From positions 248,001-312,000 of the forward strand of contig NZ_CP086114.1 of assembly GCF_016806835.2 (NCBI RefSeq): 64,000 nucleotides of DNA, given 5' to 3'. How positions within the stretch are numbered: the first letter of the stretch is position 1; each line of letters opens with the position of its first letter. The DNA is from Skermanella rosea. Its GTDB lineage: Bacteria > Pseudomonadota > Alphaproteobacteria > Azospirillales > Azospirillaceae. A program made the position numbers and the translations under genes. Under the pieces are notes generated by a model. The model ran no database searches and was not told where the DNA came from. It was given only the letters and a program-made list of their open reading frames with translations. This document shows, in pieces, positions 1 to 64,000 of this stretch.

Positions 1-639
1 TTGGAAAATATCGATCTTTGGTCACAACTCGCGGCGCTGGGGCAGGTCATCGCCATCGACCTGGTGCTGGCCGGCGACAACGCCATCGTGGTCGGCATGG
101 CCGCCGCCGCGGTTCCGATGGAGCAGCGCCGCAAGGTCATCTTCTGGGGCATCGGCGCCGCCATCGGGCTGCGCATCTTCTTCGCGCTGATCACCACCCA
201 ACTCCTCGCGATCATCGGGCTGACGCTGGCCGGCGGCGTGCTGCTGCTGTGGGTCTGCTGGAAGATGTACCGCGAGCTCCGCTCCCACGGGAGGGACGAG
301 GTGGCGCCCGACGAGGCGATGGATGCCAAGGCCGCGGTCGCCGCCGGGGGCGTCACCTTCGGCGCCGCGATCTGGCAGATCGTCGTCGCCGACGTGTCCA
401 TGTCGCTGGACAACGTGCTGGCGGTCGCCGGCGCCGCCAAGGACCATCCGACCATCCTGGTGATCGGGCTCCTGCTGTCCGTGGTGCTGATGGGCGCCGC
501 CGCCAACATGATCGCCCACGTGCTGCACAAGCACCGCTGGATCGGCTGGGTCGGCCTGCTGATCATCACCTACGTCGCGCTCGACATGATCTGGCGGGGC
601 AGCCGGGAGGTGCTCGCGCACACCGCCTGGCTGACCTGA
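1..639 (+). CDS. TerC/YjbE family integral membrane protein
   Basis: A 212-residue multi-pass membrane protein of the TerC family. The family signature is visible twice: DLVLAGDNAIVVG near residue 20 and a second acidic block, DVSMSLDNVLAVAG, near residue 131. These acidic residues lie in membrane helices and are thought to bind metal; several relatives export Mn or respond to metal stress. About seven hydrophobic segments are visible and the length is normal. The frame opens with TTG on the first base of the window, so any ribosome binding site or alternative upstream start is out of view, but the N-terminus aligns well with full-length relatives. A paralogue lies at 41266-41925. The transported ion cannot be told from sequence. 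Confidence 0.9.
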   Translation: MENIDLWSQLAALGQVIAIDLVLAGDNAIVVGMAAAAVPMEQRRKVIFWGIGAAIGLRIFFALITTQLLAIIGLTLAGGVLLLWVCWKMYRELRSHGRDEVAPDEAMDAKAAVAAGGVTFGAAIWQIVVADVSMSLDNVLAVAGAAKDHPTILVIGLLLSVVLMGAAANMIAHVLHKHRWIGWVGLLIITYVALDMIWRGSREVLAHTAWLT

Positions 640-736
640 AGTACACCCCGGAATACCAAATAGCGGCGTCTCCCTGCGGGACGCCGGGCAGGCGAACGCG
701 GTTCACGACAGGAGCGGGGCGAAACGACCCGCTCCA

Positions 737-785
737 AGGGAGCCCCGAACCAGGGAGCCCCGAACCAGGGAGCCCCAACTAGGGA
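737..785 (+). repeat. 15-bp tandem repeat supplying the maeB ribosome binding site
   Basis: The unit agggagccccgaacc occurs at 737-751 and 752-766 and again, with a changed end, at 767-780; a fourth aggga follows at 781-785. The last aggga is placed about 10 bases before the malic enzyme ATG and looks like its Shine-Dalgarno. The array therefore puts several SD-like blocks in a row in the leader. Any effect on translation is inference. Confidence 0.7.
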
Positions 786-796
786 GAACGTGACCA

Positions 797-3091
797 ATGG
801 ACGAACACCTGATCCAGAGCGCCCTCGACTATCACCGCTTTCCCAATCCGGGCAAGATCTCGATCACGCCGACCAAGGACATGACCAACCAGCGCGACCT
901 GGCGCTGGCCTATTCGCCGGGCGTGGCGTTCGCCTGCACCGCCATCGAGAAGGACCCGATGGAAGCCCGGAACCTGACCTCCCGGGGGAACCTTGTCGCG
1001 GTGATCAGCAACGGGACCGCGGTGCTGGGCCTGGGCAACATCGGCGCGCTCGCCAGCAAGCCGGTCATGGAAGGCAAGGGCTGCCTGTTCAAGAAGTTCG
1101 CCGGGATCGACGTGTTCGACATCGAGGTCGGCGAGACCGACCCCGACAAGCTGGTCGAGATCATCGCCAGCCTGGAGCCGACCTTCGGCGGCATCAACCT
1201 GGAAGACATCAAGTCGCCGGAATGCTTCACCATCGAGCGCAAGCTGCGCGAGCGCATGAAGATCCCGGTCTTCCACGACGACCAGCACGGTACCGCGATC
1301 GTGACCGCCGCCGCCATCCTCAACGGGCTGAAGGTGGTCGGGAAGAAGATCGGGGACGTCAAGCTGGTCTGCTCGGGCGCCGGCGCCGCGGCGCTCGCCT
1401 GCCTTGACCTGCTGGTCGGGCTGGGCCTGCGGCGGGAGAACGCCTTCGTCACCGACAGCAAGGGCGTGATCTACAAGGGCCGCACCCAGTCGATGGACGA
1501 CAACAAGGCGCGCTACGCCCAGGCGACCGAGGCGCGCACGCTGGCCGACGTGATGCCGGGCAGCGACATCTTCCTGGGCCTGTCCATGGCCGGCGTGCTG
1601 AAGCCCGAGATGGTCCGGGGCATGGCCGACCGCCCGCTGATCCTGGCGCTCGCCAACCCCGAGCCTGAGATCCGGCCGGAACTGGCGAAGGAGGTCCGGC
1701 CCGACGCCGTGATCGCGACCGGCCGGTCCGACTATCCGAACCAGGTCAACAACGTCCTGTGCTTCCCCTTCATCTTCCGCGGCGCGCTGGACGTCGGCGC
1801 CACGACCATCAACGAGGAGATGAAGCTGGCCGCGACACAGGCGATCGCCGCCATCGCCGAGGCCGAGCCGTCCGACGTGGTGGCGTCGGCCTACGGCACG
1901 CAGGAGCCGTTCGGGCCGGACTACCTGATCCCGCGGCCGTTCGATCCCCGCCTGATCACGTCGGTGGCGCCGGCCGTCGCCGAGGCCGCGATGCGGACCG
2001 GGGTGGCGACCCGGCCGATCGCCGACATGAAGGCGTACCGCGACCAGCTCGGCGGCTTCGTCTACCGTTCCGGCACCGTGATGCAGCCGGTCTTCGCCGC
2101 CGCGGCGGAGATCACCAAGCGGGTCTGCTACGCCGAGGGCGAGGACGACCGGGTGCTGCGCGCGGCGCAGGTCGTGGTGGACGAGAAGCTGGCGCGCCCG
2201 ATCCTGGTCGGCCGCTCCCAGGTCATCGTGCAGAAGGTCCGCGAACTCGGCCTTCATATCGAGCCGGGCCGCGACTACGACATCGCCGACTTCGACGACG
2301 ACGGCATGATCTCGGAGGCGGCAGAGCTCTACTACCAGCTTCGGCGCCGGCACGGCCTGGCGCGCAATTACGCGGCGACCGAGATGCGCCGCAATACCAC
2401 GCTGATCGGGGCGGCCCTGGTGCGGCAGGGCAAGGCCGACGGATTGATGTGCGGGACCTCCGGCCCCTACGAGGCCCACCTGAAATATGTCAGCGAGCTG
2501 ATCGGGCTTCAGAAGGACTGCCGCAACTTCGCCGCCATGAACCTGCTGATGCTGCCCAGGCACACGCTGTTCATCTGCGACACCTACATCAACCCCGAGC
2601 CGACCGCGGAGGAGATCGCCGCGATGACGCTTCTCGCCGCGACGGAGGTCCGGCGGTTCGGCCTGACGCCGCGGGCGGCGTTGCTGTCCCATTCCAGCTT
2701 CGGCAGCGCCGACACCCCGTCGGCCCGGAAGATGCGCGCCGCCCTGGCCCTGATCCAGAAGATGGCTCCGGACCTGGAGGTGGACGGCGAGATGCACGCC
2801 GACGCGGCGCTCAACCGCAACATCCTGGAGCGCGTGTTCCCGGACGGGCGGCTGACCGGAGAGGCGAACCTGCTGATGATGCCCAACATCGACGCCGCCA
2901 ACATCACCTTCAACGCGCTGAAGGCCGTGGCGGGGCAGGGCGTCACGGTCGGCCCGATCCTGCTGGGGGCGGCCCAGCCGGTCCATATCCTGACCCCCAC
3001 CAGCACCGTCCGCCGCATCGTCAACATGACCGCGCTGACCGCCGTGGACGCCGGCATGCAACTCGGCGACCTGCCGATGGCGGCGGAGTAG
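797..3091 (+). CDS. maeB: NADP-dependent malic enzyme with C-terminal phosphotransacetylase-like domain
   Basis: A 764-residue hybrid malic enzyme that oxidatively decarboxylates malate to pyruvate, feeding gluconeogenesis and NADPH supply from C4 acids. The N-terminal malic domain (about 1-165) has the LAYSPGVA substrate loop and the FHDDQHGT metal-binding motif. The NAD(P)-binding domain follows with GAGAAALA near residue 195. Residues about 430-760 form a PTA_PTB domain (LMCGTSGPY), which in this family is regulatory and not an active acetyltransferase. The length is typical of the large alphaproteobacterial enzyme. The ATG at 797 follows an aggga block. It stands alone between the TerC gene and a TetR gene. 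Confidence 0.95.
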
Positions 3092-3100
3092 CGCCGACGA

Positions 3101-3186
3101 GGGAAACCAGGGTCGGACCCCCATTTCCCAAGGGCGTTCTGTTTCAAAGGCCTTCCGGGGAAATGGGGGTCCGACCCCGGTTCCCC
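3101..3186. repeat. Long inverted repeat of the gggtcggaccccc REP type
   Basis: A left arm at 3101-3129 and a right arm at 3157-3186 are near-perfect inverted copies of about 29 bp, each containing ggtcggaccccc and atttccc. They are separated by about 27 bp. Each arm also has its own short palindrome (gggtcggaccc). The element lies just downstream of maeB and could fold into a large hairpin that ends or stabilises the maeB transcript. It looks like a dispersed intergenic REP/BIME-type element. Confidence 0.75.
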
Positions 3187-3263
3187 GGATCCAGCGAATC
3201 GTGTTACGTTCAGCCGCACTAACCAGTTCGTTCAGCGGCCTGGACTATCTATAGGAACTTGGA

Positions 3264-3935
3264 ATGGATCTTCCGGAAGACGTGGCGCTCAAGGAAAAAC
3301 CCCGAACCCCAACGCGCAAGAACGATCCCGAGCGCACCAAGCAGGACATCCTGGCCGTCGCCACGAAGGAATTCGCCGACCACGGGCTGGCCGGCGCCCG
3401 CGTGGACGCGATAGCGGCGCGCACGCGCACGACCAAGCGGGCGATCTATTACTATTTCGGCAGCAAGGAAGGGCTCTACGCCGCCGTCCTGGAAAAGGCC
3501 TACGGCGACATCCGGGCGATCGAGAGCGAGCTTCACCTGGAAGACCTGGAGCCGGAGCAGGCGGTCCGCCGGCTGATCGATTTCACCGTCGACTACCACG
3601 ACGCCAATTCCGACTTCGTCCGGCTGGTCAGCATCGAGAACATCCACCGGGGCGAGCATATCGCCGCGTCGGAGCGGATCCGCAACCTGAACGTCCCGAT
3701 CATCCAGAGCATCGCGTCGATCGTGGAGCGCGGCCGGCGGGAGGGTATCTTCAAGACCGGCATCGACCCGGTCGACCTGCACATGATGATCAGCGCCTTC
3801 TGCTTCTTCCGCGTCTCCAACCGCTACACCTTCGGCGCGATCTTCCGCCAGGACTTCTCCGAGGCCGAGACCAAGGAGAAGCACAAGCGGATGATCGCCG
3901 ACGCCATCGTCAGCTGGATCAGGGCGGGCGCGTAG
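3264..3935 (+). CDS. TetR/AcrR family transcriptional regulator
   Basis: A 223-residue one-component regulator. Residues about 20-70 form the TetR helix-turn-helix, with TKQDILAVATKEFADHG and the recognition helix region TTKRAIYYYFGSKEGLY. The rest is the all-helical ligand-binding and dimerisation domain. The ATG at 3264 follows a weak aggaac-like SD. It is convergent with the cyclase gene, overlapping its 3' end by 17 bp. No target is obvious: malic enzyme is upstream on the same strand and the cyclase operon points towards it. The ligand is unknown. Confidence 0.88.
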   Translation: MDLPEDVALKEKPRTPTRKNDPERTKQDILAVATKEFADHGLAGARVDAIAARTRTTKRAIYYYFGSKEGLYAAVLEKAYGDIRAIESELHLEDLEPEQAVRRLIDFTVDYHDANSDFVRLVSIENIHRGEHIAASERIRNLNVPIIQSIASIVERGRREGIFKTGIDPVDLHMMISAFCFFRVSNRYTFGAIFRQDFSEAETKEKHKRMIADAIVSWIRAGA

Positions 3936-5658
3936 CCAGCCCCGCGGTGGCGCGGCGGGACACCTCGAAGACGGGGACGGGGTCCCGCTTGCCCTTGAGC
4001 GTGACCGGCGGCAGCCGGACCGTCTCGAACTCGGCGCAGTCCCGGATCGCCTGCTGGACGGTCTCGCTCAGGAGGATGTTGCCCGGCTTGGCGTGGGAGC
4101 ACAGCCGGGCCGCGAGGTTCACATTGTCGCCCAGCACCGTGTAGTCCATCCGGTCCAGACTGCCCATGGCACCCATCACGACCTCCCCGGCATGGAGGCC
4201 GATGCCCACGGAAAGCTTCCAATCCGGATGCCGGGCGCTCAGGGAGGCGATCTCCTCCTGGATGTCCAGGGCGGCCCGGACGGCGTTCGCCACCATCTCG
4301 TCGCCCTGGAACACGGCGAGGAGCTGGTCGCCGACATATTTGTCCACGTCGCCGTGGTGCCGCTGCACGATCTCCGCCTGATGCTGGAAGTAGAAGTTGA
4401 GCATCTCGACCACCGTCTCGGGATCGACCCGCTCGGCGAAGGCGGTGTAGCCCCGGATGTCGGAGAACAGCATGGCGACGCGCTGGCGCTCGCCGCCCAG
4501 CTTGATCCCGCCGTCGGAATTGCGGATCGCCAGCATGGTGCCGCCGGAGACGAACTTCTGAAGGTGGAACCGTTCGTTGAGGCCGACCACCATGGCGTTG
4601 ATCCGCTGGGCCAGGTCGCCGATCTCGTCCCGGGAATGCACGTCCTGCACGCGCACCTGGAAATTGCCTCGGGCGACTTCCCCGGCGACGCGGTCGATCT
4701 CGATGATCGGCCGGCTGATCCGGAAGGCGAGCAGGATCGACCCGGCGACGGCGACGGCGACGCCGGCCAGCACCCAGTGGAAAAGGCTTCCGATCATGCG
4801 GTCCACGGCGAGATAAGCGTCCTCCTGGCGTTTCTCGACCATCACGACCCAGTCGAACGGGCGGGGGAAGGCGTAGGCGCCCAGCATCGCCTGGCCGTCC
4901 GGCCGGACATAGGGTCCGGCGGCGATCGTCCTGTTGCCTGTCCTCAGCAGGTCCAGCGCCTCCGCCGCCATGGCGACGCCGCCCAGGTCGTCGCGCCGGG
5001 GGTCGAACACCCGGCGGCCCTCCCGGTCCACGACGGTGATGAAGCCGGTCTTGGCGAACGGGTGATTCTCCAGGAAGCGCCGCGTGCGGTCCAGATCGAT
5101 CCGGACGGACAGGACCGCCGGCGCCCCGGCGAAGCGGGAGCGCAGCGGCAGCACGATGGTCGCCAGCCAGTCGTCGGTCGCGGCCACATGGCTGACGTCG
5201 CCCACATGGAACTCGCCGCTGTCCACGGCGGCCCGGATCGCCTGCTCCGGCAGGCGCAGCACCTTCAGGGGGTCGATGCCGGAATCGGAAAGGCGCTTGG
5301 CGAACAGGCCGTTGGTCACCACCACCGGGACCGGGGCTCCCTCCACCGTGATCTGGAGGGCCGCGAACTCGGGCAGGTCGTTGATGCCCAGGGTCAGCAG
5401 GGCGATCTTCTCCGGCACGCCGAGCCGCTGGTCGTCGAGCGCGTTGCGGATCAGCAGCAGCGGGGCCAGCCAGGTCCGTTCGGCCCGGTCGTTGATCTCC
5501 GTCACGATCTGTTCCGCCGTGGCGGCCAGATCGCCGTTGGCCGAGCTTTTCAGCTCGTCCTGGACGATCCGGACCATGCTGCGGCCCGCCACCAGCAGCG
5601 GCACGACCGCGATGGCGATCGCGAAGACCAGGAGCTTGTTGCGCAGGCTTATCTGCAC
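3919..5658 (-). CDS. Cache-HAMP class III adenylate/guanylate cyclase
   Basis: A 579-residue membrane sensor cyclase. It has a transmembrane helix near residues 8-28, an extracytoplasmic Cache-like sensor region (about 30-290), a second helix (about 293-313), a HAMP segment (about 313-365) and a class III catalytic domain (about 385-565). The metal-binding aspartates are in FSDIRGYT and DKYVGDQL, and DYTVLGDNVNLAARL carries the purine-selecting and transition-state residues, so the active site looks complete. The Lys/Asp pattern favours cAMP over cGMP. It is the last gene of the FecR-PKD-cyclase operon, starting 21 bases after the PKD gene. The external domain probably reads an envelope signal; the ligand is unknown. 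Confidence 0.92.
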   Translation of the reverse strand: MQISLRNKLLVFAIAIAVVPLLVAGRSMVRIVQDELKSSANGDLAATAEQIVTEINDRAERTWLAPLLLIRNALDDQRLGVPEKIALLTLGINDLPEFAALQITVEGAPVPVVVTNGLFAKRLSDSGIDPLKVLRLPEQAIRAAVDSGEFHVGDVSHVAATDDWLATIVLPLRSRFAGAPAVLSVRIDLDRTRRFLENHPFAKTGFITVVDREGRRVFDPRRDDLGGVAMAAEALDLLRTGNRTIAAGPYVRPDGQAMLGAYAFPRPFDWVVMVEKRQEDAYLAVDRMIGSLFHWVLAGVAVAVAGSILLAFRISRPIIEIDRVAGEVARGNFQVRVQDVHSRDEIGDLAQRINAMVVGLNERFHLQKFVSGGTMLAIRNSDGGIKLGGERQRVAMLFSDIRGYTAFAERVDPETVVEMLNFYFQHQAEIVQRHHGDVDKYVGDQLLAVFQGDEMVANAVRAALDIQEEIASLSARHPDWKLSVGIGLHAGEVVMGAMGSLDRMDYTVLGDNVNLAARLCSHAKPGNILLSETVQQAIRDCAEFETVRLPPVTLKGKRDPVPVFEVSRRATAGLATRPP

Positions 5659-5679
5659 CGGATGCTCCCGCCGCTCCGG

Positions 5680-8600
5680 TCAGCGCCGCGCCGTGGCGCC
5701 GTCGCGCTCGGCGACGGTTTCCTCGTGGCCGCGCACGGTGACGGTCAGCCCGCCCTCGGACACCCCGCAGGCCTGCCCCGAACGGTCCCGGACCGCGACG
5801 CGGACCTTGTAGACTCCGGGCCGGGCGAAGGCGTGGCGGAGCTTCTCGCCGGTGCGGGTCGTCCCGTCCCCCAGGTCCCAGACATAGTCGAGCGCCGAGC
5901 CGTCCGGATCGGCCGAGGCGGAGGCGTCGAACAGCACGTCGTCATGGGCTCCTCCCGCGAAGGCCTCCCGGTCGGTGCCGGCCTCGACGACCGGGGGGGC
6001 GTTGACATGGACCCGGGCCACGTCCTCCGCCACCGCGCAGGGCGAGCCGGAATCGTCGGTCACCGACAGGCGGACCGGGTAGAGGCCGGGCTGGGCGAAG
6101 CTGTGGCTCACCTTGGCCCCCGTGGCCTGGGTCCCGTCGCCGAAGTCCCAGCGGTACTCCACCAGCTTGCCGTCCCAGTCGATCGACCCGGAGGCGTCGA
6201 ACGCGACCGGGGTTCCGGGGCAGGTGCCGCGGTCCGGCCCGGCCGAGGCTTCCGGGGGCCGGTTCACGTGCAGCGCATGGGCGGCGCTGCGTCGGCTGTT
6301 GGCGAGCCCCGCGCCGTCGTCGGCGACCAGCCGGACATGGTAGGTGCCTGGATCGGCGTAGGTGTGGGAGATGTCGGCCCCTTCGGCCCGGGAGCCGTCG
6401 CCCAGGTCCCATTCGAACCGCGCCAGGGCGCCGTCGGCATCCTTCGACCCGGCGGCGCTGAGCGCCACCGGCCGGCCGAAGCAGGCGCCGCCGGCCACGG
6501 CGATGGCGGGTTCGGGCGCCGCGTTGACGGTCACGGTGGCGATGTCGGTGACGACGCTGTTGGCCACGCCGGCGTCGTCGGTCACGGTCAGCGTGACCTT
6601 GTACGTGCCGCTCTCGGCGTAGCGGTGCCGCGCCGCCATGCCGGTGCCGGTGGTGCCGTCGCCGAAGTCCCACTCGTAGCGGGTCACCGCGCCGTCCGGG
6701 TCGGCGGAGAGGGAGCCGTCGAAGCCGACCTCCTCCCGCGTCGCGACGGACCGGTCGGGGCCGGCGTCCGCCACCGGCGGGGCGTTGGCGATGATCCGGT
6801 GCTGGACCGTCACGGCGCTGCACGACGTCGCCTCCGCCGCGGGCTGCACGGACAGGGTCGCGACATAGGGGCCGGGCTGGGCGTAGATGTGCTCGACCTC
6901 GGCTCCTTCCGCCGCCGTGCCGTCGCCGAAGTCCCAGCGATAGGCCGCGATGCCGCCCTCGGTCCCTGCCCTGAAGGCGGCGGGGGCGCCGACCGGGACG
7001 CGGGCCGGCGCGTCGATGCTCGCCACCGGGGCGGCGGCGACCTGGACCGCCAGTTCGTCGGTGTCGGTGTTGTCGCACTGGCCGCCGCGGTCGCCCTCGA
7101 TGGTCAGCAGCACGCGGTAGCTTCCCGGCCGGCGGAAGACATGGACGGGGCTCTCGCCGCCGCCCGTGTTGCCGTCGCCGAAGTCCCAGGTGAAGCGGTT
7201 GACCACCCCGTCGAAGTCGCGCGACCGGGAACCGTCGAAATGCACCTCGGTGTTGGCGCAGACCATACGGTCCGGCCCGGCCTCCGCGATCGGGGATTCG
7301 TCCACGACGACCACCAGCCGGTCGGTGTGGCTGGCCCGGTCGAAGCCGGACTCGTCCCGCACCGTCAGGGTCACGGGATAGACCGCGCCGGAGCGGTAGG
7401 TCTTGGTCGGGTTGACAGTGTCGGCCCCGGTGCCGTCGCCGAAGTCCCAGCCGTAGCGCAGCAGCCCGCCGTCGGGGTCGAACGACTTGCTGCCGTCGAA
7501 CAGCACCACGTCGCCGGCGCAGACCTGCCGGTTGGCACCCGCGACCGCGACCGGCGGCTGGTTGATGGTCACCGTGATCGCGGTCGAGGCCCGGGCGTTG
7601 GCGAGGCCCGTGCCGTCGTCCACCGTGAGGGTCACGGGGTAGGCGCCACCCTCGGCATAGGCATGGGTGACCCGCTCCCCGCCCGCCGGTTCGGAACCGT
7701 CGCCGAAGTCCCAGCGGAAGGTCAGGGGATCGCCGTCGGCGTCGGCGGAGGACGAGGCGTCGAAGTCGATGACCGTGGTGCCGCTGACGATGTCGGGACC
7801 GGCCGACGCGACCGGCGCCGCGTTGATCCGGATCGCCACCGTGTCCTGGGCGGTGCCGTTGAGCGCGCCGGAGGAGTCGGTCACGGTCAGCCGGGCGGTG
7901 TAGCTGCCGGGCTTGTCGAACCGCCGCGCCGTGGCGCAGGTCTCCGCCCGGGTCTCCGTGTCGCTGAAAGTCCAGCGGTACGCCGCCAGCGGGCCGTCGG
8001 CGTCGAAGGAGCTGCAGCCGTTCAGCCTGACCTCTTCGCCGGGCGCCGCCCTGCGGTCCGGGCCGGCGTCGGCGACCGGTTCGGCGTTGACGAAGACCAG
8101 CGCCTCGTCGAAATCCACCGCGTCGGACTGGCCGGTGTCGTCGCGCACCGTCAGGCGGACCCGGTAGGTTCCGGGTTCGGCGAAGCGGTGGGTCGCCTGA
8201 GGCCCGCCGGCGCCGCTGCCGTCGCCGAATTCCCACTGGTAGCCGGCGATGTCGCCGTCGGGATCGAGCGAGCCGCGGGCGGAGAACGTCACGGTCTGGC
8301 CGGGCGAGACGGTCTGGTCCGGCCCCGCGTCGGCGATCGGCGCCGCGTTCACCAGCACCCGCATCGTGTCGGAATCGCTGCTCCGCACGGTGCCGGAATC
8401 GTCGGTCACGGTCAGCCGCACCAGATAGTCGCCGACCTTGCGGTAGACATGGGTCGGCTGCGGGCCGGTCCCGGTGGACCCGTCGCCGAAGTCCCAGTCG
8501 TAGCGGGCGATGCGCCCGTCCGGATCGGTCGAGCCGCCGCCGTCGAACGAAACCAGGCTGGCCGTCACGACCTGGTCGGGACCGGCGTCGGCGATGGGGG

Positions 8601-10542
8601 GCGCGTTGACGGTGACGGTCAGCTCGTCCTCGCCCGTGCTGGTCGAGGTCCGGGAATCGTCGGTCACCACCAGCCCGACGCGGTAGGTGCCGGGCGTCCG
8701 GTAGGCGTAGGTCACCTGCCGGCCCGACCCCCGCGCGCCGTCGCCGAAATCCCAGGCATGGTCGATCAGGGCGCCGTCGCCGTCGGTGGAGGCCGAGGCG
8801 TCGAACGGGATCCGCTCGCCGACCGCCACCCGCCGGTCAGGTCCCGCCTGCGCCACCGGCGGGTCGTTGACCACGACGCGCAGCTCGCTGCGGGTGACGC
8901 CGTTGGCCACGCCGGAATCGTCGCGCACGGTCAGGACGGCGCGGTAGGTCCCCGGCCGCTCGAAGGCATGCTCCACCGCCTGCCCCTCGGCCGAGGCGCC
9001 GTCGCCGAAGTCCCAGGCGTGGGCGGTTATCCGCCCGTCCACGTCGTAGCTGCTGCCGCCGTCGAGCCGGAGGACCTCGCCCACGGAAATCCTCGCATCG
9101 GTCCCCGCTACGGCGACCGGCGGCGCGTTGACCCGCACCACGGCGGTGTCGGTCCCGGCGTTGCAGGGCGGGGCCGTGTCGTCCTCCACCGTCAGGGTCA
9201 CGGTGTAGCGGCCGGGAGCGGCATAGGCCCGGCTCGCCCGGACCCCCTCGCCGTGCGAGCCGTCGCCGAAGTTCCACAGGCGCCGGGCGATCGGCCGGTC
9301 GCCCGCCCGGGAGTCGGAGGCGTCGAAACCCACGGCCTCCCCCGGCGCCACCAGCCGGTCGGCTCCCGCCGCCGCGGTCGGGGGCCGTTTCAGGAAGACC
9401 GGGACGGGCAGGGCGGTGCCGTTGCCGACGGTGCCGGAGCCGTCGAGCACGCGCAGCGTTCCCGAGTAGCTGCCGGGGCCGGGATAGCGGTGGGTGACGG
9501 TCCGGCCCTCGCCGGCAGAACCGTCGCCGAACTCCCAGGCGTAGCGCAGGGAATCGCCGTCCGGATCGAGGCTGGCGCCGGCATCGAACGACACCGAGTA
9601 GCAGTCGGCCAGCGTCTCCACCGCGGCCGAGGCCTGCGGCCTCTGGTTGGGACGCTTCGCCAGGGCCGGAAGGGCGATGGGGACCGGGCGGCCCTGGTCG
9701 TCGGTGACGGTGAAGGTGGCGTCGTTCGGCACCTCCTCCCCGCCGCCGAACAGGATCGCCGCCGTCTGGCCGGCTTCGCCGGGCGCCAGGGCGACGGTGG
9801 TGGAGCGCCAGTCGCCCTGGCCCGAGGCGGCCAGCGGCTGGCTCCGGAAGGCCGACGCGAAGGAGACCTCGCCGTTGGCCGCGTCGAAGTTGGCGACCGT
9901 CAGGCTGCGGGCGTCGGCGGGGACCAGGAATCGCAGTTCCGCCACCGAGCGCTTGTCGGGCATCCGGACCGTCGGGCGGTAGGCCAGGACCTCCAATCCC
10001 TGGGGTTCCAGGTTGCGGTGGTCGCGCAGGCTGACGGTGGCCGTGAACAGGTTGGCGTCGTCGCCGCCCAGCCCCTCGACCACGAGCCTGAACACGCGGC
10101 GCCCGTCCACCAGTTCGCCGTCCTCCGGGTCGAAGGCGGCCAGGGTCGTCCATTTGCCGTCGCCCTCCGGGTCCAGGGCTAAGTCGCGGGCGGCCAGCTC
10201 GGTCCCGGCGTCCGTGGATGCGCCCGCGCCGCCGAACAGCCGGAAGCGGGCCTCGGTGTCCGGCTTGCCGTAGACCAGGTCGTGCTCGCCGCCCAGGTCC
10301 GGGTCGAAGACGCGGAGATGGAGCTTTTCGCGGGTGTCCTGGGGAACGCTGAGGAGGATCACCTCCCGGTGGTCGTCGTCGCCCTCGACTGGCAGGGCCT
10401 TCGGGCCGTAGGTCACCGACAGGGGACGTTCGGGCGGCGTGCCCTGCGCCAGCGCAGCCGAACCCGCGACGGCGACCGCCAGGACGGCGCTCAGCCTGAC
10501 GGCACGAGACGACAGAGATACCAAGCCGATGCCCTTTGCCAT
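5680..10542 (-). CDS. Giant secreted protein with 15 PKD repeats
   Basis: A 1620-residue exported protein. A signal peptide (about residues 1-33, ending ALAQ) is followed by about 260 residues with no domain I recognise, then 15 consecutive PKD (Ig-like) repeats of about 87 residues. Each is marked by a WDFGDG-like strand; one copy is degenerate (WTFSDTE) and two read WDLGDG. PKD arrays are extracellular spacers or carbohydrate/protein-binding modules. No enzyme domain, anchor or sorting signal is visible at the C-terminus. The ATG follows gaggagcggg and lies 9 bases after the FecR gene stop, so the two are probably cotranscribed. An adhesin or structural sensor partner of the neighbouring cyclase is inference. 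Confidence 0.9.
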   Translation of the reverse strand: MAKGIGLVSLSSRAVRLSAVLAVAVAGSAALAQGTPPERPLSVTYGPKALPVEGDDDHREVILLSVPQDTREKLHLRVFDPDLGGEHDLVYGKPDTEARFRLFGGAGASTDAGTELAARDLALDPEGDGKWTTLAAFDPEDGELVDGRRVFRLVVEGLGGDDANLFTATVSLRDHRNLEPQGLEVLAYRPTVRMPDKRSVAELRFLVPADARSLTVANFDAANGEVSFASAFRSQPLAASGQGDWRSTTVALAPGEAGQTAAILFGGGEEVPNDATFTVTDDQGRPVPIALPALAKRPNQRPQASAAVETLADCYSVSFDAGASLDPDGDSLRYAWEFGDGSAGEGRTVTHRYPGPGSYSGTLRVLDGSGTVGNGTALPVPVFLKRPPTAAAGADRLVAPGEAVGFDASDSRAGDRPIARRLWNFGDGSHGEGVRASRAYAAPGRYTVTLTVEDDTAPPCNAGTDTAVVRVNAPPVAVAGTDARISVGEVLRLDGGSSYDVDGRITAHAWDFGDGASAEGQAVEHAFERPGTYRAVLTVRDDSGVANGVTRSELRVVVNDPPVAQAGPDRRVAVGERIPFDASASTDGDGALIDHAWDFGDGARGSGRQVTYAYRTPGTYRVGLVVTDDSRTSTSTGEDELTVTVNAPPIADAGPDQVVTASLVSFDGGGSTDPDGRIARYDWDFGDGSTGTGPQPTHVYRKVGDYLVRLTVTDDSGTVRSSDSDTMRVLVNAAPIADAGPDQTVSPGQTVTFSARGSLDPDGDIAGYQWEFGDGSGAGGPQATHRFAEPGTYRVRLTVRDDTGQSDAVDFDEALVFVNAEPVADAGPDRRAAPGEEVRLNGCSSFDADGPLAAYRWTFSDTETRAETCATARRFDKPGSYTARLTVTDSSGALNGTAQDTVAIRINAAPVASAGPDIVSGTTVIDFDASSSADADGDPLTFRWDFGDGSEPAGGERVTHAYAEGGAYPVTLTVDDGTGLANARASTAITVTINQPPVAVAGANRQVCAGDVVLFDGSKSFDPDGGLLRYGWDFGDGTGADTVNPTKTYRSGAVYPVTLTVRDESGFDRASHTDRLVVVVDESPIAEAGPDRMVCANTEVHFDGSRSRDFDGVVNRFTWDFGDGNTGGGESPVHVFRRPGSYRVLLTIEGDRGGQCDNTDTDELAVQVAAAPVASIDAPARVPVGAPAAFRAGTEGGIAAYRWDFGDGTAAEGAEVEHIYAQPGPYVATLSVQPAAEATSCSAVTVQHRIIANAPPVADAGPDRSVATREEVGFDGSLSADPDGAVTRYEWDFGDGTTGTGMAARHRYAESGTYKVTLTVTDDAGVANSVVTDIATVTVNAAPEPAIAVAGGACFGRPVALSAAGSKDADGALARFEWDLGDGSRAEGADISHTYADPGTYHVRLVADDGAGLANSRRSAAHALHVNRPPEASAGPDRGTCPGTPVAFDASGSIDWDGKLVEYRWDFGDGTQATGAKVSHSFAQPGLYPVRLSVTDDSGSPCAVAEDVARVHVNAPPVVEAGTDREAFAGGAHDDVLFDASASADPDGSALDYVWDLGDGTTRTGEKLRHAFARPGVYKVRVAVRDRSGQACGVSEGGLTVTVRGHEETVAERDGATARR

Positions 10543-10551
10543 GCCCGCTCC

Positions 10552-12918
10552 TCAATCCAGCCGGTAGCGCCGTCCGTTTCCGACATAGTCCTCCAGCAGC
10601 ACGTCCTTCAGGACGACCGGCCCCGCCGCGTCGGCCGGCAGGGTCAGGGTGGTGCGGTAGCTCTGCGAGGAGTCGTTGAACCTCAGGTAATCGGTGTAGA
10701 GACCGTCGCCGACCGCCACGGTGACCGCCGCCGCCTGCCGCAGGCCGGAGCGGTCGCGGGCCTTGACCTCGATGGTCAGCCGGCCGCCGCGCTCGATCCG
10801 GCGCGGCTCGGCCCGGCCGTCGAGGAGTTCCGGCGGCTCCTGGTCCAGGCTGACGATCCAGCGCTCGATCCCCGTGTTCCCGACCCGGTCGGTCGCCAGC
10901 ATCTCGATCCGGTTCTCGCCGGCCGCCAGCTCGACCTGTTCCTTGAACCGGCCCTCCAGTTCGGGGACCGGGCGGCCGTTCACCAGCAGGACGGCGCCGG
11001 GCTCGACGCGGCCCTGGAGCGGGAGCCACTGGACGTTGGTCACGGCAGGCGGCTGCTCGTCCAGGGTGATCCGGGGGGCCTCGCGGTCGATGGTGGCCCG
11101 GAACGTCTCGTCGGTCGTGACGCCGTTGGGCGTGGTGACGGTCAGGGTCAGCGCCTCCTCCGCCTGATCCAGGGGCACCGTGAGCCGGAACCGGCCGGCG
11201 GAATCGCTGAAGGTCGAGGCGCGCAGGGGGCCCGAGGCGGAGCGGACGCCGATCCTGGCGTCCGCCTCGGTGGCGCCGGACAGGACCAGGGGGCTTCCGC
11301 CGGTCACGAAGTGGCGCGGTCCGATGCGGGGCAGGTCGGCGTCGTAGGCGACCGCCGCCGTCCCCGCCGGCGTGAAGGTGAAGGACCTTGCCCGCTCGGT
11401 CCGGTTGCCGGCGGGGTCGGTCGCCTCGATGCGGACCTCGTTCGATCCCTCGGGGGGCTGGAAGGCCAGTTCGAAGGCGCCGTCCGGGCCGACCGCCACG
11501 GCTTGGCCCCGGAAGGCCAACGCGGAATCCGGTTCCGCCGTGCCCCGCACCAGGACCGGCGCCTCCTGAAGGATGGTGCCGTCCGCCGGCTCGTTGATGG
11601 CGAGGTAAGGCGGCGTGGTGTCGATGCGGATGTTGAACCGGTGCGCGGCGCTGCGCTCCCCCGGCAACCCGAACTTGTCCAGCGCGGCCACCCGCCAATA
11701 ATAGGACCCGACCTCCAGCCCGGGCATGGCGAGGCGCGGCTCGGGCAGGCCCCAGCGGCTGTCCACCAGCTGCTGGAACACCTGGTCATGGCCGACTTCC
11801 AGCCAATAGCCGGTCGATCCCGGTACCACGGCCCAGGCCAGCTCCGCGTCGGCGTTGAAGACGGTCGCGTCGTCGCGCGGGGCGACGATCTCCGGCGCCG
11901 GCATGACCGCGACCGCCTCGGCCGGGGCCTGGCCCGCCGGGACCACGGTGCCCTCGTTGCGGCCCAGCGTGACGCTGGAGCCCCGGGCCGCGACCTCCAG
12001 CGTCGCGTCGTCGTAGTTGGTGAACTTGGAGCCCTGGCGGTCCCGCTCGACCCAGAAACTGGTCGAGTTGATCTGGGTCTGCACGTCGGGAATCTCCAGC
12101 TCGAAGGTCTTCCGCCGGCTCTTGCCCGACAGCAGGGCGTAGAAGTCCCCCTCGACCAGGTTGACCTTGGCCTCCTGCGCCCGCTCCAGCGGATCGGCCC
12201 GCATGCGGATGATGACGGCCTCGGAATTGGCGTTGAGGCGCAGGCGGCTCTCGTCGCGGAAGGTGATCTGGGCGGTCGAGCGGGACAGGGTGCGCACGCG
12301 CTCCTCCTCGACCAGCGTGGATCTCAGGGGCCGGTCGGCCCAGACCAGGTCGCGCGGCCGGCGGCCCTCGACCTCCCCCTGCCGGTCGCTGAGCAGGGCT
12401 TCCACCGCTGCGTCGCGCGCCTTCAGGGCCAGTTGCAGGGCCTGGTCCGCCACCTTCTCCGCCCGCCCGGCCAGGTCGACCGCAACCGCCCACTCCCCGG
12501 CCTGCCGCCTGGAGAGCGCCTGTTCGTGCAGGTCCACCGCCTGCTCGATCTCCCCCGCCGCGAAGACCTTGGCCCCGGCCTCCGTCGCGGAGCGGATATG
12601 GTCGAGGGCGGCGGCCAGCGCCCGGTTGGCCCGGCTGACCTGGGTGGCCGGGATGCGCAGTTCCACGCCGGGCCTCGCGTCGGCGACCGAGGCGAGGCCG
12701 CTGGCGCGCAGGATCTCCGTCCACAGGTTCGGGTCGCCCAGGTGCAGGCGGGCCAGCTCGCGCAGGCTCTGCCCCTCGGCGAGCTTGTGCCTGAGGAAAC
12801 CGTCCTCGGCGGAGAATGCCGGCAGCGGGGCGGCGGACAGCAGCAGGGCCAGGATGAAGTGAGCGGCGCCCTGGGCGAGCGCACTGCGGCGACCCTGGAG
12901 GCGGTCACTATCTTCCAT
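10552..12918 (-). CDS. LysM and FecR domain exported protein with Ig-like repeats
   Basis: A 788-residue exported protein. It has a signal peptide (about 1-36), a LysM peptidoglycan-binding module (about 40-90, with LAEGQSLRELARLHLG), a helical stretch (90-170), a FecR-type domain (about 190-320, with ITFRDESRLRLNANSEAVI) and then several Ig/fibronectin-like beta modules to the end. Stand-alone FecR domains without an anti-sigma helix are known in envelope proteins beside membrane cyclases; there is no ECF sigma factor here. It is first in the operon with the PKD protein and the cyclase. A likely role is a periplasmic, wall-attached scaffold. An AT-rich promoter-like stretch lies just upstream (12937-12960). 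Confidence 0.87.
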   Translation of the reverse strand: MEDSDRLQGRRSALAQGAAHFILALLLSAAPLPAFSAEDGFLRHKLAEGQSLRELARLHLGDPNLWTEILRASGLASVADARPGVELRIPATQVSRANRALAAALDHIRSATEAGAKVFAAGEIEQAVDLHEQALSRRQAGEWAVAVDLAGRAEKVADQALQLALKARDAAVEALLSDRQGEVEGRRPRDLVWADRPLRSTLVEEERVRTLSRSTAQITFRDESRLRLNANSEAVIIRMRADPLERAQEAKVNLVEGDFYALLSGKSRRKTFELEIPDVQTQINSTSFWVERDRQGSKFTNYDDATLEVAARGSSVTLGRNEGTVVPAGQAPAEAVAVMPAPEIVAPRDDATVFNADAELAWAVVPGSTGYWLEVGHDQVFQQLVDSRWGLPEPRLAMPGLEVGSYYWRVAALDKFGLPGERSAAHRFNIRIDTTPPYLAINEPADGTILQEAPVLVRGTAEPDSALAFRGQAVAVGPDGAFELAFQPPEGSNEVRIEATDPAGNRTERARSFTFTPAGTAAVAYDADLPRIGPRHFVTGGSPLVLSGATEADARIGVRSASGPLRASTFSDSAGRFRLTVPLDQAEEALTLTVTTPNGVTTDETFRATIDREAPRITLDEQPPAVTNVQWLPLQGRVEPGAVLLVNGRPVPELEGRFKEQVELAAGENRIEMLATDRVGNTGIERWIVSLDQEPPELLDGRAEPRRIERGGRLTIEVKARDRSGLRQAAAVTVAVGDGLYTDYLRFNDSSQSYRTTLTLPADAAGPVVLKDVLLEDYVGNGRRYRLD

Positions 12919-12983
12919 CTCTGGCCTGTCCGCCTTTAAGTTAATTCCCTTATTGTTATCATCGGATGCCGAAACAGTCGCAT

Positions 12984-13019
12984 TCGCAAAAGGGGCATAC
13001 CCCGGTGGCCAGCCGGGGT
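12984..13019 (-). terminator. Intrinsic terminator after the TRAP permease gene
   Basis: The arms accccgg (12999-13005) and ccggggt (13013-13019) form a stem with a 7-base loop. Read on the minus strand, a T-rich run follows a few bases beyond the stem (12985-12991). It lies just past the TRAP permease stop. The other side also has a T run (13019-13022), so it may work in both directions. Confidence 0.6.
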
Positions 13020-13024
13020 TTTCC

Positions 13025-14920
13025 CTATTTGCTCTCCGCCACCGGCGCAGGGGAGGCCCCGGTGCGCCTTCCCGCCAGCTGCAGGGCGACCAGGGCCGCC
13101 AGCAGGGTGAAGCCGACCGCGTCGGTCACCAGGCCCGGCTTGATCAGCACCAGCGCCGCCAGGAACATCACGACCCGCTGCACCGCCGGCAGCGGGGCCA
13201 GCAGGAAGCCGTGGAGCGAGGCCGCCAGCGCCACCACGCCGATGGTGGCGGTGACGACCGACCACAGGATCACGTACCACTCGCCGATCATCAGCAGGGA
13301 CGGCGAGAAGACGAACATGTAGGGGATGATGAAACCGGTCAGCCCCAGCTTGACCGCGGCCCAGCCGCTGTCCCACAGGCCCGCCTTGGAGATGCCGTTG
13401 GCGGCGTAGACCGCCATGGCGACCGGCGGCGTGATGGCGGACAGGATGGCGAAGTAGAAGACGAACATGTGCGCCGCCTCCACCGTGACGCCGAGCGTCA
13501 CCAGGGACGGCACCAGCAGCGCCACCTGGACGATGTAGGCCGGGGTGGTCGGCATGCCCATGCCCAGGATGATGCCGGCCAGCATGGTCAGCACCAGGGC
13601 CGGGATCAGGCTGTTCTGGGCGGCGGCGATCACGATGCCGGTGAAGGTCAGCCCCAGGCCGGTCTGGGCGATCACGCCGATCACGATGCCGGCGCAGGCG
13701 CAGGCCAGGGCCACGCCCAGGGTGTTGCGGGCGCCGTTCTCCAGGGCGTCGATCAGGGCCGCCACGGTCATCTCGTGCCGGGTGGTCCTGCGCATCAGGG
13801 TGACCGGCGGGACCGAGATGATGCCGATGAGGGCGGCGTACGGGGCGCTGAATCCCGCCATGAGCACGCCCACGATGATCACCATGGGCAGGAACAGGTG
13901 GCCGCGCTCCACCAGCACTTCGCGGACCCGCGGCAGGTCGGCCCTGGGCATGCCGACCATGCCGACCCGGCGCGCCTCGAAATGCACGGCGGCGAAGACC
14001 GCGAGGTAGTAGAGCACCGCGGGGATCAGCGCATAGGCCGCGACCTGCAGGTAGCCGACCCCCAGGAACTCGGCCATGACGAAGGCGGCCGCACCCATGA
14101 TCGGCGGCATGATCTGGCCGCCGGTCGATGCCACCGCCTCGACCGCGCCGGCGAAGGCCGGGCGGTAGCCGATGCCCTTCATCAGCGGGATCGTGAAGGT
14201 GCCGGTCGTCATGACGTTGGCGACGGCGCTGCCGGAGATCGTGCCGAACATCCCGCTGGTGATGACGGACACCTTGGCCGGGCCGCCCGGCGTGTGGCCG
14301 GTCAGGGCCAGGGCGAAGTCCATGAACAGCTTGCCGGCCCCGGTCCGCTCCATCATGGCGCCGAAGATGATGAACAGGATCACGTAGGTCGCCGACACGC
14401 CGAGCGGGATGCCGAAGATACCCTCGGTCGTCAGGTACATCTGGTCGACCAGCAACTGCGGCGCGATGCCGGCGCCGAACAGGGCGTAGGCCGCGAACAC
14501 GGCGGCCGTGGCCGGCAGCGCCCAGCCGACGACGCGCCGCGACGCCTCCATCACCAGCAGGATCAGCAGGGTGCCGAACACCATGTCGCCGGTGGTCAGG
14601 TCCTCGACATAGGCGTAGCGGGTCAGCACATATTCGAGATTGCCGAGAAGATAGCCGATCGCGGCGAGCGAGGCGGCGACCAGCACGAGTTCCATGACGC
14701 CCGGCAGGGAGCTTTCGGCCTGCCCCTCCGGGAGGAGTTTGGGCCGGAACAGCCTGACCGGATACAGCAGGAAGACAAGGACCAGGGCGAAGGCCAGGTG
14801 CGTTCCGCGGAACGTGAAGACCTCGGGCGTTCCCGTGAAGGCCACGTAGAGGTGATAGATACTCATGGAGACCGCGATGGCGGTCACCAGATAGCCGAAA
14901 ATACGCTGGGCGCTGCTCAT
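13025..14920 (-). CDS. TRAP transporter fused permease (DctQ-DctM, 4TM/12TM type)
   Basis: A very hydrophobic protein of about 631 residues that fuses the small (DctQ-like) and large (DctM-like) TRAP membrane subunits, the form that works with TAXI-type binding proteins. The large-subunit core includes GMFGTISGSAVANV and the repeat-related GMGMPTTPAY. TRAP systems are Na+-driven uptake systems for organic acids. The start at 14920 (MSSAQRIF) is preferred over an in-frame ATG at 14944 because relatives begin close to the first helix. It lies downstream of, and with, the TAXI receptor gene and the Ldh-type dehydrogenase. The substrate is probably an organic acid handled by that enzyme (inference). 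Confidence 0.93.
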   Translation of the reverse strand: MSSAQRIFGYLVTAIAVSMSIYHLYVAFTGTPEVFTFRGTHLAFALVLVFLLYPVRLFRPKLLPEGQAESSLPGVMELVLVAASLAAIGYLLGNLEYVLTRYAYVEDLTTGDMVFGTLLILLVMEASRRVVGWALPATAAVFAAYALFGAGIAPQLLVDQMYLTTEGIFGIPLGVSATYVILFIIFGAMMERTGAGKLFMDFALALTGHTPGGPAKVSVITSGMFGTISGSAVANVMTTGTFTIPLMKGIGYRPAFAGAVEAVASTGGQIMPPIMGAAAFVMAEFLGVGYLQVAAYALIPAVLYYLAVFAAVHFEARRVGMVGMPRADLPRVREVLVERGHLFLPMVIIVGVLMAGFSAPYAALIGIISVPPVTLMRRTTRHEMTVAALIDALENGARNTLGVALACACAGIVIGVIAQTGLGLTFTGIVIAAAQNSLIPALVLTMLAGIILGMGMPTTPAYIVQVALLVPSLVTLGVTVEAAHMFVFYFAILSAITPPVAMAVYAANGISKAGLWDSGWAAVKLGLTGFIIPYMFVFSPSLLMIGEWYVILWSVVTATIGVVALAASLHGFLLAPLPAVQRVVMFLAALVLIKPGLVTDAVGFTLLAALVALQLAGRRTGASPAPVAESK

Positions 14921-15016
14921 GTTGGCACCGGTTCCGCAGGGCACGGGGAACTGGGCCGCCGCTCCTCCGGGGGCGGGGAAGCGGCGGCTTCGGATGACGG
15001 GCTCAGGAAGCGGTCG

Positions 15017-15979
15017 TCACAGGACGTTCTGTTCCCGGTAATACTTCTCCGCGCCGGGATGGAACGGCACGCCCACGTCGGTCGCCATCTCCTTCACGTC
15101 CAGCCCCTTCAGGGCCGACACGACGCCGGACAGGTCGTCCAGGTTCTCGGCCAGCGCCTTGGTGATGGAATAGGCGGTCTGCTCCGGCATCTTGCAGGAG
15201 CCGAACAGGTGGGTCCAGGTGCCGAAGGTCTGCACGTCGTCCTCCTGCTTCGGATAGGTGCCGGCCGCGATCGTGCGCTTGTCGTACCCCTCGTTCTTGG
15301 AGCGCAGCTTCTCCAGCCTCTCGTCGGGGACGTTCAGCACCGAGATGTCGCGGGAGGTGGCGAGGTCCATGATGGAGGAGGCGGGGATGGTCGTGATCAG
15401 GGTGAAACCCTGGATATGCCCGTCCTGCATCAAGGACACCGCGTCGGTGTAGGAGACGAAGTTCACCTTGCTCATGTCGTCGTAGGAAAGGCCGTAGGTC
15501 TCCAGCAGGTCGCGGGACATCTGCTCGGCCGTATTGCCGCGCGGCTGCACGGCGATGGCCTTGCCCTTCAGGTCGTCCACGCTGTCGATGCCCATGTTCT
15601 TCGGGGCGACGACCTGGAAATACTGGAAATACAGGCTGGCGATCTGGCACAGGTTCTCCGCCTTGGCCTTGAACGGATCGCGCCCGTGGACCGCGTCCAC
15701 GGTGGAGACCGAGTTGCCGAAGCCCAGCTCCGCCTTGCCGTTCTCGACGCCGATGGCGTTGATGATGCCGGCGCCGGGCTGGACCTGGACCGAACTGCCC
15801 GGTATCGCCTTCTGGATGATGTTCTGGATGGCGCCGCCCAGCGGGTACCACGACCCGCCCTGCGGGCCGGTCATCAGGCGGAACGTCTCCGCCCCGGCCC
15901 CGCCGGCCGCAAGGCCGGTCCCGAGCGCCACGGCGGTGCCGAGGACGGCGCGCCTGAAGGTGCTGTTCTTGCTGGTCAT
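15017..15979 (-). CDS. TAXI family TRAP transporter substrate-binding protein
   Basis: A 320-residue periplasmic receptor with a clear signal peptide (about 1-30, ending GAGA before ETFRLMTG). The N-terminal GPQGGSWYPLGGAIQNII is characteristic of the TAXI family. It delivers substrate to the fused TRAP permease encoded 96 bp downstream. The ATG at 15979 follows gaggaaacgg. It sits 52 bp after the Ldh-type dehydrogenase, in one likely operon controlled by the divergent GntR gene. TAXI receptors have been linked to glutamate and C4/C5 dicarboxylates; the sequence does not settle which applies here. Confidence 0.93.
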   Translation of the reverse strand: MTSKNSTFRRAVLGTAVALGTGLAAGGAGAETFRLMTGPQGGSWYPLGGAIQNIIQKAIPGSSVQVQPGAGIINAIGVENGKAELGFGNSVSTVDAVHGRDPFKAKAENLCQIASLYFQYFQVVAPKNMGIDSVDDLKGKAIAVQPRGNTAEQMSRDLLETYGLSYDDMSKVNFVSYTDAVSLMQDGHIQGFTLITTIPASSIMDLATSRDISVLNVPDERLEKLRSKNEGYDKRTIAAGTYPKQEDDVQTFGTWTHLFGSCKMPEQTAYSITKALAENLDDLSGVVSALKGLDVKEMATDVGVPFHPGAEKYYREQNVL

Positions 15980-16031
15980 GTCCGTTTCCTCCGTCTTGGG
16001 TTTTTCTTGTTCGTTCGGTGTTTCGAGGGTC

Positions 16032-17120
16032 TTAGGCGCCCTCCTCCGCTTCCAGCAGGAAGGCGGCTCCGCCGTCCCGGGCCAGCCGGCGCAGCAGGCC
16101 GACCTGGTCCGGATGGAGCGGGATGCCGTTGGCCCGGCGGTCGGCCCTGCTGTCCGCCTCCGGATCGCCGTGGACCAGGACCGGCTGTCCGGGGTCGGCG
16201 CGCGGGCAGCCGTGCAGCGCGTCGATCAGCCCGTCCAGGTCGGTTTCGAACTCGCCCTCGTCCCGGAAGGCCTTGGGGTCGATGGTCATGAAGAAATGGC
16301 CGACGCCGTAGGCGCCCGGCGCCTCGCCCCGCAGCGCCGCGATGCTGCCGCCGGACAGCACGCTGGACAGGATCTCGACCATCGCGGCCAGGCCGTAGCC
16401 CTTGTGCCCGCCCATCTCCCGCGTGCCGCCCAGCGGCGTCATCAGCCGGTGCGCCAGCGCTTCCCGGGGGTCCGTCACCGGCCGGCCCGCCTCGTCGAGC
16501 GCCCAGCCCTCCGGTACCGGCTTGCCCGCCATGGCGGCCAGCCGCAGCTTGCCGATCGCGGCGGTCGAGGTCGCCATGTCCAGGACGAACGGCCGGTTCG
16601 CCGAGGCGGGCGCCGCGAAGGCCAGCGGGTTGGTGCCGAACATGGCGCGCGTGCCGAAGGTCGGGACGATCGCCGCCTTGTGGACCGCGCTGGTGGAGAT
16701 GCCGATCAGCCCGGCCTTTGCGGCCATCGACGCGTAGATCCCGGCGGCGCCGTAATGGTTGGAATTGCGGACCGTCACCGCCGCCAGCCCGGCCGACTTT
16801 CCCTTCGCGATCGCCATGTCCATGGCCTTGACCGAGGGCGCGTGCCCGAGCCCGCCGCCGCCGTCCACCACGGCGGCGACCGGCGTCTCGCGGACGACCC
16901 GGATGTCCGGCCGCAGGTTCAGCCTGCCGTCCCGGCGCAGCGTGTCGTAGACGTCCATCATGGTGACGCCGTGGCTGTCGATGCCGCGCAGGTCGGCTTC
17001 GACCATGACCCGGACAGTCGGCTCGATCACGTCGGCCGCCATGCCCCAGGCGGCGAAGATCGCGGCGAGTTGGGCTGCGACCCGGTGCTCGGAGATCCTG
17101 ACCGTGCTCGTTCCGGTCAC
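16032..17120 (-). CDS. Ldh family (malate/L-lactate/sulfolactate-type) oxidoreductase
   Basis: About 362 residues of the NAD(P)-dependent 2-hydroxyacid dehydrogenase family that is unrelated to classical LDH. Visible family motifs are DLRGIDSHGV, the catalytic region NSNHYGAAGIYA, GTNPLAFAAP and MGGHKGYGLA. I chose GTG 17120 as start, with ggggg a few bases upstream. The frame also reaches 17234, but that would run through the operator-like repeats at 17225-17247. It is first gene of the TRAP operon and divergent from a GntR regulator. Members use malate, lactate, sulfolactate, ureidoglycolate or proline-derived imines, so the substrate cannot be assigned. Confidence 0.9.
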   Translation of the reverse strand: MTGTSTVRISEHRVAAQLAAIFAAWGMAADVIEPTVRVMVEADLRGIDSHGVTMMDVYDTLRRDGRLNLRPDIRVVRETPVAAVVDGGGGLGHAPSVKAMDMAIAKGKSAGLAAVTVRNSNHYGAAGIYASMAAKAGLIGISTSAVHKAAIVPTFGTRAMFGTNPLAFAAPASANRPFVLDMATSTAAIGKLRLAAMAGKPVPEGWALDEAGRPVTDPREALAHRLMTPLGGTREMGGHKGYGLAAMVEILSSVLSGGSIAALRGEAPGAYGVGHFFMTIDPKAFRDEGEFETDLDGLIDALHGCPRADPGQPVLVHGDPEADSRADRRANGIPLHPDQVGLLRRLARDGGAAFLLEAEEGA

Positions 17121-17224
17121 GGGACCCCCGGCCTTCCTGCTCGATGCATCCTTGCGGGCCTTGTCATGCGGCGGGCTCCGGATCAGGAGATGGGTGACCG
17201 AACCGTAACCCAGGGAAATCACAC

Positions 17225-17247
17225 TTGTAAACAACCGGTTCGGTTGT
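17225..17247. promoter_or_regulatory. Candidate GntR operator in divergent promoter region
   Basis: A perfect inverted repeat, acaacc-N5-ggttgt, spans 17231-17247, and ttgt-aa-acaa half sites lie at 17225-17234. Both are between the Ldh-type gene (minus) and the FCD-GntR gene (plus), where an autoregulatory site for such a regulator is expected. Function is inferred from position and symmetry only. Confidence 0.45.
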
Positions 17248-17318
17248 CAGGCAAGCGGTTGGACCTGTAAACTGCGCGGCACCGTACCAAAGACCGATGT
17301 CCAGAGGGACACCTGCCC

Positions 17319-18059
17319 ATGAGCGCAGCCCCCGGCGAGGCACCGCCCCCGCCCGTCCAGGCCCGGCAGACCCAGGCCCGGCAGACGAAGCTGAGCGACA
17401 GGATCTACGAACAGGTCCTGGGCCTGATCGTCAACGGGGAGTTCCCGGTGGACGCGAAACTGCCCGCCGAGGCGGACCTGTCGGCCCGTTTCGCCTGCTC
17501 CCGACCGGTCGTGCGCGAGGCGCTGGCGCGGCTGCGCGACGACGGGCTGATCGTGTCGCGCCAGGGGGCGGGAAGCTTCGTCAGGCGGCGGCCCGACCGG
17601 GACGTGCTGCGCATCGCCCCGGTCGGCAGCATCGCCGACATCCAGCGCTGCTTCGAGTTCCGGGCCGTGATCGAGGGCGAGGCCGCCGCCTTCGCCGCCG
17701 CCCGCCACGACCGGGACACCCTGGCCGACATCGGTGTGGCGCTGAAGGCGCTGGACGCGGTCATCGCCTCCGGCAGCCTGGGCGTGGAGGCGGACCTGAA
17801 TTTCCATCTCGCGATCGCCCGCGCCGCTCGGAACCACTTCTTCGAGGCGACCATGATCTCGATCCTGACCCATGTCGGATTCGCCATGAACCTCGCCCGC
17901 AGCCTGTCGCTGGCCCGCCCGATCGAACGCCTGCACCAGGTCCAGGCCGAGCACATCGCGATTTTCGAGGCGATCAGCGCCCGGGACGCCGAAGGCGCCC
18001 GGCATGCCATGCGGACCCACGTGGAAAATGCCCGCCAGCGGGTGTTCGAGGGTCAGTAG
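17319..18059 (+). CDS. GntR family (FCD/FadR-type) transcriptional regulator
   Basis: A 246-residue regulator. Residues about 28-90 are a winged helix typical of GntR (LPAEADLSARFACSRPVVREAL, then GLIVSRQGAGSFV). Residues about 110-235 form an all-helical FCD ligand-binding domain with the EFRAVIEGEAAA and FHLAIARAARN segments. FCD regulators usually sense small organic acids through a metal site. The ATG follows gaggga. It is divergent from the Ldh-TAXI-TRAP operon, its most likely target, and 61 bp upstream of the aminotransferase-ABC genes, which it might also control. Confidence 0.93.
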   Translation: MSAAPGEAPPPPVQARQTQARQTKLSDRIYEQVLGLIVNGEFPVDAKLPAEADLSARFACSRPVVREALARLRDDGLIVSRQGAGSFVRRRPDRDVLRIAPVGSIADIQRCFEFRAVIEGEAAAFAAARHDRDTLADIGVALKALDAVIASGSLGVEADLNFHLAIARAARNHFFEATMISILTHVGFAMNLARSLSLARPIERLHQVQAEHIAIFEAISARDAEGARHAMRTHVENARQRVFEGQ

Positions 18060-18120
18060 CCTTCCGGCCCCATTGGTGGTTCAATGGGTCGAATGCGAAT
18101 GAAACCGGAGGGAGACGGCG

Positions 18121-19059
18121 ATGGCAGTGCTTGCCAACCAGCGCGTGGCCTATTTCAACGGGCGGATCGTTCCCGAGCGCGAAGTGGTCGTACCGTTCCG
18201 CGACCGAAGCTTCCTGCGCGGCGACGCGGTGTTCGACAGTACCCGCACCTTCGGCGGCCGGCCGTTCCGCCTCCGGCAGCATGTCGACCGGCTTTACCGC
18301 TCGCTCAGATACCTCCGGATCGATCCCGGCCTGACGCCGGACGAGATGCTGTCGATCAGCGAGGAGGTGCTGGCGCGCAACGTCCATCTGCTGGACGAGA
18401 ACAGCGACTACTGGATCAGCCAGCGCGTCTCGCGCGGCACCGACGCCGCCGGCGACGAGGGGTGGGAGCACAGCGGCCCGACCGTGATCGTCGAATGCAT
18501 GCCGATCCCGCTGAAGAAACGCGCCCGGCTCTACCGCGACGGCATGGACGTGGTCGTCCCCGCCGTCCGCCGGACCCCGCCCGAGGCCTTCAGCCCCCGC
18601 GCCAAGACCCACAACTACCTGAACTTGGTCATGGGCGACATGGAGGCCCACGCGGTCGATCCCGACGCCTGGGCCGTGCTGCTCGACGTCAACGGCAACC
18701 TGGCGGAGGGAACGGGCAGCAACATCTTCCTGGTCCGCGACGGCCGCCTCTACACCCCGCAGGAGCGCTATGTCCTGCCCGGCATCAGCCGGCGGGTCGT
18801 CATGGACCTGGCCGAGGCCGAGGGCATACCGCTGGTCGAGGCCGACCTGGACCTGTACGACGCGGCGACCGCGGACGAGATCTTCATCACCTCCACCAGC
18901 CTGTGCATCTGCCCGGTGCGCAGCGTCAACGGCAACCCGGTCGGAGCCGTTCCGGGTCCGATGACCAGGCGGCTGACCGACGCCTATGTCCGCCATGCCG
19001 GGTTCGACTTCGTGGCCCAGTACCTGCGCCACCTCGACACGGCCGCCGCCGGCCGATGA
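18121..19059 (+). CDS. Class IV PLP aminotransferase (branched-chain/D-amino acid type)
   Basis: A 312-residue fold-type IV aminotransferase. The PLP lysine is in SPRAKTHNYLN; the C-terminal motif EGTGSNIFLV and the phosphate-binding ITSTSLCICPV are in place. Family members include IlvE, D-amino-acid transaminase and (R)-amine transaminases, and I cannot choose between them. Its stop overlaps the next start as ATGA, so it is translationally coupled to a polyamine-type ABC ATPase. That linkage suggests catabolism of an imported amino compound rather than biosynthesis (inference). Confidence 0.9.
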   Translation: MAVLANQRVAYFNGRIVPEREVVVPFRDRSFLRGDAVFDSTRTFGGRPFRLRQHVDRLYRSLRYLRIDPGLTPDEMLSISEEVLARNVHLLDENSDYWISQRVSRGTDAAGDEGWEHSGPTVIVECMPIPLKKRARLYRDGMDVVVPAVRRTPPEAFSPRAKTHNYLNLVMGDMEAHAVDPDAWAVLLDVNGNLAEGTGSNIFLVRDGRLYTPQERYVLPGISRRVVMDLAEAEGIPLVEADLDLYDAATADEIFITSTSLCICPVRSVNGNPVGAVPGPMTRRLTDAYVRHAGFDFVAQYLRHLDTAAAGR

Positions 19060-20108
19060 CGTCGATAACGCTGAACGAGGTTTCGAAGCATTACGGGCCT
19101 TTCCGGGCCGTGGACGGCATCGACCTGGAGGTGCGGCAGGGAGAGTTCGTCACCATCCTGGGGCCGAGCGGATCGGGCAAGACCACGGTCCTCAGCATGA
19201 TCGCCGGCCTCAACCACCCGACCCGCGGGAGCATCTGGCTGGGCGGGCGCGACGTGACCTGGATGAAGGCGGCGGAGCGGAACGTCGGGCTGGTCTTCCA
19301 GAGCTACGCGCTGTTCCCGCACATGACGGTCTTCGACAACGTCGCGTTCCCGCTGACGGTGCGCAACGTGTCGAAGGCGGACATCCGCGCCCGCGTGGAC
19401 CGGGCGCTCGCCGTCGTCCGGCTGGACGGGTTCCAGAAGCGCAAGCCGCAGCAGCTTTCCGGCGGGCAGCAGCAGCGGGTGGCGCTGGCCCGGGCCATCG
19501 TGTTCCAGCCGGACATCCTGCTGCTCGACGAACCGCTCGGCGCCCTGGACCGCAAGCTCCGCGAGGAGGTGCAGGTCGAGCTGCGGCACCTCCAGCGCAC
19601 GCTCGGCATCACCACGATCCTGGTGACCCACGACCAGGAGGAGGCGCTGTCCCTCTCCGACCGGATCGTCGTGCTGAGCGAGGGCAGGGTGCAGCAGATC
19701 GCGACCCCGCAGGACGCCTACCTGAAGCCGCGGACCCGCTTCGTCGCCGAGTTCCTGGGGACGGCCAACCTGTTCGAGGGGCGCCTGGAACAGGGCGGGA
19801 CGCTGGCGCTGACCGACGGCTCCCGCCTGGCGGCGCCGTCCTCGGACCTGCCGGCCGGCGCCGCCGTCGTGGCGATCGTCCGGCCGGAGCGCATCCAGCT
19901 CGGCGATGCGGAGGAGGACGGCCGGGGCGGCGTTCCCGCGGTCATCGAGGACATGGTCTATCTCGGCCAATCCATCCGCTACCACCTGCGCCGCCCCGAC
20001 GGCCAGGGCGCGGTCGTCCTGTCCCTGGACCGGGGCGCCCGTTTCACCCCCGGCCAGTCCGTCCACCTGAACTGGCAGCCGGAGGATGTCTGGATCATCC
20101 CGGGGTGA
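19056..20108 (+). CDS. Spermidine/putrescine-type ABC transporter ATP-binding protein (PotA-like)
   Basis: A 350-residue ATPase. It has Walker A GPSGSGKTT near residue 37, the signature LSGGQQQRVALARA, Walker B ILLLDEPLGALD and the switch histidine in LVTHDQEEA. The C-terminal 110 residues are a TOBE-type regulatory domain (VRPERIQLG). The start overlaps the aminotransferase stop. No permease or binding protein lies next to it. The matching PotD/PotB/PotC-like genes begin 3.2 kb further on, beyond an IS110 element and a divergent aminotransferase, and lack an ATPase of their own. I infer they form one transporter. Confidence 0.93.
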   Translation: MTSITLNEVSKHYGPFRAVDGIDLEVRQGEFVTILGPSGSGKTTVLSMIAGLNHPTRGSIWLGGRDVTWMKAAERNVGLVFQSYALFPHMTVFDNVAFPLTVRNVSKADIRARVDRALAVVRLDGFQKRKPQQLSGGQQQRVALARAIVFQPDILLLDEPLGALDRKLREEVQVELRHLQRTLGITTILVTHDQEEALSLSDRIVVLSEGRVQQIATPQDAYLKPRTRFVAEFLGTANLFEGRLEQGGTLALTDGSRLAAPSSDLPAGAAVVAIVRPERIQLGDAEEDGRGGVPAVIEDMVYLGQSIRYHLRRPDGQGAVVLSLDRGARFTPGQSVHLNWQPEDVWIIPG

Positions 20109-20293
20109 GGGGAGGAACCTCCCCGGCCACTTCCGGAATCGGCCCGCGAAGAGCAGGGAAGCGTAGGTCGGCCTTCGCCCGCCAGGGCGAACGCCGACAG
20201 CCACCAGGAAGGCCACCAGGAAGGCCACCAGGAAGGCCACCAGGAAGGTCGGAGTACGATGTCGGCGTTCGCCTTGCGGCGAAGGCCGACCTT
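20109..20293. repeat. REP-like inverted pair flanking a 12-bp tandem array
   Basis: A ggggagg/cctcccc hairpin (20109-20124) follows the ATPase stop directly. Arms at 20163-20198 and 20261-20293 are inverted copies with gtcggccttcgcc and ggcgaacgccgac cores; each arm is itself palindromic. Between them the 12-mer ggccaccaggaa occurs four times (20199-20246, first copy with one change). The whole forms a stem-loop with the tandem array in the loop. No gene is seen here. Confidence 0.75.
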
Positions 20294-20304
20294 GTCTTAT
20301 GGCG

Positions 20305-20499
20305 GTGGGGTATAAGGCGGTGTCCGAGGGATACCGGCGCCCCCTGACGGGGACGCCGGTACGCGGGGTCAGGACACTGTGGCCGACCAAGGCTCGACAC
20401 CGTACGTAGCGAAGTGCCTGCCCCGAACCCTCGGCGTTCCTCGCACAGTTGCCAGGCGCCGGCCTTGAGCCGGACGCCGCAGACAAGGACGAGTTCGCC
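20305..20499 (+). ncRNA. Candidate IS110 bridge RNA region
   Basis: IS110-group elements carry a structured RNA in the non-coding end upstream of the transposase, with loops pairing to target and donor DNA (family knowledge). This stretch has no gene and contains nested stems: taccggcg/cgccggta at 20332-20339 and 20354-20361 inside tgtcc/ggaca, and ccggc/gccgg around 20459-20474. Exact ends and guide loops cannot be set without the element's boundaries. Confidence 0.4.
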
Positions 20500-21531
20500 A
20501 TGCCTTGCCAAGTCTACTGCATCGGCATCGATGCCTCCACCCAGTTTCTCGATACCCACGGCCTGCCGGGCCACACCCGCCGGCGCCTGCCCAACAGCCC
20601 GGAAAGCCATGGCGAGTTGGCCACTATCCTGAGCGCGCTGCGCGAGGGCGGCAACGACGTGCTGGTCGTCATGGAAGCGTCGGGCGGCTGCGAGCGCGGC
20701 CTGCATCACGCCCTGGCCGCGGCCGGCGTAGCGACGGCCATCGTCAACCCCAAGCGGGTGCGGGACTTCGCCCGCTCGAACGGCTGGCTGGCCAAAACCG
20801 ACCGGGTCGACGCCCGGGCGCTCAAGGCGTTCGGCGAGGCCAACCGGCCGCGCGCCACCCCGATTCCGGAGCCGGTCCGCGCCGAGTTGATCGAGCTGCT
20901 CGACTACCGCGACCAGGTGCTGGCCGAGATCACTGCCCGGTCTCATCAGATCGAGCACTTCCACTCCGAGGCGATGCGCCAGGTTGCCGGCGCCGCGCTG
21001 GAGGCGCTCCGGGGCCAGGCGGCCGAGTTGGCCGAGCAGATCGCGATGACCGTCTACTGCGACGCCGAGCTGAGCCGGCGCGCTGCGCTGCTGCGCAGCT
21101 TCAAGGGCGTCGGGCCGCTGACCTCGGCCATGCTGGTCGCCTATCTGCCCGAACTCGGCTCGCTGAACGAGAAGCAGGTAGCCAGCCTGGCCGGGCTTGC
21201 GCCGTTCGCCTGCGACAGCGGCACGTTGCGGGGGGTGCGCCGGATTTACGGCGGCCGCGCCAAGGTGCGCCATGCGCTGTTCCACGTCGCCCGCATCGGT
21301 CTGCGCTGGAACCCGGTGCTCAAGAAGTTGTACGAGCGCCTCAAGGCGCGCGGCAAAGCGGGGAAGGTGGCGCTGGTCGCCTGCATGCGCAAGGCCCTGG
21401 TGATGCTCAACGCCCTGCTCAAGGCGGGTGAGCCTTGGGACCCGGACCACGAAGCGAAAAAGGCCGACCAGGCGGCATTGCGCAAGACGGCCACGGCTGT
21501 GGCCGAGGCTACGTCCCCGGCCGCCGCCTGA
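20500..21531 (+). CDS. IS110 family transposase (DEDD type)
   Basis: A 343-residue transposase. The N-terminal RuvC-like DEDD domain shows IGIDAS, the glutamate in MEASGG and KTDRVDARAL. The C-terminal transposase_20 domain shows SFKGVGPLTSAMLVAY, ASLAGLAPFACDSG and the GGRAKVRHALF segment with the nucleophile-region serine upstream. The ATG at 20500 is preferred over an in-frame upstream start at 20449 because the family begins a few residues before IGID. The gene looks intact, so the element may still be active. Confidence 0.93.
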   Translation: MPCQVYCIGIDASTQFLDTHGLPGHTRRRLPNSPESHGELATILSALREGGNDVLVVMEASGGCERGLHHALAAAGVATAIVNPKRVRDFARSNGWLAKTDRVDARALKAFGEANRPRATPIPEPVRAELIELLDYRDQVLAEITARSHQIEHFHSEAMRQVAGAALEALRGQAAELAEQIAMTVYCDAELSRRAALLRSFKGVGPLTSAMLVAYLPELGSLNEKQVASLAGLAPFACDSGTLRGVRRIYGGRAKVRHALFHVARIGLRWNPVLKKLYERLKARGKAGKVALVACMRKALVMLNALLKAGEPWDPDHEAKKADQAALRKTATAVAEATSPAAA

Positions 21532-21838
21532 GGCTCCATCCCTTTGTTCGATCGGCGGCACCATCCCTCCGTCCCGACCTGGGGTCCACTTGGCGGCGCG
21601 TGGAACGGCGGTCAAGGATGGCCGAAGGCCACCGCGGAGCGGCGCGCAGCGTCCTTGAGGGCCGTTCCACGCGCCGTCACACTTGGCCCGAACGGGGGGC
21701 GGCTCCAACTCCCACTGTTTGACCACTGACACAGTCCAAAGCAGGACACGGCTACACGTCTGCACCACCACAGTGGAAAATTGTGCTTGATGAGGAGACA
21801 ACAACCGCCAAATAACAGTTGCTACCGGGCGGACCGGA
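21532..21838. repeat. IS110 downstream flank with large hairpin
   Basis: There is no gene in this 307-bp stretch. Arms ggcgcgtggaacgg (21595-21608) and ccgttccacgcgcc (21662-21675) are a perfect 14-bp inverted repeat, with further partial pairing inside (caagga/tccttg). The hairpin sits past the transposase and before the convergent aminotransferase end. It could be a REP-type element or a transcription terminator without a clear U tract. The IS right end should lie close to its left side. Confidence 0.5.
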
Positions 21839-23161
21839 TCAATCCGGATTGCCGAGCACCTCTCCGTTTTCCGCCAGGAACGCCTCGAAAGCATCGACGA
21901 AGCCGTCGTGGTCGGCATCGGCCAGCGGCAGCGACAGGCTCAGGAAGCCGCGGTGGGCGAAGTAGAAGCCCTTGGCCATCATCTCCAGGTGGAGCAAAGC
22001 GCGCGCGGCCTCCGGCGTCGCCTCGGCGTCGGCCGGCCGGTGGATGGGCCGGGTCTGGAAATGGATGCCCAGGATCGAGCCTACGCCGGTCGCCAGGACC
22101 GGCACCCCCGCCCGCTGGCCCGCCTCGTTCAGCCGGCGGCGCAGCGCGTCGCCCCGTCGGTTCAGGCGGTCGGCGGCTTCCGGCGTGTAGAGCTTGGTCA
22201 GTCCGGCGACGCCGGCCGCCATGGTCAGGACGTTGTTGTTGAAGGTTCCCGCATGGGCCCAGGCGTCCGGCCGGCGCGGGTCGTAGTGCGCCATCAGGTC
22301 GGCGCGGCCGCCGAACGCGCCGAAGGTCAGCCCGCCGCCCAGGTACTTCCCGAAGGAGGTCATGTCCGGGACGATTCCCAGCCTCGACTGCAACCCGCCC
22401 GGCGACAGGCGCGAGGTCATGACCTCGTCGAAGATCAGCACGACGCCGTGCCGGGTCGCCGCGTCGCGCAGCGCCCGGAGGAATTCCGGGGTGCCGGCGA
22501 TGCAGCCGCCGGCGCCCATCATCGGCTCGACGATGATGGCGGCAAGGTCGCCCGCATGGCGTTCCACCAGCTCGACGGCGGCCTGGGCATCGTTGTAGGG
22601 CGCCGTGACCGTCGGGATCGGCAGGTTGATCGGCGAGCGCTTCTTTCCGAAGGTCAGCACGCCGCCATGGTAGGCGCCCTCGAACACCATCGCGCGGGAC
22701 CGGCCGGTCGCGGCCCGCGCGGTCATCAGCGCCATCAGGTTGGCCTCGGTGCCCGAATTGCAGAACCGCACCAGGTCGACGGAGGGGAAACGCCCGCAGA
22801 TCAGGCCGGCCAGCTCGACCTCGTAGCGGTTGGGCCCGCCCAGCACGATGCCGCTGTCCAGCGCCTCGACCACCGCCTGCCGGATCACAGGATTGGAATG
22901 CCCGTAGAGGCCCGCCGTGTATTCGCCCAGGAAGTCGAGATAGCAGTGTCCGTCGGCATCCCACAGCCGGGCGCCCTCGCCCCGCTCGATGGTCACGGGA
23001 AAGGGCGGATGGAACAGGACGGTCCGGGTATTGCCGCCGGGCAGCGTCCGGCACGCCGTCTCGTACCGCCGTTGGCTGATCGGGTTACTCTCGATGAAGC
23101 GGGCAGTCGCGTCATGTAGTGCCGCATCAAGCGAAATGTTCCGAATTGATAATCCGGCCAT
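21839..23161 (-). CDS. Class III PLP aminotransferase (glutamate-1-semialdehyde aminomutase-like)
   Basis: About 440 residues of the class III aminotransferase family. It has SGTEANLMALMTARA for phosphate binding, the pyridine-nitrogen aspartate in IFDEVMTSR and the Schiff-base lysine in SFGKYLGGGLTFGAFGG. It resembles GSA aminomutase, but the context of a divergent PotD-like transporter argues for an amine or beta/omega-amino-acid transaminase rather than haem synthesis (inference). The ATG at 23161 with gggggaaag upstream is chosen; the frame is open further upstream to 23371 but enters the divergent gene's leader and coding start. Confidence 0.9.
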   Translation of the reverse strand: MAGLSIRNISLDAALHDATARFIESNPISQRRYETACRTLPGGNTRTVLFHPPFPVTIERGEGARLWDADGHCYLDFLGEYTAGLYGHSNPVIRQAVVEALDSGIVLGGPNRYEVELAGLICGRFPSVDLVRFCNSGTEANLMALMTARAATGRSRAMVFEGAYHGGVLTFGKKRSPINLPIPTVTAPYNDAQAAVELVERHAGDLAAIIVEPMMGAGGCIAGTPEFLRALRDAATRHGVVLIFDEVMTSRLSPGGLQSRLGIVPDMTSFGKYLGGGLTFGAFGGRADLMAHYDPRRPDAWAHAGTFNNNVLTMAAGVAGLTKLYTPEAADRLNRRGDALRRRLNEAGQRAGVPVLATGVGSILGIHFQTRPIHRPADAEATPEAARALLHLEMMAKGFYFAHRGFLSLSLPLADADHDGFVDAFEAFLAENGEVLGNPD

Positions 23162-23204
23162 AATACTTTCCCCCGTCCGGCTTGTTTTCTTGTCTGTCAA
23201 TTCG

Positions 23205-23229
23205 TTGCACGTCCGCCGCTTTGGTGCAA
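23205..23229. promoter_or_regulatory. Inverted repeat in divergent aminotransferase/transporter promoter
   Basis: ttgcac (23205-23210) and gtgcaa (23224-23229) are perfect inverted half sites 13 bp apart, nested within looser ctgtcaa.../...tgacag pairing. They lie in the 100-bp region between the divergent class III aminotransferase and the PotD-like gene, a natural place for a shared operator. No regulator is identified. Confidence 0.35.
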
Positions 23230-23261
23230 TCCTTCGAAAACTGAATGACAGGGAGCGGACA

Positions 23262-24311
23262 ATGATAAATCCAGCGAAGACTCCAGCAACGATCATTGCC
23301 AGGGCAGCCCTTTTCGCCGGATCGCTCGTCGCGGCGACTTCGCTGGGCACCGTGGCGCATGCCCAGCTCAACGAGATCCGGATGATGGAGGCCGGCGGCG
23401 CGTCCGGCGAGTCGATCGAGGAGGGCTACCTCAAGCCCTTCACGGAGAAGACCGGCATCAAGGTCGTCCGGGAAAGCCCGTGGTCGCTCGGCAAGCTTCG
23501 GGGTATGGTGGAGACCGGCGTCATCACCAACGCCATCGTCGAGCTGGACAGCCTCGCGGTCGAGCAGGCCAAGGCGCTGAACCTGCTGGAGCCGCTGGAC
23601 TGGCAGGCGATCGACCCCATGCCGATCTTCGACGAGGCGCGGCAGGAAAAGGCGATCGGCTACCAGTACTACTCGACGCTGATGGCCTGGCGGGCCGACG
23701 CCAAGCCGGTATCGAGCTGGGCCGAGTTCTGGGACGTGGAGAACTTCCCCGGCAAGCGCGCGCTGCCCAACTATCCCACATACACCCTGCCCATCGCGCT
23801 GCTGGCCGACGGCGTGAAGCCGGAGGACCTCTATCCGCTCGACCTGGACCGCGCCTTCGAAAGCCTGGAGAAGATCAAGGGCCATGTCTCGGTCTGGTGG
23901 GACGCCGGCGCGCAGCCGCCGCAGCTGCTGAAGGACAACGAAGTCCAGTACGCGGTCGCCTGGTCCGGCCGGGTCGCCGGGCAGGAGGGGATCGGCTACA
24001 CCTTCAAGAACGCCCTGCTCGACCTCGCCTTCTTCACCGTGCCCCGGGGCGCCAGCGCGGAGCAGAAGGCCGCCGCCTTCAAGATCATGCACGAAATGAC
24101 GGTGCCGGAGAACCAGGCCGCCGCCGCCAAGGTGATCTCCTACACGGGCAACAGCCCGGACCTGGAACCGCTGCTGCCCCAGGACAGGCTGGACGAGTTC
24201 CCGACCACCCAGGCCAACAAGCAAGTGCAGATCCTGCCGGAGCCGAAATGGTGGTTCGAGAACGCCGACCTGGTCGAGGAACGCTGGCAGGAATTCAAGC
24301 TGGGCCTGTGA
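23262..24311 (+). CDS. Spermidine/putrescine-type ABC transporter substrate-binding protein (PotD-like)
   Basis: A 349-residue periplasmic receptor. The signal peptide ends near residue 34 (TVAHAQ). The mature part has the group's features: YLKPFTEKTGIKVV, GKRALPNYPTYTLPI, a W-rich binding region (VSVWWDAGAQ) and the terminal PKWWFENADLVEERWQEFK. The ATG at 23262 is preceded by gggagcgg; the frame is open upstream, but that portion overlaps the divergent gene. It starts the receptor-permease-permease operon. The ligand is likely a polyamine or related cationic or amino compound. Confidence 0.92.
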   Translation: MINPAKTPATIIARAALFAGSLVAATSLGTVAHAQLNEIRMMEAGGASGESIEEGYLKPFTEKTGIKVVRESPWSLGKLRGMVETGVITNAIVELDSLAVEQAKALNLLEPLDWQAIDPMPIFDEARQEKAIGYQYYSTLMAWRADAKPVSSWAEFWDVENFPGKRALPNYPTYTLPIALLADGVKPEDLYPLDLDRAFESLEKIKGHVSVWWDAGAQPPQLLKDNEVQYAVAWSGRVAGQEGIGYTFKNALLDLAFFTVPRGASAEQKAAAFKIMHEMTVPENQAAAAKVISYTGNSPDLEPLLPQDRLDEFPTTQANKQVQILPEPKWWFENADLVEERWQEFKLGL

Positions 24312-24350
24312 CGCGCTGAAGAGGGGCGAGGCCAGGGACGCAAGAGTCAG

Positions 24351-25190
24351 ATGTCTTCCGCAAGATGGCGCCCGCCGCCCGGGGCGGCATATGTCATGCC
24401 GCTCCTCCTCGCCATGCTGCTGGCGTTCAACCTGCCGATCCTCCTGATGCTCGGGCGCAGCGTGTCGGGACTGGAGTTCAGCCTTGAGCATTACCAGCGG
24501 CTGGTCGAGGCGCCGGTCTACCTGCGGGTGCTGGCGAACACCTTCAAGATCGCGGCGATCTCCACCCTCGCCTGCATGGTGCTGGGCTATCCGCTGGCCT
24601 ACTGGATGCGCGGCCTGCGTCCGGGCTGGCAGCTCGTCGCCGTCTCGCTGGTGGTGCTGCCCTTCTGGGTCAGCATCCTGGTGCGGACATATGCCTGGAT
24701 CGTCGTGCTGGGGAACGACGGCGTGGTGAACAGGACGCTGATGGGGCTGGGCCTGATCGTAGATCCGCTGCCGTTCCTCTATGCCGAGCTGGGCGTGGTG
24801 ATCGGGACGACGAACATCCTGCTGCCCTTCCTGGTGCTGCCGCTGTTCGCCGCGATGCTGAAGATCGACGGCCGGCTGCTGGACGCGGCGGCCTCGCTGG
24901 GAGCGCCGCCCCGCACGATCTTCCTGCGGGTGTTCTTCCCGCTCACCATCCCGTCCTTCGGGGCGGGGGCGGTGCTGGTCTTCATCCTGACGCTGGGCTT
25001 CTTCGTGACCCCGGCCATCCTGGGCGGCGGCCGGGTGCCGATGATCGCCAACATGCTGGAGACGCTGATCAACCGCATGCCCCGGTGGGAGCTGGCGGCC
25101 GCGATCTCCACCGTGCTGCTGGTGGTCACGCTGCTGTTCTTCGCGCTCTACCGGCGCCTGACCGAAGCGTCGGAGGGCACCCTGCGATGA
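24351..25190 (+). CDS. ABC transporter permease (PotB-like)
   Basis: A 279-residue inner-membrane permease with six predicted helices. The EAA loop that contacts the ATPase is around residues 175-195 (LLDAAASLGAPPRTIFLRVFFPLTIP). It follows the receptor gene by 39 bp and overlaps the second permease start by ATGA. PotB-type permeases pair with a PotC-type subunit and a PotA-type ATPase; the only such ATPase in the window is at 19056-20108. Confidence 0.93.
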   Translation: MSSARWRPPPGAAYVMPLLLAMLLAFNLPILLMLGRSVSGLEFSLEHYQRLVEAPVYLRVLANTFKIAAISTLACMVLGYPLAYWMRGLRPGWQLVAVSLVVLPFWVSILVRTYAWIVVLGNDGVVNRTLMGLGLIVDPLPFLYAELGVVIGTTNILLPFLVLPLFAAMLKIDGRLLDAAASLGAPPRTIFLRVFFPLTIPSFGAGAVLVFILTLGFFVTPAILGGGRVPMIANMLETLINRMPRWELAAAISTVLLVVTLLFFALYRRLTEASEGTLR

Positions 25191-25978
25191 GGCGGCTCGG
25201 CGACCTGCCCCTGATGGTCTACGGCGTGCTGGTGCTGCTGTTCCTGTTCCTGCCGATCGCCATCGTGGTGCCGATGTCGTTCTCGGCGGCCAGCTCGCTG
25301 ACGTTCCCGCCGACCGAGTTCTCGCTGCGCTGGTACCAGTCCTTCTTCCAGGACCCGCGCTGGATCGAGGCGATGCGCGTGTCGCTGCTGGTCGCGTTCA
25401 TGTCGAGCCTTCTGGCGCTGGCGCTGGGCAGCGTCGCGGCCTATGGGCTGGTGCGCGGGACCTTCGCCGGGCGCCGGCTGATCGACGCCAACTTCATGGC
25501 GCCCATGATCGTGCCGCCGGTGATCACGGCGGTGGCGCTCTACATCGTGTTCGCCCGGGTCGGGCTGCTCGGCACGCTGCCCGGGCTGGTGATCGGCCAT
25601 ATGCTGCTGGGCGTGCCCTACGTGGTGCTGATCATGTCGGTGGCGATCCGGTCGTTCGACGTGCGGATCGAGCAGGTGGCCTTCAGCCTGGGCGCCTCGT
25701 GGTTCACCATGTTCCGCCGGGTGCTGCTGCCCAACCTGATGCCGAGCGCCTTCGCCGCCTGGATCTTCGCCTTCATCACCAGCTTCGACGAGGTGATCGT
25801 CACCCTGTTCGTGGCGGGCGCCTACCAGACGGTCCCGAAGAAGATGTTCAACGAGCTGGTATTGCAGATCAACCCGACCATCACCGCCATCGCGACCCTG
25901 CTGATCGCGTTCAGCGTCTGCCTGTTCGTCGTCTTCGCCCTGCTGATGCGCCGGGCCGGCCTGCTCGGGCGCCGGTGA
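25187..25978 (+). CDS. ABC transporter permease (PotC-like)
   Basis: A 263-residue second permease of the polyamine-type transporter, with six helices. The EAA loop reads IEQVAFSLGASWFTMFRRVLLPNLMP, where the conserved Gly is present. The C-terminal part, FITSFDEVIVTLFVAG, is typical of PotC/YdcV proteins. The ATG overlaps the previous stop (25187-25190), so the two permeases are translationally coupled. No ATPase gene follows; the operon ends here. Confidence 0.93.
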   Translation: MRRLGDLPLMVYGVLVLLFLFLPIAIVVPMSFSAASSLTFPPTEFSLRWYQSFFQDPRWIEAMRVSLLVAFMSSLLALALGSVAAYGLVRGTFAGRRLIDANFMAPMIVPPVITAVALYIVFARVGLLGTLPGLVIGHMLLGVPYVVLIMSVAIRSFDVRIEQVAFSLGASWFTMFRRVLLPNLMPSAFAAWIFAFITSFDEVIVTLFVAGAYQTVPKKMFNELVLQINPTITAIATLLIAFSVCLFVVFALLMRRAGLLGRR

Positions 25979-26079
25979 CGCCCGCGTGAAAAAAGTCCCG
26001 GCGCCGTGTCGGCCCGTGCCAGGCTGGTTCGTCATCTGGACAGGGAGGCCGGCGCGGCCTCGATCAGCGAAGGGGAAGC

Positions 26080-26445
26080 ATGACGATGCGCGTGATGGTA
26101 CTGGTGAAGGCGACCGAGGACAGCGAGGCGGGCACCCTGCCCTCGACCGAGCTGCTGGAGGCCATGGGCAGGTTCAACGAGGAGCTGACCAAGGCCGGGA
26201 TCATGCAGGCCGGCGAGGGCCTGAAGCCGTCGTCGCAGGGCAAGCGCGTGGCCTTCGACGGCGCCGGCCGCACCGTCATCGACGGCCCCTTCGCCGCGAC
26301 CCGCGAGCTGGTCGCCGGCTTCTGGCTGTGGGAGGTCAAGGACATGGCCGAGGCGGTCGAGTGGGTGAAACGCTGCCCCAACCCGATGCCCGGCCCGAGC
26401 GAGATCGAGATCCGGCCGCTCTACGAGATGGCCGACTTCCAGTAG
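26080..26445 (+). CDS. YciI family protein (DGPF domain)
   Basis: A 121-residue small alpha/beta protein of the YciI-like group. The family's IDGPFAATRELVAGFWLWEV is central, and MRVMVLVKAT opens the ferredoxin-like fold. Relatives are often encoded near ECF sigma factors and have no settled function, although an active-site-like His/Asp pair is discussed for E. coli YciI. ATG at 26080; an in-frame start two codons on is also possible. It is convergent with the cupin gene. Confidence 0.88.
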   Translation: MTMRVMVLVKATEDSEAGTLPSTELLEAMGRFNEELTKAGIMQAGEGLKPSSQGKRVAFDGAGRTVIDGPFAATRELVAGFWLWEVKDMAEAVEWVKRCPNPMPGPSEIEIRPLYEMADFQ

Positions 26446-26506
26446 GGGCCGGCAGGCATCCCCCGTCCGACGGCCCCGCGGCGACCTTGGCTGCTCCTGC
26501 CGCGGG

Positions 26507-27025
26507 TTAGTCGCCGCGGATGCCGGCGGGGTACTCGGCCTCCGAGACATGCTCCGCCCACCGGACGGGGCTGCCATCCTTCGATTCCTGGATGGCGATG
26601 TGGGCCATGGCCGTCGCCCGCGCCGCCCCGTGCCAGTGGCGGACGCCGGGCGGAAACCAGACGACGTCGCCTTCCCGGATTTCCCGGACGGGGCCACCTT
26701 CCACCTGGGTCCAGCCGGTGCCGGAGGTGACGATCAGGCGTTGGCCGAGGGGGTGCGTGTGCCAGGCCGTACGCGCTCCGGGCTCGAACCTCACCAACGC
26801 CGCCCCGACCTGCGACGGCCCGACGGGATCGAACAGCGGGGTGATCGTGGCCGTGCCCGTGAAGTATTCCGCCGGCCCAGGTCGCGGGCTCCGGGATCCG
26901 CTGCGGCTGATTTCCATCTGCTCTGCCCCTTGTTCTGGTGGATCGCTTCGTGCCTGTGCCCATGGCTGTCCCGGCGCGCAGGCGAGGAGCGACAACGGCA
27001 AGACGATCGCTGCGAGCGGCTTCAT
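26507..27025 (-). CDS. Exported cupin-domain protein, probable lipoprotein
   Basis: About 172 residues. A short hydrophobic N-terminus with a lipobox-like LSLLAC suggests a lipoprotein. The cupin barrel shows HTHPLGQRLIVTSG (metal-binding His motif 1) and PPGVRHWHGA (motif 2), so a metal centre is likely. Related quercetinase-like or carboxymuconolactone-associated cupins sit in similar operons. ATG 27025 has aaggga upstream; an in-frame ATG at 27049 overlaps the stop of a hydrolase remnant, which suggests the two were once coupled. The substrate is unknown. Confidence 0.85.
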   Translation of the reverse strand: MKPLAAIVLPLSLLACAPGQPWAQARSDPPEQGAEQMEISRSGSRSPRPGPAEYFTGTATITPLFDPVGPSQVGAALVRFEPGARTAWHTHPLGQRLIVTSGTGWTQVEGGPVREIREGDVVWFPPGVRHWHGAARATAMAHIAIQESKDGSPVRWAEHVSEAEYPAGIRGD

Positions 27026-27045
27026 CGCGATTTTTCCCTTCGGTT

Positions 27046-27165
27046 TCATGCCAGATGCTGGCTTAAGAAGAATCCAAGCCTGTCGAACGGGATCAGGCCG
27101 ACCCGGTCGTACAGGTCCACGTGGCCGGCACCGGCCATGACCAGGAGTTCCTTCGGTTCGGCTGT
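27046..27165 (-). pseudogene. C-terminal remnant of an alpha/beta hydrolase
   Basis: On the minus strand an open fragment of 39 codons ends in a stop at 27046. It reads KELLVMAGAGHVDLYDRVG and continues LIPFDRLGFFLSQHLA. This matches the C-terminus of YcjY-type alpha/beta hydrolases, including the catalytic-histidine region GAGHVDLYD. The frame is closed by TGA immediately upstream and nothing resembling the nucleophile domain is present. It is therefore a deletion remnant between the MFS gene and the cupin gene. Confidence 0.7.
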
Positions 27166-27191
27166 TCATCCGTAGTCTCCCGATTGTTCGG

Positions 27192-28421
27192 TCAAAGAGG
27201 CGCGCTTTCCGGGCCGGCCGTCCGGCGTGCGCAGAGGACGCCGAGGAGGGCCGAGGCTCCGAGCAATGCCGCGGCTGCGGCGAAAGCCGCGCGGTGGCCG
27301 GCCGCGTCGAACAGGAACCCGCCGCCCGCAGCACCGAGCGTGATCGCGAGCTGGATCACGGCGACCATCAGGCCGCCGCCCGCCTCGGCATCTTCCGGCA
27401 GGGTCCGGCTCAGCCACGTCCACCACGCGACAGGCAGCGCGGTTCCGATCAGGCCCCAGGCCGCGAGGAGAACCGCGGTCGGCACCGGCATCGCACCCAT
27501 GGCGACGAGGCCCAGCGCGATCGCCGCCATGGCGAGCGGGGCGAGGACCAGCGTCGCGGAAAGACTCCTGGCGACGATACGGCCGATCAGCCAGGTACCG
27601 ACCAGGCCCGCCCCACCCATGGCCAGCAGGATCAGCGAGAGGACCGGCACGCTCACCTGCGTGACGCTCTCCAGGAACGGGCGGATATAGGTGAACAGGG
27701 CGAACTGGCCCATGAAGAGCAGCGCCACCGCGGCCATGCCGCTCCTGGCCCGGGGCCGGCGCAGCACGCCCAGCGCGCCCGTGCCGCGGCTCGAGCGTTC
27801 GGACGGCATCGCCGGAAGGGTCAGCCACTGCCACGCGAAGGTAACCGCGGCGAGCGGGATCACCACGGAGAAGGCGCCGCGCCAGCCGATGAACTGGCCG
27901 AGGAAGCTTCCGAGCGGAGCGGCGAACGTCGTGGCGAGCGCATTGCCCCCGTTCAGCATCGCCAGCGCGCCGGGTACCTGATCCCTGGGAACCAGCCGCA
28001 TGACCGTCGCCGCCGACATCGACCAGAAGCCACCGATCGCGATGCCAAGCAGGGCGCGTCCGGCCATCAGGACCGCGAAGCCGGGAGCGAACGTCACCAG
28101 CAGGCCGGACAGCAGCATCAGCACCGTCAGGCCCAGCAGCACGGCGCGGCGATCGATCCCGGCCGTCAGCGAGGAAATGGTGAGGCTTGCCAGGACGGCG
28201 AAAAGCCCCGATACGGAAATCGCCTGTCCCGCCGCTCCCTCGGTCAGGTGGAGGTCGGACGCGATCGGCGTCAGGATGCTGACCGGCATGAATTCCGAAG
28301 CGATCAGCGTCGACACGCACAGCGTCAGCGCCAGCACCGCTCCCCAGCCGCCGGCCGCGCCACCCTGGCGCGGAAGCGGAGATATCCTGTCGACGATTTC
28401 AGAACCGGCGTTGCCTGCCAT
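27192..28421 (-). CDS. MFS transporter, DHA1/AraJ-like exporter
   Basis: A 409-residue major facilitator with about 12 helices. Motif A-like GIDRRAVLLG lies between helices 2 and 3, and GIAIGGFWSMSAATV and GGNALATTFAAPLGSFLG mark helices 4 and 5. The overall pattern is that of the AraJ/YdhP-type DHA1 exporters (sugar, arabinose or drug efflux). ATG 28421. It follows a LysR gene on the same strand by about 150 bp, with a 10-bp palindrome in the gap. The exported compound is unknown. Confidence 0.9.
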   Translation of the reverse strand: MAGNAGSEIVDRISPLPRQGGAAGGWGAVLALTLCVSTLIASEFMPVSILTPIASDLHLTEGAAGQAISVSGLFAVLASLTISSLTAGIDRRAVLLGLTVLMLLSGLLVTFAPGFAVLMAGRALLGIAIGGFWSMSAATVMRLVPRDQVPGALAMLNGGNALATTFAAPLGSFLGQFIGWRGAFSVVIPLAAVTFAWQWLTLPAMPSERSSRGTGALGVLRRPRARSGMAAVALLFMGQFALFTYIRPFLESVTQVSVPVLSLILLAMGGAGLVGTWLIGRIVARSLSATLVLAPLAMAAIALGLVAMGAMPVPTAVLLAAWGLIGTALPVAWWTWLSRTLPEDAEAGGGLMVAVIQLAITLGAAGGGFLFDAAGHRAAFAAAAALLGASALLGVLCARRTAGPESAPL

Positions 28422-28445
28422 GCCTCATCCCACCTGACGCTGAGT

Positions 28446-28469
28446 GCATCACGGCACGGGCCGTGATGC
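28446..28469. promoter_or_regulatory. 10-bp palindrome upstream of the MFS gene
   Basis: gcatcacggc (28446-28455) and gccgtgatgc (28460-28469) are perfect inverted arms around acgg. It lies 25 bp before the MFS start and downstream of the LysR gene. It may be an operator for MFS control or a terminator of the LysR transcript; there is no U tract, so an operator is slightly favoured. Confidence 0.4.
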
Positions 28470-28573
28470 GTGACGGGACGATAATGGGGCGGGACGCCGC
28501 TGCCGGTTACCCGTCGTGTCATTGACGGGGCGATGAGCCACGCTCATCATCGAGCCTCCCAAGGCCTGGGTTC

Positions 28574-29482
28574 TCACGGGCCGAGCGGGCGCATCTCGCG
28601 GATGAGGCCGATCAGGAGGCGCAGGCCGGTCGGCAGTTGCCGGCGTCCGGAATAGTAGATGTGGAAGCCCGGTCCGACGGGCGCCCAGTCGGCGAGCACG
28701 ATGCGCAGTTGGCCGCGCCCGACCCGCGAGGCGACGCAAGGTTCCGGGAGATAGGCGAGCGCGGCGCCTCCGGTCGCGAGATCCAGCGCGAACTGGGTAT
28801 CGTCGATGGTGATCGCGCCGGGCACGTCGATCGCCATCTCCTCGCCATCCTTCTCGAACTCCCAGCGGTAGATGCTGTCGTCGCCCAGCCGTATCCGAAG
28901 GCAGCGGTGCGCGAGCAGGTCGCGCGGGTGCTCCGGCACGCCGAACCTCTCCAGGTATGCGGGCGCCCCCGCCACCACCCACCGTATGTCGCCGGACAGC
29001 CGCTGGGCGATCATGTCCTCGGGAACCGTTCCGCCGTAGCGGATCCCCGCGTCGGCTCCTTCGGCGATCACGTCCACCAGATGGTTGGAGACCGTCACGT
29101 CCACCCCGATGCCGGGGTAGCGGTCGACGAAGGCCGGGAGGACCGGTGCGAGCAGGAGCGAGCTCGCGTGCTCCAGCACGTTCAGCCGGATGCGCCCCGA
29201 GGGTTCCGTCCGGTGGCGGTTCAGCGTCTCGACCGCCGCCCCGATAGCCTCGAACGGGCCGTTGATCGCGGCGTGCAGCTCCTCGCCGGCGGCGGTGAGC
29301 GTCACGCTCCGGTTGGTGCGGTTGAGCAGCCGGACGCCGAGCCGCGTCTCGAGCCCTTTCAGCGCGTGGCTCAGCGCGGACGCGGTGACGCCTAGTTCAA
29401 GGCCCGCGCGGCGGAAGCTGCGGTGCTTGGCGATGGCGAGGAAATAGCTGAAATCCGCCAGGTCGGCGCGGTTGATCTGCAT
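28574..29482 (-). CDS. LysR family transcriptional regulator
   Basis: A 302-residue LysR regulator. The winged helix is at residues 5-65 (FLAIAKHRSFRRAGLELGVTASALSHALKGLE, then GVRLLNRTNRSVTLT). The remaining two-lobed domain binds the co-inducer. Start 29482 (MQINRADL) is preferred to an upstream GTG/ATG at 29521, because relatives begin 2-6 residues before DLADF. It probably regulates the downstream MFS exporter and perhaps the cupin/hydrolase genes. Confidence 0.92.
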   Translation of the reverse strand: MQINRADLADFSYFLAIAKHRSFRRAGLELGVTASALSHALKGLETRLGVRLLNRTNRSVTLTAAGEELHAAINGPFEAIGAAVETLNRHRTEPSGRIRLNVLEHASSLLLAPVLPAFVDRYPGIGVDVTVSNHLVDVIAEGADAGIRYGGTVPEDMIAQRLSGDIRWVVAGAPAYLERFGVPEHPRDLLAHRCLRIRLGDDSIYRWEFEKDGEEMAIDVPGAITIDDTQFALDLATGGAALAYLPEPCVASRVGRGQLRIVLADWAPVGPGFHIYYSGRRQLPTGLRLLIGLIREMRPLGP

Positions 29483-29557
29483 GGGCGGAATATGCCGACG
29501 CCGGCGGCGATCGGCAATCACGTTGAGTATCGCTCATCGCCGCCGGCCGCCCCCCTC

Positions 29558-30343
29558 CTACATCTTCATGCCGGGCAGGTTGAGCGACGCGGTGTTGCCG
29601 CCGTCCACCGGAAGCGCCTGGCCGGTGACGTAGCTGGCGTCGTCGCTGGCGAGGAAGGCGATGACGGCGGCCACCTCCTCCGGCCTGCCGTAGCGGCGCA
29701 GCTCGCAGCGGGCGCCGAGCCGGTCGCCCTTGCCGACGGCGCGGGCATGGTCGAAGATCCCCTGGGTCATGCCGGTCTCGATCAGGCCGGGGCAGACGGC
29801 GTTGACCCGGATGTTCCATTGGCCCAGGTCGCAGGCGGATGTCTGGGTGAAGTTGATCAGCCCCGCCTTGGAGGCGCTGTAGGCGTTCCCCCCGGCGCCC
29901 GACCTTATTCCCGCCACCGACGCGGTGTTGACGATGGCGCCCCGGCCGGCCGCCTGCATGGGACGCGAGGCGTATTTGGTGAAATTGACCGCGCCGAACA
30001 GGTTGACCGCCATGACGCGCTGCCAGTCGCCCAGGTCCTGCTCGGTCGCGATGGCCGTGCTGCCGCCCAGGATGCCGGCATTGTTGCACAGCACGTCGAT
30101 GCGGCCGTGCCGCGCCAGGACGTCGGCGACGCAGGCCTCCACCGCCGCCTCGTCGGCGACGTCCACCGCGAAGATGCCGGACCGCGCGCCGTCCGGCAGC
30201 GCACCCGCGGTTCCGCGCAACCCTTCCTCGTCGCGGTCGACCAGGGCGACCGCCGCCCCCTCGGACGCGAGGCGCAGCGCCGTCGCGCGCCCGATGCCGC
30301 TGCCCGCCCCGGTCACCAGGGCGACCCGATCCGTGAACCGCAT
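29558..30343 (-). CDS. SDR family NAD(P)-dependent oxidoreductase
   Basis: A 261-residue classical short-chain dehydrogenase. It has the cofactor motif TGAGSGIG near residue 12, CNNAGILGG, the catalytic Ser and Tyr-x-x-x-Lys in NAYSASKAG, and PGLIETGM after. An Asp in VDRDEE at the end of the second strand favours NAD. The C-terminal SYVTGQALPVDGG is intact. ATG 30343 follows ggaagg. It lies 51 bp after the MaoC gene and is probably the last gene of the acyl-CoA synthetase operon. The substrate is probably a hydroxyacyl-CoA or alcohol intermediate. Confidence 0.92.
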   Translation of the reverse strand: MRFTDRVALVTGAGSGIGRATALRLASEGAAVALVDRDEEGLRGTAGALPDGARSGIFAVDVADEAAVEACVADVLARHGRIDVLCNNAGILGGSTAIATEQDLGDWQRVMAVNLFGAVNFTKYASRPMQAAGRGAIVNTASVAGIRSGAGGNAYSASKAGLINFTQTSACDLGQWNIRVNAVCPGLIETGMTQGIFDHARAVGKGDRLGARCELRRYGRPEEVAAVIAFLASDDASYVTGQALPVDGGNTASLNLPGMKM

Positions 30344-30394
30344 GGATTTTCCTTCCCTCCCACAATTCCTGCCCGTTGTTCCTGAGGAACGCGG

Positions 30395-30853
30395 TCAGAC
30401 CAGATACAGCACCAGCATCTCGGCGACGCAGACCGGGCGGCTGCCGCCTTCCAGCTCCACGGTCGCCTCGATCGCGACCAGGAAGCGGCCTTCTCCCTGC
30501 GACTCCACCGACTTCAGCCTGAAGACGGCGCGGATGCGGCCGCCGGACGGGACGGGGGCGGGGAAGCGCACGCGGTTCAGCCCGTAGTTCAGCCGGGTGC
30601 CGATCCCGTCCACCGCGAAGGCCTGCGCGCCCAGCATCGGCAGCAGGGACAGCGTCAGATAGCCATGGGCGATGGTCGTCCCGAACGGCGATTCCCGCGC
30701 GGCCCGGCCGGGGTCCACGTGGATCCACTGGTGGTCGCCGGTCGCGTCGGCGAAGGTCCCGATGCGCTCCTGCCCGATCTCGACCCAGTCGCTGGTCCCC
30801 AGCTCCATGCCGATGCGCCCGATGAGCGCCGGCATCCCGCCGATGCGGTTCAT
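30395..30853 (-). CDS. MaoC family (R)-specific enoyl-CoA hydratase-like protein
   Basis: A 152-residue hot-dog fold protein. The hydratase 2 motif is clear: FADATGDHQWIHVD with the catalytic Asp and His, followed by PFGTTIAHGYLTLSLLP. It hydrates 2-enoyl-CoA in the R configuration. The start at 30853 overlaps the upstream synthetase stop by ATGA, so the two are coupled; an alternative ATG lies at 30835. With the synthetase and SDR it makes an activation-hydration-oxidation set for an acid substrate. Confidence 0.92.
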   Translation of the reverse strand: MNRIGGMPALIGRIGMELGTSDWVEIGQERIGTFADATGDHQWIHVDPGRAARESPFGTTIAHGYLTLSLLPMLGAQAFAVDGIGTRLNYGLNRVRFPAPVPSGGRIRAVFRLKSVESQGEGRFLVAIEATVELEGGSRPVCVAEMLVLYLV

Positions 30854-32436
30854 GCTCCCCGTTCTCCCTGCCAATAGGGCGCCCGCAGCTCGCGCTTCAG
30901 CACCTTGCCGATCTCGCTGCGCGGCAGCGACTCCCGCAACTCCAGCCCGGACAGCCGGTGCGTCCGGCCCAGCCGCCCGTTGGCCCAGGCCAGCAGGTCC
31001 GCCGCATCGACGGTCCGGCCGGGCTTCAGCACCACGAAGCCCAGCGGGGTCTCCCCCCAGTCCGGGCTGGGCGCCGCGACGACCGCCGCCTCCGCCACCG
31101 CGTCGTGGGACAGCAGCACCTGCTCCAGGTCGCTGGCGTAGATGTTGAAGCCGCCGGACAGGATCATGTCCTTGCGCCGGTCCAGCAGATAGAGGAATCC
31201 GTCCTCGTCGAACCGGCCGAGGTCGCCGGAGCGGATGAAGGCCTCGCCCTCCGGGCTGAACCAGACGGCCTCGCGGGTCGCGGCCGGCGCGCCGTGGTAG
31301 CCGCTCATCATGGTGGAGGACCGGCCGACGATCTCCCCGGTTCCGCCGCGCGGCAGTTCGCGGCCCCGCTCGTCGATGATGCGGATGTCGGCGCCGCCGG
31401 CCGGCCTTCCCACGGAGTCCAGCTTGCCGGGAAAGGCCGACGCATCCAGCACGGTGCTGACGCCGCCCTCGGTCATGCCGTAGCCGTCCAGCATCCTGCC
31501 GGGCCAGCGCTCCAGGATCGCGCGCAGCACGGGAGCCCGCAGCGGCGCGCTGGTCGACATCTTGGCGCGGAACGAGGACAGGTCGAACCTGTCGAAGTCG
31601 GGCAATGCCAGGATGCGCTCGTACTGGACGGGGACCAGCATGGTGTGGGTGGCGCGCTCGCACTCCGCCACCTCCAGGTAGCCGCGCGCGTCGAACTTCC
31701 GCATCAGCACGACCGTCCCGCCGCCCGCCAGGGTCGGCAGCAGCGCCACCAGCGTGGTGTTGGAGTAGAGCGGCGTCGCGACCAGCGTGACCGCGTCCCC
31801 GCCCAGGCCGTAGGCCGCGACCCGCTGGCGGTTCTGGCGCGAGCGGAAGCGGTGGTCGTGCAGGATGCCCTTGGGCACGCTGGTCGTGCCGGAGCTGTAG
31901 ATGATGTCGAACGCGTCGTCCGGCCCCGGCTCGACATCCTGCGGGTCCGCCGCCGCGCCGAGCCAGTCCTCCAGCCCCATCCAGGCCCCGTCCGCGAAGT
32001 CCAGGCCGACCCGGACGGGAACGCCGCCCGCGATCTCCTCCGCCGCTGGCCGGTACCGCGCGGAGGCGAACAGGAAGCGCCCCCCGCTGTCCGCCAGCAT
32101 CCCGCCGAGCGTCCGGGGGGTGGCGGAGGTCGGCAGCGGCACCATGCAGCCGCCGGCGGCCAGCGTGCCGAGATAGAGGGCCACGAAGTCGGCCGAGTTC
32201 TCCGACAGGCAGGCGACCCGGCCGCCGGTGCGGAGCCCGGCTGCCGCGAGGGCCGCCGCGACGCGGTCGACCCGGCGGCCCAGCTCTCCCCAGGCGACCG
32301 TCCGTCCGCCGTCGCGGATCGCGGGATGGCCGGCGCGGGCAACGGCGTGGCGGCGCACCAGTGCCGGCATCGGTTCGAACACCTCGCCCCGCACTGGGGC
32401 GGGGACGATGGTCGGGGGAGCGGCGGTCATGGCCAT
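30850..32436 (-). CDS. AMP-dependent acyl-CoA synthetase/ligase
   Basis: A 528-residue class I adenylate-forming enzyme. It has the phosphate loop YSSGTTSVPKGILH, the A5 motif YGMTEGG, the hinge LDRRKDMILSGGFNIYASDLE and the C-terminal catalytic lysine in SEIGKVLKREL. It activates a carboxylic acid to its CoA thioester; the chain or ring specificity cannot be read directly. ATG 32436 (a second ATG two codons later). First gene of the minus-strand operon and divergent from a crotonase gene. Confidence 0.93.
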   Translation of the reverse strand: MAMTAAPPTIVPAPVRGEVFEPMPALVRRHAVARAGHPAIRDGGRTVAWGELGRRVDRVAAALAAAGLRTGGRVACLSENSADFVALYLGTLAAGGCMVPLPTSATPRTLGGMLADSGGRFLFASARYRPAAEEIAGGVPVRVGLDFADGAWMGLEDWLGAAADPQDVEPGPDDAFDIIYSSGTTSVPKGILHDHRFRSRQNRQRVAAYGLGGDAVTLVATPLYSNTTLVALLPTLAGGGTVVLMRKFDARGYLEVAECERATHTMLVPVQYERILALPDFDRFDLSSFRAKMSTSAPLRAPVLRAILERWPGRMLDGYGMTEGGVSTVLDASAFPGKLDSVGRPAGGADIRIIDERGRELPRGGTGEIVGRSSTMMSGYHGAPAATREAVWFSPEGEAFIRSGDLGRFDEDGFLYLLDRRKDMILSGGFNIYASDLEQVLLSHDAVAEAAVVAAPSPDWGETPLGFVVLKPGRTVDAADLLAWANGRLGRTHRLSGLELRESLPRSEIGKVLKRELRAPYWQGERGA

Positions 32437-32637
32437 GGTTCCTGTTCTTCTTGTCCCGTTCTTCCTCCCGGGGTCTTGCCGGATCGTTACACGAGCCGTC
32501 GCAGAGTGTCAAATCGTCGAAACTCTATTTCGCATGGCGGTATAAAACGGCCCGGGATCGGTTTACATCGCCCAGGCGATCCTTTATGCAGACCTCGAAA
32601 AACCGAATTCCGCGGAAAAGCGGCGGGGGAGGAAACG
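32437..32637. promoter_or_regulatory. Divergent promoter region of the acyl-CoA cluster
   Basis: A 201-bp region between the divergent synthetase and crotonase genes. It holds the inverted repeat cgaaa-ctcta-tttcg (32518-32532) and an AT-rich ggtataaaa stretch just after it. Either could be part of a shared operator-promoter, but no regulator gene lies in the cluster. Confidence 0.35.
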
Positions 32638-33429
32638 ATGACGGAACTGCTTGAAGAGCAGCGGGGGCGGGTGCTGGTCCTGACCATCAGCGATCCGGCG
32701 ACACGGAACGCGCTGGGGCCCGACGTCTATGCCAAGGGCAGCGAGGCGCTGCGCCGGGCCGCCTGGGACCCCGGCATCGGCGCGGTCGTGCTGACCGGCG
32801 CGGGCGACGCCTTCTGCAGCGGCGGCAACCTGAACCGCCTCGCCGGACTGCGCGACGGGCCGCCCGGGCAGGCGGCCGGACAGGCCGAGGCGGGGATCGA
32901 CCTGCTGCACGGCTGGATACGGCTGCTGCGCGCGTGCCCAAAGCCGGTGATCGCCGCGGTCGAGGGGGTGGCCGCCGGGGCCGGCTTCTCGGTGGCGCTG
33001 GCCTGCGACATGATCGTGGCGGCCAAGGACGCCCGTTTCGTGCTGGCCTATGTCAAGGTCGGCCTCAGCCCCGACGGCGGCGCCACCGCGTTCCTGGCCC
33101 GGTCGCTGCCGCGCCAGACGGTGGCCGAGATCGCGATGGAGGGCGGCACGGTCGAGGCGGAACGCCTGCACCGGCTGGGCGTGGTCAACGCCCTGTGCGA
33201 ACCCGGCACGGTGCTGGAAGCGGCGGTCGGCCGCGCCCGGCGGCTGGCCGAGGGTCCGTCCGCGGCCATCACCTCGATCAAGCGCCTGGTCGACGCGGCG
33301 CAGGACGGCGATCTCGACTCCCAGCTCGACCGCGAGCGCCGGGCTTTCGTCCGCAACCTACTCCATGCCGACGCCGGGGAGGGCATCGCCGCCTTCCTGG
33401 AAAAGCGTCCCGCCCATTTCCACCCTTGA
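32638..33429 (+). CDS. Enoyl-CoA hydratase/isomerase family protein (PaaG-like)
   Basis: A 263-residue crotonase. The oxyanion-hole segments are FCSGGNLNRL and VEGVAAGAGFSVALACD. At the usual catalytic site the sequence is KVGLSPDGG, carrying Asp and not the hydratase Glu pair, as in PaaG-type isomerases, so an isomerase or unusual hydratase role is likely. ATG 32638 follows a strong gggggaggaaa. It is followed 10 bp later by a nitronate monooxygenase gene. Confidence 0.9.
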   Translation: MTELLEEQRGRVLVLTISDPATRNALGPDVYAKGSEALRRAAWDPGIGAVVLTGAGDAFCSGGNLNRLAGLRDGPPGQAAGQAEAGIDLLHGWIRLLRACPKPVIAAVEGVAAGAGFSVALACDMIVAAKDARFVLAYVKVGLSPDGGATAFLARSLPRQTVAEIAMEGGTVEAERLHRLGVVNALCEPGTVLEAAVGRARRLAEGPSAAITSIKRLVDAAQDGDLDSQLDRERRAFVRNLLHADAGEGIAAFLEKRPAHFHP

Positions 33430-33439
33430 GGTCTGGGCG

Positions 33440-34414
33440 ATGCTGAACACCCGCGTCACCGAGTTCTTCGGCACCAGGCTTCCCATCGTCGCCAGCGGCC
33501 TGCAATGGCTGGCGACCGCGGACTATGCCGCCGCCGCGTCGCGCGCCGGCATCATGGGCTTCATCACCGCCGCCAGCTTCCCCGAACCGGCGGCCCTGCG
33601 GGACGAGATCCGGCGCTGTCGCGACCTCGCCGAGGGTGGGCCGTTCGGGGTCAACGTCTCCATGCTGCCCAAGCTGGTGCAGGGCGACCGCACCGAGGCG
33701 GTGTTCGACCTGATCGCGGAGGAGGGCGTCCGCTTCGTCGAGACCTCCGGCCGCAACCCGGAGCCCTATCTGCCCCGCCTGCGCGCCGCCGGGATGAGGG
33801 TGGTCCATAAGGTCCCGACGGTGAAGCACGCCCGCAAGGCCCAGTCGGTCGGCGTGGACATGGTGGAGGTGATCGGCGCGGAAGCGGGCGGGCACCCCGG
33901 CATGGAGCTGATCGGCACCATGGTGCAGTCGGTCCTGGCCGCCCGCGAGATCACCGTGCCGCTCGTGATCGGCGGCGGCATCGGCACGGGCGAACAGCTC
34001 GTGGCCGCCCTGGCCCTGGGCGCCGACGGCGTGCTGATGGGCACCCGCTTCCTGGTGGCCGAGGAGGTGCGCGCCCACGCCGCCTACAAGGACCGCCTGG
34101 TCGAGGCGCGCGAGACCGACACCACGCTGGTCATGCAGTCGCTGCGCAACACGCTGCGGGCACTCCGCAACGAGACCACGGACAAGATCCAGCAGATGGA
34201 GAAGGAACGCCCCGGCGACCTCGCCGCCCTGCTGCCCCTGGTCTCCGGCAAGCTCGGCCGGCAGGCCTACGAGACCGGCGACATGTCCCTGGGCGCCCTG
34301 TCCCTCGGTCAGTCCGTCATCTTCGCCGACCGCGTCGAACCCCTGGCCGCGATCGTCGCGCGGATCGAGGAGGAGGCGGAGAGGGCGCTGGAGCGGCTGC
34401 GCGGGCTTATGTGA
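33440..34414 (+). CDS. Nitronate monooxygenase / NAD(P)H-dependent flavin oxidoreductase
   Basis: A 324-residue TIM-barrel FMN enzyme of the NMO/2-nitropropane dioxygenase family. It has the FMN phosphate-binding GGIGTGEQLVAALALGADGVLMGTRF and GAEAGGHPG, where the His is the family catalytic base. Members oxidise alkyl nitronates or act as FabK-like or quinone reductases; many in acyl-CoA clusters have unknown substrates. ATG 33440, 10 bp after the crotonase stop and without a strong SD, so probably coupled. Confidence 0.9.
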   Translation: MLNTRVTEFFGTRLPIVASGLQWLATADYAAAASRAGIMGFITAASFPEPAALRDEIRRCRDLAEGGPFGVNVSMLPKLVQGDRTEAVFDLIAEEGVRFVETSGRNPEPYLPRLRAAGMRVVHKVPTVKHARKAQSVGVDMVEVIGAEAGGHPGMELIGTMVQSVLAAREITVPLVIGGGIGTGEQLVAALALGADGVLMGTRFLVAEEVRAHAAYKDRLVEARETDTTLVMQSLRNTLRALRNETTDKIQQMEKERPGDLAALLPLVSGKLGRQAYETGDMSLGALSLGQSVIFADRVEPLAAIVARIEEEAERALERLRGLM

Positions 34415-34439
34415 ATGCCGTAGATGGCCGGCTGCCGTG

Positions 34440-34637
34440 TCAGGCCGCCCAGTCTTCCAGGCGCAATCCCGTCACCCGCCTGAATTCGCCTGTGTTGTGG
34501 GTGACGAGTGTGGCCTGTTCGGCCAGCGCGTGGCAGGCGATCCACAGGTCGTTGGCGCCGATAGGCGTTCCCGCCTCCTTCAGGCGGGGGAACTGTTCGG
34601 CGTAATGGCTCTCGTGTGTACGATAATGTATGTACAT
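34440..34637 (-). pseudogene. C-terminal remnant of a VapC-like PIN toxin
   Basis: The last 65 codons read as a PIN-domain C-terminus: GTPIGANDLWIACHALA contains the conserved Asp and helix, and LVTHNTGEFRRVTGL is the typical end of VapC toxins. The N-terminal half with the first catalytic Asp is missing; upstream the frame enters unrelated sequence. No antitoxin gene is found next to it. It is therefore a degraded toxin, although an ATG is present at 34637. Confidence 0.75.
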
Positions 34638-34860
34638 TAAGAGGTTTGCGCCTCGCCCGCAAACGGCCCGTCGGACGAATGCCGTTGACCGGCCGGACAG
34701 CCGCTTTCGGCTTCCGGAATGCGCTGGCTCGCCTCCGATCCTGAACGGCGAAGGCGAACGACTCCCGTGGAACCGACCTCCGCGATGCTGGGGGCGGGCG
34801 GCGGTCGCGCCTGTAAGAAATCCCGACACCGCGGAAACGGTAGCCCGTTGCGCGCGGTCG

Positions 34861-34902
34861 GGACGCAATAAAGAAACCGGCCCGGAGATGCTTCCGGGCC
34901 GG
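34861..34902 (-). terminator. Intrinsic terminator of the PEP-CTERM gene
   Basis: ccggcccgga (34877-34886) and tccgggccgg (34893-34902) form a perfect 10-bp stem with a 6-base loop. On the minus strand it is followed by tttctttatt. It lies about 40 bp beyond the stop of the PEP-CTERM gene. Confidence 0.85.
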
Positions 34903-34943
34903 GGTCGCGTGTCCGGCGAAGGGGACCTTCGCGGAGCGCGGGG

Positions 34944-35726
34944 TCAGGCCTTCCGGCGGGACCGGCTGGCGACGCCGAGGCCGAGCAGGCCGGCACCCAG
35001 CAGGGCGAGGGTCGCGGGCTCCGGCACCTCGGTCGGGACCTCGGCGACCACCTGCAGCTCCGCCGTGCCGGCCAGCGGCAGGAGGAAGTTCAGGTCCGGA
35101 TCGGCGTTCTGGAAGCTGCTGCTCAGCGTGATCAGGTTGTTGATCCCGAAATATGCGCCGGCCGGTCCGCCGGTGATCTGCAGCAGGCCGTTGCCGTTGC
35201 CGATGATGTTGTCGGAGTCGGCGAAAGCCGTGCCCGAGCTGAACAGGGAGCCCGTCGATCCGGCATTGGGGCCGGAGACCTCTTCCGTCTCGAAGCCGAC
35301 GGCCGTGAGCCACAGGTCGCCGTCGCTGAAGCCCGTCGTGGTCGCCAGGTTGGCGTCGGGAGTGTTGTCGACGTAGAAATTGACGTTGCCGCCCGTGAAC
35401 ACGGTCGTGTTCAGGGTCTCGGTGGTGTCGAACTCCGACACGACGTAGTTGTCGAACGTGTAGGTCAGTTCGCAAGGACCGGGCGAGCAGAAATCGTCGC
35501 CGAACAGGTTGTTGATCTGCGACACGCGGCCGAAGCCGGACAGCGTATCGCCGACGCCGGTCACGAAGGTCTCGGTGAGGTTCGAGAACTTGAAGGTCGT
35601 CTCATTCGGGCCGCCGACGATGACGCCGGCCACCGGGGTCGGAGCCGCCTGGGCCTGGCCCATTCCCAACGCCAGAACGGCGCCGACGGCCGCCACCCCG
35701 AGGCTCTTTTTAATGTGGTTCTTCAT
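34944..35726 (-). CDS. PEP-CTERM sorting domain protein
   Basis: A 260-residue exported protein. It has a signal peptide (about 1-28, ending AQA) and a C-terminal PEP-CTERM signal (VPEPATLALLGAGLLGLG, then a basic tail RSRRK), which is cleaved by an exosortase in species that make exopolysaccharide matrix. The middle is rich in Thr, Gly and Asn, beta-rich, with two Cys in FCSPGPCEL. ATG 35726 follows aaggaggacc. No exosortase gene is in the window. It is a monocistron with its own terminator. The exact role is unknown. Confidence 0.88.
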   Translation of the reverse strand: MKNHIKKSLGVAAVGAVLALGMGQAQAAPTPVAGVIVGGPNETTFKFSNLTETFVTGVGDTLSGFGRVSQINNLFGDDFCSPGPCELTYTFDNYVVSEFDTTETLNTTVFTGGNVNFYVDNTPDANLATTTGFSDGDLWLTAVGFETEEVSGPNAGSTGSLFSSGTAFADSDNIIGNGNGLLQITGGPAGAYFGINNLITLSSSFQNADPDLNFLLPLAGTAELQVVAEVPTEVPEPATLALLGAGLLGLGVASRSRRKA

Positions 35727-35744
35727 CAGGTCCTCCTTACGCAC

Positions 35745-36067
35745 CGCACCCTTGCGGCTTCAAGGACAAAGCACGCAGCGTGCCATGTTCAACTTACCTA
35801 TTAAAATCAATATGTTGTCCGGAACCGGGAAGGCGGCGTCACCCTGATCTGTAAGATTTTCCGACAGGCTTGGCGGGGCGCCTGTCCGCAGCCTTGACAT
35901 CGGAGGAGCGGTCCCCGCGCCCGGACCTCGCCCGTGCATTCACGGCGCCCGCGAAGATGGCGGGATCATTCCCGGCAGTCGGGCTGTTCGACCAGCAGGC
36001 ATGCAGCTCCAGGAAAACCGATGAAAGGCGCCGATCCCCATGATTTCCGCGACACAGGACATTCGCC
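35745..36067. other. Intergenic region between PEP-CTERM and purine permease genes
   Basis: A 323-bp divergent intergenic region. Its left part has an AT-rich patch (about 35790-35822, with tattaaaatcaatatg) suited to the PEP-CTERM promoter. The rest is GC-rich with no clear gene, repeat or riboswitch fold that I can recognise. Confidence 0.5.
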
Positions 36068-37366
36068 ATGCTTGACGGGTTCTTCAAGCTGTCCGACCAC
36101 GGGACCGATCTCCGCACCGAAGTCACGGCCGGCGTCACGACCTTCCTCACCATGGCCTATATCATCTTCGTCAATCCCTCGGTGCTGGCGGTCACCGGAA
36201 TGGATCACGGGGCGGTGTTCGTCGCCACCTGCGTCTCGGCGGCGCTGGGCACGCTGATCATGGGGCTCTATGCCAACTACCCGGTGGCCCTGGCTCCCGG
36301 CATGGGGCTGAACGCCTATTTCTCCTACGGCGTCGTGCAGGGTCTCGGCCATCCGTGGGAGGTGGCTCTCGGCGCCGTCTTCCTGTCGGGCGTGCTCTTC
36401 GTGATCCTCAGCGTGCTGCCGGTCCGGCAGGCGATCGTCAACGCGATACCTCAGTCGCTGAAATTCGCGATTTCCGCGGGCATCGGCCTCTTCCTCGGTA
36501 TCGTCGCGCTGCGCAACGCCGGCATCGTGGTTCCCCATCCCGCGACCATGGTGGCACTCGGCGACCTGACCAGGCCGGAAGCCATCCTGGCCTGCGGCGG
36601 CTTCGCCCTGACGGTGGCGCTGGCATCGCTGCGCCTCACGGGGGCGATCATCCTGGCGCTGCTGGCGACGGCCGCGACGGGGATCCTGACCGGCGTTTCG
36701 CCCTTCGAAGGCATCGTGTCGGCCCCTCCGAGCCTGGCGCCGACCTTCCTTGCCATGGATGTCGGCGCCGCGCTGCAGATCGGGCTGGTCACCATCGTCT
36801 TCACGTTCCTCTTCGTCGATCTGTTCGATACGGCGGGCACGCTGGTCGGCGTGGCGCACCGCGCCGGCCTGCTGGACGAACGGGGGCGCCTGCCGCGCCT
36901 GGGCAAGGCGCTGCTCGCCGACAGCACGGCGTCGGTCATGGGGGCGGCACTCGGCACCTCGACCGTCACCAGCTACATCGAAAGCGCCGCCGGCACCAGC
37001 GTGGGCGGACGTACCGGCCTGACCGCCGTGACGGTCGGCGTGCTGTTCCTGCTCTGCATCTTCTTCGCGCCCCTGGCGGGCAGCGTCCCGGCCTATGCGA
37101 CGGCTCCGGCGCTTCTCTTCGTCGCCTGCCTGATGAGCAGGGGCTTGTCGGAACTGGATTGGGAGGACCCGACCGAATACGCCCCCGGCGTCGTCACGGC
37201 CATCGGCATGCCGCTCACCTTTTCCATCGCGACCGGGATCGGCATGGGCTTCATCACCTACACGGCGATCAAGATCCTGTCCGGCCGCGCCCGCGAGCTC
37301 GGCTTCATCGTTCCGATCCTGGCCCTTCTCTTCGCCGCCAAGTTCGCTTTCTTCCCGATGGGCTAG
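36068..37366 (+). CDS. NCS2/AzgA-type purine permease
   Basis: A 432-residue multi-pass transporter of the AzgA branch of the nucleobase:cation symporters. Family signatures are TFLTMAYIIFVNP, ALAPGMGLNAYF, GIGLFLGIVALRNAGIVV and the later TSTVTSYIESAAGTSVGGRTGL. It imports adenine, guanine or hypoxanthine, probably with protons. It stands alone and is followed by an intrinsic terminator. No purine riboswitch was recognised upstream. Alternative: a related xanthine/uracil carrier, but the AzgA motifs are strong. Confidence 0.93.
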   Translation: MLDGFFKLSDHGTDLRTEVTAGVTTFLTMAYIIFVNPSVLAVTGMDHGAVFVATCVSAALGTLIMGLYANYPVALAPGMGLNAYFSYGVVQGLGHPWEVALGAVFLSGVLFVILSVLPVRQAIVNAIPQSLKFAISAGIGLFLGIVALRNAGIVVPHPATMVALGDLTRPEAILACGGFALTVALASLRLTGAIILALLATAATGILTGVSPFEGIVSAPPSLAPTFLAMDVGAALQIGLVTIVFTFLFVDLFDTAGTLVGVAHRAGLLDERGRLPRLGKALLADSTASVMGAALGTSTVTSYIESAAGTSVGGRTGLTAVTVGVLFLLCIFFAPLAGSVPAYATAPALLFVACLMSRGLSELDWEDPTEYAPGVVTAIGMPLTFSIATGIGMGFITYTAIKILSGRARELGFIVPILALLFAAKFAFFPMG

Positions 37367-37400
37367 CATGCCGGCCGAAAGGGTCCGCGGCTGACCGGAG

Positions 37401-37433
37401 CGGGGCGCCGGATTCCGCCGCCCCGTATTCTTT
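37401..37433 (+). terminator. Intrinsic terminator after the purine permease gene
   Basis: cggggcg (37401-37407) and cgccccg (37419-37425) form a stem with an 11-base loop, followed by tattcttta. It lies 35 bp past the permease stop. Confidence 0.7.
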
Positions 37434-37796
37434 ATACAGAATACCAAATACCAGTATTCATAGTATTCGCTTAGGGGCAGGGCCGATATGAATGCCGTCC
37501 CGTCGTTTTGCAAGGGCCTGTGTTTACTCGAAGATTTTCAACGATCAGTCTTACGTTGCGGAATTTTCCGCCTTCCTACTTATCGGATTGTTGCGCGTGC
37601 ACAGTCCTGGTGCGGTGCAATATTTTAAAAGTTTTTCGATTAACTAAGTTTTTCAGTTGTCAAATATGCCCAATGCCACATACCGTATACCAACGCACCG
37701 GACGACAAGCCGGGCGACATCGAAAAACAGCACCGGCAGGGCCGCTTACGACATGAAATAACGAACCACCCGGCCCGACAGAGGGAGGAGCCTTAG
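37434..37796 (+). promoter_or_regulatory. AT-rich leader/promoter of the Tct transporter operon
   Basis: About 360 bp without a gene, much more AT-rich than its surroundings. Near the left end, gaatac and gtattc face each other (37440-37458) and agtattc recurs about 10 bp later. Near the right end there is a gtatac palindrome in ccgtatacca (about 37683-37693), the kind of core bound by FCD-type GntR proteins. The GntR gene at 42064 would be the obvious candidate. This assignment is inferred. Confidence 0.4.
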
Positions 37797-38825
37797 ATGA
37801 CTGCGACCAAGAAGTTTTCTTGCCTGCAGAAGGCTGCCGCAATAACAACGGCCACGTTCACGAGCGTAATTTTCGGCGCGATGACTTCCACCGCCTTCGC
37901 GTGGGAGCCGACCAAGTCGGTCGAGTTCATCGTCCCCGCCGGCACGGGAGGCGGTGCCGACCAGATGGCCCGGATGATCCAGGGCATCATCCAGAAAAAC
38001 AACCTGACGAAACAGCCCATCGTGGTGATCAACAAGTCGGGTGGAGCCGGCGCCGAAGGGTTCCTCGATGTCGTCGGGTCGAAGCGGAACCCGCACAAGA
38101 TCATCATCACCCTGTCCAACCTGTTCACGACCCCCCTGGCCACCGGCGTTCCCTTCTCCTGGAAGGACATGACCCCGGTCGCGATGCTGGCGCTCGACAA
38201 CTTCGTCCTGTGGGTCAATGCCGAGAGCCCGTACAAGACCGCCAAGGAATATGCCGACGCCGCCAAGAGCGGGGACGCCAACTCCTTCAAGATGGGCGGG
38301 ACCGGGTCCAAGCAGGAAGACCAGATCATAACGGCGGCGATCGAGCAGGGAACCGGCGCCACCTTCACCTACATTCCTTATAAGGGCGGCGGCGACGTGG
38401 CGGCCCAGCTGGTCGGCAACCACATCACCTCGAGCGTCAACAACCCGATCGAGGCCGTGTCACAGTGGCGCGCCGGCGCGCTGCGTCCGCTCTGCGTCTT
38501 CGACAGCCAGCGCATCGACATCAAGGAACCGGTCGCCGACGGCAAGTCCTGGAACGACGTTCCGACCTGCAAGGAAAGCGGCCTCGACGTCGAGTACACC
38601 ATGCTCCGCGGCATCTTCATGCCGCCCAACGTGACCGCCGACCAGACCCAGTTCTATGTCGATCTCTTCCAGAAGGTCCGCGAGACGCCGGAATGGAAGG
38701 ACTTCATGGAGAAGGGCGCCTTCAACAAGAGCTTCATGATCGGCGACGAGTTCAAGTCCTGGCTGACGGCGGCCGAGACCAACCACAAGAGCCTGATGGA
38801 AAAGGCCGGCTTCCTCGCGAAGTAA
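37797..38825 (+). CDS. Tripartite tricarboxylate transporter substrate-binding protein (TctC/Bug family)
   Basis: A 342-residue periplasmic receptor. The signal peptide ends near residue 35 (STAFAWEP). The Bug-family N-terminus VEFIVPAGTGGGADQMAR and the later PYKGGGDVAAQLVGNHI ligand loops are clear. It captures carboxylates for the TctAB permease encoded downstream. ATG 37797 follows gggaggag. This receptor branch keeps unusually many lysines and lacks the usual QPG-type motif, so the ligand may not be citrate. Confidence 0.92.
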   Translation: MTATKKFSCLQKAAAITTATFTSVIFGAMTSTAFAWEPTKSVEFIVPAGTGGGADQMARMIQGIIQKNNLTKQPIVVINKSGGAGAEGFLDVVGSKRNPHKIIITLSNLFTTPLATGVPFSWKDMTPVAMLALDNFVLWVNAESPYKTAKEYADAAKSGDANSFKMGGTGSKQEDQIITAAIEQGTGATFTYIPYKGGGDVAAQLVGNHITSSVNNPIEAVSQWRAGALRPLCVFDSQRIDIKEPVADGKSWNDVPTCKESGLDVEYTMLRGIFMPPNVTADQTQFYVDLFQKVRETPEWKDFMEKGAFNKSFMIGDEFKSWLTAAETNHKSLMEKAGFLAK

Positions 38826-39017
38826 CCGATCCTCCGGCGATCCGGGAGCGGCGCCGCGTCGCCGCCCCCGGAACGTCCCGAAACCCTGCTTCCATGCCTG
38901 CCCGATACCGAACCGGCCGCTTCGGGGACGCCTTCAGTCCCCCTGGGCGGCCCGCCGGGGCCGTGCGCCCGCCTTGCCGGCGCAGTCGAAGGGCAGTTTC
39001 CGAAGGGATGAACTTCC

Positions 39018-39524
39018 ATGAGCCAGCCAAACAGCAACGAGGAGTCCGTCGTCTCGGTGCGGACGATGGAGATCGTCACGGCGGCATTGTTCGCGATCGT
39101 GGCCCTGGTCGTGATGTACGACAGCTCCAGGGTCGGCGCCGGCTGGGCCAGCGACGGCCCCGAAGCCGGCTATTTCCCCTTCTATGTCGGCCTGATCATG
39201 CTGGTGTCGAGCGGCGTCATCCTGGTCAGCAACCTGCTCAACAAGGCACCCAAGGCGGCGACCTTCGTGGAGCGCGGGCAGCTCAAGCTGGTGGTCAGCG
39301 TCCTCGTACCGACCATCGTCTTCGTCGCCGTGATCGGCTTCCTCGGCATCTATGTCGCGGCCGCCATCTTCATCGCCTTCTTCATGAGCTGGCTCGGCAA
39401 GTACCCCGTGGTGAAGATCCTGCCCATAGCGATCCTCATCCCGCTCGCGCTCTTCGTGATGTTCGAGATCTGGTTCCTCGTCCCGCTGCCCAAGGGGCCG
39501 GTCGAAACATTCTTTGGCTATTGA
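39018..39524 (+). CDS. Tripartite tricarboxylate transporter small permease (TctB family)
   Basis: A 168-residue membrane protein with four helices, the small subunit of the Tct permease. The conserved G-x-G-W region before helix 2 (GPEAGYFPFYVGLIML) is present. It follows the TctC-like gene by 192 bp and precedes TctA by 88 bp, giving the canonical C-B-A order. ATG 39018. Confidence 0.9.
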   Translation: MSQPNSNEESVVSVRTMEIVTAALFAIVALVVMYDSSRVGAGWASDGPEAGYFPFYVGLIMLVSSGVILVSNLLNKAPKAATFVERGQLKLVVSVLVPTIVFVAVIGFLGIYVAAAIFIAFFMSWLGKYPVVKILPIAILIPLALFVMFEIWFLVPLPKGPVETFFGY

Positions 39525-39612
39525 ACCGAAAAGCAGAGGAACCGCCGCTCCGGTGCGGCACCGCGACCTGGAGCATGCCACCGGATAATGACGGTCGTCT
39601 CGGAGGGAAGTC

Positions 39613-41130
39613 TTGGACGCTTTGATGAATCTGATGCATGGCTTCGGCGTTCTCGCCGACCCCATGAACATCGTGTACATGTTCGTCGGGATCACGCTGG
39701 GGGTGCTGATCGGCGTGCTGCCCGGGCTGGGCGGCGCCAACGGTGTTGCGATCCTGCTGCCGCTGACCTTCAGCATGTCGCCGACCTCGGCGATCATCAT
39801 GCTGTCGTGCATCTACTGGGGAGCCCTGTTCGGCGGCGCCATCACCTCGGTGCTGTTCAACATCCCGGGCGAGCCCTGGTCGGTCGCCACCACCTTCGAC
39901 GGCCACCCCATGGCCCAGCAGGGCCGCGCCGGCGAGGCGCTGACCGCGGCCTTCACCTCCTCCTTCTTCGGCGCCTTCCTGGCGGTCATCCTGATCACCT
40001 TCCTGGCCCCGGTGATCGCCGGCTTCGCGCTGCGCTTCGGCCCGGCCGAGTTCTTCGCGGTCCAGCTCCTGACCTTCTGCAGCTTCGTCGGCATGGGCAA
40101 GGAATCGCCCTTCAAGGTGCTCACCGCCATGATGCTCGGCTTCGCCCTGGCAGCCGTCGGGCTCGACACCGTCACCGGCCAGCTGCGCATGACCTTCGGC
40201 ACCATCGAGCTGCTGCGCGGCTTCGACTTCCTGATCGCGGTCATCGGCCTGTTCGGCATCGGCGAGATCCTGCTGACCATGGAGGAGGGCCTGGCCTTCA
40301 AGGGCAAGTCGGCCCGGATCAACCCGGCGGTCGTGCTGCACACCTGGAAGCAGCTGCCGAAATACTGGATCACCGCGCTGCGCGGCTCGATCGTGGGCTG
40401 CTGGATGGGCATCACGCCGGGCGGCGCCACGCCGGCCTCGTTCATGAGCTACGGCCTGGCCAAGCGCTTCTCGCGCAACGGCGCCCGGTTCGGCACCGGC
40501 GAGATCGAGGGCGTGGTGGCCCCCGAGACGGCGGCGCACGCGGCGGGCACCAGCGCGCTGCTGCCGATGCTGACGCTCGGCATCCCCGGCTCGCCGACCG
40601 CGGCGGTGCTGCTCGGCGGGCTGCTGATCTGGGGCCTGCAGCCCGGCCCGCTGCTGTTCGTCGAGCAGAAGGAGTTCGTCTGGGGCCTGATCGCCAGCAT
40701 GTACCTGGGCAACGTGGTGGGCCTGATCGTGGTGCTGACCACGGTGCCGCTGTTCGCCTCGATCCTGCGCATCCCGTTCAGCATCATCGCCCCGATCATC
40801 ATCGTGATCTGCGCGGTCGGCGCCTACACGGTCCACAACGCCTTCATGGACATCGCCGTCATGCTGGTGTTCGGCGTGCTCGGCTACGTCTTCAAGAAGC
40901 TGTCCTACCCGCTCGCCCCGCTGGTCCTGGCCCTGGTCCTCGGCGACATGGCCGAAAGCTCGTTCCGCCAGGCCATGCTGCTCTCCCAGGGCGACCTCGC
41001 CATCTTCTGGTCCAACCCCCTGGTAGGATCCATCGTCACCCTCGCCCTCGCCATGCTCTTCTGGCCCGTCATCTCCCTGGCCATCGGCAGGTTCCGCGGG
41101 TCGCCGGCGGCACCGGTCTCCGTCAAGTAA
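39613..41130 (+). CDS. Tripartite tricarboxylate transporter large permease (TctA family)
   Basis: A 505-residue permease with about 12 helices. Family motifs include GVLIGVLPGLGGANGVAILLP near the N-terminus, FGGAITSVLFNIPGEP and the second-half GITPGGATPASFMSYGLAK. The start is TTG 39613, preceded by ggaggga at a good distance; an in-frame ATG lies four codons on. It ends the tctCBA operon. Tct systems use the ion gradient for high-affinity carboxylate uptake. Confidence 0.94.
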   Translation: MDALMNLMHGFGVLADPMNIVYMFVGITLGVLIGVLPGLGGANGVAILLPLTFSMSPTSAIIMLSCIYWGALFGGAITSVLFNIPGEPWSVATTFDGHPMAQQGRAGEALTAAFTSSFFGAFLAVILITFLAPVIAGFALRFGPAEFFAVQLLTFCSFVGMGKESPFKVLTAMMLGFALAAVGLDTVTGQLRMTFGTIELLRGFDFLIAVIGLFGIGEILLTMEEGLAFKGKSARINPAVVLHTWKQLPKYWITALRGSIVGCWMGITPGGATPASFMSYGLAKRFSRNGARFGTGEIEGVVAPETAAHAAGTSALLPMLTLGIPGSPTAAVLLGGLLIWGLQPGPLLFVEQKEFVWGLIASMYLGNVVGLIVVLTTVPLFASILRIPFSIIAPIIIVICAVGAYTVHNAFMDIAVMLVFGVLGYVFKKLSYPLAPLVLALVLGDMAESSFRQAMLLSQGDLAIFWSNPLVGSIVTLALAMLFWPVISLAIGRFRGSPAAPVSVK

Positions 41131-41197
41131 ACGGCGTCCCGCGGGCCGGACGGCAACCGGCACGCCTATCGTGAACGCCCATCGTGAACAGGGAGGC

Positions 41198-41227
41198 GGC
41201 AGGGAACGGCCCCGGCCGTTCCCTGCC
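41198..41227. repeat. Perfect 14-bp inverted repeat after tctA
   Basis: ggcagggaacggcc (41198-41211) and ggccgttccctgcc (41214-41227) are perfect arms with a 2-base loop. It lies between the TctA and TerC genes. The hairpin is very stable but has no U tract on the plus strand, so it may act as a Rho-assisted stop, an mRNA stabiliser or a weak TerC leader element. Confidence 0.6.
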
Positions 41228-41265
41228 GCGGCGGGACGGTCGCGCCCGGAAAACAGAGGTTAACC

Positions 41266-41925
41266 ATGGCCGAGTTCATCACGGCGGACATGCTTTCCGC
41301 CTTCTTCCAGGTCCTCATGATCGACCTGGTCCTGGCCGGCGACAATGCCGTCGTCATCGGCCTCGCCGCCGCCGGCCTGCCCCGCGACCAGCGGAACAAG
41401 GCGATCCTGATCGGGATCATCGCGGCGACGGTGCTCCGCATCATCTTCGCCGGGCTGACCACCCAGCTGCTTCAGATCGTGGGATTGCTGCTGGCCGGCG
41501 GCATCCTGCTGCTGTGGGTGAGCTGGAAGATGTGGCGCGAGCTGCGCGAAGCCCACGAGCGCGACGAGATGGACGCGAACGAGGCCCTGGCCGACGCGGA
41601 CCTCGACCACGACGGCACCGTCGCCGGACACCGCCCGCGCAAGACCTTCGCCCAGGCGGCCACCCAGATCGTCATCGCCGACCTGTCGATGTCCCTCGAC
41701 AACGTGCTCGCCGTGGCCGGCGCCGCCCGCGAGCATCCGGGCGTCCTGATCTTCGGCCTGGCGCTGTCGATCGCGCTGATGGGGCTGGCGGCGACCATGA
41801 TCGCGCGGCTCCTGCAGAAGCACCGCTGGATCGCCTATCTGGGCTTGGCGATCATCCTCTATGTCGCGCTGGAAATGATCTATCGCGGCGCCCTGGAGGT
41901 CTGGCCGGTGGTCAATGGCGTCTGA
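41266..41925 (+). CDS. TerC/YjbE family integral membrane protein (second copy)
   Basis: A 219-residue paralogue of the protein at 1-639, with the same signatures: DLVLAGDNAVVIG and DLSMSLDNVLAVAG, plus the shared KHRWIAYLGL end. It differs by a longer, charged cytoplasmic loop (residues about 92-130, rich in Asp and Glu) between the two halves, which could be a metal-sensing or binding segment. ATG 41266 follows cagagg. It sits between the tct operon and a GntR regulator with no clear pathway link. Confidence 0.92.
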   Translation: MAEFITADMLSAFFQVLMIDLVLAGDNAVVIGLAAAGLPRDQRNKAILIGIIAATVLRIIFAGLTTQLLQIVGLLLAGGILLLWVSWKMWRELREAHERDEMDANEALADADLDHDGTVAGHRPRKTFAQAATQIVIADLSMSLDNVLAVAGAAREHPGVLIFGLALSIALMGLAATMIARLLQKHRWIAYLGLAIILYVALEMIYRGALEVWPVVNGV

Positions 41926-42063
41926 CGCCCGGGCGGACGCCGCGGGCATCCGAAAACCCCGAACCCTGACGCACGGGAGGATCACGACGAAGCTTCGCCG
42001 GGAGTGTCGGACCAAGTCGTTTGCTCCGGAAAACAACTGTCGCCGAGAGGGGCTGGGAAGCCG

Positions 42064-42735
42064 ATGGGCAGCTTGAAAGTCGAACTCAAACCGCTGGATA
42101 CCAGCCATACCCTGAAGATGCGGGCCTATCAGTCGCTGAAAGGCTCCATCGAGGCGATGGATCTGTACAGCCATCAAGGCGAGATCAGGATCGACGAGCG
42201 GGAGATCTCCGAAAGGCTGGGCATCAGCCGCACGCCGGTTCGCGAGGCGCTGATCCTGCTGGAGCACGAGGGCTTCGTCCGCACGGTGCCGCGCCGGGGC
42301 GTCGTGGTGGTCCGCAAGACCCGCCCGGAGATCGTCGACATGATCATCGTCTGGGCGGCGCTGGAAAGCATGGCGGCACGGCTCTTCGCCGCCGGCGCGC
42401 CCGACGACGAGATCGCGGCGCTGGCGGCGCGGCTTCGGCAGCCCTTCGACGGGGCGGAAGCGGCGGACGGGATCATGGAGATCCACGACGCTTTCGTCGG
42501 CGCGTCCGGCTGCGGCATGATCGGTGACCTGACGAAGAACCTTCGGGTCCAGATGCGCTGGATCAACAGGCTGGCCGGCCACGCCGCGGATCAGGCGTCC
42601 GGGATGGCAGCCCTGCGCCACGCGATGGCCGAGGCGATCGGGAACCGCGATGCCGGCCTGGCAGGCGCCCTGATCCGCGACCACAATCTCGGCCTCGCCG
42701 GATACATCGAGAAGAGCCGCGATTTCCCCGACTGA
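42064..42735 (+). CDS. GntR family transcriptional regulator (FCD type)
   Basis: A 223-residue regulator with a GntR winged helix at about 20-85 (ISERLGISRTPVREALILLEHEGFV, then PRRGVVVV) and a helical FCD domain behind it (IHDAFVGASG, HAMAEAIGNRDAGLAGALIRDHN). Start 42064 follows a gaggggctggga stretch; the frame is open to 42004 but without a better start. The tctCBA operon is the most plausible target by proximity. It is also upstream of the CBS-BON gene. Confidence 0.9.
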   Translation: MGSLKVELKPLDTSHTLKMRAYQSLKGSIEAMDLYSHQGEIRIDEREISERLGISRTPVREALILLEHEGFVRTVPRRGVVVVRKTRPEIVDMIIVWAALESMAARLFAAGAPDDEIAALAARLRQPFDGAEAADGIMEIHDAFVGASGCGMIGDLTKNLRVQMRWINRLAGHAADQASGMAALRHAMAEAIGNRDAGLAGALIRDHNLGLAGYIEKSRDFPD

Positions 42736-42797
42736 CCCGGGAGCGGGCCGGGACAAGGGGGAGGCACGGCGGCAGATCAACAGGAGGAAACCCAGGA

Positions 42798-43493
42798 ATG
42801 CAGGCCAAGGACATCATGACTTCGCCCGTGATCACGGTCGATCCCGACATGCCGGTCGCGGAGATAGCGACCCTGCTGCTGGAAAGGCGGATCAGCGGCG
42901 TGCCGGTGGTCGACGCCGGCCGGCGGCTTGTCGGCATCGTGAGCGAGGGCGACCTTCTGCGCCGCGTCGAGACGAACACGGAGCGGCGCCAGTCCCGCTG
43001 GCTGGAGGTCCTGCTCGACCGCAGCGGCGGTGCCGCCGAGTTCGTCAAGAGCCACGGCCTCCATGCCCGCGACGTGATGAGCCGGAAACTGGTGACGGCC
43101 GCCCCGGAAACCGACCTGGGCGAGATCGCCGAACTGATGGAGCGGCACCGCATCAAGCGCGTGCCGGTGGTGGAGGACGGGGTCCCGGTCGGCATCGTCA
43201 GCCGGGCCAACCTGCTGCACGGGCTGGTCGCCTATAAACGGTCATCGGCGGGCATCGCCGCCGTCAGCGATCCGGAGATCCGCACGGCGCTGGCGGACCT
43301 GCTACGCGGCGAATCCTGGGCCAGCCTGCGCCACGTCAATATCGTCGTGACCGAGGGGGTCGTCCACCTCTGGGGCATGGTGGACAGCGAGGACCAGCGC
43401 CGCGCCCTGACGGTGGCCGCCGAGTCCGTGCCCGGCGTCAAGTCGGTGGAGGACCACCTGAACCCCAACTGGTTCGCCAACCAGTCCGGGTGA
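42798..43493 (+). CDS. CBS-pair and BON domain protein
   Basis: A 231-residue cytoplasmic protein. It has two CBS motifs (about residues 1-60 with DIMTSPVITVDPD, and 90-145 with DVMSRKLVTAAPE and GIVSRANLLHGL), which bind adenine nucleotides, and a BON domain (about 155-225, VHLWGMVDSEDQRRAL). This fusion is common in alphaproteobacteria under stress or energy-status control; its partner is unknown. ATG 42798 follows caggagg. It converges on a truncated toxin gene. Confidence 0.92.
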   Translation: MQAKDIMTSPVITVDPDMPVAEIATLLLERRISGVPVVDAGRRLVGIVSEGDLLRRVETNTERRQSRWLEVLLDRSGGAAEFVKSHGLHARDVMSRKLVTAAPETDLGEIAELMERHRIKRVPVVEDGVPVGIVSRANLLHGLVAYKRSSAGIAAVSDPEIRTALADLLRGESWASLRHVNIVVTEGVVHLWGMVDSEDQRRALTVAAESVPGVKSVEDHLNPNWFANQSG

Positions 43494-43732
43494 TCCGGCG
43501 CGGGCAGCGCCTTCTCCGAGCGCCGGCGGCGCTCGGAGAAATGAGCTTCACACAGCTCCTCCCCTGTCATGCCCAGCTTCCGGCGCGCGACGTTGGTGAA
43601 TTCTTTCAACACCTGCACGCCGATGACGCAGCCCTTGCCGAGCAGTTCCTGCGCCTTCCGGCTGCGCGGATCATCGGTGAAAGCATAGATCAGGACAGTT
43701 GTGTCGAGAAACTCACCTGCCATCGAGGTCAT
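43490..43732 (-). pseudogene. Truncated VapC-like PIN toxin
   Basis: The N-terminal half of a PIN toxin is intact: the first catalytic Asp is in EFLDTTVLIYAF, followed by KAQELLGKGCVIGVQVLKEFTNVARRKLG. The homology stops near residue 70. The frame stays open as far as 43232, but from about 43493 it runs antisense through the CBS-BON gene and does not look like PIN sequence, so the acidic C-terminal active-site residues are lost. The start at 43732 overlaps the antitoxin stop (ATGA), the usual TA coupling. Confidence 0.72.
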
Positions 43733-43971
43733 CGCGCACTGGCGTCGTCGCGATCGAATTTCCAATCCGGAGGCAGCTTCTTGCGGAAGGAGCGGATGCG
43801 CTCCAAGGCCCTCTGACGGCTCCGGTCGCGTTCGATGTCGAAGCTTCGCTCGCCGGCGACATGGATCTCGATCTCGTCGCCTTCCTTCAAATCCAATGCC
43901 TCGACGACAGCGGCAGGCAGACGGACGGCGAGACTGTCACCCCATCTGGCGACCTGCATGATCCGCTCCAT
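43729..43971 (-). CDS. AbrB/MazE/SpoVT-fold antitoxin
   Basis: An 80-residue antitoxin. The swapped-hairpin DNA-binding region is at residues 1-45 (MQVARWGDSLAVRLPAAVVE, then LKEGDEIEIHV), and the basic C-terminal tail would bind the toxin. The start at 43971 is directly before an inverted repeat that fits its own operator. It is coupled to a toxin gene that is now truncated, so it is an orphaned but intact antitoxin. Confidence 0.88.
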   Translation of the reverse strand: MERIMQVARWGDSLAVRLPAAVVEALDLKEGDEIEIHVAGERSFDIERDRSRQRALERIRSFRKKLPPDWKFDRDDASAR

Positions 43972-43972
43972 G

Positions 43973-43995
43973 GATATACAGCAGGATTGTATATC
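43973..43995. promoter_or_regulatory. Antitoxin operator palindrome
   Basis: gatataca (43973-43980) and tgtatatc (43988-43995) are perfect 8-bp arms separated by 7 bp. The palindrome lies 1 bp upstream of the antitoxin ATG, the expected place for autoregulatory binding by a dimeric AbrB-fold antitoxin. Confidence 0.6.
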
Positions 43996-44117
43996 TGGGG
44001 GAGCCGATCGATCAAACCCTATCAGGAACCGAGTTTCCCACGAAAGGGACGGCCCGGTTCCCTCACCGCCTCCAAACATTCCCGAAGATTGCGCGGCAGC
44101 ACGAAGCCCCGTAGCAC

Positions 44118-44151
44118 CGTAGGTCGGATAGAGCGAAGCGGCATCCGACGG
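44118..44151. repeat. Short REP-like element (taggtcggat type)
   Basis: gtcggat (44123-44129) and atccgac (44143-44149) are inverted arms around gagcgaagcg. The form gtaggtcggatagagcgaag resembles dispersed intergenic repeats seen in many proteobacteria. It sits between the antitoxin and the DUF29 gene in a region with other debris. Confidence 0.5.
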
Positions 44152-44256
44152 CAACGCTCCGGCCTTCCGTCCGGTACTGAAGTGACCGTCACCACCGACA
44201 GGGTCGCCAAGCTCTGGAACCTCTGCCACACCCTGCGAGCGCAACGGGACCGTAGG

Positions 44257-44691
44257 TCAGGGCCAGAAGGCTTCGTCCACGGCCTGGTCGAAGGACCAGG
44301 GGCATTCGGCGGGGAAGGTCGTTTCCGGCAAGCCTGACTCCGCCGCTGCTTCGCGCCGCGCGTACCGGTAGGCGGATGCCATGGCTTCGGGCAGCCGCGC
44401 CTTCAGGCTGGGGTTGTCCTGCATGTGATCGGCGAGCTGGTCCCGGGCGTTGGCGATCGACAGGCGCCATGAATTACCGCGCAACGCCGGCTGGTATTGC
44501 CACTTCAACAGATGCAGCAGGACCACGGTCAGGCGGCTCACCAATTCGCGCTTCTCGCTCCGGCCCATGCTGTCGATCTCCTCGGCGATATGCTCGATGT
44601 CGGCGGCGTCCAGCCTGCCGGCACGGAGCAACGCCGCCTGCCGCGTGGCCCAGGCGTAGAAGTCGGTTTCGTAGAGGCTGTCGTTCGGCAT
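44257..44691 (-). CDS. DUF29 family protein
   Basis: A 144-residue protein with the complete DUF29 pattern: YETDFYAWATRQAALLRAGR at the N-terminus, IEHIAEEIDSMGRSEKRELVSRL, LLHLLKWQYQP and the C-terminal ARREAA...PAECPWSFDQ. The family is frequent in cyanobacteria and alphaproteobacteria, all-helical and of unknown function, often in many copies near mobile DNA. ATG 44691. A divergent relative is encoded head-to-head at 44978. Confidence 0.88.
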   Translation of the reverse strand: MPNDSLYETDFYAWATRQAALLRAGRLDAADIEHIAEEIDSMGRSEKRELVSRLTVVLLHLLKWQYQPALRGNSWRLSIANARDQLADHMQDNPSLKARLPEAMASAYRYARREAAAESGLPETTFPAECPWSFDQAVDEAFWP

Positions 44692-44757
44692 CCTGTCGGT
44701 TCCGTTCGATCCCTGATGGCGTGACAGAGATTATACCAGCGTTCGGGCCGATCAAAC

Positions 44758-44846
44758 CGAAACCGAGCGCCGGACCCGGAGGTCCGCGTGATCAGGATGG
44801 CGGTCAGGTCTTCCTCCGGATCGACCCGGACATAGATCCAATACAC
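44758..44846 (-). pseudogene. Fragment of a serine hydrolase C-terminus
   Basis: The minus-strand frame encodes VRVDPEEDLTAILITRTSG. This closely matches VDPEEDLTAVLMTQAPG in the class C beta-lactamase-like gene at 53975-55294, and the DNA is similar too (tcctccggatcgaccc in both). Nothing else of that gene is here. It is probably debris of a duplicated or transferred relative. Confidence 0.55.
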
Positions 44847-44977
44847 CGTGAAATTTTCAATGCTCCCAAGTGGGGATTATCGAGTGCCCGATAACACTCG
44901 GGCCTCGGCCAACTCCTGCCTTGGTGACGCCCGAGCCCGGACGCGGTAGACTGCCGCCGACGCATGGGAGGCCGAGG

Positions 44978-45466
44978 ATGCCCGATACCGTTCCGCTGCC
45001 CAACCGACAGGACGATCCTTATGCTTGGCTGCTGATCCAGGCGCATGCGCTCGGCGCGCGCCGGAGCGTCGATCACGAAGGCCTGCGCGAGTATCTTGAG
45101 GAAGCGGCCGAAGAGACCCTGTCGAAAGCGACGAGCCGGATGGTCAACCTCATGGCTCATGTCATGAAGGTCGTTCACACGCGCAACCCGGACGTGATCG
45201 GCCATTGGCGGTCGGAGATCGTGGAGTTTCACGATAAGTTCCTGGATGCCTACAGGCCGTCGATGCGGCGGGCGATCGAACGGGATAAAGAAAGGCTGTG
45301 GCAACGGGCCAAGCGCAAGGTGACCGCCAGCTTCAAGGACCATGGCGAACCGGAACCCGATCTCCCCGAGGCGTGTCCCTTTTCGCTCGACATGCTGACC
45401 GACGACACCCTGGAAGTTGAGAACCTTGTCAGATTAATTGCGGAGGCAAGTCAGAACGACGCGTGA
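44978..45466 (+). CDS. Divergent DUF29-like protein
   Basis: A 162-residue, probably all-helical protein. It keeps the DUF29 landmarks in weaker form: DPYAWLLIQAHALG, EYLEEAAEETL, LMAHVMKVV, WRSEIVEFH and LPEACPFSLDML. It has less than the usual similarity to the neighbour at 44257, so it is not a recent duplicate. ATG 44978 follows gaggccgagg. The function is unknown. It borders an AT-rich stretch, which suggests arrival with foreign DNA. Confidence 0.75.
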   Translation: MPDTVPLPNRQDDPYAWLLIQAHALGARRSVDHEGLREYLEEAAEETLSKATSRMVNLMAHVMKVVHTRNPDVIGHWRSEIVEFHDKFLDAYRPSMRRAIERDKERLWQRAKRKVTASFKDHGEPEPDLPEACPFSLDMLTDDTLEVENLVRLIAEASQNDA

Positions 45467-45562
45467 TCTGTTCGAACAGATCGGTAAGACAAGTCGACCA
45501 TTTTTCACGACTTGGCCTGAGCACTCGGCGGAACGCCAAAACTTCGTATAAATGATTTTCCA

Positions 45563-45757
45563 TTAGTCATCATGGATGTACGGGGCAAATGGGTAAAATC
45601 CAATTAGGCCGCCTAGAATTGCTCCGAAGATCGGCCACCAATCACCGCCAGCAGATCCAACAACGTATCCGATACCGCCGCAGATCATTATTGAAATCAA
45701 TCCTCTGAGTATAACGTAGGAGAGAATAACTATACCGACGATTAATCCGAGCATCAA
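45563..45757 (-). CDS. Small glycine-rich membrane protein
   Basis: A 64-residue protein made almost entirely of two hydrophobic segments (MLGLIVGIVILSYVIL and the glycine-rich IGYVVGSAGG...ILGGLIGFYPF) with a short acidic tail, IHDD. The family was not recognised. It is AT-rich unlike its neighbours, and no good ribosome binding site is visible, so it may be a recent import or a non-functional frame. The first two codons are both ATG. Confidence 0.45.
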   Translation of the reverse strand: MMLGLIVGIVILSYVILRGLISIMICGGIGYVVGSAGGDWWPIFGAILGGLIGFYPFAPYIHDD

Positions 45758-46017
45758 GAATATTGAAGTCTCGCTCTATGGTTATGCCAAAATCACGCGG
45801 AATTTGCCTTGCGCCTTGTTCTCAACGGCGTTTGCTCCGAAAGGTCAACATTAGACAGTCAAAATTTACAACTTGCCGATTCATAAGAGACAAAAGAAGT
45901 TGGGCAACCCGTGGTATGAACATGCCCGAACACACATCCACGTTCACCTACACAAGCTCTTTATCTGTTCATGAAACGGTTAATTTAATGTAAAATTGGA
46001 GCCAAGCAGGCACATTG
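45758..46017. other. AT-rich intergenic stretch
   Basis: About 260 bp, clearly lower in GC than the rest of the window, as is the stretch from 45467 on. An open frame of 76 codons on the plus strand has no SD, no recognisable domain and odd composition, so it is not called. The segment ends at the ImmA/IrrE remnant. Composition suggests imported DNA. Confidence 0.5.
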
Positions 46018-46771
46018 TCAACGCTCCGACAGGCTTCGATCGTAAAATTTGCGGACCGTTCCGGGCTTCATGTGCAGGAGATTCCCTGCATCCTGGAACA
46101 GGAGTTGCCCGCTCATCGCGCTGTTCAGGACGGCCCGCGCGAACCGTCTGCCGTTCTTGATCGGAGCGTTTCGGTAGAAGTCGCCTCCACCCGGTTCGTC
46201 CGGGACCTGCCAGCTTCTTCTTTCCTGCTCGAAATAGGCGCGGTATTCATTCCAGCCGATCTTGCCGCAGTCCAGCGCCCGGCGCGCGATGACGACGCGG
46301 CTGACCTTGAAGACTTGCGACAGGGACTGGGCATTCGCGGCAAGGCTCCTGGAGCCGTCCCAAGACTTCATGAGCAGGGCACGGGGCACCAGAACCTCGG
46401 CCGCGATCGCGTTGCAGACCAGTTCGATGTTTCCGGAACCGTCGGTGCGCCGGTCCAGGGCGGGATTCGACACGCCGCTGGCTCCAAGCCAGATATGGGC
46501 GAGTTCATGGGCCAGCGTGAAAGCCTGCGCGGCCTTGGCATCCCGTCCGTTGATGAAGACGATCGGCGCCAACTTGTCCGCGATCGCAAAGCCTCGGAAA
46601 TCCGCTGTGCTGAGGGTGCGATGCGTGTTGCTGCCGACATACCCCGTCCGCATGATCCAGATCCCGGCGTCCTCGCATCTTTCGAAAAGGTCGGCGAGAT
46701 GCTGTTCCCAGGTGCCGTTCCGGCCGGTGCCGGGTCCGATCCCAAGCACGTTGCGCATATCGGCGGCTACC
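46018..46771 (-). pseudogene. C-terminal part of split XRE-ImmA/IrrE metallopeptidase gene
   Basis: This part holds the ImmA/IrrE peptidase domain: zinc motif HELAHIWLG, FAIADKLAPIVFINGRDA, then IELVCNAIAAEVLVP. It begins at AADMRNVLGIG next to the transposon end. The open frame continues upstream to 46926, but those 52 residues are encoded by the transposon's terminal repeat. The N-terminal XRE half is at 52769-53186. Joining the two halves across the 6-bp duplication restores a continuous reading frame (DTPVDTVAADMRNV). Such XRE-ImmA proteins act as protease-type regulators or antitoxins; a TIR-fused short product could still be made. Confidence 0.85.
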
Positions 46772-46938
46772 TGTAGCGGCCCGAGATCGTCGGCGGCCGG
46801 ACCCGAGATTCTGAGCGATTCCGGGACCAGATTGGCTGAGATGGGAAGCGGGCTCTGGCCCACATTCGGTGAGACAGGGCCCGCAGTGTTTGAGACGGAC
46901 CCGAGATCATGGGCGCCGGCCCACAATCCGTGAGACGA
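46772..46938 (+). repeat. Left terminal inverted repeat of the transposon
   Basis: 167 bp, imperfectly matching the inverse of 52596-52762. It contains several spaced copies of a short motif of the form tgagac(g/a)gg followed by a gc-rich block (for example ggtgagacagggccc and tttgagacggacccgag), which look like multiple transposase binding sites, as in Mu/Tn7/Tn552-class elements. Confidence 0.88.
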
Positions 46939-46945
46939 AGTCCGA

Positions 46946-47917
46946 TCAGAGGGGAAGCCCAGCCGCCTGCATCTGCTGGGTAAGCTCCTGCGCCCGGACG
47001 CCGCTCAGCTCTCCCCGCAGGAATTGGCGGATCTCCGCCGGCTTGACGCTGAACTGGTCGGCTAGGGAGCGCACGCTGTAGCCGTGGCGGGTCAGCCGCG
47101 GTTCCAGATCGTCTAGCTGACGGGACAGGATGCTCTCAACCACCTGGACCGTGACCGGCCGGTCACCGATCCGGTACGCCTCCTCGAATGCAAGGGTCAG
47201 ATGCTGCTCGATCTGGAGCGGGGTCTTTAGGCGGCTGGCCAGTAGCTCCACCGCCGCCGTCTCGATCAGCTCGCCGATGTCGATGCCCTCGCCGACGCAG
47301 CGTGCGAGGAGCCAACGGATGTAGGCGAGCTGGTTCCCTGCCATGCCGTCGAACTCGAACACCACCGAGCGGTAACCGATCTCCTCCATTGTCGGACGTC
47401 GAAGGTCGTTCCGAAGCTTGGGGTGGCCCACCAGCACGACGGAGAGCATGCCGCCGCCATCGGCGACCACCTCCATCAACCGCTTCAGCCCAATCAGCGT
47501 CTTGCCGTGCAGGTCGTGTGCCTCGTCAACGAACAGGGCCACCGGCTTGCGGCCGCGCCGTACGAGTTGCTGCAGTTCGCGTTCCCGCTTCTCGCCCAGA
47601 GTTGGGATCTTCGGGTCCTTGTCTGGAGAGAGGTCATGGAACAGCGCAGTGATGAGGGTGGGGATGGTGGTGCGGTCCTTGTCCACCGATAGGCTCTTCG
47701 ACACCGTAACGCGCCCATCGCGGGTCAGTTCGTCCTGGATGCGGCGGAGCAGCACGGTCTTGCCGCTACCGACGACGCCGGCAACCGCCACCAGACGGCC
47801 GACCAGGATGGACGCCTTCACATCCTTGATGAGCTGGCGGTGATGGTCGGTCTCGTAATACCCGGCCATCAGCAGGTCCCGCTCCAACCTGAAATGCTCC
47901 ATGACCTCCGTCAGCAT
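46946..47917 (-). CDS. Transposon AAA+ ATPase (TniB/ExeA-like)
   Basis: A 323-residue AAA ATPase. Walker A is VAGVVGSGKTVLLRR near residue 48, Walker B is VALFVDEAHDLHG, and a sensor region follows in VVLVGHPKLRNDL. The C-terminal 60 residues may be a small helical DNA-binding tail (SVRSLADQFSVKPAEIRQFLRG). By analogy with TniB/MuB it selects and activates target DNA for the transposase. Its start overlaps the end of the transposase gene by 7 bp. It is intact. Confidence 0.88.
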   Translation of the reverse strand: MLTEVMEHFRLERDLLMAGYYETDHHRQLIKDVKASILVGRLVAVAGVVGSGKTVLLRRIQDELTRDGRVTVSKSLSVDKDRTTIPTLITALFHDLSPDKDPKIPTLGEKRERELQQLVRRGRKPVALFVDEAHDLHGKTLIGLKRLMEVVADGGGMLSVVLVGHPKLRNDLRRPTMEEIGYRSVVFEFDGMAGNQLAYIRWLLARCVGEGIDIGELIETAAVELLASRLKTPLQIEQHLTLAFEEAYRIGDRPVTVQVVESILSRQLDDLEPRLTRHGYSVRSLADQFSVKPAEIRQFLRGELSGVRAQELTQQMQAAGLPL

Positions 47918-49562
47918 GCCCCGCCCCCTCCCGTCCGCTGCCTGAAGTACGCCCGCACCTTCGTCAGCACCTCGTCCTTGGCCAAGGTCTCCCGCACCAG
48001 CGCGTCAATCCAGGCCCGGTCCTCGGCCGGCAGCTTCGCCAACGCCAAGCCGATCTCGCCGGCGATCGCGCGCTTGGCCGCGATGATGTCGGGAAAGGCC
48101 AAGGTGCGGTAGGGATCCGGGTCGGTGAACGCCACCTTGGCGGCCGGTGCCGTGACGGGAGGTGGCAGAGGCGAGGTGCCGCCGTCGACCGCCGCGCGCG
48201 GCAGGCCGATGCGTTCTGCCAACTCAGCCACCCGGTCGGCCCGCTCCTCGGATCTGGTCTTCTGGTGCTTGCGGTACTTGTGCAGCGGGATGGGGCCGCC
48301 GACCGGACCGTAGGGGCCATATCGCCGGTCACCGTGCTCGACATAGAGTTCCTGGTCGAATAGTCCCCACCAGAGCACCACATCCTCGCCGGCCAGATCT
48401 GGATCGACTTCGTTGGCTACGCCCTCCACGGTGATGCGGGTGTCGATGCCGACCTTGCGCCGCTCCGGCTCCCGCGCGAAGGCGCAAAACCGGTCCCAGG
48501 CGCACATCTCGCGATAACCCTTCTCCGGTAGGAGCCGCACCCAGTCCTCGATGCGGCTGTGCGGCTCGGAACGGTGATCCTGAGCGTTGTAGCGGACGAG
48601 GTAGCGGCGCAGCCACAGGTTCGCCTCCGCCTCGTCCTGCGGTTCGTGGAAGTGGTAGAGGGTTTCGTGAACGTCCTTGACGGTGCGGAACGGCCGCTCG
48701 ACCTTGCCCTTTGACCGGGCGGTGGTGCGCCGGCCGTCGCCCCCCGCCGGGAGATGGGTCATCACTTTGATGCCGAGGCAGGCCATGACGTTCTGGAACA
48801 CGCGCGAGCGGGTGACCGGACCGTTGTCCATGTAGATCGCTTCGGGGATGCCTTGGAATGGCTGTCCTCCTCGGGCTTGGCGGCCATGGCGTTGTAGAGG
48901 AAGCGCAGGGCCGACTCCGCGTCCTCGCCGTAGACGCACCGGTACTCCTGGTACACGACGCCGCTGCGGTCGTCGGCCACGCTGAACAGCATCAGCGTGG
49001 GTGCTCCCCGGCCGGACTCGATCCAGAGCGGTTGCTTGACGTGCTTCAGGTCCGACGGGCTCATGTCGAACTGCCACAGCTCGTTCGACCGCCGCGCTTG
49101 AAACCGCACGGCCGCCGGCGCGCGGGTCACCCTGGCATACTCCAGCCCCCACACGCGCAGATAGCGGTTGACCGTGGTTTTGTGCAGCGTGCCCGGCGCC
49201 GGCTGCACCAGCCCCTCCGGGGCCTCGACCCCATGCTCCTCCATCAGCCGGATCGCCTGCACCGTCGACAGGTGGCGGCCCTTCTTGTTGGTGGTCCGCA
49301 GCTTCAGGGCGGCGACGATCTCGCAATAGCGCTCCATCTCCGTGGCGGGTATCTTCCGCGGCTTTCCCCGGTCGGCCCGACGAAGGGCCTTGGGCCGAAG
49401 GGATTGCTGAAGGGCGCGGTAGAGGGTGGCGCGGGACACGCCGTAGAGTTCCCTGGCCGACCGCAGGATCTCGGCACGGTCCGGATGACGGGGTGGCAGC
49501 GTGTCCAGCCGGCGGCGCAGATGCACCAGCGCCTCGGCCGGGATCCGCCGCCCGTCACTCAC
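47911..49562 (-). pseudogene. DDE transposase (TniA-like), frameshifted
   Basis: The N-terminal half (49562 to about 48860) has helix-turn-helix segments (YGVSRATLYRAL) and the first catalytic Asp in LWQFDMSPSD. The C-terminal half (about 48860 to 47911) has the second Asp in IYMDNGPVTRS and the Glu in SKGKVERPFRTVKD, then a Mu-type C-terminal beta domain. The halves are in different frames: similarity passes from AAKPEED to FQGIPEAIYMDNG near 48855-48870, consistent with a 1-nt deletion. No A-rich slippery site is seen there, so a mutation (or sequence error) is likelier than programmed frameshifting. The start overlaps the resolvase stop by 8 bp. Confidence 0.85.
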
Positions 49563-50121
49563 CGGCCATCTCCTCGATGTAGGCGTAGAGTGTCGGCTTG
49601 GAGATCCCCATGAGCCGGCAGATCTCCATCACCGTGTGCTTGCGTTCCTGGTAGAGCTGGACGGCGAGCCGGCGTTTGTCGGGGTCCAGCACCTTGCGGC
49701 GCCCGCCCAGCCGGCCGCGGGCCCGGGCTGCGCTGAGCCCGGCCTGGGTGCGTTCCCGCACGAGGTTGCGTTCGAACTCGGCGAGCGCCCCAAACATGTG
49801 GAAGACCAGCCGTCCGCCACTCGACCCGGTATCGATGGCGTCGTGCAGGCTGCGCAGCCCGACGCCGGCGGCATCGAGCCGTTCGGCCAGCTCAATGAGG
49901 TCCTTCAGGGACCGGCCCAACCGGTCAAGCCGCCAGATGACCAGCGTGTCGCCCCGGCGGAGCACGTCGAGCGCGGCGGAAAGACCAGGGCGGTCGGTCC
50001 TGGCACCGCTGCGGCGATCCTCGAAGATCCTCTCGCACCCGGCCCCGCCGAGTGCATCCCGCTGAAGGTGCAGGTTCTGGTCGTCGGTCGATACCCGTGC
50101 GTAGCCGATCAGCATGGGCAA
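49555..50121 (-). CDS. Serine resolvase/invertase (TnpR/TniR-like)
   Basis: A 188-residue small serine recombinase. The catalytic Ser is in IGYARVSTDDQ; RRGDTLVIWRLDRLGRSLKDL carries the catalytic arginines, followed by the E-helix ALAEFERNLVRERT and a C-terminal helix-turn-helix (HTVMEICRLMGISKPTLYAYI). It resolves cointegrates made by replicative transposition at a res site, probably the 50122-50317 region just upstream. First gene of the transposition operon. Confidence 0.93.
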   Translation of the reverse strand: MPMLIGYARVSTDDQNLHLQRDALGGAGCERIFEDRRSGARTDRPGLSAALDVLRRGDTLVIWRLDRLGRSLKDLIELAERLDAAGVGLRSLHDAIDTGSSGGRLVFHMFGALAEFERNLVRERTQAGLSAARARGRLGGRRKVLDPDKRRLAVQLYQERKHTVMEICRLMGISKPTLYAYIEEMAGE

Positions 50122-50317
50122 GCCCCCGGTTCGGCAGGAAACCCGTGGTGCGCGCTCGATACCAGACGATGAAAGACTGACCGGATTCCTTTACCAAATC
50201 GGCGACGGCGCGACGAGACGTCCACGACGACGCAGGCGGAGTAAAGCAAACGGCCGTTTGTTTAACCCGCCCCGCGCTACGCTCCACCGACGAGACGAAC
50301 GGTCCACGAGATAGCGC
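50122..50317. other. Candidate res site upstream of the resolvase
   Basis: 196 bp without a gene between the resolvase start and the passenger LysR end. It contains the perfect 14-bp palindrome caaacggccgtttg (50247-50260) and several gacgag/cgacg steps. Resolvase subsites normally lie next to the gene, so this is the likely crossover region. Subsites were not individually resolved. Confidence 0.4.
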
Positions 50318-51241
50318 CTACGACGCGGTAAGGTGTAGCCATTGGCTAGCCGTGGATTGAACGATCGTGCCCATCCAGTCGATGAAGGCGCGTACCTGCG
50401 GAGCTAAATGTTGCCGGTTGGGATACATGATCGACAGCGGCCAGCGGATGTCGCGCATGGCAGGAACAACTTCCTGGAGGCGTCCGCTGGACAGGTGCTT
50501 TGCGACGACCAAGCCCGGCACCTGGATCAATCCGAGCCCAGCTAGGGCACAACCGACAAATGCCTCGGTATCATTGACCATGATACCGCTGTGCATGGGG
50601 AGATACATGCTCTCTCCGTTTCCCGGTAGTGTCCACGCGACCGGACGATGGCCACGACCTGAGAAGTAATTGACGGCTTGGTGGTGTTTCAAATCCTCGA
50701 TGGTCTCCGGTATTCCGTGAGCCGCAAGGTATGCAGGCGACCCGCATACCACCACCGTCATCCAGGCCAGTTTGCGGGCAACCATGCTGGTCGGCGGCAA
50801 CTCTCCGATCCGCACGACGCAATCGACACCATCCGCGAGCAGGTCAACCGGCTGATCGCTGACGCCAAGAATAAGGTCGATATCAGGGTAAAGTGCCTTG
50901 AATTGGGGTAGCCGCGCGATGAGGAGAGGCTTGGCGAGGGCCACCGGTATGTCCACCCGGAGACGGCCGCATGGAGGCATGTCCGTACCGCCGAACAGAT
51001 TTTGTGCATCGGCGATATCGGTGAGCAAGCGCGTTGCGCGATCGTAGAACAGCTCCCCTTCCCCGGTCAGGCTGATCCGTCGTGTCGTGCGCTGAATAAG
51101 GCGCGCGCCCAGCCCCTTTTCCAAGGCATTGATGGCATTGGTGACGCTCGGCCGCGCCATCAGCAGGGCCTCCGCTGCGCGCGCGAAGCTGCCGTTGTCA
51201 ACCACGGCAACGAAGATGCGGAGCTGCTGGGTAAAGTCCAT
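50318..51241 (-). CDS. LysR family regulator carried by the transposon
   Basis: About 307 residues. The winged helix is at residues 1-65 (FVAVVDNGSFARAAEALLMARPSVTNAINALE, then RLIQRTTRRISLT), and the inducer-binding domain follows. Start 51241 (MDFTQQL) is preferred over an upstream ATG at 51262, which would place the start inside a palindrome. It is divergent from the oxidoreductase gene at 51404 and very probably controls it, the standard LysR-target layout. Confidence 0.92.
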   Translation of the reverse strand: MDFTQQLRIFVAVVDNGSFARAAEALLMARPSVTNAINALEKGLGARLIQRTTRRISLTGEGELFYDRATRLLTDIADAQNLFGGTDMPPCGRLRVDIPVALAKPLLIARLPQFKALYPDIDLILGVSDQPVDLLADGVDCVVRIGELPPTSMVARKLAWMTVVVCGSPAYLAAHGIPETIEDLKHHQAVNYFSGRGHRPVAWTLPGNGESMYLPMHSGIMVNDTEAFVGCALAGLGLIQVPGLVVAKHLSSGRLQEVVPAMRDIRWPLSIMYPNRQHLAPQVRAFIDWMGTIVQSTASQWLHLTAS

Positions 51242-51252
51242 ACGGAGGGTTA

Positions 51253-51262
51253 TTGTTAACAA
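51253..51262. promoter_or_regulatory. Palindromic LysR-type operator
   Basis: ttgttaacaa is a perfect 10-bp palindrome located 12 bp upstream of the LysR start, in the AT-rich divergent promoter between it and the oxidoreductase gene. It has the T-N-A dyad form of LysR boxes. Confidence 0.45.
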
Positions 51263-51403
51263 ATCTCATAACTATCAAGTTCCGATTCGCCGGCTTCCGC
51301 AAAACAATCCTCTGCCTTACATCGCCACTGTCACCAAGCGGCCGGGCCGCTTCCCCCTGTTCAACGCCCACTGAACCACAGCATCCTGAGAAAGGGAAAG
51401 CCC

Positions 51404-52393
51404 ATGACCCGCGTTGTACGCTTTCATGCCTATGGCGATGCCGACGTGCTGCGCATCGAAGACGTCTCGGTGCCGGCACCCGCGGCCGATGAGGTTCAGA
51501 TCGCGGTGCGTGCGATCGGCCTCAATCGGGCAGAGGTGATGTTCCGCAACGGAGCCTATCTGCAGGAGGCATCGTTCCCCTCACAACTCGGCTACGAGGC
51601 CGCCGGCATCGTCAAGACGGTCGGCAGCGGCGTGACCAGCGTCACCGAGGGTGATGTGGTCAGTGTCATCCCGACCCTGGATATGGCGCGCTGGGGCACC
51701 TACGGCGAGATCATCAACATTCCGGCCCGCCACGTCGTCAAACATCCGTCCAACCTTTCCTTCGAGCAGGCCGCGGCCTCGTGGATGCAGTATGTGACCG
51801 CCTGGGGCGCGCTCATCGAACAGGCCAAGCTGACAGCTGGTGATTTCGTCATCGTGACCGCCGCGTCGAGCAGCGTCGGCATCGCCGCCTTCCAGATCGC
51901 GCGCAGCGTCGGTGCGACGGTCATCGCGACCACCCGCACCAGCGAGAAAGCCCAGGCATTGCGTGACGCCGGCGCACATTACGTCGTCGCGACGACGGAG
52001 GAAAACCTGGCCGAGCGGGTGGCGGCGATCACCGGTAGCAAGGGTGCCCGAGTTGTCTTTGATCCGATCGGTGGACCGGCAATCGCGCAGCTCGCCGAAT
52101 GCATGGCAGTCGGCGGTATTCTTCTCGAATACGGCGCGCTCAGCCCTGACCAGGGGCCGTTCCCGCAGTTCGCCGTCCTCGGCAAGAGCCTCACCCTCAA
52201 GGGCTATCTCTACACCGAGATCGTCGGTGACGACGCCGCCCTGGACCGCGCCAAGGCGTTCATCAACGAGGGCCTGAGGACGGGCACACTGCGTCCGCTG
52301 GTCTCCCGCACCTTCCCGTTCGATCGGATCCAGGACGCAACCCGTTTCCTCGAATCCAACGAGCAGATCGGCAAAATCGTCGTCACCCTCTGA
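51404..52393 (+). CDS. Zinc-free MDR oxidoreductase (quinone oxidoreductase-like)
   Basis: A 329-residue medium-chain dehydrogenase/reductase. It has the GroES-like N-terminal domain (GLNRAEVMFRNGAY, LGYEAAGIV) and a Rossmann domain with an AASSSVGIAAFQIARSVGATVIA NADP site. The cysteines that bind catalytic zinc are missing, which points to a quinone or enone reductase and not an alcohol dehydrogenase. ATG 51404 follows gagaaaggga. With the divergent LysR gene it is the cargo of the transposon. It may confer tolerance to a reactive quinone or aldehyde (inference). Confidence 0.9.
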   Translation: MTRVVRFHAYGDADVLRIEDVSVPAPAADEVQIAVRAIGLNRAEVMFRNGAYLQEASFPSQLGYEAAGIVKTVGSGVTSVTEGDVVSVIPTLDMARWGTYGEIINIPARHVVKHPSNLSFEQAAASWMQYVTAWGALIEQAKLTAGDFVIVTAASSSVGIAAFQIARSVGATVIATTRTSEKAQALRDAGAHYVVATTEENLAERVAAITGSKGARVVFDPIGGPAIAQLAECMAVGGILLEYGALSPDQGPFPQFAVLGKSLTLKGYLYTEIVGDDAALDRAKAFINEGLRTGTLRPLVSRTFPFDRIQDATRFLESNEQIGKIVVTL

Positions 52394-52595
52394 TCTGGTA
52401 TGGAGGGCGCGGCCCACCGCGCCCTCCATTCGCTACGCACAAGAACTCCGGCAGCCGCTGCCTCATTGCTGGCCGGAGTGAAGCCCAGCGGTTTCGGCCC
52501 CCAATGAGAAAAACCAGCGGCCTGCCGTTATGGACGTTGAGAGCCGCAGTTCCGCTTCCGGCCAGATCCCCCTCAGGTCAACAAGCTATGGTTTG

Positions 52596-52762
52596 TCGTC
52601 TCACGGATTACGGGCCGGCGCCCATGATCTCGGGTCCGTCTCAAACACTGCGGGCCCTGTCTCACCGAATGTGAGCCAGGGCCCGCTTTCCGTCTCGGCC
52701 AATTCGGTCCCAGAATGGACCAGAATCTCGGGTCCGACCGCCGACGATCTCGGGCCGCTACA
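52596..52762 (-). repeat. Right terminal inverted repeat of the transposon
   Basis: 167 bp, the inverted and slightly diverged copy of 46772-46938. The outermost 25 bases match exactly and the inner 60 or so bases nearly so; the divergence is concentrated about 40-90 bp from the end. It is followed directly by the target duplicate gctacc. Confidence 0.88.
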
Positions 52763-52768
52763 GCTACC

Positions 52769-53186
52769 GTATCGACAGGCGTGTCGATGTCGAACCGCCC
52801 GACGAACGGCCGTTCCTCGGCACCATGTTCCTGAAGGAAGTCGCGGAACCAGTCGAGCTTGAGCATGACGTCGCGGAGAAGGTCCCGCGCATCCGCGCTC
52901 AGTTCCCCGCGCTCAGTTCCTCCGAACGCGCGTCATCGTGCCGGCGCAGATCGGGAATTGGCAATTTCTCTTCAGGCGGTTCGGGAAGGAACAGAAAGCC
53001 GAAGGGCACATGAAGGACCGCGGCGATTTTCTCCGCCTGCCTGAATGTCGGCTGCGAGCCGCCCTCCCCCCAGGCCGTCAGCTTCTCCGGCTTCGTTCCA
53101 AGCTTCTGCGCGAGAACGTCGATGGACAGAGCGACACGTTCACGCGCCCATCGCAACATTTCCGGACTGACCAGGGCCTTGCTCAT
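52769..53186 (-). pseudogene. N-terminal part of split XRE-ImmA/IrrE gene
   Basis: From ATG 53186 it encodes a lambda-repressor-like HTH (MLRWARERVALSIDVLAQKL, KLTAWGEGGSQPTFRQAEKI) followed by the group's PFGFLFLPEPPEEKLPIPDLR linker. The frame then breaks at a 14-bp tandem duplication (52893-52920) and resumes as DLLRDVMLKLDWFRDFLQE. It is cut at DTPVDTVA by the transposon, and the peptidase half lies at 46018-46771. XRE-ImmA proteins of this type often pair with a PIN-like toxin; none is found adjacent. Confidence 0.85.
52893..52920. repeat. 14-bp tandem duplication causing a frameshift
   Basis: ccgcgctcagttcc occurs twice without a gap (52893-52906 and 52907-52920) inside the XRE-ImmA coding sequence. 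Because 14 is not a multiple of 3, the frame stops after SEELSAGN. Removing one copy restores SEELSADARDLLRDV. Confidence 0.88.
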
Positions 53187-53357
53187 GGAACATGCACACG
53201 CAAAACCGGGTCGTTGACAGAGCTGATGCGGAAGAATGCGAGCGGTAGCCTCTGAATACAAGACTCTTTCGCTCCAGAGTGGCCCTGACAGGACACCTTA
53301 CCCGCCATAATATGAAGGTATTTCACCGCAATTGACAATGTGCACGATTTCGGCGCA

Positions 53358-53599
53358 AAGTTTCGATTGCCCATGCACCCGCCGGGCGGCCGGGGCGGAC
53401 GTCGTCCCGCGCCCTTGACGAGGCGCTGGGCATTGTCGGCCTGCTCAGGCAATCCGGCGTGACCATGACCGAGGCAGAGCCGACCTCCGCCATGCTGGCC
53501 GCCGGCATGGCCGTGTCCGGGCTGGATGCCGACCGCGTGCGCGCCGTGTTCCGCGCCATGCTGGCGGCGGGCGGCGATCCGGCCGCGCGGGTGCAATGA
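53358..53599 (+). other. Unrecognised open fragment in a 788-bp gene-poor gap
   Basis: A frame with protein-like composition ends in a stop at 53597-53599 (GLLRQSGVTMTEAEPTSAML, then LDADRVRAVFRAMLAAGG). It has no clear start and no SD, and I do not recognise it. It may be the tail of a deleted gene. The rest of the gap 53187-53974 holds the short repeats listed separately and no other gene. Confidence 0.3.
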
Positions 53600-53803
53600 C
53601 TGCCGCACCTGCGCCGGCACGGAGACCTTGATAAAGTCCGGGTACCGGCCGTCGGTGCCGACCCCGGTAGCCCGGCTCCGCCATCTCACCTTCGATGCTC
53701 GAAGGATTGATTTCCTACAACAAGGCGGCTACCATGATCGGGTAAACATCCCGGAGAATCCCCGTCATGCCCATTGCGCCAACCTGCCAAACCGTCAACC
53801 GCC

Positions 53804-53958
53804 ATGATGACATATGCTGACAAGAAAGGGGTGGAGTGACCCCCTGGACTGAGACAGGGAAAATGATGACACATGCTGACAGAAAGGGGGTGGGGGATGT
53901 CGTCATCATGCGCCGGCCCGCCGCCGCGACGGCACGGAAGCGTACGAATGATGACATA
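53804..53958. repeat. Imperfect direct repeats with atgatgacaya core
   Basis: Two 31-bp near copies, at 53804-53834 and 53863-53893, share atgatgaca(t/c)atgctgaca and a g-rich tail. A third core, atgatgacata, lies at 53948-53958. They are 59 and 85 bp apart. The region downstream of the serine hydrolase has no gene. The copies could be regulator sites, or scars of repeat expansion. Confidence 0.5.
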
Positions 53959-53974
53959 CCCCCACCCCCGCACC

Positions 53975-55294
53975 TCAGTTCGCGTGGGTCTCGACGACCG
54001 ACTGGTAGACCAGCTGCTTGAAGAGCTTGCGATAGTACGGCCGGCTCGGGCCGGGGGCCTGGGTCATCAGGACGGCGGTCAGGTCCTCCTCCGGATCGAC
54101 CCAGAAAAAGGTACCGGCATAGCCCGCCCACATGTATTCGCCGGCGGAGCCGGACACGCCGGCGATGCCGTCCTGCCCGCGGACCGAGAAGCCGAGGCCG
54201 AAGCTGTAGCCGGGGGTGCCGAGGAGCAGTTCGCCGGGGCTGAGCACGGGCTGGATCCGCTCGCCCAGATGGTCCGACGCCATCAGCCTGATGGTGGTCG
54301 GGCTGAGGATGCGCGCGCCGTCCAGCTCGCCGCCGTTCAGCAGCATCTGGGTGAAGCGCAGGTAGTCGGCGGCGGTCGAGACCGCACCGGCGCCGCCGGA
54401 ATCGTTCGCGGGCACGGCCGAGACGTCGATCAGCTTGTTCGGGGTGCCGGTCGCCGGGTCCGTCTTCAGCGGTTCGGCCAGCCGGGGCAGGTCGGCCTGG
54501 GCGACCGAGAAGCCCGAGTCATTCATCTTGAGCGGCTGGAAGACGCGCTGTTCCAGGAACTCCGACAGGCGCATGCCCGCCGCCTTCTCGACCACCCGGC
54601 CCAGGATGTCGGAGGCCAGGCTGTATTCCCAGCGGGTGCCGGGCTGGTGCACCAGCGGGACCTGGGCAATGGCCTTTACCTGCTCCTCCGGGCTCATGGA
54701 GCGGGAGTCGTAGTCGCGGTCGGCCGGCTTGTAGAGCCCGGCCTTGGCGTAGCCTTCCTTGACCACGGCGTTCTGGGTGATCTCGCCATAGGCGAGGCCG
54801 GCGGTGTGACGCAGCAGGTCCTGGACGGTGGGCTTCCGCGCCACCGGCTCGGTCGCATAGGTGACCTTGCCGAAGGGATCCAGGGTGGCCTTGCTGACCT
54901 GGAGGTTGTCGAACTCCGGCAGGAACTTGGAAACAGGGTCGGTCAGCTCGATCCGGCCTTCCTCGTACAGGATCATCGCGGCGACCGAGACCAGCGGCTT
55001 GGTCATGGAGTAGATGCGGAAGATCGAGCCTTCCTCCATCGCCTTGCCGGCGTCCTTGTCCTGATGGCCAAGTGTCTTGGCATAGACCAGCTGGCCGTCG
55101 CGGGCGACCATCATGACCGCGCCGGGCAGCTTGCCGGCGTCGATCTCCTTCTGGAAGGCCTGCCCGATCCGTTCCAGCCGCTCCGCCGAGACGCCGACCT
55201 TGGCGGGGTCGGCGCGCGGCAGCGCCTGGGCCCAGGCCGCCGACGCGGCGCACAGGGCGATGACGAACAGGGACGGCCCCACAACTCGCTTCAT
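53975..55294 (-). CDS. Class C beta-lactamase-like serine hydrolase
   Basis: A 439-residue exported serine hydrolase. The signal peptide ends at AAWAQA (about 23). The nucleophile motif is SMTK near residue 95 (IYSMTKPLVSVAAMIL) and the second motif is YSL in WEYSLASD, where true class C lactamases have YAN. This suggests an esterase or D-aminopeptidase-like activity rather than antibiotic hydrolysis. ATG 55294 follows a gaggaag SD. The C-terminal VDPEEDLTAVLMTQ occurs again as a fragment at 44758-44846. It is downstream of, and on the same strand as, the pim-like operon, 105 bp away. Confidence 0.9.
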   Translation of the reverse strand: MKRVVGPSLFVIALCAASAAWAQALPRADPAKVGVSAERLERIGQAFQKEIDAGKLPGAVMMVARDGQLVYAKTLGHQDKDAGKAMEEGSIFRIYSMTKPLVSVAAMILYEEGRIELTDPVSKFLPEFDNLQVSKATLDPFGKVTYATEPVARKPTVQDLLRHTAGLAYGEITQNAVVKEGYAKAGLYKPADRDYDSRSMSPEEQVKAIAQVPLVHQPGTRWEYSLASDILGRVVEKAAGMRLSEFLEQRVFQPLKMNDSGFSVAQADLPRLAEPLKTDPATGTPNKLIDVSAVPANDSGGAGAVSTAADYLRFTQMLLNGGELDGARILSPTTIRLMASDHLGERIQPVLSPGELLLGTPGYSFGLGFSVRGQDGIAGVSGSAGEYMWAGYAGTFFWVDPEEDLTAVLMTQAPGPSRPYYRKLFKQLVYQSVVETHAN

Positions 55295-55399
55295 GTCTTC
55301 CTCCCGGATTCTTGGTTGCGGAGGAGACTAAACCCAAGTCTCCGGGGAGGGAAACGGTAAAGTTGCAAACGAAATCGGACGATCCGCCCGCCAGGGGCT

Positions 55400-56530
55400 T
55401 CAGGCCGCCTCGGGCAGCTCGGCGAAGCGGGCGGTATGGTAGTCGGAATCGCCCAGCCAGTGGTCGATCATGACGAGGCGCTTGGCGAAGTGCGACACGG
55501 CGGCCTCCTCCGTCATGCCCATGCCGCCATGCATCTGGATCGCCTGCTCGGCCACGAAGCGGCCGGAGGTGCCGATCAGCGCCTTCGCGGCCGAAATGCG
55601 CCGCTCGCGCTCGGCGGCGTCGGCTTCCAGGCTGCACGCGGCCAGGATCGCCATGGACCGCGCCTGCTCCAGGGCGATGCGCATGTCCACCATGCGGTGC
55701 TGCAATACTTGGTTGCGCCCGATCGGCGCACCGAACTGCTGGCGGGTCTTCAGGTAGTCCAGCGTCAGCTCGCAGGCCTGCTCCATGGCGCCGACGGCCT
55801 CGGCGCAGAGCGCCACGCAACCGGCGGCCAGGGTCGCCTCCAGAGCGTCGGCTGCGGCGCCCTCCGGACCGACCAACTCGCCGGCGGCACCGTCCAGGGT
55901 GATCTCGGCGGCGCGCAGACCGTCGATGGTGGCGTAGCCGCGCACGCCCACTCCGGCTTGGGTCGGATCGACCAGGAAGACCGAGATGCCGTCGCCGTCG
56001 CCGGTGCCGCCGCCGGTCCGGGCGGTGACCAGCAGCCGCCCGGCGCCGTCGCCGTGCAGCACCACCGACTTGGCCCCGGAAAGCCGCCAGCCGTCGCCGG
56101 CGCGCTCGGCCTTTGTTTCGATCCAGAAGGGATCGTAGCCGCCCGACGGCTCGGCATAGGCCAGCGCCAGGATCGTCTCCCCGGCGATCACCTGCGGCAG
56201 CACGGCTTCGCGCTGCGCGTCAGCGCCCAGCCGGGACAGCAGCCCGCCGCCCAGCACCACGGACGCCAGGTAAGGCTCCAGCGTCAGGCCGCGGCCGAAC
56301 TGCTGGTGGAGCACCAGAAGCTCGACCCCGCCGCCGGCGAAGCCGCCGTCGCCCTCGGGGAACGGCACGGCGGTCAGGCCCAGTTCGGCCATCATCGCCC
56401 AGATCCCGGCGCCGTAGCCCGTGGGCTCGGCGGCATGGCGGCGGCGCTGCTCGAAGCCGTAGCGCTCGCGCACCAGACGGGCGGCGGTCTCCTCCAGCAT
56501 GCGCTGTTCGTCGTTAAGCGTGAAGTCCAT
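55400..56530 (-). CDS. Acyl-CoA dehydrogenase, pimeloyl-CoA type small subunit (PimD-like)
   Basis: A 376-residue flavin dehydrogenase of the acyl-CoA dehydrogenase fold. It has the N-terminal helical domain, a beta domain with LALAYAEPSGGYDPF, and the C-terminal helical domain with RQQFGAPIGRNQVLQHRMVDM and the CoA/FAD loop IQMHGGMGMTEEAAVSHFAKRL. It is cotranscribed with the large subunit (27 bp upstream) and the FadB-like gene, and the order matches dicarboxylic acyl-CoA (pimeloyl-CoA) dehydrogenase pairs. ATG 56530. Confidence 0.92.
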   Translation of the reverse strand: MDFTLNDEQRMLEETAARLVRERYGFEQRRRHAAEPTGYGAGIWAMMAELGLTAVPFPEGDGGFAGGGVELLVLHQQFGRGLTLEPYLASVVLGGGLLSRLGADAQREAVLPQVIAGETILALAYAEPSGGYDPFWIETKAERAGDGWRLSGAKSVVLHGDGAGRLLVTARTGGGTGDGDGISVFLVDPTQAGVGVRGYATIDGLRAAEITLDGAAGELVGPEGAAADALEATLAAGCVALCAEAVGAMEQACELTLDYLKTRQQFGAPIGRNQVLQHRMVDMRIALEQARSMAILAACSLEADAAERERRISAAKALIGTSGRFVAEQAIQMHGGMGMTEEAAVSHFAKRLVMIDHWLGDSDYHTARFAELPEAA

Positions 56531-56557
56531 GACGGCGCTCCCTCATGCTGTTCCGAA

Positions 56558-57754
56558 TCAGAGGCCAAGGATCATCTTGGCGACGATGTTCTTCTGGATC
56601 TCGTTGGACCCGCCATAGATCGACAGCTTGCGCCGGTTGAAATATTGCGGCGCCAGGGGGGCGGCGTAGTCGGGGCCGACCGGCTCCTCGTTGAAGCCGG
56701 ACTCCAGCGCCTCGTGCTGGAAGGGCAGGGCGTAGGGACCGACGGCGCGGCGCAGCAGGTCGGTGATCGCCTGCCGGATCTCGGTGCCGCGCACCTTCAG
56801 GATGGAGCTTTCGGCCCCCGGCACGCCGCCGCCCTGGACGGCCGCGACGACGCGCAGGTTGGTCATCTCCAGCGCCATCAGGTCGATCTCTACCTCGGCC
56901 AGCCGGCGGCGGAAGATCGGGTCGTCGATCAGCGCCCGGCCGCAGCGCTCCTGGCGGCGCGCCACGGACTTCAGGTGGCGGAGCGCCGCCTTCGCCATGC
57001 CGACGCCGGCGATGCCGGTCCGCTCGTAGGTCAGCAGGTACTTGGCGCAGGTCCAGCCCTTGTTCTCCTCGCCGACCAGGTTATCCACGGGCACGCGGAC
57101 GTCGTCCAGGAAGACCTCGTTGACCTCGTGCTCGCCGTCCAGGGTGATGATCGGGCGCACCGTCACGCCGGGCGTGTCCATGTCGATCAGCAGGAAGGAG
57201 ATTCCCTCCTGCGGCTTGACCGAGGCGTCGGTCCGGACCAGGCAGAAGATCATGTTGGCGTGCTGGCCCAGCGTGGTCCAGGTCTTCTGCCCGTTGACGA
57301 CATAATGGTCGCCGTCGCGCACCGCGCGGGTCTTCACCGAGGCCAGGTCGGAGCCGGCACCCGGCTCCGAATAGCCCTGGCACCACCAGTCGGTGCCGTC
57401 GAGAATGCGCGGCAGGTAATGGCGCTTCTGCTCCTCGGTGCCGAACTTGATGATGACCGGGGCCACCATGTTGACGCCGAAGGGGATGATCTGCGGCGCG
57501 CCGGCGGCGGCGCATTCCTCGTCGAAGATATGGCGTTGGACGGGACCCCATCCTGTCCCGCCATGCTCCGTCGGCCAGTGGACGGCCAGCCAGCCGCGCG
57601 CGTTCAGCGCCGCGTGCCAGCGCAGGTGGTCGTCGCGGGTCAGCCGCCGGCCGCCGCGGACCTTGTCGCTGATGTCGCCTGGCAGGCCGTCGCGCAGGAA
57701 GTCGCGGACCTCGGCGCGGAACGCCTGCTCCTCCGCGGTATAGGTGATGTCCAT
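56558..57754 (-). CDS. Acyl-CoA dehydrogenase, pimeloyl-CoA type large subunit (PimC-like)
   Basis: A 398-residue acyl-CoA dehydrogenase. Substrate and FAD contacts are in GYSEPGAGSDLASVKTRA and YVVNGQKTWTTLGQHANMI; the C-terminus has YGGSNEIQKNIVAKMILGL. With the PimD-like partner it would make a heteromeric dehydrogenase introducing the 2,3-double bond into a CoA thioester. ATG 57754 lies 15 bp after the FadB-like stop. Confidence 0.93.
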   Translation of the reverse strand: MDITYTAEEQAFRAEVRDFLRDGLPGDISDKVRGGRRLTRDDHLRWHAALNARGWLAVHWPTEHGGTGWGPVQRHIFDEECAAAGAPQIIPFGVNMVAPVIIKFGTEEQKRHYLPRILDGTDWWCQGYSEPGAGSDLASVKTRAVRDGDHYVVNGQKTWTTLGQHANMIFCLVRTDASVKPQEGISFLLIDMDTPGVTVRPIITLDGEHEVNEVFLDDVRVPVDNLVGEENKGWTCAKYLLTYERTGIAGVGMAKAALRHLKSVARRQERCGRALIDDPIFRRRLAEVEIDLMALEMTNLRVVAAVQGGGVPGAESSILKVRGTEIRQAITDLLRRAVGPYALPFQHEALESGFNEEPVGPDYAAPLAPQYFNRRKLSIYGGSNEIQKNIVAKMILGL

Positions 57755-57769
57755 GAAAATCCTCTTTTC

Positions 57770-59878
<2,109 letters not shown>

Positions 59879-60054
59879 TGTTCTTGCCTCCTCCCCGGAT
59901 GGTTCCTGCCCCGGATGGCCCTTGGCGGGCAGCTCGGGGCAACCATAGGCGGAGGCGTCCGCGAAATCAAGTTTTGCGGAATACGGTTTCGATCTGCGAA
60001 ATTAGCGGGGCCGAGGGCGGTGTCTCCGCAGCGTCCGGTTCCGCCCGCGGTTCG

Positions 60055-60447
60055 TCAGAACAGCCAGCCATTCATCTGCATCGCGATCACAAGGGCCGAA
60101 AGGGCGATGCCGATCGCAAGCTGCTGTATCCTGGAATCCTTGCCTTGCCGGTTCACCGGGTCCTGTTGCTCGGTATCGAGCCTGGAACCGCCTTCGGGCA
60201 GGAACTGAACCAGGCGCTGGGAGAGCAGCGCCTGGTCCGAGGACTTCAGGTCGTTGCCGGGAAGCTCGGAGAGTATCGAGCTGAGCGCCGTGGCGGCCGC
60301 CGTGCGCGGCATGTCGGCCAGCCGAGCCGCCTCGCGCCAGGGATCCAGCCCGAGCCTCGCCAAAGCCGACAGAAGGCTGAGGGAGGTGCCGTTCTTCTCA
60401 TCCCACACGGTAGCCGACAGGAAGCCCTGCAAATTCGAGTGATGCAT
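60055..60447 (-). CDS. Small tail-anchored protein of unknown function
   Basis: A 130-residue protein with no family I recognise. The first 70 residues look helical and soluble (SLSLLSALARLGLDPWREAARLA). A polar linker (DTEQQDPVNRQGKD) and a C-terminal hydrophobic segment (LAIGIALSALVIAMQMNGWLF) follow, suggesting a tail anchor in the inner membrane. Start 60447 (MHHSNLQG) is preferred; an in-frame ATG also lies at 60471. It stands between the pim-like operon and cspA. Confidence 0.7.
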   Translation of the reverse strand: MHHSNLQGFLSATVWDEKNGTSLSLLSALARLGLDPWREAARLADMPRTAAATALSSILSELPGNDLKSSDQALLSQRLVQFLPEGGSRLDTEQQDPVNRQGKDSRIQQLAIGIALSALVIAMQMNGWLF

Positions 60448-60618
60448 GTTGAACCCGCTGCGCATCGTCACGTTTTTATCCTCCGATAAAAATTCAACCG
60501 TGGAGATATATGGCGCTTATGCCATTTATTTCAACTTTACTCCGCTGAACGGCACATCATGTCTCTTCCCGTTCAGGCGAATACGAAATCAGGCGAACCG
60601 CCATCGCGGAGGACGGCA

Positions 60619-60662
60619 GAAAAAAAGCAAAAGAAAAGCCCCGGCACCATGGGGCGCGGGGC
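60619..60662 (-). terminator. Probable terminator of cspA
   Basis: gccccg (60638-60643) and cggggc (60657-60662) form a stem; on the minus strand it is followed by ttttcttttgctttttttc. It lies about 130 bp beyond the cspA stop. The 322-bp gap 60472-60793 contains no other recognisable feature apart from an AT-rich leader patch near 60480-60530 for the small membrane protein. Confidence 0.65.
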
Positions 60663-60793
60663 CGGCAAGGCGCCGGGCGCCTTATCGAATTCTGGTCTGC
60701 GAATTTCTAGCTTTCGGCCTGTCGGCACGACCGGCCGAGGTTGCCGGCGGCTCCGGTATCCCCCAGGGATGTCCCGGTGCCGCCGGCTGCCGA

Positions 60794-61006
60794 TCAGCTC
60801 AGGTCTTTGAGATTGTCAGCCGACATCTTGCCGCTCCGCTGGTCGGAGACGAGGTCGAAGCTGACTTTCTGGCCTTCGCGCAAGTCGCTGATACCGGCGC
60901 GTTCCACGGCGCTGATATGGACGAAAGCGTCGCTGCCGCCATTATCCGGCGCGATGAAGCCAAAGCCCTTCTGGGCATTGAACCATTTCACGGTTCCCGA
61001 AGCCAT
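60794..61006 (-). CDS. Cold-shock protein, CspA family
   Basis: A 70-residue single cold-shock domain. The nucleic-acid-binding motifs RNP1 (KGFGFIAP) and RNP2 ([10 protein letters not shown]) are complete; it begins with GTVKWFNAQ. It binds single-stranded RNA/DNA and melts secondary structure. It has a long upstream leader with hairpins and its own terminator downstream. Whether it is cold-induced or constitutive is not shown by sequence. Confidence 0.96.
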
Positions 61007-61200
61007 TGGGAAACCCTTTCACAAATAGAGGTGTTGCTTGCACGCGATTCCACAGAATCGCGGCAGTCGAGTGGGCATTTTCAGGTAAGAGGATTGTCGG
61101 CACGGCACTGATCTTATCAGTGCAAGGCTAAATCGTCTGGCCGTCTATCGACACTGCCATAATGGGGCCTGGCGCCCCATTAATCAAGGATATTAAAATT
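61007..61200 (-). promoter_or_regulatory. Structured 5' leader of the cspA gene
   Basis: Several hairpins precede the gene: gcgatt/aatcgc near 61059-61076, gcactgat/atcagtgc (three-base loop) near 61107-61125, and taatgggg/ccccatta (61160-61167 and 61175-61182). A long, structured leader is usual for cold-shock genes, where temperature changes its folding. The outermost hairpin may instead end the upstream IclR transcript. Confidence 0.45.
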
Positions 61201-61255
61201 GTTTCGCCTGATTGGCTGGTTTATTTTGCTTTTTCTTCGGAGCGGAATGCAACCT

Positions 61256-62092
61256 TCAGGTACTTCCGAATGTCTGGATCTTCCGGGCCATTTCGGCCAG
61301 GCGCGGCCCCAGATCCTGCTCCAGCCGCTCGCGGCTCAGCAGATAGGCAGGGCCGCCGCAGTTGAAGGCCAGCGCCGGCATTTCGTGCCGCGGCGTGCGG
61401 AGCGGCACGGCGACCGAATTCACCTCGGTCTGCCACTCGCCTATGTTGGTGCAGAAGCCCCGCGTGCGGACCTGCTCGATCGCGCGCAGGATCTCCTCCT
61501 CGTGGCGCGGCCAGTGTTCCTCGCCGACCTTGGCGCGGATCTGTTGCAGCAGGCTGGTGCGCTCGGCCTCGTCGGCGCCGGCCAGATAGGCGCGACCCAT
61601 GCTGGAGCGCGCCAGCGAGATGCGCGAGCCGACGTCGAGCTGGAGCGAGACCACGCTGCTGGCGCGGGCGCAGGCGACATAGATCATGCTGAGGTCGTCG
61701 CGCCCGCCAAGCCCCACCAGCACGCCGCTGCCGGCATGGCGGGCCAGCTCGTCCATGTAGGGCTGGGCGGTGTCCCGGATCCTCAGGCCGCCCAGGCAGG
61801 CATAGCCCAGGCCCAGCACGGGCACGCCGATGCGGTACTTGCCGCTGTCCTCCAGGTAGACGAGGTAGCCCAGCTTGGACAGCGTATAGGTCAGGCGGGA
61901 GACGGTGGGCTTGGGCAGGCCGCAGCGCTGGGACAGTTCCTGGTTGCCGAGCGGACCGTCGGTCGGGCGGAAGCATCTCAGGATCTCCAACCCGCGGTAG
62001 AGCGCGCCGACGAACTGGCGGTCACCCGCGAAAGGGCCGTCGTCATCCAGCGCGGGAACGTCGGCAGTGGGTTGCTTGACCCGCTTCTTCAA
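61256..62092 (-). CDS. IclR family transcriptional regulator
   Basis: A 278-residue regulator. The winged helix is at about 25-85 (LEILRCFRPTDGPLGNQELSQRCGLPKPTVSRLTYTLSKLGYL); the GAF-like effector domain follows with PYMDELARHAGSGVLVG and the C-terminal region containing RGFCTNIGEWQTEVNSVAVPL. ATG 62092. It is divergent from the AmiC-AmiR genes, and no catabolic gene is adjacent downstream. The pim-like operon nearby is one possible target. Confidence 0.92.
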   Translation of the reverse strand: MKKRVKQPTADVPALDDDGPFAGDRQFVGALYRGLEILRCFRPTDGPLGNQELSQRCGLPKPTVSRLTYTLSKLGYLVYLEDSGKYRIGVPVLGLGYACLGGLRIRDTAQPYMDELARHAGSGVLVGLGGRDDLSMIYVACARASSVVSLQLDVGSRISLARSSMGRAYLAGADEAERTSLLQQIRAKVGEEHWPRHEEEILRAIEQVRTRGFCTNIGEWQTEVNSVAVPLRTPRHEMPALAFNCGGPAYLLSRERLEQDLGPRLAEMARKIQTFGST

Positions 62093-62295
62093 CGCATCAA
62101 CTCCATGGCGGCCAGTGCCGGCCGTTCATATCATCGGCAGGACAGGAATCCAGCGGAAAGACGATCCGCGCCGCGGGTCCGCGCAAATGGAGTAAAATTC
62201 TCGCGAAGGGTGAAGGCCGCAGAAAATTTGCCATAGCTCAAAGCGCCCGCTTGACAGGAACCGCGGGCACCTTCAGTCTTGCTTCATGTTCGCCA

Positions 62296-62401
62296 GGGGC
62301 AAAGATCGCTCCGTGATGATGCGGGCAAAGTAATACCACATAAGCCGCTGGTCGGCCGAGGCAAAGGCGCCCACAGCACTTGATGCTGGCGGGCGCTTTT
62401 T
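62296..62401 (+). promoter_or_regulatory. ANTAR-type antitermination leader of amiC-amiR
   Basis: This leader has a first hairpin (ggggc 62296-62300, loop aaagatc, gctcc 62308-62312) and a second one (ggc 62360-62362, hexaloop aaaggc, gcc 62369-62371). The second loop has A at position 1 and G at position 4, the pattern bound by ANTAR domains. Its 3' arm overlaps an intrinsic terminator (gcgccc-a-cagca / tgctg-gc-gggcgc, 62367-62396, then ttttt). The ANTAR protein AmiR is encoded two genes on. A ttgaca lies at 62251-62256. Read-through when AmiR is free is the inferred logic. Confidence 0.65.
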
Positions 62402-62422
62402 GCGTTGCTGGATTGGAATGCC

Positions 62423-63592
62423 GTGACAAAACACAGGTGTTTTCAAGTCGGAGTCATGTTCTCGTCCACCGGGCCCTACAGCGTGGTCGCCCGGTCGATG
62501 CTGAACGGGGCGCTCCTGGCCCTGGAGGAACTCAACGGCGACCCGGAATTCCCGGTCGAACTGGTGCCGGCGGTGATCAATCCCGGCGGCGAACTGGCGC
62601 GCTATCCCGCCTGCGCCGCGAGCCTGCTCGCCGGCCGCAGCATCCGGCACGTCGTCGGCTGCTACACCTCGTCCAGCCGCAAGGAAGTCATCCCGCTGTT
62701 CGAGAAGCACGACGCGCTGCTGTGGTACCCGTCCCATTACGAAGGGTTCGAGAGCAGCGACAACGTCGTCTATACCGGGGCCGCCCCCAACCAGCACATC
62801 GTGCCGCTGCTGGACCACCTGCTGACCCAGTGCGGCAGGACGGCCTGGTGCATCGGCTCCAACTATATCTGGGCGTGGGAGAACAACCGGATCCTGCGGC
62901 AGGCGGTGGTGGGGCAGGGCGGGTCGGTCGCGGCCGAGCGCTATTTCGCCGTCGGCGAAACCGACTTCAGCCGCGTGATCGAGCAGATCCTGGAGACGCG
63001 GCCCAGCTTCGTGTTCAACACGCTGATCGGCGAGTCCGCCTACCAGTTCCTGCGCGACTTCAGGACCATGGCGCGGGAACGCGGCATCGACCAGCCGCGC
63101 GAGATCCCGGTCGCGAGCTGCTCGCTGTCGGAACCGGAGCTGGAGGCGATCGGCGGCGACGCGGTCGACGGCCATCTCAGCTCCAGCGTCTATTTCTCCT
63201 CGATCGCGTCGGCCGCCAACCGCGCCTTCGTCCAGGCCTACCGTCGGCGCTTCCCCGACGGGCCGGCCATGTCGGCGGACGCCGAGGCGTCCTACGTGGC
63301 GATGGGCCTCCTGGCCCGCGCACTGGCCCATGCCGGGACCGACGACATCGCCCAAGTGAAGTCGGCGGTGACCCGGCTCCGGCTCCAGGCGCCGCAGGGG
63401 GAGGTCTGGATGGACGAGGATACGTTCCACGCCTACCTGACGCCCCGCATCGGGCGGTCCAACCGGAACGCCCGGTTCGACATCATCATGGAGGCTCCGC
63501 AGCCAGTCCGCCCCGATCCCTACCTGGTGTGGAACTCGTCCCGCTACGACGAGACCGTGCGGCCGGCCCGGAACCTGAAAGCGGTGTCATGA
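62423..63592 (+). CDS. amiC: AmiC-like amide-sensing periplasmic-fold regulator
   Basis: A 389-residue type I periplasmic-binding-protein fold without a signal peptide, as in cytoplasmic AmiC, which holds AmiR inactive until it binds a short amide. The N-terminal VGVMFSSTGPYSVVARSMLNGA and the ligand-region ALLWYPSHYEGFESS, plus WCIGSNYIWAWENNRI, are characteristic. GTG 62423 is chosen; a TTG at 62405 is possible but would overlap the leader terminator's U tract. It ends in ATGA overlap with the AmiR gene. A urea/amide ABC receptor is the alternative, but the missing signal peptide and the AmiR partner favour AmiC. Confidence 0.85.
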   Translation: MTKHRCFQVGVMFSSTGPYSVVARSMLNGALLALEELNGDPEFPVELVPAVINPGGELARYPACAASLLAGRSIRHVVGCYTSSSRKEVIPLFEKHDALLWYPSHYEGFESSDNVVYTGAAPNQHIVPLLDHLLTQCGRTAWCIGSNYIWAWENNRILRQAVVGQGGSVAAERYFAVGETDFSRVIEQILETRPSFVFNTLIGESAYQFLRDFRTMARERGIDQPREIPVASCSLSEPELEAIGGDAVDGHLSSSVYFSSIASAANRAFVQAYRRRFPDGPAMSADAEASYVAMGLLARALAHAGTDDIAQVKSAVTRLRLQAPQGEVWMDEDTFHAYLTPRIGRSNRNARFDIIMEAPQPVRPDPYLVWNSSRYDETVRPARNLKAVS

Positions 63593-64000
63593 CCGCGGCC
63601 CGGCTGGTCCAGAACTTTCGCGGCGTGCGGGCGCTGCTGGCCGTGGCCGACGCCGGCGCGGTCGAGACGGTCGCGGGAACGCTCAAGAAGCTGGGCGCGG
63701 TCGTCTCCGTCACGTCGCCCGATCTGCTGACGCGGGAGATGCTGGCCGGCTTCGACGTGCTGTTCCTGGACCTGGACCTAGGCATCCCCGAAGGCTGCGC
63801 CTGGGCGCGGCTCGGGCAGGCGCCGCCGCTGCCGGTCGTCGGCATCGTCGGAGTGGAGGCGCCCAGCCAGCTGAAGGCCCTGCTCCAGCTCGGCGTCACC
63901 GCCCATCTGCGGAAACCCGTCCAGGGCGCCAGCGTCTACGCCGCCCTCTATCTCGGGATCAACGAGTTCAACCGCCGCCGCTCGGTCGAGGGCCGATTGG
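63589..64000 (+). CDS. amiR: AmiR-like ANTAR antiterminator, partial at window end
   Basis: The first 137 residues of a response-regulator-like protein are visible (LLAVADAGAVETVAGTLKKLG, LFLDLDLGIPEG, GVTAHLRKPVQGASVYAAL). The receiver is atypical, as in AmiR, and the helix leading towards the ANTAR domain (INEFNRRRSVEGR) is just entered when the window ends. The start overlaps the amiC stop, so the two proteins are made together, matching their known complex. The C-terminal ANTAR motif itself is not visible here. Confidence 0.85.
   Translation, partial: MTAARLVQNFRGVRALLAVADAGAVETVAGTLKKLGAVVSVTSPDLLTREMLAGFDVLFLDLDLGIPEGCAWARLGQAPPLPVVGIVGVEAPSQLKALLQLGVTAHLRKPVQGASVYAALYLGINEFNRRRSVEGRL

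What the first reader, a model, noticed from the sequence alone, without database searches (positions are those of the whole stretch)
46772..52762. Intact-ended 6-kb Tni-like transposon splitting an XRE-ImmA/IrrE gene
Both ends are visible: 167-bp inverted repeats starting tgtagcggcccg and the 6-bp direct repeat gctacc. Deleting the element plus one repeat copy rejoins DTPVDTVA to AADMRNV in frame, which proves the insertion point. The gene set (resolvase, DDE transposase, AAA ATPase, no TniQ seen) and a 6-bp duplication differ from classic Tn5053/Tn402 (5 bp), so it may be a separate lineage.
Basis: partly seen in the sequence, partly recalled or inferred. Interest (0 to 1): 0.72.

Follow-up and report, generated by a model that had tools for sequence, protein, structure and literature searches.

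The report
Resolvase-bearing transposon with TA-centred targets
A 6-kb jumping DNA element with three movement genes and two passenger genes has landed inside a regulatory gene of an Azospirillum-family bacterium; it belongs to a widespread, little-described group that inserts at sites with TA in the middle and seems to have an exchangeable slot for passenger genes.

Summary
Confirmed: an element at 46772-52762 has 167-bp inverted ends (153/167 identical) and a GCTACC duplication, and splits an XRE-ImmA gene that is one open frame in Azospirillum sp. B510. It is not a Tn402/Tn5053 (Tni) element. It has the Tn552 gene plan (resolvase, DDE transposase, AAA ATPase; 6-bp duplication; long ends) and a transposase that NCBIfam places nearest IS481 (below cut-off). 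Relatives occur in proteobacteria and cyanobacteria; one is already named ISAzs36. New here: 81 of 81 flanking hexamers of 45 elements have TA in the centre; 16 of 38 elements with both flanks have an exact 6-bp duplication. A palindrome AAACGNNCGTTT, probably res, lies 104-158 nt upstream of the resolvase in 37 of 58 loci. Passengers differ on its far side, and Tn402-type insertions stand beside it in three of three Pseudomonas plasmids where both their ends were seen (six examined). This copy's transposase has a 1-nt frameshift, so it probably cannot move unaided. Resolvase-mediated passenger exchange is inferred, not shown.

The parts
46766..46771 (.). target-site duplication GCTACC, ATPase-side copy
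   Evidence: NNTANN rule
46772..46938 (+). terminal inverted repeat, ATPase side, with about seven ~20-bp sub-repeats (counted by eye)
46946..47917 (-). AAA ATPase (Walker A GVVGSGKT, VDEAH), TnsC/MuB-like helper
47911..48870 (-). transposase, C-terminal part (second D and E of the presumed DDE triad), different frame
48762..49562 (-). transposase, N-terminal part (presumed first D, motif WQFD)
48863..48863 (.). approximate place of the net 1-nt frameshift against L003 and L006
49555..50121 (-). serine recombinase (resolvase); ATG of MLIGYARVS at 50115
50248..50259 (.). AAACGGCCGTTT, predicted crossover core of res site I; DNA similarity to L003 and L006 ends at 50259
50318..51262 (-). passenger: LysR-family regulator
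51404..52393 (+). passenger: PIG3-type NAD(P)H:quinone oxidoreductase / zinc-type alcohol dehydrogenase superfamily (below the curated cut-off of the PIG3 model)
52596..52762 (-). terminal inverted repeat, passenger side
52763..52768 (.). target-site duplication GCTACC, passenger-side copy
46021..46770 (-). host gene, ImmA/IrrE (Peptidase_M78) part
52899..53186 (-). host gene, XRE (HTH_3) part
52894..52921 (.). 14-bp tandem duplication in the host gene, separate from the insertion

Best explanation
This is a unit transposon built like Tn552: an IS481-like DDE transposase, an AAA helper ATPase and a serine resolvase, with passenger genes between the resolvase and one end. SHOWN from sequence: both ends, the 6-bp NNTANN duplication, the order end-ATPase-transposase-resolvase-palindrome-passengers-end, repeats in the ends, and a palindrome upstream of the resolvase in most relatives. 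INFERRED: the transposase binds the ~20-bp repeats, pairs the two TGT...ACA ends and joins them 6 bp apart across a TA-centred target with help from the ATPase; the product is a cointegrate; the resolvase separates it at the palindrome (res). Res also marks where passenger sets differ, perhaps because resolvase can join res sites of two elements. This copy has a frameshifted transposase and would need help from another copy; none was found in its genome.
For: Ends, duplication and split gene. In the 80 loci an ATPase match adjoins the transposase in 79 (the exception, L072, ends at its contig edge) and a resolvase match lies upstream in 71. TA at hexamer positions 3-4 in 81 of 81 flanks, while TA at ten other left-flank offsets occurs in 0-3 of 42. 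Duplication length: 16 of 38 exact at 6 bp; none of the 38 has an exact repeat of another length (3-10 tested) without it. End repeats: 17 of 37 ends (less than 80% alike) have a >=12/14 repeat at 17-25 bp spacing against 0.4% of shuffles. Palindrome: 38 of 58 at >=11/12 (37 of them 104-158 nt upstream) against 34 of 5800 shuffled stretches; 0 of 6 loci with a divergent resolvase (<45% identity) reach 10/12. Tn402-type insertions with 5-bp repeats 98-99 nt from the resolvase ATG, and the palindrome (10, 11 and 11 of 12 letters) about 30 bp beyond their far end, in 3 of 3 plasmids where both ends were seen. Structure models: transposase nearest CAST TnsB and IstA; ATPase nearest Cdc6/Orc, then MuB and TnsC. 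Tn552 plan in print. IS481 target NCTAGN and TGT end in print.
Against: 22 of 38 elements with both flanks lack an exact duplication (many are draft or MAG contigs, cause not tested). 9 of 80 loci show no resolvase match, among them four with both ends seen (L013, L026, L044, L053). 20 of 58 upstream stretches score under 11/12, including seven with a resolvase of 46% identity or more that score only 8 or 9 (L004, L014, L037, L061, L069, L081, L085). The palindrome was chosen from some of the same groups and the 58 rows include close relatives. Tn552's p271 is not recognisably close to the ATPase (hhalign E 0.016). Trees have very long branches. The transposase model is moderate (pLDDT 75, pTM 0.55; TM-scores to its best hits 0.3-0.4 by query length). 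No transposition or resolution was seen; everything is comparative.
Confidence: 0.82

Rival explanations
1. A Tn402/Tn5053 (Tni) family transposon that has lost tniQ.
For: Resolvase, DDE transposase and ATPase are present, with TGT...ACA ends.
Against: 6-bp instead of 5-bp duplication in all 16 exact cases; no TniQ match among the element proteins scanned; TniA and TniB of Tn402 score E 0.006 and 0.003 against the family profiles; Tn402-type elements stand beside the resolvase of members of this group as separate insertions.
Confidence: 0.04
2. A true member of the Tn552 family, i.e. a Gram-negative branch of it.
For: Same gene set and order and 6-bp duplication, long ends; best single-sequence profile match is Tn552 p480, E 6e-9 and 2e-7 for a second p480.
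Against: In the tree, p480 groups with TniA, TnsB and IS481-like rows (fork 95/98), apart from this group; ATPase p271 E 0.016 while MuB gives 5e-5; NCBIfam IS481 model matches 37 of 37 members.
Confidence: 0.3
3. An expanded IS481-type insertion sequence that recruited an AAA ATPase and a resolvase independently of Tn552.
For: NCBI names the B510 relative IS481-like ISAzs36; 37 of 37 match the IS481 model, best E 1.8e-24; TGT ends and TA-centred 6-bp target as in NCTAGN of IS481 elements.
Against: The bit scores shown lie far under the IS481 model's cut-off (34.4, 37 and 68.5 against 224; for the other members only E-values are shown); only 16 of 81 flanks are NCTAGN; six IS481-model loci of this genome score only 1e-5 to 0.06 against the family profile; the transposase is ~550 aa and 14 of 37 members match Mu-transpos_C_2.
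Confidence: 0.45
4. The passenger boundary at res reflects only selection to keep res, with passengers replaced by ordinary insertions, deletions and homologous recombination, not by the resolvase.
For: Core plus res is the functional unit, so any surviving change must spare it; in the Azospirillum pairs the whole palindrome is kept (edge at its outer side); other Sphingomonadales pairs share about 720 bp more beyond res (edges -851 to -865); Pseudomonas edges are explained by Tn402-type insertions.
Against: Edges lie within 3-40 bp of the palindrome centre in three groups, and in L061 inside its left arm. Left ends are more diverged than right ends in 6 of 6 Azospirillum and Sphingomonadales pairs, but not in the Methylococcaceae pair, and the reverse holds for L071 against L074 and L081, so this is weak.
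Confidence: 0.45

Closest known systems
L006, Azospirillum brasilense BR 11026 (unnamed)
   Same: 91.6% DNA identity over 3.49 kb of core, same gene order and ends
   Different: Transposase intact; ATPase match covers only 209 codons; left end starts TAT not TGT; passengers are dehydrogenases and an AraC regulator
Azospirillum sp. B510 pAB510f 107589-112989 (L003, unnamed)
   Same: 88% DNA identity over the core, same ends, same gene order
   Different: Intact transposase; passengers are a small regulator and ISAzs37; flanks agree at 5 of 6 positions
ISAzs36 (NCBI name for the transposase of the second B510 copy, 'IS481-like')
   Same: Same transposase-ATPase pair: 89% and 96% identical to those of L003
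   Different: Resolvase only 36% identical to L003's; next genes are a VapC-type pair; no end pair was found in the stretch examined
Tn552
   Same: Resolvase, p480 DDE transposase, p271 ATPase in this order; 6-bp repeats; long (~120 bp) ends
   Different: p480 only remotely similar; p271 barely recognisable
IS481 family incl. TnRErm46/ISRe46
   Same: TGT end, 6-bp TA-centred duplication NCTAGN
   Different: Transposase of ~333 aa, 20-bp end; no helper ATPase or resolvase described as part of its transposition machinery in the passages seen; CTAG target
Tn402/Tn5053 family
   Same: DDE transposase, ATPase and resolvase; TGT ends
   Different: TniQ, 5-bp duplication; such elements insert beside the res site of members of this group

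Membership tests
Tn402/Tn5053 (Tni) | 5-bp target duplication | tested here: not met
   6 bp here and in all 16 exact cases
Tn402/Tn5053 (Tni) | TniQ | tested here: not met
   No TniQ match among the element proteins scanned against Pfam at E 0.001
Tn402/Tn5053 (Tni) | TniA/TniB homology | tested here: inconclusive
   hhalign E 0.006 and 0.003 with single sequences
Tn552 | gene order resolvase-DDE transposase-AAA ATPase, no TniQ | tested here: met
Tn552 | 6-bp duplication and long inverted ends | tested here: met
   Tn552 values from PMC3276174 passages
Tn552 | transposase groups with p480 | tested here: inconclusive
   best single match but apart from p480 in trees with long branches
Tn552 | ATPase groups with p271 | tested here: not met
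   hhalign E 0.016 for an intact p271; MuB 5e-5
IS481 | NCBIfam IS481 model above its cut-off | tested here: not met
   37 of 37 members match; the bit score shown, L006, is 68.5 against cut-off 224; the window's two pieces 34.4 and 37
IS481 | TGT end and 6-bp TA-centred duplication | tested here: met
   published form NCTAGN; 16 of 81 here are NCTAGN
IS481 | single transposase gene without partner | tested here: not met
   an adjoining ATPase match in 79 of the 80 loci
Tn7-like | TniQ-type target selector, TnsA | tested here: not met
   neither among the element proteins scanned
any of these | transposition and resolution activity | not testable with these tools
   -

The most novel reading that the evidence does not exclude
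A distinct transposon family, filed piecemeal as 'IS481 transposase' plus 'ExeA/AAA ATPase' plus 'recombinase', that joins an IS481-type TA-centred target rule to an AAA-partnered, multi-site-end machine, and whose resolution site acts as an exchange port: passenger genes (and sometimes the resolvase itself) are swapped there, and Tn5053/Tn402 res hunters dock there.
Probability: 0.45. Interest if true: 0.62.

Novelty: new variant of a known kind. Interest (0 to 1): 0.5.

Why it matters
AAA-partnered transposons (Mu, Tn7, IS21) are usually described as leaving local target sequence loose (recalled). Here an AAA-partnered element keeps a central TA in 81 of 81 flanks, so target choice by transposase and by ATPase could be separated in one small system. 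The group is widely spread (799 plasmid records with a transposase match) yet annotated in unconnected pieces. Its res site may also explain why Tn5053/Tn402 elements are found beside these genes.

Tried and rejected
(1) Pseudomonas edges at -144 to -151 looked like a further group of passenger swaps at res. Rejected: in the five records then fetched (H118, H120, H123, H126, H127) and in L004 a Tn402-type end begins 98-102 nt from the ATG, and the edge is the shared part of those ends. These records are not counted as swaps. (2) That unmatched flank hexamers mark hybrid elements: within-element end identity did not differ by eye between matched and unmatched cases, so no claim is made. (3) The 3.46-kb extra stretch in L081 near res carries an IS66 transposase. 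(4) A paper on ISPa40-derived regions (PMC9952335, passages) concerns Tn3-family elements, not this group. (5) The IS481 rows were wrong frames, so that part and that row of the tree mean nothing; repeated with ORFs picked by best match (E 0.003 for L135, the only hit over the IS481 cut-off; 1e-5 and 4e-5 for L140 and L144). (6) L129 carries a quinone reductase near a partial end, but its DNA there does not match this window's passengers. (7) Rfam: 0 matches in the window at the gathering threshold. (8) The passenger pair as DNA: no whole match in the family genomes but its own, and 0 of 119 matching plasmid records hold 80% of it.
Full report
Observation. The element at 46772-52762 is real. 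Its two ends are 167-bp inverted repeats with 153 identical positions, flanked by GCTACC on both sides. They are the only matches to this end reported in the 7.76-Mb genome (40 of 62 candidates scored). The flanking halves belong to one gene: the B510 homologue is a 411-codon open frame (stop to stop) that runs through the insertion point (RTPVEAVAADIRAV against DTPVDTV / VAADMRNV), and L156 does likewise (two more homologues came out in a wrong frame and were not used). Of 82 family genomes searched, 12 (this one included) had a match to the ImmA part. The host gene has a second lesion, a 14-bp tandem duplication at 52894-52921.

Gene content. From the ATPase-side end inward: an AAA ATPase with Walker motifs, a DDE transposase, a serine resolvase, then a LysR regulator and a PIG3-like quinone oxidoreductase, then the other end. 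The transposase is in two frames with a net 1-nt gap near 48863 against L003 and L006. The presumed first D lies in one piece, the second D and the E in the other, so this copy is probably not autonomous. No second copy was found in the genome. Passenger DNA is 61.9% G+C, the core 67.1%, the window 67.8%.

Relatives. The search for related loci confirmed 295 of 357 stretches and kept the best 80, from alpha-, beta-, gamma- and deltaproteobacteria and cyanobacteria among others. In the Azospirillum family 5 of 82 genomes matched the transposase profile, G011 only weakly. A class-wide sample of 385 genomes gave 54 matches to the ATPase profile, but only three (G000, G293, G366) at E below 1e-39; the rest are weaker (3e-19 or worse) and look like other AAA proteins. 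Among plasmids, 799 records match the transposase, 614 over at least 80% of it. By core DNA the nearest are L006 (A. brasilense BR 11026, 91.6%) and B510 plasmid pAB510f (88%). A second B510 copy is named ISAzs36 by NCBI. In the 80 loci an ATPase match adjoins the transposase in 79 and a resolvase match is seen in 71; four elements with both ends (L013, L026, L044, L053) show no resolvase match.

Target rule. 89 oriented loci were scanned for ends: 47 gave a TGT...ACA pair (45 after dropping L095 and L098, repeats of L003 and the window), 8 gave an inverted pair without TGT...ACA in the range tested, and 34 gave none. Of the 45, 38 have both flanks and 16 of these have an exact 6-bp duplication; none has an exact repeat of another length (3-10 tested) without it. 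All 81 flank hexamers have TA at positions 3-4; in 42 left flanks, TA at ten other offsets occurs 0-3 times. Collapsed over strands 46 hexamers are distinct; 16 of 81 are NCTAGN and 33 NYTARN. So the 6-bp duplication is a family trait with a strict TA core, not an oddity of this copy. 22 of 38 lack an exact duplication; the cause was not tested. IS481-family elements in print duplicate NCTAGN, and TnRErm46 ends in TGT (PMC6794481 and PMC2516522, passages); a review notes TGT/ACA ends in IS481-family elements as in Tn7-like ones (PMC11406308, passages). Tn552 makes 6-bp repeats beside ~120-bp ends (PMC3276174, passages).

Ends. In 37 ends that are less than 80% alike, self-similarity peaks at spacings of 20-22, 33, 40-41, 54 and 61 bp. 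17 of 37 have a >=12/14 repeat at 17-25 bp spacing against 0.4% of shuffles. In this window's ends I read by eye about seven ~20-bp units of the type GGCCCACATTnnGTGAGACG. They are probably transposase-binding sites, as in Tn7 and Mu ends (recalled).

Resolution site. AAACGNNCGTTT, often with longer arms, lies upstream of the resolvase. The motif was chosen from alignments of some groups, then scored on 58 upstream stretches that are not letter-identical but include close relatives: 38 score >=11 of 12 against 34 of 5800 letter-shuffled ones; 37 of the 38 lie 104-158 nt before the ATG, and L032 is the exception at -13. None of six loci whose resolvase is under 45% identical to B510's reaches 10 of 12, so site and recombinase seem to vary together; but seven loci with a closer resolvase also reach only 8 or 9. 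In L004 a Tn402-type end stands there; the same is read by eye in L069 and L085. Independent support: in Pseudomonas plasmids L147, L148 and L149, insertions with Tn402-type ends and 5-bp repeats (GGTTG, GCGCG, GGGCG) stand 98-99 nt from the ATG, and the palindrome (10, 11 and 11 of 12 letters) follows about 30 bp beyond their far end. In L004, L146 and L150 only the near end was found. Such 'res site hunters' are known from Tn3-family carriers, also between resI and resII (PMC7765201, passages). L147 as a whole is bounded by ends of this group with hexamer GGTAAC.

Passenger slot. In pairs with similar cores and different passengers, similarity stops near the palindrome (centre -133 to -140): Azospirillum 3 pairs at -144, -144, -151, i.e. 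at its outer side; four Methylococcaceae loci 6 pairs at -150 to -177; Sphingomonadales L061 against 8 others at -136, inside its left arm. Against: other Sphingomonadales pairs break at -851 to -865; Rhodobacteraceae, L069/L085 and most L071 pairs end at -72 to -77; L081 breaks at -33 because of an IS66 element; and many distant pairs end inside genes. End-by-end comparison gives weak and mixed support. The resolvase itself is swapped in B510's second copy: transposase 89% identical, resolvase 36%. Passengers seen: chromate transporter (L029), CopZ/MerR genes (L042), RHS (L056), PIN (L048), a YopJ-family acetyltransferase (L039), an ABC-phosphonate-binding / 2-hydroxyacid dehydrogenase / LysR set that looks like a phosphite operon (L074), dehydrogenases with AraC (L006), LysR and quinone reductase (window). 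Exchange by the resolvase is my inference; selection for an intact res is a fair rival.

Classification. Against a profile of 37 transposases, Tn552 p480 scores E 6e-9, TnsB 3e-8, TniA 0.006, IstA 0.009, MuA 0.18. Six IS481-model loci of the same genome score 1e-5 to 0.06. Against the ATPase profile MuB scores 5e-5, IstB 4e-4, TnsC 0.002, TniB 0.003 and an intact p271 0.016. NCBIfam's IS481 model matches 37 of 37, Pfam rve 16 and Mu-transpos_C_2 14 of 37. In the tree a fork (95/98) sets IS481-like, TniA, TnsB and p480 rows apart from this group plus IstA, whose branch is too long to place; the tree holds a wrong-frame IS481 row and its deep fork is weak (78/99). The models resemble CAST TnsB and IstA (transposase) and Cdc6/Orc, MuB and TnsC (ATPase). 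The safest statement is: Tn552 gene plan, IS481-like target rule, own lineage.

Print. Ten searches of the open library listed no title or abstract that describes this family as such; two searches listed 20 of 30 and 20 of 49 papers, and most listed papers were not opened. ISAzs36 appears in two papers; in the one whose passage I read it is a neighbouring transposase (PMC12306178). Subscription papers and ISfinder itself were not searched.

Noticed in passing
L074, L075, L078, L080, L081 (passenger region): An ABC transporter, phosphonate-binding protein, permease, 2-hydroxyacid dehydrogenase and LysR gene set (phosphite-operon-like) carried by near-identical elements in several Rhizobiales genera (only L074's proteins were scanned).
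   Followed up: partly
L029, L030, L031, L057: One 7454-bp element with a chromate transporter (scanned in L029), about 99.9% identical, at different NNTANN sites in four metagenome assemblies.
   Followed up: partly
L020-L024: Five 3713-bp copies without room for passengers in cyanobacterium HT-58-2; in two of them the transposase ORF stops after 133 codons.
   Followed up: no
L147: A 16-kb nested element: this group's ends outside, a Tn5053-type element in its res, and cadR/cation-transporter genes on the ATPase side.
   Followed up: partly
window 52894-52921: A 14-bp tandem duplication in the XRE-ImmA gene independent of the insertion.
   Followed up: partly
plasmid collection (listing): 391 of 799 matching plasmid records are Salmonella, mostly annotated 'IS481 family transposase' plus 'ExeA family protein' in the rows listed; not fetched.
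   Followed up: no
L032, L028: The best palindrome match upstream of the resolvase lies at -13 instead of about -130, perhaps because of the start codon chosen.
   Followed up: no
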